Part shown: piece after piece, positions 1 through 12,581 of the stretch | Position numbering within the stretch: position 1 is the stretch's first letter | How the letters are laid out: every line of letters starts with the position of its first letter | Source of the DNA: Acinetobacter sp. | GTDB lineage: Bacteria > Pseudomonadota > Gammaproteobacteria > Pseudomonadales > Moraxellaceae | Reading direction: 5' to 3' | DNA length: 12,581 bases | NCBI GenBank assembly: GCA_030152675.1 | Contig: JASLIY010000193.1 | Coordinates: 1-12,581, forward strand | Program-made: the position numbers and the translations under genes | Notes under the pieces: generated by a model | The model's input: the letters and a program-made list of their open reading frames with translations, nothing else | What the model was told of the DNA's origin: nothing | The model's database searches: none

Positions 1-1727
1 CCGGTGATGTTGATACCACGGGAAGTATTTTTATCCACGATCAGGTTCTGTAGATTTAAACGTACCCCACCCGCCACATAGCCACCGGCCTCACCCGCCA
101 CTGTATTCGAAATAAATACTTGATTGAGACCAATCACTGCACCGTCGAGATTCTTAAAGATCGGATTGGCCAAGATCATGCGTACCGTTACAGATTTATC
201 ACTGTCACTGTAGTTGGTCGCACCCGTCGTCCCGATTACATATTGTTGCACGCCAAAATTATCTTTCAGACTGACCGGATCAACCACAGCACACTGATCA
301 GATGTTAACTGATCTGCGTTGGCCATATTGGTGCGAATATCACCATTGGCTTCAATCACAATACTCAGCTTTTCAGGCGGCAAGCTGGTTTGTGTGCCAT
401 AGTCAAAAGTTAAGGTGGCATAGAGTGGGAAGATATATTGCTCACCATTGTGCACGGTATTCGGCGTCAAAAACACTCGACGATCCAAGTAGGCCGCTGG
501 ATTGCTTCTAAAGATATCGATCGAGCCCGTATACTGCTCACCGGCTAAGTTCTGACTCCATTTGCCATACACGCTCGGATCACTAGGGCCTTGTTTAAAG
601 CCAGTGGTAAATTTATACAGTGACTCATTGCCCGCAATGGTGGTGCCATTAAAGAACGTCCCTTGTTCTAGACGCATGCGATCGACCGTGTTGCCCGCAG
701 TCGCCAGCTCCAATGCCTGACCGATTTTTTTAGACAAAGGATTGATCCAGTTTAACTGCGCGTCGGCATTGAGTTTTTTCGGCTGTACTTGGGTAATCAA
801 ATTCATCCGCGAGACATTGGGTACTGCTTCGGTTCCCGTATTCAAAGGCTTGCCAGTCCATTGCAATGCATAGCCCAAGGTCTGCCCCTGACGCGTGGTT
901 AATGAATATAAACTGGCGATGGATTCATTGCCTGAGGCGCTTTTTCCAGTAAAGCCAGCGAGATCGAGATTGGCGCCAGTCATCGATAAAAACTCAGCAA
1001 TGTAAATATTCACATTGGAGAGATTGACCAACTGCTGTGCGACTTGCATGGCGGTTTGTTCATCGATGCGCGAGACATCCAACCAAGGTTTTAGTTTGGC
1101 CTCATAACTGCCATCGGCGAAACTTTTTGCATCCACCGACGCCTCAAGTGTGCTCAATTCATTCTTAAACTGATCGCTGAGATTCACCGGCTGTAGATCA
1201 CCCGCTTGGTCTTGGTTTTGCGCTACCGCAATACTTTGGAAAACACGAACCAGTGCGACCAGAACGCGAAAAGTTTCATCCTCAAGGCTGGCACGCTGCG
1301 CCGGCTTGCCCGTCATCCCCGCAGCAATATCAAGCAGGCTCACCTGTGTCGGTTGCCCCACAGTGTATTTAGGATTCAATGCGCCCAGATCGACCTCTCC
1401 AAGGCTGATTCGTTTATCCGTGGTTGTGCCTTGAATATAAAATTTAGCCGTGTCCTGAATCGCACAGCCACCGGTAACCACGTTCTGGCTCAACTCGGTA
1501 TTAAAGTGGTTATTGTGATCACTTTTACAGTCAAAGTTAATCCCAGACGCGGGATAATCCAACACAAAGGTTTGGCATTGATTTGAGGAAGCCAAACAAC
1601 CATTGGTCGAGGTCACCACACCACTATTTGGATTTTCATTGATGGATGCGCTTTCGCCGCCACATGCGGCCAGTAGTGAAACTAAACTCGTTAAGGCCAA
1701 AGGGCGTATTATTTTTTGCTGTGTCAT
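1..1727 (-). CDS. filF: FilF, large surface-associated lipoprotein (C-terminus cut by window edge)
   Basis: The reading frame is open for 575 codons from an ATG at 1727 to the left edge, so the C-terminus is missing. The N-terminus is a lipoprotein signal: Lys5 and Arg8, a hydrophobic stretch, then the lipobox Leu19-Ala20-Ala21-Cys22. Gly-Gly follows the Cys, with no Asp at +2, which favours outer-membrane sorting. After the Cys comes a Ser/Asn-rich linker with several further cysteines (NGC, NQC, FDC, GGC), then a long Asn/Thr-rich region likely to be beta-rich. The start is supported by AGGAT 11 nt upstream. It is recognised as FilF from its place as the last gene of the fil cluster and from its lipoprotein character; 'pilus assembly' is an inherited label with no pilin or usher domain seen. 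It follows filE by 156 nt with no terminator between, so co-transcription is likely. Its molecular role is unknown; it may be a surface anchor or adhesin for the exported FilA product. Confidence 0.8.
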   Translation of the reverse strand, partial: MTQQKIIRPLALTSLVSLLAACGGESASINENPNSGVVTSTNGCLASSNQCQTFVLDYPASGINFDCKSDHNNHFNTELSQNVVTGGCAIQDTAKFYIQGTTTDKRISLGEVDLGALNPKYTVGQPTQVSLLDIAAGMTGKPAQRASLEDETFRVLVALVRVFQSIAVAQNQDQAGDLQPVNLSDQFKNELSTLEASVDAKSFADGSYEAKLKPWLDVSRIDEQTAMQVAQQLVNLSNVNIYIAEFLSMTGANLDLAGFTGKSASGNESIASLYSLTTRQGQTLGYALQWTGKPLNTGTEAVPNVSRMNLITQVQPKKLNADAQLNWINPLSKKIGQALELATAGNTVDRMRLEQGTFFNGTTIAGNESLYKFTTGFKQGPSDPSVYGKWSQNLAGEQYTGSIDIFRSNPAAYLDRRVFLTPNTVHNGEQYIFPLYATLTFDYGTQTSLPPEKLSIVIEANGDIRTNMANADQLTSDQCAVVDPVSLKDNFGVQQYVIGTTGATNYSDSDKSVTVRMILANPIFKNLDGAVIGLNQVFISNTVAGEAGGYVAGGVRLNLQNLIVDKNTSRGINIT

Positions 1728-1756
1728 GTCTATGGTCTATCCTATTGATTTTAATG

Positions 1757-1840
1757 TCTGAATATTTGTCTTCATGCCTTGATCTCTATCTTCATCTCTG
1801 AATATCTATCTTCAGGCCTTGATCTGTGTGCGATCTGTGT
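1757..1840. repeat. Imperfect 20-bp tandem repeat in the filE-filF spacer
   Basis: The spacer falls into 20-bp blocks at 1761, 1781, 1801 and 1821. Blocks 1761-1780 and 1801-1820 match at 17 of 20 positions. The block at 1781 shares the core CTATCTTCA with the block at 1801. Seen at double period, 1757-1785 and 1797-1825 match at 26 of 29 bases. The last block itself contains GATCTGTGT twice, 11 bp apart. On the filF transcript this lies about 30-110 nt upstream of the start codon. No protein longer than a dozen codons is encoded. Confidence 0.7.
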
Positions 1841-1883
1841 TCGGTGTTGCTGTTGTTGTCTGTGCTTGCCGTGTCGCTGCTGC

Positions 1884-3443
1884 TTATCGGATCACGCTCA
1901 ATTTAAACTGCCCTTGATTGGACAATTGTGAGGCATCGATATCAATCGCGGATGCCAGTGGGGTCACAAACAAATACACCGCATCTTGTGGTTTTTTCAG
2001 CACCCCTTCGAGTGAGGCATACTGAAACTTACTTTCGCCTGACTGCTGATTCTTAAATCCACTCACGCCTTCAATCACACAACCTTGTCGATCCAGAAAA
2101 ACCACCAAGGGCCAGTAATAGGTTGGAATCTTTTGGCGAGAGGCATAGGAGGTAAATAAGATCTCACTGATACTGGCGTCGATCCGTGCCACCTCATAGC
2201 TAAACTGCTCATTGATCGGGGCCACGGGCCAAAAGCCGATATCACGATTTTTACTGCTCAAGGTTTTAGCTTTATCAAGCTTTTTACCCTCAAAACATGT
2301 TTGTTCGAGTGCATCCACCACGTCTTTTTTCGACATGCGCTGATACTCAGGTGCCAAGGCCTTCGGCAAATCCGCCAGTGAATCTTTATTGCGCCATGCG
2401 CCCAAGATCGATGCCGTAATGCCTTTTTCACGTTCTACGGTTTGCATACGATGTGTGCCCGAACCACCGACTTCAGGCATCACATAAAAACGTTTCTTGC
2501 CTTCGAGATTAAACTCACGCTGTTCGAGATACTCCGCATCGACATAGCGTTCACCATCAATTTCAGTAAAGTTCTGTTCTGCAGCAGGATCGACTGCGGT
2601 CCTGTTTGATCGCGTACTGGGCGTGGCACTCCGGATCACATACCGCTGCTCTTTCTCCGCGGCAAAATCCGTCTGCGCTGAGGCGACCTGACTCATCTCA
2701 CTGCTATTTTGCGGCTGTAACACGGACAACGGCGTGCGACGTGGCACGGCGATGGGTGCAGTCGCGGCGATGGCAGGCTGTGAATGCTGCGGTACTTTTT
2801 CTACACTGGGCGGAAGGACTGGTTTTGATGCCACAGGCTGTGCCTGTATTTCTGCTGATTCAGTGGACTGTCGCGGCGCAACGACTGTGCGACCAACAGA
2901 CGTATTGGCTTGAGATTCAGCCTGTTGCTGCGTCGCTGGCGCTGCAGTGTTTTGGGCTGGCGCTCGTGTTGTTTTTGGTGGCGCTTGCCGTGCTGGTTGT
3001 GGTGGCGCTTGCATCTGTACCGGTGCTGATGGCACCAGAACCTGCGGTGGTTGCTGTGGCTGAGCTTGAATGACCTGCGCTACAGGCGCTTGAACTTGGC
3101 GCGATGGCTGCTGCACCGAGTCTTGGGTCATCTTCGCTTGGGAATTGGCCTGCGCGCTGGGCGCTCGCAGCGGTTGTTGCACTTGAGGTGCTGTGGGTTG
3201 CGCTGTCGGTTGTGGCTGTGTTGGTCGCTCTGCTGTCTGTGCTGCTGAGGCAGCTGGTTGCACTGTGGCTTGCGGTGTCTGCTGCTTTTTCACAGCCTGC
3301 TTTTGTTGTACCACAATCGGATGCCCATCCGGTCCAATAATCGTATAAAAGTACGCAGCAACAGGCACAGAAAAGCTCACCAAACTCAGTAGCGTGAGCC
3401 CGCGCAAACTGCGCTTCAGCAGATCAAGATTGTTCAAAGACAT
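1884..3443 (-). CDS. filE: FilE, exported protein with Pro/Gln/Ala-rich linker and MalM-like C-terminal domain
   Basis: This encodes 519 residues. The start chosen is the ATG at 3443 because AGGAG lies 7 nt upstream, overlapping the filD stop codon. A longer frame from 3524 would run 71 nt into filD and put 27 non-signal residues in front. Residues 1-30 form a signal peptide (Lys10, Arg11, Arg14, hydrophobic core, Val-Ala-Ala before Tyr31). Residues 31-45 (YFYTIIGPDGHPIVV) resemble the small DUF4124-like motif. About residues 46-250 are low complexity, very rich in Gln, Pro and Ala, like a periplasm-spanning linker. A folded region begins near 285, with two cysteines at 383 and 455 that could form a disulfide. 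Residues about 405-500 read like MalM of the maltose operon, including a Leu-Glu-Gly-Val stretch. It sits 10 nt after filD and is clearly in the same operon. Function is unknown; envelope bridging or scaffolding is my inference. Confidence 0.8.
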   Translation of the reverse strand: MSLNNLDLLKRSLRGLTLLSLVSFSVPVAAYFYTIIGPDGHPIVVQQKQAVKKQQTPQATVQPAASAAQTAERPTQPQPTAQPTAPQVQQPLRAPSAQANSQAKMTQDSVQQPSRQVQAPVAQVIQAQPQQPPQVLVPSAPVQMQAPPQPARQAPPKTTRAPAQNTAAPATQQQAESQANTSVGRTVVAPRQSTESAEIQAQPVASKPVLPPSVEKVPQHSQPAIAATAPIAVPRRTPLSVLQPQNSSEMSQVASAQTDFAAEKEQRYVIRSATPSTRSNRTAVDPAAEQNFTEIDGERYVDAEYLEQREFNLEGKKRFYVMPEVGGSGTHRMQTVEREKGITASILGAWRNKDSLADLPKALAPEYQRMSKKDVVDALEQTCFEGKKLDKAKTLSSKNRDIGFWPVAPINEQFSYEVARIDASISEILFTSYASRQKIPTYYWPLVVFLDRQGCVIEGVSGFKNQQSGESKFQYASLEGVLKKPQDAVYLFVTPLASAIDIDASQLSNQGQFKLSVIR

Positions 3444-3453
3444 GCCCGCTCTC

Positions 3454-5118
3454 CTACCATCTCTTTCTATAGTTGAGACCCAAAATCGTGACTTTGGTGT
3501 TGGTCTTGATATTGAGGCCGGCATAAGGATTCAATAACAAATTATCCACGCCGTTTTTATTGGCCATATCACTGGTATTGGCAGGAATATTATCGCGGCT
3601 TCTCAAGAAGCCCACAGACAAGTCAATATCGGTGTTTTCATCCCAACGATAGCCCAGACCTAGGCCAAATAACTGCGCATTATTGATCGGAATCATCGGA
3701 TTACGTTTGTTATCTGGAATAGAACTGGTCCGTGGTTCATAGCCGGCACGCAGTTTTAAACGATCGGTTGCGCTATATTCTAGACCCACACCCCAGTTCC
3801 ACGGCGAACTAAAACCCAGTGGCAAAGATAAACTATTGTCTGTGACGTCATTGGACAATAGCTTGGCGATTTGCAGCGCGGTGATCTGGCGATCAAATTC
3901 AAATTTGAACTTTTCCCAAGCCTTAAAGTCAGTCCAGCCCACATCGACATTGACCTGTAATTTGGGTAGGACTTTATATTTGATCCCGGCTTGCACGTGA
4001 GCAGGATATTCCAAATCCATCGACATCAAACCAGACTCTGTGGCTGGCATATCACTCGGAAAACCAAGCAGTGCCGCCAAGATCTGACCGGTCGCAGAGG
4101 AGTTGAGGCCTTTGATCAACTCACGGGGCGCATTGGCATTGTCAATAAAGTAGTTGCCTTTCAGACGCATCTTGGAAGCACTTTGATACACCACCCCCAA
4201 ACCAAAGTCATCGGTCGGTTCCCACAGTACCCCAAGGTTAAAGCTAGGAGTCAAACTCTGCTCCATCGAGACCTGCATTTGACCAAATTTACCAAATGGA
4301 TTCATGCCCTCATTGGCATTACACATCCCAAATAAAATCAAATCCGTCACGATATTGGAGTTGCCACGAAACGGTGCACAGATCGACTCATCCACCATCC
4401 GCAGTACCCCGATCATCTCATTGGGAAAACGCAGATCGGTTTTTAAAGCCACCGCTTGATAGGACATGCCCACAGAGGCACCAATCGACAGTTCATCGTT
4501 GACTTCCAAGGCAATCGACGGTGATAAATACGTGATCCGCTCAATCGCCACCTGCTGACCCATAAAGTTACCTGGATTACCATCACTCGAACCAAAACCC
4601 GCCACCATCGGCGCATAGACTGCTGTGGCATAAGTCAGTTTAGAGCCCGGTGGGTTATAGGAAATCCCGCCTGCTGGCGCGATCACCGGCCACCCTTCTC
4701 CAAGGTCAATCACTTTTTTCAGAAACGGGATATATAAACTGGCATGTTCCACATCGCCACGTACCGAACCTTTATAATCCGTACATAGGCCAGAAGGATT
4801 ATCTGGACGGTCATTACAGATCAATGGATCATCTGAATAGCCAAATACGTTATAGCCAGCCGGTGCTGAAAATTCTTTTTGAATATCGAAGTTGGCCACG
4901 ATGCCCTGCACATCGGTTTGCAGCCCTTTGAGCTTGGTCAAGCCGGCAGGGTTAAAATGCACCGCACTAATCCCCGGCGGATCAGCCGTCACCGCATTGC
5001 CCATGGTCAAAGAGCGAATGTCCACCGACAAATTTAAACCCAACTGCGCCAAAGCACTGCTGCTTGTTCCCGCGACGATCAGCGCGGTGATTAAGGGGCG
5101 TAAACGTAGGTACTGCAT
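3454..5118 (-). CDS. filD: FilD, FadL-family outer-membrane transport protein
   Basis: This encodes 554 residues. The N-terminus is a clear signal peptide (Arg5, Arg7, hydrophobic core, Ser-Ala-Leu-Ala before Gln25). The mature start has the FadL/OmpP1-type hatch region, including VHFNPAGLTKLKG with the family Asn-Pro-Ala motif. The rest is a succession of amphipathic strands, as expected of a 14-strand barrel, with phrases such as GVGLEYSATDRLKLRAGYEP. It ends in Trp, fitting an outer-membrane barrel C-terminus. FadL proteins pass long-chain fatty acids or other hydrophobic molecules across the outer membrane by lateral opening; the ligand here is unknown. At 554 residues it is longer than E. 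coli FadL, with long loops. The start is supported by GGGAG 7 nt upstream, directly after the filC stop. The gaps to filC (12 nt) and filE (10 nt) indicate translational coupling. The family call is firm; the role in the fil cluster is inferred. Confidence 0.88.
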   Translation of the reverse strand: MQYLRLRPLITALIVAGTSSSALAQLGLNLSVDIRSLTMGNAVTADPPGISAVHFNPAGLTKLKGLQTDVQGIVANFDIQKEFSAPAGYNVFGYSDDPLICNDRPDNPSGLCTDYKGSVRGDVEHASLYIPFLKKVIDLGEGWPVIAPAGGISYNPPGSKLTYATAVYAPMVAGFGSSDGNPGNFMGQQVAIERITYLSPSIALEVNDELSIGASVGMSYQAVALKTDLRFPNEMIGVLRMVDESICAPFRGNSNIVTDLILFGMCNANEGMNPFGKFGQMQVSMEQSLTPSFNLGVLWEPTDDFGLGVVYQSASKMRLKGNYFIDNANAPRELIKGLNSSATGQILAALLGFPSDMPATESGLMSMDLEYPAHVQAGIKYKVLPKLQVNVDVGWTDFKAWEKFKFEFDRQITALQIAKLLSNDVTDNSLSLPLGFSSPWNWGVGLEYSATDRLKLRAGYEPRTSSIPDNKRNPMIPINNAQLFGLGLGYRWDENTDIDLSVGFLRSRDNIPANTSDMANKNGVDNLLLNPYAGLNIKTNTKVTILGLNYRKRW

Positions 5119-5130
5119 AGCAGTTCTCCC

Positions 5131-6318
5131 TTATTTAGGCTTCTTCTTCACTAAGCCGAGAATATCGAGTGGAAATGACAGTCCTAGGGACACATCTGGT
5201 GAATCTTCGGTCAAGCCGATGCCCAAGGTGCCATTGACAATCGTTTCAGGAGATACACGCACCCCCAAAGCCACGGAGAACATGGCACTGGTCTGATCTG
5301 CTGCGTTAAATTTTTCACCATTTTGATAGGTGAATGAGGTATTGGTATTAAAGGTTTGCTGATAAGACATGGTCATCGAGACATCGTAGTTAAACGAATA
5401 AGCAAAGCCGAATGAGAAGCCGCCGGTGATCCCAGGATCAAATTCTTCTAATATTCGATTGCCGCTATCGCCCCCCCCACGGATTTGATTTAGACCTGTT
5501 TCTTTAAAGCCATAGTTGGCCGAAGCCGAAGCAAATAACACCACTGGATCAATATATTTACGTGTACTGGCACCAATACCGACCGAGTAATAGCCCTTAC
5601 CGGTAGAAAGATCGTTCAAGGGATCAATTTCATATGGGCTGTCACCGGTTTTGGTCGACACATTACCAAATAAAATCAAGGGTAAGCGCCCCGGCTTCAA
5701 CTCAAAGGGTTCCCAACGTGCCCCAAAGCCAATATCGCCGAGACCGGCAGTGCTTCGATCTTTCATGGTTTCAGACTTGGCCACCAAGGGGATGGAAGCC
5801 GTTAAAGTCAGGTTGTCGCGTAGACCATATTGCCCAGTAAAGGTATTGGTGATGGTATGGTTGGCATCCTCATCCACGCGCAACTGAAACAACGCACCTT
5901 GATCCATGGCCGCGTTGATTTGAGTATCACGATAGTAGGAGTAGTCCAAGTCATAATAAGTGGAAATTTCACCTCGTTTAATCAACGAGTATTGACGCTC
6001 ATTTGAAGTAAATACTTCTTGTAAATTGGTTTCTTGGGTCGCATCACCCTCTTTTTTCTGCAAGGCTTCTGCGGCCTGTTGTCCTTGGTTCGCCACGGCG
6101 ACGGGTGCTGGCGATGCTTGCTCTGCTTGCGCTTGTTCGGCATCTAACACGGCGCTTGTCTGCTGCGCTTCGATGTGCGTTTGTTGTGCAACGGATGGCG
6201 TTGGAACCACGTCACTTGCTTGATGTGCTGAGCTGACTGGCTCTTGTGCATGTACGATGCCCATCAATGACAAAATACTGATGCTGAGCAAGCTTCGTTT
6301 CATCCATTGATTTCTCAT
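5131..6318 (-). CDS. filC: FilC, outer-membrane beta-barrel of the meta-pathway transporter/FapF-like type
   Basis: This encodes 395 residues. Residues 1-24 are a signal peptide ending His-Ala before Gln25. Residues 25-98 are rich in Gln, Ala and Glu and likely helical, possibly coiled coil. Near 99-130 comes a plug-like segment (NLQEVFTSNERQYSLIKRG) running into the first strand, YYDLDYSYYRD. Residues 110-390 are alternating amphipathic strands with short turns, typical of a 12-strand barrel of the Phenol_MetA_deg/transporter family. The C-terminus ends in a Lys-rich tail instead of an aromatic residue, slightly unusual for a barrel. From memory, the order of helical region, plug-like segment and barrel matches FapF, the exporter of Pseudomonas amyloid. 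AAGGA lies 5 nt before the ATG and supports this start over Met6. filB ends 51 nt upstream. I infer an export channel for FilA; barrel and location are firm, substrate is not. Confidence 0.8.
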   Translation of the reverse strand: MRNQWMKRSLLSISILSLMGIVHAQEPVSSAHQASDVVPTPSVAQQTHIEAQQTSAVLDAEQAQAEQASPAPVAVANQGQQAAEALQKKEGDATQETNLQEVFTSNERQYSLIKRGEISTYYDLDYSYYRDTQINAAMDQGALFQLRVDEDANHTITNTFTGQYGLRDNLTLTASIPLVAKSETMKDRSTAGLGDIGFGARWEPFELKPGRLPLILFGNVSTKTGDSPYEIDPLNDLSTGKGYYSVGIGASTRKYIDPVVLFASASANYGFKETGLNQIRGGGDSGNRILEEFDPGITGGFSFGFAYSFNYDVSMTMSYQQTFNTNTSFTYQNGEKFNAADQTSAMFSVALGVRVSPETIVNGTLGIGLTEDSPDVSLGLSFPLDILGLVKKKPK

Positions 6319-6369
6319 AATGTTCCTTCCAAAGTCTGATTTTTTAATTGGGTAAAGCAGTTCGTTGAT

Positions 6370-7203
6370 TTATTTACGTTTATAGTAAAGTCGCATATAG
6401 GTTCGCGTGGCCTGATTATAAGTATTTGAATTTGGGTCTTTATCAATCACCAAACGCATGGTCGACGCCTTGTCAGCGATCTTATTCATATAATCTGTTG
6501 AGAATTGCACATCGACAAAAGCGTGTCGGTTGACCGTGGCATCTTCGACATGTCTTAAGTCCGAGTCTTGTAGTGCCAATAGATTTTTTTGCTGTTCTTT
6601 GGGCACTTGAATCAGAAATAAAGTATTGTTTTCCCAGATTTGTTTAAATCTTTCTTCATCAAAGCTGATATTGCCGAGCGCGGGGTCCGCCACATAGACG
6701 CGACCATCTTTATAGGCTTTATAAACCACAAAATGTTTAAATCCGGCATAGGTAATCGGCACGATGGCAGGTTGATCTTGTTTGATCAGATCGGAAAATT
6801 CCCCACGATAGCCCCCACTCTCAAAACCAATCGCGGTCACGAAGCGCTTCATATCCAGCAATGAGAAGCTGCGGCGTTCTACGATGCGTTCATATTCGCC
6901 AAAACGTAATAAGCCTTCCATGGTTTGTAATTCATTCAGTTGCGTACCGACATGTCCATTCAGTAAGGTGGTAAGCGCTGCAGAGCCACAACTATAATCG
7001 TAGGCCTGACGAACAATGCCCTTAAATTGGCTTTCCACAGCAGGTTGAATACTGACCACTTCACGGTGGTTGCGGCTAAAGGACTGATCACGTGGATCAG
7101 CAAGCTCTGAGTAATACACGGCGTCAGCGGGTTTAGGTTTTACATCGAGCGCGTGACTGGCAAAGTAATAAATCAATGCCGAACCTAAAGTAATTTCAAT
7201 CAT
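6370..7203 (-). CDS. filB: FilB, exported C39-family (papain-like) cysteine peptidase
   Basis: This encodes 277 residues. The C39 catalytic set is intact: Gln66 as oxyanion residue, Cys72 in YDYSCGSAALTTLL, His157 in FKHFVVYKAY, and Asp173 in VYVADPALG. Cys72 is the only cysteine in the protein. The C39 domain covers about residues 55-200, and a further 75-residue C-terminal extension of unknown fold follows. Residues 1-18 look like a weak signal peptide (LGSALIYYFASHA, then cleavage after Ala18), but the n-region has no positive charge and contains Glu3. There is no ABC-transporter part, so this is not a bacteriocin ABC exporter; stand-alone C39 proteins such as FapD occur in surface-fibre export operons. 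The likely role is trimming FilA or another exported protein in the periplasm. The ATG at 7203 has only an A-run upstream and no Shine-Dalgarno; in-frame stops precede it directly. Confidence 0.82.
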   Translation of the reverse strand: MIEITLGSALIYYFASHALDVKPKPADAVYYSELADPRDQSFSRNHREVVSIQPAVESQFKGIVRQAYDYSCGSAALTTLLNGHVGTQLNELQTMEGLLRFGEYERIVERRSFSLLDMKRFVTAIGFESGGYRGEFSDLIKQDQPAIVPITYAGFKHFVVYKAYKDGRVYVADPALGNISFDEERFKQIWENNTLFLIQVPKEQQKNLLALQDSDLRHVEDATVNRHAFVDVQFSTDYMNKIADKASTMRLVIDKDPNSNTYNQATRTYMRLYYKRK

Positions 7204-7225
7204 ATTTTTTTACTATTCAAGTGTC

Positions 7226-7239
7226 GGCAATCAATTGCC
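7226..7239. promoter_or_regulatory. Short inverted repeat 23 nt upstream of filB
   Basis: GGCAAT and ATTGCC form perfect 6-bp arms with a 2-bp spacer, ending 22 nt from the filB start codon. With only two bases between arms it would be a poor RNA hairpin, so a protein-binding site is more likely than an RNA switch. No match to a known operator is recognised. Confidence 0.35.
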
Positions 7240-7302
7240 TAATTTCGACGTTGTTTTAGAGTAATCACTCCAATCATACATTACAAAAAAAGACATGGGT
7301 CT

Positions 7303-7319
7303 ACTATTTTTTAAATAGT
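7303..7319. promoter_or_regulatory. AT-rich perfect palindrome in filB leader, possible operator
   Basis: ACTATTT and AAATAGT are perfect 7-bp arms around a 3-bp spacer. The site would sit just downstream of the transcription start predicted from the candidate filB promoter at 7338-7366, a position where a repressor could block initiation or early elongation. AT-rich DNA makes chance palindromes more likely, so this is a candidate only. Confidence 0.35.
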
Positions 7320-7337
7320 GCCAAGTTTACTAAGATT

Positions 7338-7366
7338 ATTTTGTATTTAACTTTGTTGACGCTCAA
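7338..7366 (-). promoter_or_regulatory. Candidate sigma70 promoter for filB-filF
   Basis: On the minus strand, TTGAGC (7361-7366) and CAAAAT (7338-7343) are separated by 17 bp, each matching 4 of 6 consensus bases. It lies downstream of the filA terminator and would give a leader of roughly 130 nt before filB. It is the best-spaced pair I found here, but both boxes are weak, and the operon could also be reached by read-through from filA. Confidence 0.3.
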
Positions 7367-7412
7367 TATTGCAGCGATTTAGCAGGGTGCATCAAACATA
7401 CAAAATCATTTG

Positions 7413-7439
7413 AAAATAAAAACGCGTGATCAACACGCG
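7413..7439 (-). terminator. Intrinsic terminator after filA
   Basis: On the filA transcript, CGCGTG pairs perfectly with CACGCG around a 5-nt loop (7423-7439). It is followed at once by TTTTTATTTT, and lies 26 nt after the filA stop codon. This is a standard rho-independent terminator between filA and filB and implies that filA mRNA is made in excess of the filB-F mRNA. The flanking A-run also gives a short U-tract on the other strand, but no gene reads into it from that side. Confidence 0.8.
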
Positions 7440-7465
7440 CTTTTATCAAAGATCAAATAACCTGA

Positions 7466-8326
7466 TTAATGCCCAGTGATGGTAATTTTGGCACCGGCAT
7501 TGGTACCGTTCATCATTTTTAAGCCACTGATTTGAACATCACCAATGGATTTGGCATCTTTGCTGCCCAATTGGATGCTTTGAACATAGATATCAGTTTT
7601 ATTTTTCAAGGCCGTCACTTCTAAACCTTTGGTGGTTACTGCAACATCCACATTCAGATCCATGTTGGCAGAACCGGTATCGTTGATCTTGATTTTGCCC
7701 AATACGATATCACCGCCACCCGCAGCAGAAGCATCATGCAAAGACAAGTTGTTAATTTCTAGGCCACCAACCATTGAACCATTGAGCTTGATCATGGCGC
7801 CTTGTGGTGTATTCCCCAATTGAATATTTGCCGTCATCTGACCGGTTGAAAGAGAAAGTCCATTCAGGATCACAGCTTCAGTATCATCGGTAACACTATA
7901 GAATCCGCCCGCCTCTTCCTCAGCTTTCTTGGCTGCAGATACATTGATTTGACCCAGCTCGATATCAAGGCCAGCAATCGCAGCGCCAATATTTAAGAAA
8001 GCTTTACCTGCACCACCATCGGTATCAATAGTGATATCGGCAAAGTTACCCGAAGCCAGCGCAGAGTTGGTCGAAAGTTTTACATCATTAATATTGATTG
8101 CGCCCGCACTCGCAGTTCCACCCAAGCCCGTTTTATCAGCTGCCAAACCATCGCCATCGTAAACAGAGATACGATCGATGCCGATTTCAGTCAAACCAAT
8201 ACCGATGCTGATCCCATCTTGACCCGTGGTTGCACTCAGTGCAGCATCATCCATTTGTTGCATTGCCATTGCGTTGGCACTGATCGCTAAAGAAGAAACT
8301 AAAGCAAGTTTAGTGAATAATTTCAT
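7466..8326 (-). CDS. filA: FilA, secreted Gly-rich beta protein, likely substrate of the fil export genes
   Basis: This encodes 286 residues. Residues 1-19 or 1-21 form a strong Sec signal peptide (Lys2, Lys6, hydrophobic core, cleavage at ANA or AMA). Next comes MDDAALSATTGQDGI (25-39), which matches the spacing of a double-glycine leader if Gln36 is -1: Gly35 at -2, Thr33 at -4, Leu30 at -7, Met25 at -12. The rest is alternating hydrophobic and polar residues with many Gly, Ala, Asn and Asp, suggesting a beta-solenoid or other repetitive beta fold. There is no cysteine and no tryptophan, which is common in extracellular fibre or surface proteins. The protein ends in KITITGH. GGAG lies 7 nt before the ATG. 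The gene is followed by its own terminator, consistent with a high-copy structural product next to low-copy export genes. No pilin motif (prepilin cleavage site or donor strand) is seen. Identity as FilA is supported by gene order beside pabB; function is inferred. Confidence 0.85.
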   Translation of the reverse strand: MKLFTKLALVSSLAISANAMAMQQMDDAALSATTGQDGISIGIGLTEIGIDRISVYDGDGLAADKTGLGGTASAGAININDVKLSTNSALASGNFADITIDTDGGAGKAFLNIGAAIAGLDIELGQINVSAAKKAEEEAGGFYSVTDDTEAVILNGLSLSTGQMTANIQLGNTPQGAMIKLNGSMVGGLEINNLSLHDASAAGGGDIVLGKIKINDTGSANMDLNVDVAVTTKGLEVTALKNKTDIYVQSIQLGSKDAKSIGDVQISGLKMMNGTNAGAKITITGH

Positions 8327-8330
8327 ACGG

Positions 8331-8344
8331 ACTCTCCCAAGAGT
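8331..8344 (-). promoter_or_regulatory. Hairpin overlapping the filA ribosome binding site
   Basis: On the filA transcript, ACTCT and AGAGT are perfect 5-bp arms around the loop TGGG, and the Shine-Dalgarno GGGAG is split between the loop and the 3' arm. The structure ends 4 nt before the ATG. The stem is short and may be only marginally stable, but it is placed to limit ribosome access. Confidence 0.35.
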
Positions 8345-8424
8345 TTTTTTTCATTGTTGGCTACTCTCCGTCGTTTCAAGTTGTTTTTATTTTTCTGACA
8401 ACCGAAACATCATCCTTGAGTAGT

Positions 8425-8434
8425 TGCTTAAGCA
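8425..8434. promoter_or_regulatory. 10-bp palindrome between filA and pabB
   Basis: TGCTTAAGCA is a perfect palindrome, flanked by TAG on one side and CTA on the other with a one-base offset. It lies about 100 nt upstream of the filA start. It could be an operator half of the divergent control region; no known regulator is recognised. Confidence 0.3.
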
Positions 8435-8457
8435 CTATTAAACTAACCCTATGTTAC

Positions 8458-8485
8458 TTTTTGTTCAACTATTGTTGAACAAAAA
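8458..8485. promoter_or_regulatory. 12-bp perfect inverted repeat, probable operator of filA and/or pabB
   Basis: TTTTTGTTCAAC and GTTGAACAAAAA are perfect 12-bp arms around the 4-bp spacer TATT. It lies in the divergent region, about 130 nt from the filA ATG and 87 nt from the pabB ATG. As both genes are transcribed away from it, a terminator makes little sense; a dimeric repressor or activator site is more likely. The layout (AAC, four bases, GTT) is of the kind bound by TetR-family regulators, but I cannot assign one. Confidence 0.6.
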
Positions 8486-8510
8486 CACAGAATACCCGAT
8501 AAACGGTATT

Positions 8511-8539
8511 TACACATCACCAAGCCAAACAACTATAGT
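8511..8539 (+). promoter_or_regulatory. Candidate sigma70 promoter for pabB
   Basis: TACACA (8511-8516) and TATAGT (8534-8539) are 17 bp apart. The -10 box is strong (5 of 6) and the -35 is moderate (4 of 6). The start point would fall near 8546, giving a leader of about 26 nt. No clear Shine-Dalgarno is present in that leader. Confidence 0.5.
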
Positions 8540-8571
8540 AAGATTATTCATCTTCAGACCCGAACGCTGTA

Positions 8572-9996
8572 ATGTCAGATATTTCAATTTTCCAAAAAAA
8601 TTTGTGTAGTTCAGCACGCAGCAGTGCAAGTATATTGCAGGCACTGCAGTCATTATTCGGCTGTGTTTACCTCGAAGATCAAAATTCCCCGACAATTTCG
8701 TTTCTCCCAGAGGCATATTGTCAACTGAGTGAACATAAAACAGACATTCAGACCAGAACAAACTTACAACACTATAGTTACATTGAGCACGATGGCGATC
8801 AGCACGAATTTATAAAACACTTTATTCAGTTTCAGCCTGCACCCGCAGCAGATCCGAGCAGCACTCCAACCCAGCAGACCACCACAGGTTTTCAAGGCGG
8901 CTATATCGGTTTCGTTGATTACAACTATGCCGCCAAGCAACAGGTCAAGAGTGCCACAACGGCCCAACCACAGTTTTATATCGGTCGCTATAGCAGTTAT
9001 TTAAAACGCGAATCTCAGCATTGGGTCTTTTATAGCCATGATGCGCAGGCCAGCGATATCTTCACCCTAGTGACCTCCTTGATCGACAATCACAACACCA
9101 AACTCAATACAGACCAGACGCCAAACGCAGCTAAGTTTCATCTGACACAGCCCTGTGCTGCCGTGTGGACAAAAGCACAATATCAACAAGCCTTTGAACG
9201 AGTTCAGGATTACATCCGTGCTGGCGATTGTTATCAAATCAATCTCACTCAGCAATTTACAGGCACAGCAAAGGGCGACTTGATCGAAACTGCCGAGCAA
9301 TTCTGGCAATTGACTGCAGCCCCCTATGCCGCTTATCTCAAATTGCCAGACTTTGAATTACTCAGTTGTTCACCCGAGTTATTTATCGAGTTTGCGGCGG
9401 ATCGCCGTCTGATCACCAAACCGATTAAAGGCACCATGCCCCGATCGACAGACCCAGTACAGGATGCTCAGTACAAGCAACAACTGATTCAATCCGAGAA
9501 AGACCAAGCTGAAAATTTGATGATCGTAGATTTATTGCGTAACGATCTGAGTGTTTATGCTGAAGTTGGCTCGGTGAAAACCCCAAAACTGTTTGAGATT
9601 GAATCTTTTAATCAAGTGCATCACATGGTCAGCGAAGTCAGAGCCACACTGACCCAAGACACCAATCCCTTTGATTTACTGATGTCGGCACTACCGGGGG
9701 GATCGATTACCGGTGCACCCAAGATCCGTGCGATGCAGATCATTGAAGAGCTCGAAGTTGCACCGCGCGGTGCCTATTGTGGCTCAATTGGTTATTTTAA
9801 TTTTGATGGTACTGGGCGCTGGAACATCTTGATTCGTTCCATCCAAAAACATCAAGATCAGGTCAGTCTTTGGGCGGGTGGTGGCATCACCATCGCCTCA
9901 GACTGTGATGCCGAATATCAAGAATGTTTCGACAAAGTGTCTGCCCTACTGGATTTACTCAATACTTGGCAACAAGCACCCGCGGGTTCGCTTTAG
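8572..9996 (+). CDS. pabB: Aminodeoxychorismate synthase component I
   Basis: This encodes 474 residues. PabB converts chorismate to 4-amino-4-deoxychorismate, using ammonia from the PabA glutaminase, on the way to p-aminobenzoate and folate in the cytoplasm. The chorismate-binding domain fills the C-terminal two thirds, from about residue 200: YIRAGDCYQINLTQQF (214-229), PIKGT with the PabB-type active-site Lys286, AENLMIVDLLRND (313-325), HHMVSEVRATL, LPGGSITGAPK (374-384), RGAYCGSIGYFNFDG, and a final AEYQECFDK. The N-terminal part has FQGGYIGFVDYNY, typical of the family. Lys in PIKGT and the lack of a visible LLES tryptophan-binding motif favour PabB over anthranilate synthase TrpE. An in-frame stop at 8539 and no other ATG between support the start, though no good Shine-Dalgarno precedes it. 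It is transcribed alone, divergent from filA and convergent with hisC. Confidence 0.92.
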   Translation: MSDISIFQKNLCSSARSSASILQALQSLFGCVYLEDQNSPTISFLPEAYCQLSEHKTDIQTRTNLQHYSYIEHDGDQHEFIKHFIQFQPAPAADPSSTPTQQTTTGFQGGYIGFVDYNYAAKQQVKSATTAQPQFYIGRYSSYLKRESQHWVFYSHDAQASDIFTLVTSLIDNHNTKLNTDQTPNAAKFHLTQPCAAVWTKAQYQQAFERVQDYIRAGDCYQINLTQQFTGTAKGDLIETAEQFWQLTAAPYAAYLKLPDFELLSCSPELFIEFAADRRLITKPIKGTMPRSTDPVQDAQYKQQLIQSEKDQAENLMIVDLLRNDLSVYAEVGSVKTPKLFEIESFNQVHHMVSEVRATLTQDTNPFDLLMSALPGGSITGAPKIRAMQIIEELEVAPRGAYCGSIGYFNFDGTGRWNILIRSIQKHQDQVSLWAGGGITIASDCDAEYQECFDKVSALLDLLNTWQQAPAGSL

Positions 9997-10033
9997 TCCT
10001 ATACAGCGCTAAATCCATAAAATCTAAATTAAA

Positions 10034-10063
10034 AATCGCCCAGTGAGTCATCACTGGGCGATT
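10034..10063. terminator. Terminator shared by convergent pabB and hisC
   Basis: A perfect 13-bp stem (10034-10046 with 10051-10063) closes a 4-nt loop, GTCA. On the minus strand it is followed by ATTTTTAATTT-type sequence, a good U-tract ending the hisD-hisC transcript about 75 nt past hisC. On the plus strand the tail is ATTGTGTTG, a weaker U-tract, so for pabB it acts less strongly or as a block to opposing polymerase. Confidence 0.88.
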
Positions 10064-10135
10064 GTGTTGATGTCTGCATTGTCAGCCGCAATTGAGCTCA
10101 ATCAACAGCTTCATACGGCAGATTGGATCAGAACC

Positions 10136-11230
10136 TTAAATCAGAATCTCGTTTTTTAAGGTCTCGAGTAAACGTAAGTTCTGTGCCTCTGTGCCTACGG
10201 TAATACGTAAGAACTGATTAATCCGTGGTTGATTGAAGTAACGTACGATGATGCCACGCGCACGTAAGGCTTGCGCCAACTCACCCGCATCATGCTCAGG
10301 TTGACGTGCAAAAACGAAATTGGCTTTGGACGGCAGAACCTCAAAACCCAAAGCACTTAATCCTGCCGAGAGACGTTCACGACAGTCGATCACTTTTTGG
10401 CACTGTGCTTCAAAGTAAGCCTGATCCTCGAAGGAAGCCGTCGCTGCGGCAATCGCAAAGCGATCAATCGGATAAGAGTTAAAGCTATTTTTGACCGCTT
10501 CAAGCGCTGCAATCAAATGCGGTTGCGCAATGGCAAAGCCGACACGTAATCCGGCGAGTGAACGTGACTTCGAGGTGGTCTGACATACCACTAGATTTTC
10601 ATATTGCGCGACCAAGCTCACGGCAGAAGCGGCACCAAAATCAACATAAGCCTCATCGATCACCACCACCGTATTGGGATTGGCTTTTAAGATCACTTCG
10701 ATCTGATCCAAGCTCAGCGCAATACTGGTTGGTGCATTTGGATTGGCAATGATCACGCCACCATTGGGCTGTGCATAGTCTGAAGGCTCAATTTCAAAGC
10801 GATCATTCAGAGGCACCAAACGCGTTTTGACTTCAAAAAACTGGCTATAAACGGGATAAAAGCTATAGCTAATATCTGGATGTAGGATTGGCTGTTGTTG
10901 TAGAAAAAACGCTTTAAAGATATGCGCCAAGACTTCATCCGAACCGTTACCCACAAAGACTTGCTCTACCGGTACTTGCTGCTGCTGCGCAATCGCCTGT
11001 TTCAATACACTGGCGTCTGGATCAGGATACAAACGTAAGGCATCCGCAGAATGTGCCAGCACTGCCTGTACCGCCTCAACCACTTTGGCTGAAGGTGGAT
11101 ACGGGTTTTCATTGGTGTTGAGTTTTAAAAGATTTTCAACCTTCGGTTGTTCACCCGGCACATAAGGCTCTAGTGTGCGAACCATCGGGCTCCAAAAGCG
11201 CATGTGTTGCGTCGTTGTTTGTGTAGACAT
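10136..11230 (-). CDS. hisC: Histidinol-phosphate aminotransferase
   Basis: This encodes 364 residues, the usual HisC length. HisC transfers an amino group from glutamate to imidazole acetol phosphate to give L-histidinol phosphate, using pyridoxal phosphate. Fold-type I aminotransferase motifs appear in order: [11 protein letters not shown] (37-47), [15 protein letters not shown] (94-108), [23 protein letters not shown] (161-173), [10 protein letters not shown] (189-198) with the cofactor-binding Asp and Tyr, and [16 protein letters not shown], in which Lys221 should form the Schiff base. FLRITVGT near the C-terminus holds the substrate-carboxylate Arg. The start at 11230 has GGGAAA-like sequence upstream; the alternative Met10 has no better site. 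It follows hisD by 79 nt and is surely co-transcribed, ending at the strong hairpin before pabB. Other aminotransferases of this fold are possible in principle, but the hisD neighbour settles the call. Confidence 0.94.
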
Positions 11231-11244
11231 TTTTATTTCCCAAT

Positions 11245-11290
11245 CTCAGTTCAGTCGCTCCGTTCTGTTCGATGCAGAGGCTGAGCTGAG
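11245..11290 (-). promoter_or_regulatory. Potential stem-loop in the hisD-hisC spacer
   Basis: On the transcript, CTCAGCTCAG pairs with CTGAACTGAG at 9 of 10 positions around a 26-nt loop, just upstream of the hisC ribosome binding site. No U-tract follows, so it is not a terminator. It could affect mRNA processing or translation of hisC, or be without effect. Confidence 0.25.
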
Positions 11291-11309
11291 GATATAAGCT
11301 TAACCTGAC

Positions 11310-12581
11310 TTAATAACGATAACGTGCTGAACGCGCGTGTGCATCCAAGTCTTCTTGTTGGGCCAGAATATCAGCGGTTTTCGCCAATGTTTTCACGCCT
11401 TGCTCAGAACACATGATCAGACTGCTGCGTTTTTGGAAGTCATAGACACCCAGCGGAGAAGAGAAACGTGCAGTGCCCGATGTCGGCAAGACATGGTTCG
11501 GACCCGCACAGTAATCACCAATGGCTTCAGGGGTAAAGCGCCCCATAAAAATCGCCCCAGCATGTCGAATCTGCTCAGACATCTGTTCCGCGTCATCCAA
11601 GCATAACTCAAGATGCTCTGGTGCCACCTGATTGATCAAGTCGATCGCTTCTTGACGATCTTTGACCAAGACCAACGCGCCCCGATTGGCAATTGAAGTT
11701 CGAGCAATCTCGGCTTTTGGCAAGGCAGCCAAATGCGTTTCGATTGCGACAGCCACAGCATCCAACAATTGTGGATCTGGACTGATAAAAATTGCTTGAG
11801 CCACAGTATCATGCTCGGCTTGGGACAAGACATCCATCGCCAGCCATTCTGAATTATTTTCCCCTTCGGCATAAACCAAAATCTCAGATGGCCCCGCGAT
11901 CATATCGATCCCAACCTGACCAAACACCGCACGTTTTGCCGCAGCAACAAAGCGATTGCCTGGTCCTGTGATTTTATCCACTGCTGGAATGCTTGCCGTA
12001 CCATAAGCCAATGCTGCAACCGCTTGCGCGCCGCCAATCGTAAATACCCGATCAACCCCGGCCAGATATGCAGCCGCAAGTACCAACGGATTCAACTCAC
12101 CCTTCGGTGCAGGCACCACCATGATGATTTCAGGCACGCCCGCCACATGTGCAGGAATCGCATTCATCAACACCGATGATGGGTAGGAAGCCAATCCCCC
12201 CGGCACATAGATGCCAACTCGATCTAAGGGCGTGACTTTTTGACCTAAGGTATTGCCCAGTGCATCGACATAAGTCCAACCGTCTTGTTTCTGTGCCTGA
12301 TGGAAGGCACGAATCCGTTCAGCCGCCAACTCTAAGGCTTGACGTACTTCAGGATCGAGTCCTTCAAAGGCTGATTTTAATTGGGCTTGGCTGAGTTCGA
12401 GCTCTGAAAATTGATGCGCTGGATGTCGATCGAACTGTTGCGTAAGTTGAAGTACATGAGCATCACCATGCTGACGCACATCGGCGATGATTTGATCTAC
12501 AGTTTTTAAAAGTTCGGGATCACTCACTGTTTCAAAAGCCAACAAGTCTGCAAAAACTTGTTTAAAATTTTGATCTTGAGT
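11310..12581 (-). CDS. hisD: Histidinol dehydrogenase (extreme N-terminus beyond window edge)
   Basis: 423 codons are visible and the frame is open to the right edge. HisD oxidises L-histidinol to L-histidine in two NAD-dependent steps and needs zinc. Family motifs in order are [78 protein letters not shown] with zinc-ligand Gln and His, VAPEHLEL with the catalytic Glu-His pair, [20 protein letters not shown] with the zinc-ligand Asp, and a final [10 protein letters not shown] carrying the last zinc-ligand His. A TTG at 12545 could be misread as the start, but twelve more codons in frame ([12 protein letters not shown]) match the HisD N-terminus as I remember it from Acinetobacter, so only about five residues should be missing. 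hisC follows 79 nt downstream; hisG is the expected gene upstream, outside the window. Confidence 0.95.

What the first reader, a model, noticed from the sequence alone, without database searches (positions are those of the whole stretch)
1..8326. The fil cluster looks like a Fap-type surface-fibre export system and not a pilus assembly system
Seen: a secreted, Cys-free, Gly-rich beta protein (FilA), a stand-alone C39 peptidase with intact Gln66/Cys72/His157/Asp173 (FilB), a barrel with signal peptide plus helical N-terminal extension (FilC), a FadL barrel, a periplasmic linker protein and a large lipoprotein. No chaperone, usher, pilin, sortase or pilus ATPase is present. Known: the Pseudomonas fap operon couples an amyloid subunit (FapC), a C39 peptidase (FapD) and a barrel exporter with helical N-terminus (FapF). 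Inference: FilA is the fibre or surface polymer, FilC the channel, FilB the processing enzyme, and FilD-F additions specific to Acinetobacter.
Basis: partly seen in the sequence, partly recalled or inferred. Interest (0 to 1): 0.72.

Follow-up and report, generated by a model that had tools for sequence, protein, structure and literature searches.

The report
Fil fibre made with Fap-type exporter
This gene cluster of an Acinetobacter-like bacterium appears to build a protein fibre with a protease and an outer-membrane channel related to those of the Pseudomonas Fap amyloid system, and the fibre protein carries a recognisable cutting signal behind its export signal that also fits an unidentified filament recently solved from a cave sample.

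Summary
FilB's nearest named relative outside Fil is FapD (109 bits, below FapD's cut-off); FilC's only PDB sequence matches are FapF. New: behind its Sec signal FilA carries MDDAALSATTGQ (residues 25-36), spaced like the C39 "double-glycine" leader. A pattern for such leaders hits 42 of 69 stand-alone C39 loci, on unrelated proteins including FapE. In 159 genomes of the family, FilA's DUF6160 domain (67) and FilB (63) co-occur in 62. A FilA relative matches PDB 9xfv, "bacteria pilus (like)", whose chain begins at D38, just after the predicted cut, SGQ|DGVSI. A terminator follows filA in 72 of 72 Acinetobacter loci scored, as for a major subunit. FilA was already named a fimbrial subunit in Acinetobacter Tol 5. 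So Fil works like Fap but fails Fap membership, and "not a pilus" is wrong: it looks like a pilus-like fibre made by a Fap-type route. FilB-C-D also stand together in genomes with much less similar FilB. Cleavage by FilB and export by FilC remain inference.

The parts
7466..8326 (-). filA: Sec signal peptide, C39-type leader, mature domain predicted all-beta (DUF6160 / NF050077); predicted fibre subunit
8219..8254 (-). predicted FilB recognition leader MDDAALSATTGQ (FilA residues 25-36); predicted mature start D37
   Evidence: consensus from PMC6363468; 9xfv start
7419..7443 (-). intrinsic-terminator-like stem-loop just after filA, T-rich tail to about 7409
6370..7203 (-). filB: C39 cysteine peptidase with N-terminal hydrophobic segment, Q66/C72/H157/D173 intact
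5131..6318 (-). filC: FapF-type outer-membrane barrel, signal peptide, variable linker, short low-confidence helices before the barrel
3454..5118 (-). filD: FadL/TodX-type outer-membrane barrel
1884..3443 (-). filE: protein with hydrophobic N-terminus, Pro/Gln/Ala-rich linker and FilE_C domain
3..1727 (-). filF: large predicted lipoprotein, cut by the window end

Best explanation
fil encodes a Sec-dependent, C39-processed, FapF-type fibre export system. FilA crosses the inner membrane on its Sec signal. In the periplasm FilB recognises the leader MDDAALSATTGQ and cuts after Q36, freeing the N-terminus DGISIGIG. Mature FilA leaves through the FilC barrel and polymerises into a pilus-like fibre; FilD, FilE and FilF are accessory parts of unknown role (FilF perhaps the surface anchor). 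The terminator behind filA lets the cell make more FilA than machinery. Shown: homologies, leader spacing, co-occurrence, terminator-like stem-loop, and a solved pilus-like assembly of a FilA-family subunit whose chain starts exactly after the leader. Inferred: that FilB makes that cut, that FilC is the exit, how subunits join, and the roles of FilD-F.
For: FilB: FapD model NF058616 109 bits, E 2e-31. FilC: only PDB sequence hits are FapF, E 1.7e-10; the first 18 of 720 Foldseek matches are FapF chains. In 274 genomes of the class, 35 of 36 FapF-type barrels (36 bits or more) lie within 8 kb of a stand-alone C39, and 35 of 48 stand-alone C39 places (66 bits or more) have such a barrel. Leader: exact C39 spacing gives 56 hits at 42 of 69 C39 loci in 630 kb; 16 wrong spacings give 10-32; in 329 kb of genomes without a C39 match the exact spacing gives 4 and the wrong ones 5-11. 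Consensus Leu(-12)-x3-Glu(-8)-Leu(-7) and hydrophobic -4 from passages of PMC6363468. DUF6160 and FilB-type C39 co-occur in 62 of 159 genomes of the family, DUF6160 alone in 5, FilB alone in 1, neither in 91. 9xfv: profile A3 of 11 FilA-family proteins, the window's included, E 2.6e-8 for the whole chain, in two stretches: profile 38-119 to chain 1-88 and 252-288 to chain 135-173, the latter both C-termini. Entry numbering 38-210 for 173 residues. The two printed stretches lie identically in P0241 (210 residues) at 38 and 172-210, preceded by IDDSTLSTVSGQ. Terminator-like stem-loop in 72 of 72 loci, shuffled expectation 0.2. FapD needs its catalytic Cys for FapC secretion and FapE is the Fap protein whose mature N-terminus gave no peptides (PMC5557850 section 8); FapE carries the leader (LKDQELAQLRGK then Y in L312, VRDAELALLRGR then Y in L270). 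PMC3498257 passages: Fil fimbriae of Tol 5 deduced, FilA band identified by Edman degradation.
Confidence: 0.75

Rival explanations
1. FilA is the fibre, but FilB's essential substrate is another part (the FilC linker or FilE), and the FilA N-terminus is made by a different protease.
For: In Fap the FapF linker was proposed as a possible FapD target (PMC5557850 section 8). FilC has a long variable linker modelled with low confidence.
Against: 118 of 120 listed FilA homologues and 118 of 120 listed relatives of 9xfv keep the leader, with Gln at -1 in each of them, and DUF6160 genes track FilB.
Confidence: 0.13
2. It is a true Fap amyloid system that has diverged.
For: Same peptidase-barrel pair.
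Against: FilB 109 against cut-off 330 and FilC 71 against 700 bits; FilA matches no Fap model at E <= 1. Genomes G291 and G525 hold both a fap operon with FapD above cut-off and, elsewhere, a fil-type C39.
Confidence: 0.05
3. FilC and FilD are uptake channels for oily substrates (COG4313 and FadL types) and FilA is a lipid-binding or oil-adhesion protein rather than an exported polymer.
For: FilC's next Foldseek match after FapF is COG4313 4rl8, E 1.7e-6; FilD is FadL-type; the FilD of L313 also touches an alkane-uptake model weakly (20.5 bits); Tol 5 shows the fibres deduced to be Fil on triacylglycerol (PMC3498257); very weak lipid-carrier folds among FilA matches.
Against: 35 of 36 FapF-type barrels sit beside a C39 peptidase; 9xfv is a 25-chain assembly deposited as a pilus.
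Confidence: 0.05
4. A classical chaperone-usher, type IV or sortase pilus.
For: Only the database names 'putative pilus system'.
Against: No such component among the six proteins.
Confidence: 0.02

Closest known systems
Fap functional amyloid system of Pseudomonas (FapABCDEF)
   Same: Stand-alone C39 peptidase next to a FapF-type barrel; Sec-exported cargo; a leader-bearing partner (FapE)
   Different: No Fap model matched by FilA; scores below the FapD and FapF cut-offs; FilD-F extra; both systems coexist in G291 and G525
Fil fimbriae of Acinetobacter sp. Tol 5 (Hori et al. 2011, not held; cited in PMC3498257 and PMC11784438)
   Same: Same FilA name and genus, deduced to form long curved fibres
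   Different: The passages seen say nothing on how FilA is exported or processed
PDB 9xfv 'bacteria pilus (like)' from a karst cave
   Same: FilA-family subunit; chain starts right after the leader and ends at the family's C-terminus
   Different: 173-residue chain, its sequence found in a Burkholderiales protein; window FilA would be 250 residues; no operon known to me
C39 peptidase-containing ABC transporters and double-glycine leaders (LahT, PCAT1)
   Same: Leader spacing -12/-8/-7/-4/-2 and the peptidase family
   Different: There the peptidase is part of an ABC exporter; here it stands alone, the leader lies behind a Sec signal, and -1 is Gln
COG4313 / Phenol_MetA_deg outer-membrane channels
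   Same: Barrel superfamily of FilC-type proteins and FapF (PF13557 in the L313 FilC; 4rl8)
   Different: Window FilC matches no Pfam model; no C39 partner had been reported for COG4313 operons (PMC6173800 passage)

Membership tests
Fap system | FapD equivalog NF058616 at or above 330 bits | tested here: not met
   FilB 109 bits, E 2e-31
Fap system | FapF equivalog NF058560 at or above 700 bits | tested here: not met
   FilC 71 bits, E 8.2e-20
Fap system | FapB/FapC amyloid repeats in the cargo | tested here: not met
   FilA matches no Fap model at E <= 1; no internal repeat by self-BLAST
Fap system | FapE in the operon | tested here: not met
   none of the six proteins matches it; control: L270 FapE scores 334 bits against cut-off 250
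Fap system | FapF-type barrel fold | tested here: met
Fap system | fibre is amyloid (formic-acid resistant, dye binding) | not testable with these tools
   bench test
C39 peptidase | PF03412 above cut-off with catalytic Q, C, H, D | tested here: met
   63.1 bits against 22; Q66, C72, H157, D173
FilA / DUF6160 family | PF19657 and NF050077 above cut-offs | tested here: met
   45 against 27 and 328 against 220 bits
C39 double-glycine leader substrate | hydrophobic -12, -7, -4 and G at -2 | tested here: met
   M, L, T, G in FilA 25-36; Thr at -4 was tolerated by LahT (PMC6363468 passage)
C39 double-glycine leader substrate | Gly, Ala or Ser at -1 | tested here: not met
   Gln in the window's FilA and in 118 of 120 FilA homologues
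C39 double-glycine leader substrate | actual cleavage by the peptidase | not testable with these tools
   9xfv start agrees, enzyme not shown
Chaperone-usher, type IV or sortase pilus | dedicated chaperone/usher, pilin/ATPase or sortase genes | tested here: not met
   absent from the six proteins at E <= 1
9xfv pilus-like filament family | sequence relation at both ends of the mature chain | tested here: met
   family profile A3 E 2.6e-8, stretches 38-119 and 252-288; window FilA alone does not reach it

The most novel reading that the evidence does not exclude
A Sec signal followed by a C39-type leader is a general sorting tag: one periplasmic FapD-type peptidase plus one FapF-type barrel matures and exports many, often unlinked, cargo proteins (FilA, FapE, the RGG-F proteins, the dispersed DUF6160 proteins). 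With FilA-family cargo this makes a separate class of pili in which leader removal releases the N-terminal strand that lets subunits join, and 9xfv is its first solved member.
Probability: 0.55. Interest if true: 0.87.

Novelty: new variant of a known kind. Interest (0 to 1): 0.78.

Why it matters
FapD's target 'remains unclear' in 2017 (PMC5557850 section 8) and FapD is still only 'thought to' process FapE and FapF in 2025 (PMC12822426 passage). A common leader with an exact predicted cut site makes that question testable in one experiment. It also gives an assembly route to an unidentified solved pilus-like structure and to the Fil fimbriae of Acinetobacter, whose FilF is studied as a vaccine candidate (PMC4751259 passages) and whose filA rises with mucin (PMC5757984 passages).

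Tried and rejected

Rows dropped before counts: 8 of 80 Acinetobacter loci where a crude pattern found no FilA (by tblastn FilA is found in 79 of the 80). In one search, 21 barrel matches under 36 bits were left out, and of the C39 matches those under 66 bits, among them one more stand-alone frame of G052 at 52.5 bits. In one search the handle G320 was put in by mistake; without it 15 of 20 C39 genomes have DUF6160, and these 20 are of 23 genomes with a stand-alone C39 frame. Only the best 120 of 1605, 1675 and 561 homologues were listed; A2 used the window's FilA and 55 of the 120, A1 the window's FilC and 22 of the 120.

Searches behind 'not found in print': (10 of 10 used; open-licence PMC only).
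Full report
What is there. Six genes on the minus strand form the fil cluster, all recognised by NCBIfam above cut-off as 'putative pilus' proteins. The window is a 12,581-base contig, listed as such for the FilA query, and the listed FilA homologues that carry an organism name are Acinetobacter; no genome is held for it. filF is cut by the window end. In 77 of 80 Acinetobacter-named loci the six genes stand in the same order.

The leader. FilA reads Sec signal, then MDDAALSATTGQ, then DGISIGIG. Counting back from the predicted cut, -12 is M, -8 A, -7 L, -4 T, -2 G, -1 Q. The C39 consensus is Leu(-12)-x3-Glu(-8)-Leu(-7) before the double glycine, with V, L or I at -4 where Thr was tolerated; -4, -7 and -12 sit in a groove (PMC6363468, passages). 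In the FilA model residues 27-34 form a short helix and strands begin at 38, with low confidence there. Because the leader lies behind a Sec signal, the cut should be made in the periplasm (inference). The leader is kept in 118 of 120 listed FilA homologues, each with Q at -1.

The leader is shared by unrelated cargo. At 69 stand-alone C39 loci the exact spacing behind a signal-peptide-like stretch gives 56 hits at 42 loci; 16 wrong spacings give 10-32; in 329 kb of genomes without a C39 match the exact spacing gives 4 and wrong ones 5-11. The 56 fall into 26 clusters by mature sequence, the largest being FapE with FapB (14), FilA/DUF6160 (10) and mostly small proteins with an RGG-F site (7). 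FapE carries it in fap operons (L270, L312). Published mass spectrometry found no peptides in the mature N-terminal part of FapE, FapD's catalytic cysteine essential, and FapD's target unclear (PMC5557850 section 8); a 2025 review still says 'thought to' (PMC12822426 passage).

Co-occurrence. In 159 genomes of the family of A. pittii, DUF6160 occurs in 67, FilB-type C39 (100 bits or more) in 63, both in 62. DUF6160 without FilB: G315, G316, G319, G350, G429; of these only G316 shows a FilC, a piece at a contig start. FilB without DUF6160: G331, whose contig ends just upstream of filB. In the class sample all 6 genomes with DUF6160 are among the 36 of 274 with a stand-alone C39. Genomes are related to each other, so these are not independent events. 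In the order sample filB-filC-filD stand together in 14 of 20 loci read, and 15 of 20 C39 genomes tested have DUF6160, often at several unlinked places; leader-bearing DUF6160 genes away from a C39 were read in L357-L360. Acinetobacter itself has a second cluster of five to six secreted proteins, nearly all with the leader, and no C39 beside it. G291 and G525 hold both a fap operon with FapD above cut-off and a fil-type C39.

The fibre. The FilA-like protein of the fil-type operon in G525 (L313; FilA model 53 bits, FilB 290, FilD 519, all below the Acinetobacter-tuned cut-offs) has one PDB match, 9xfv_A 'bacteria pilus (like)', 25 chains, E 1.4e-6, and the chain begins DGVSIAG against DGISISG at L313 residue 38. 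The profile A3 of 11 FilA-family proteins, the window's included, gives 9xfv alone at E 2.6e-8, with the N-terminal and the C-terminal ends aligned and each stretch weak by itself. The entry is numbered 38-210. P0241, a Burkholderiales protein of 210 residues, contains both printed stretches of the chain identically at 38 and at 172-210 and reads IDDSTLSTVSGQ just before residue 38. So the solved pilus-like structure of a FilA-family subunit starts exactly where the C39 leader predicts. That the missing 37 residues are cut rather than disordered is inference, though the exact coincidence favours a cut. Window FilA is linked to 9xfv through the family, not directly.

Expression. A terminator-like stem-loop lies in the filA-filB gap in the window and in 72 of 72 Acinetobacter loci where FilA was found by the script (of 80), against 0.2 expected in shuffles: filA is probably transcribed in excess of the machinery, as a major subunit should be.

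What was known. Acinetobacter sp. Tol 5 shows long curved fibres on triacylglycerol that were deduced to be Fil fimbriae, with the FilA band identified by Edman degradation (PMC3498257, passages; the primary paper, Hori et al. 2011, was not seen). A 2024 paper calls FilA the Fil pilus subunit (PMC11784438, passages). FilF rises in pellicles (PMC3203104 passage), filA rises 2.7-fold with mucin (PMC5757984 passages), FilA stands at -3.6 in a proteomic table of a type I secretion mutant (PMC8376066 passage), and FilF immunisation improved mouse survival (PMC4751259 passages). My searches brought up no paper, among the titles and passages that I saw, linking fil to Fap, giving a leader for FapD-type peptidases, or describing 9xfv.

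Mechanism and doubt. The best reading is Sec export, leader removal by FilB, exit through FilC, polymerisation through the freed N-terminal strand. The last point is the weakest; nothing here tests it. FilD-F have no tested role. Against the reading stand the Gln at -1, the FilB-less G429, FilB's uncertain topology, and the missing gene neighbourhood for 9xfv.

Verdict. Fil works like Fap but fails Fap's membership tests. The addition made here is a precise, testable processing site shared by FapE and FilA and met by a solved pilus-like structure.

Noticed in passing
L129 2470-11865; L119 10574-18570; L275 6689-13212; L282 2936-9866: A second cluster in Acinetobacter and relatives, near a gene that I take for dcd, encodes four to six secreted proteins of about 190-890 residues, nearly all with the C39-type leader, without a C39 or FapF-type barrel in the stretch read; probably further cargo of FilB/FilC.
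   Followed up: partly
L275 6689-13212 (G429): A genome with four such leader-bearing genes but no FilB or FilC found: a loss, an incomplete assembly, or a counter-example.
   Followed up: partly
L270 8027-8776 and L312 8613-9353: FapE of fap operons carries the leader VRDAELALLRGR / LKDQELAQLRGK followed by Tyr, giving an exact predicted FapD cut site.
   Followed up: partly
L201, L203-L208, L330: Small secreted proteins next to C39 and FapF-type barrels with a true double glycine, LRGG or MRGG then F; function unknown.
   Followed up: no
L221, L222, L224, L279-L281: Another stand-alone C39 group sits beside a different secreted protein starting LPL(T/S)(I/V)E, a predicted barrel in L279 by Pfam, with leader-like small proteins in L222, L224 and L281.
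   Followed up: no
G144 and G257 (L122, L126, L130): Two genomes hold 15 and 17 DUF6160 matches, mostly in short frames scattered over many contigs, and one C39-barrel pair each.
   Followed up: no
window 8572-12581: Upstream, a divergent gene that looks like pabB, then genes that look like hisC and hisD (by eye); ordinary housekeeping genes.
   Followed up: no
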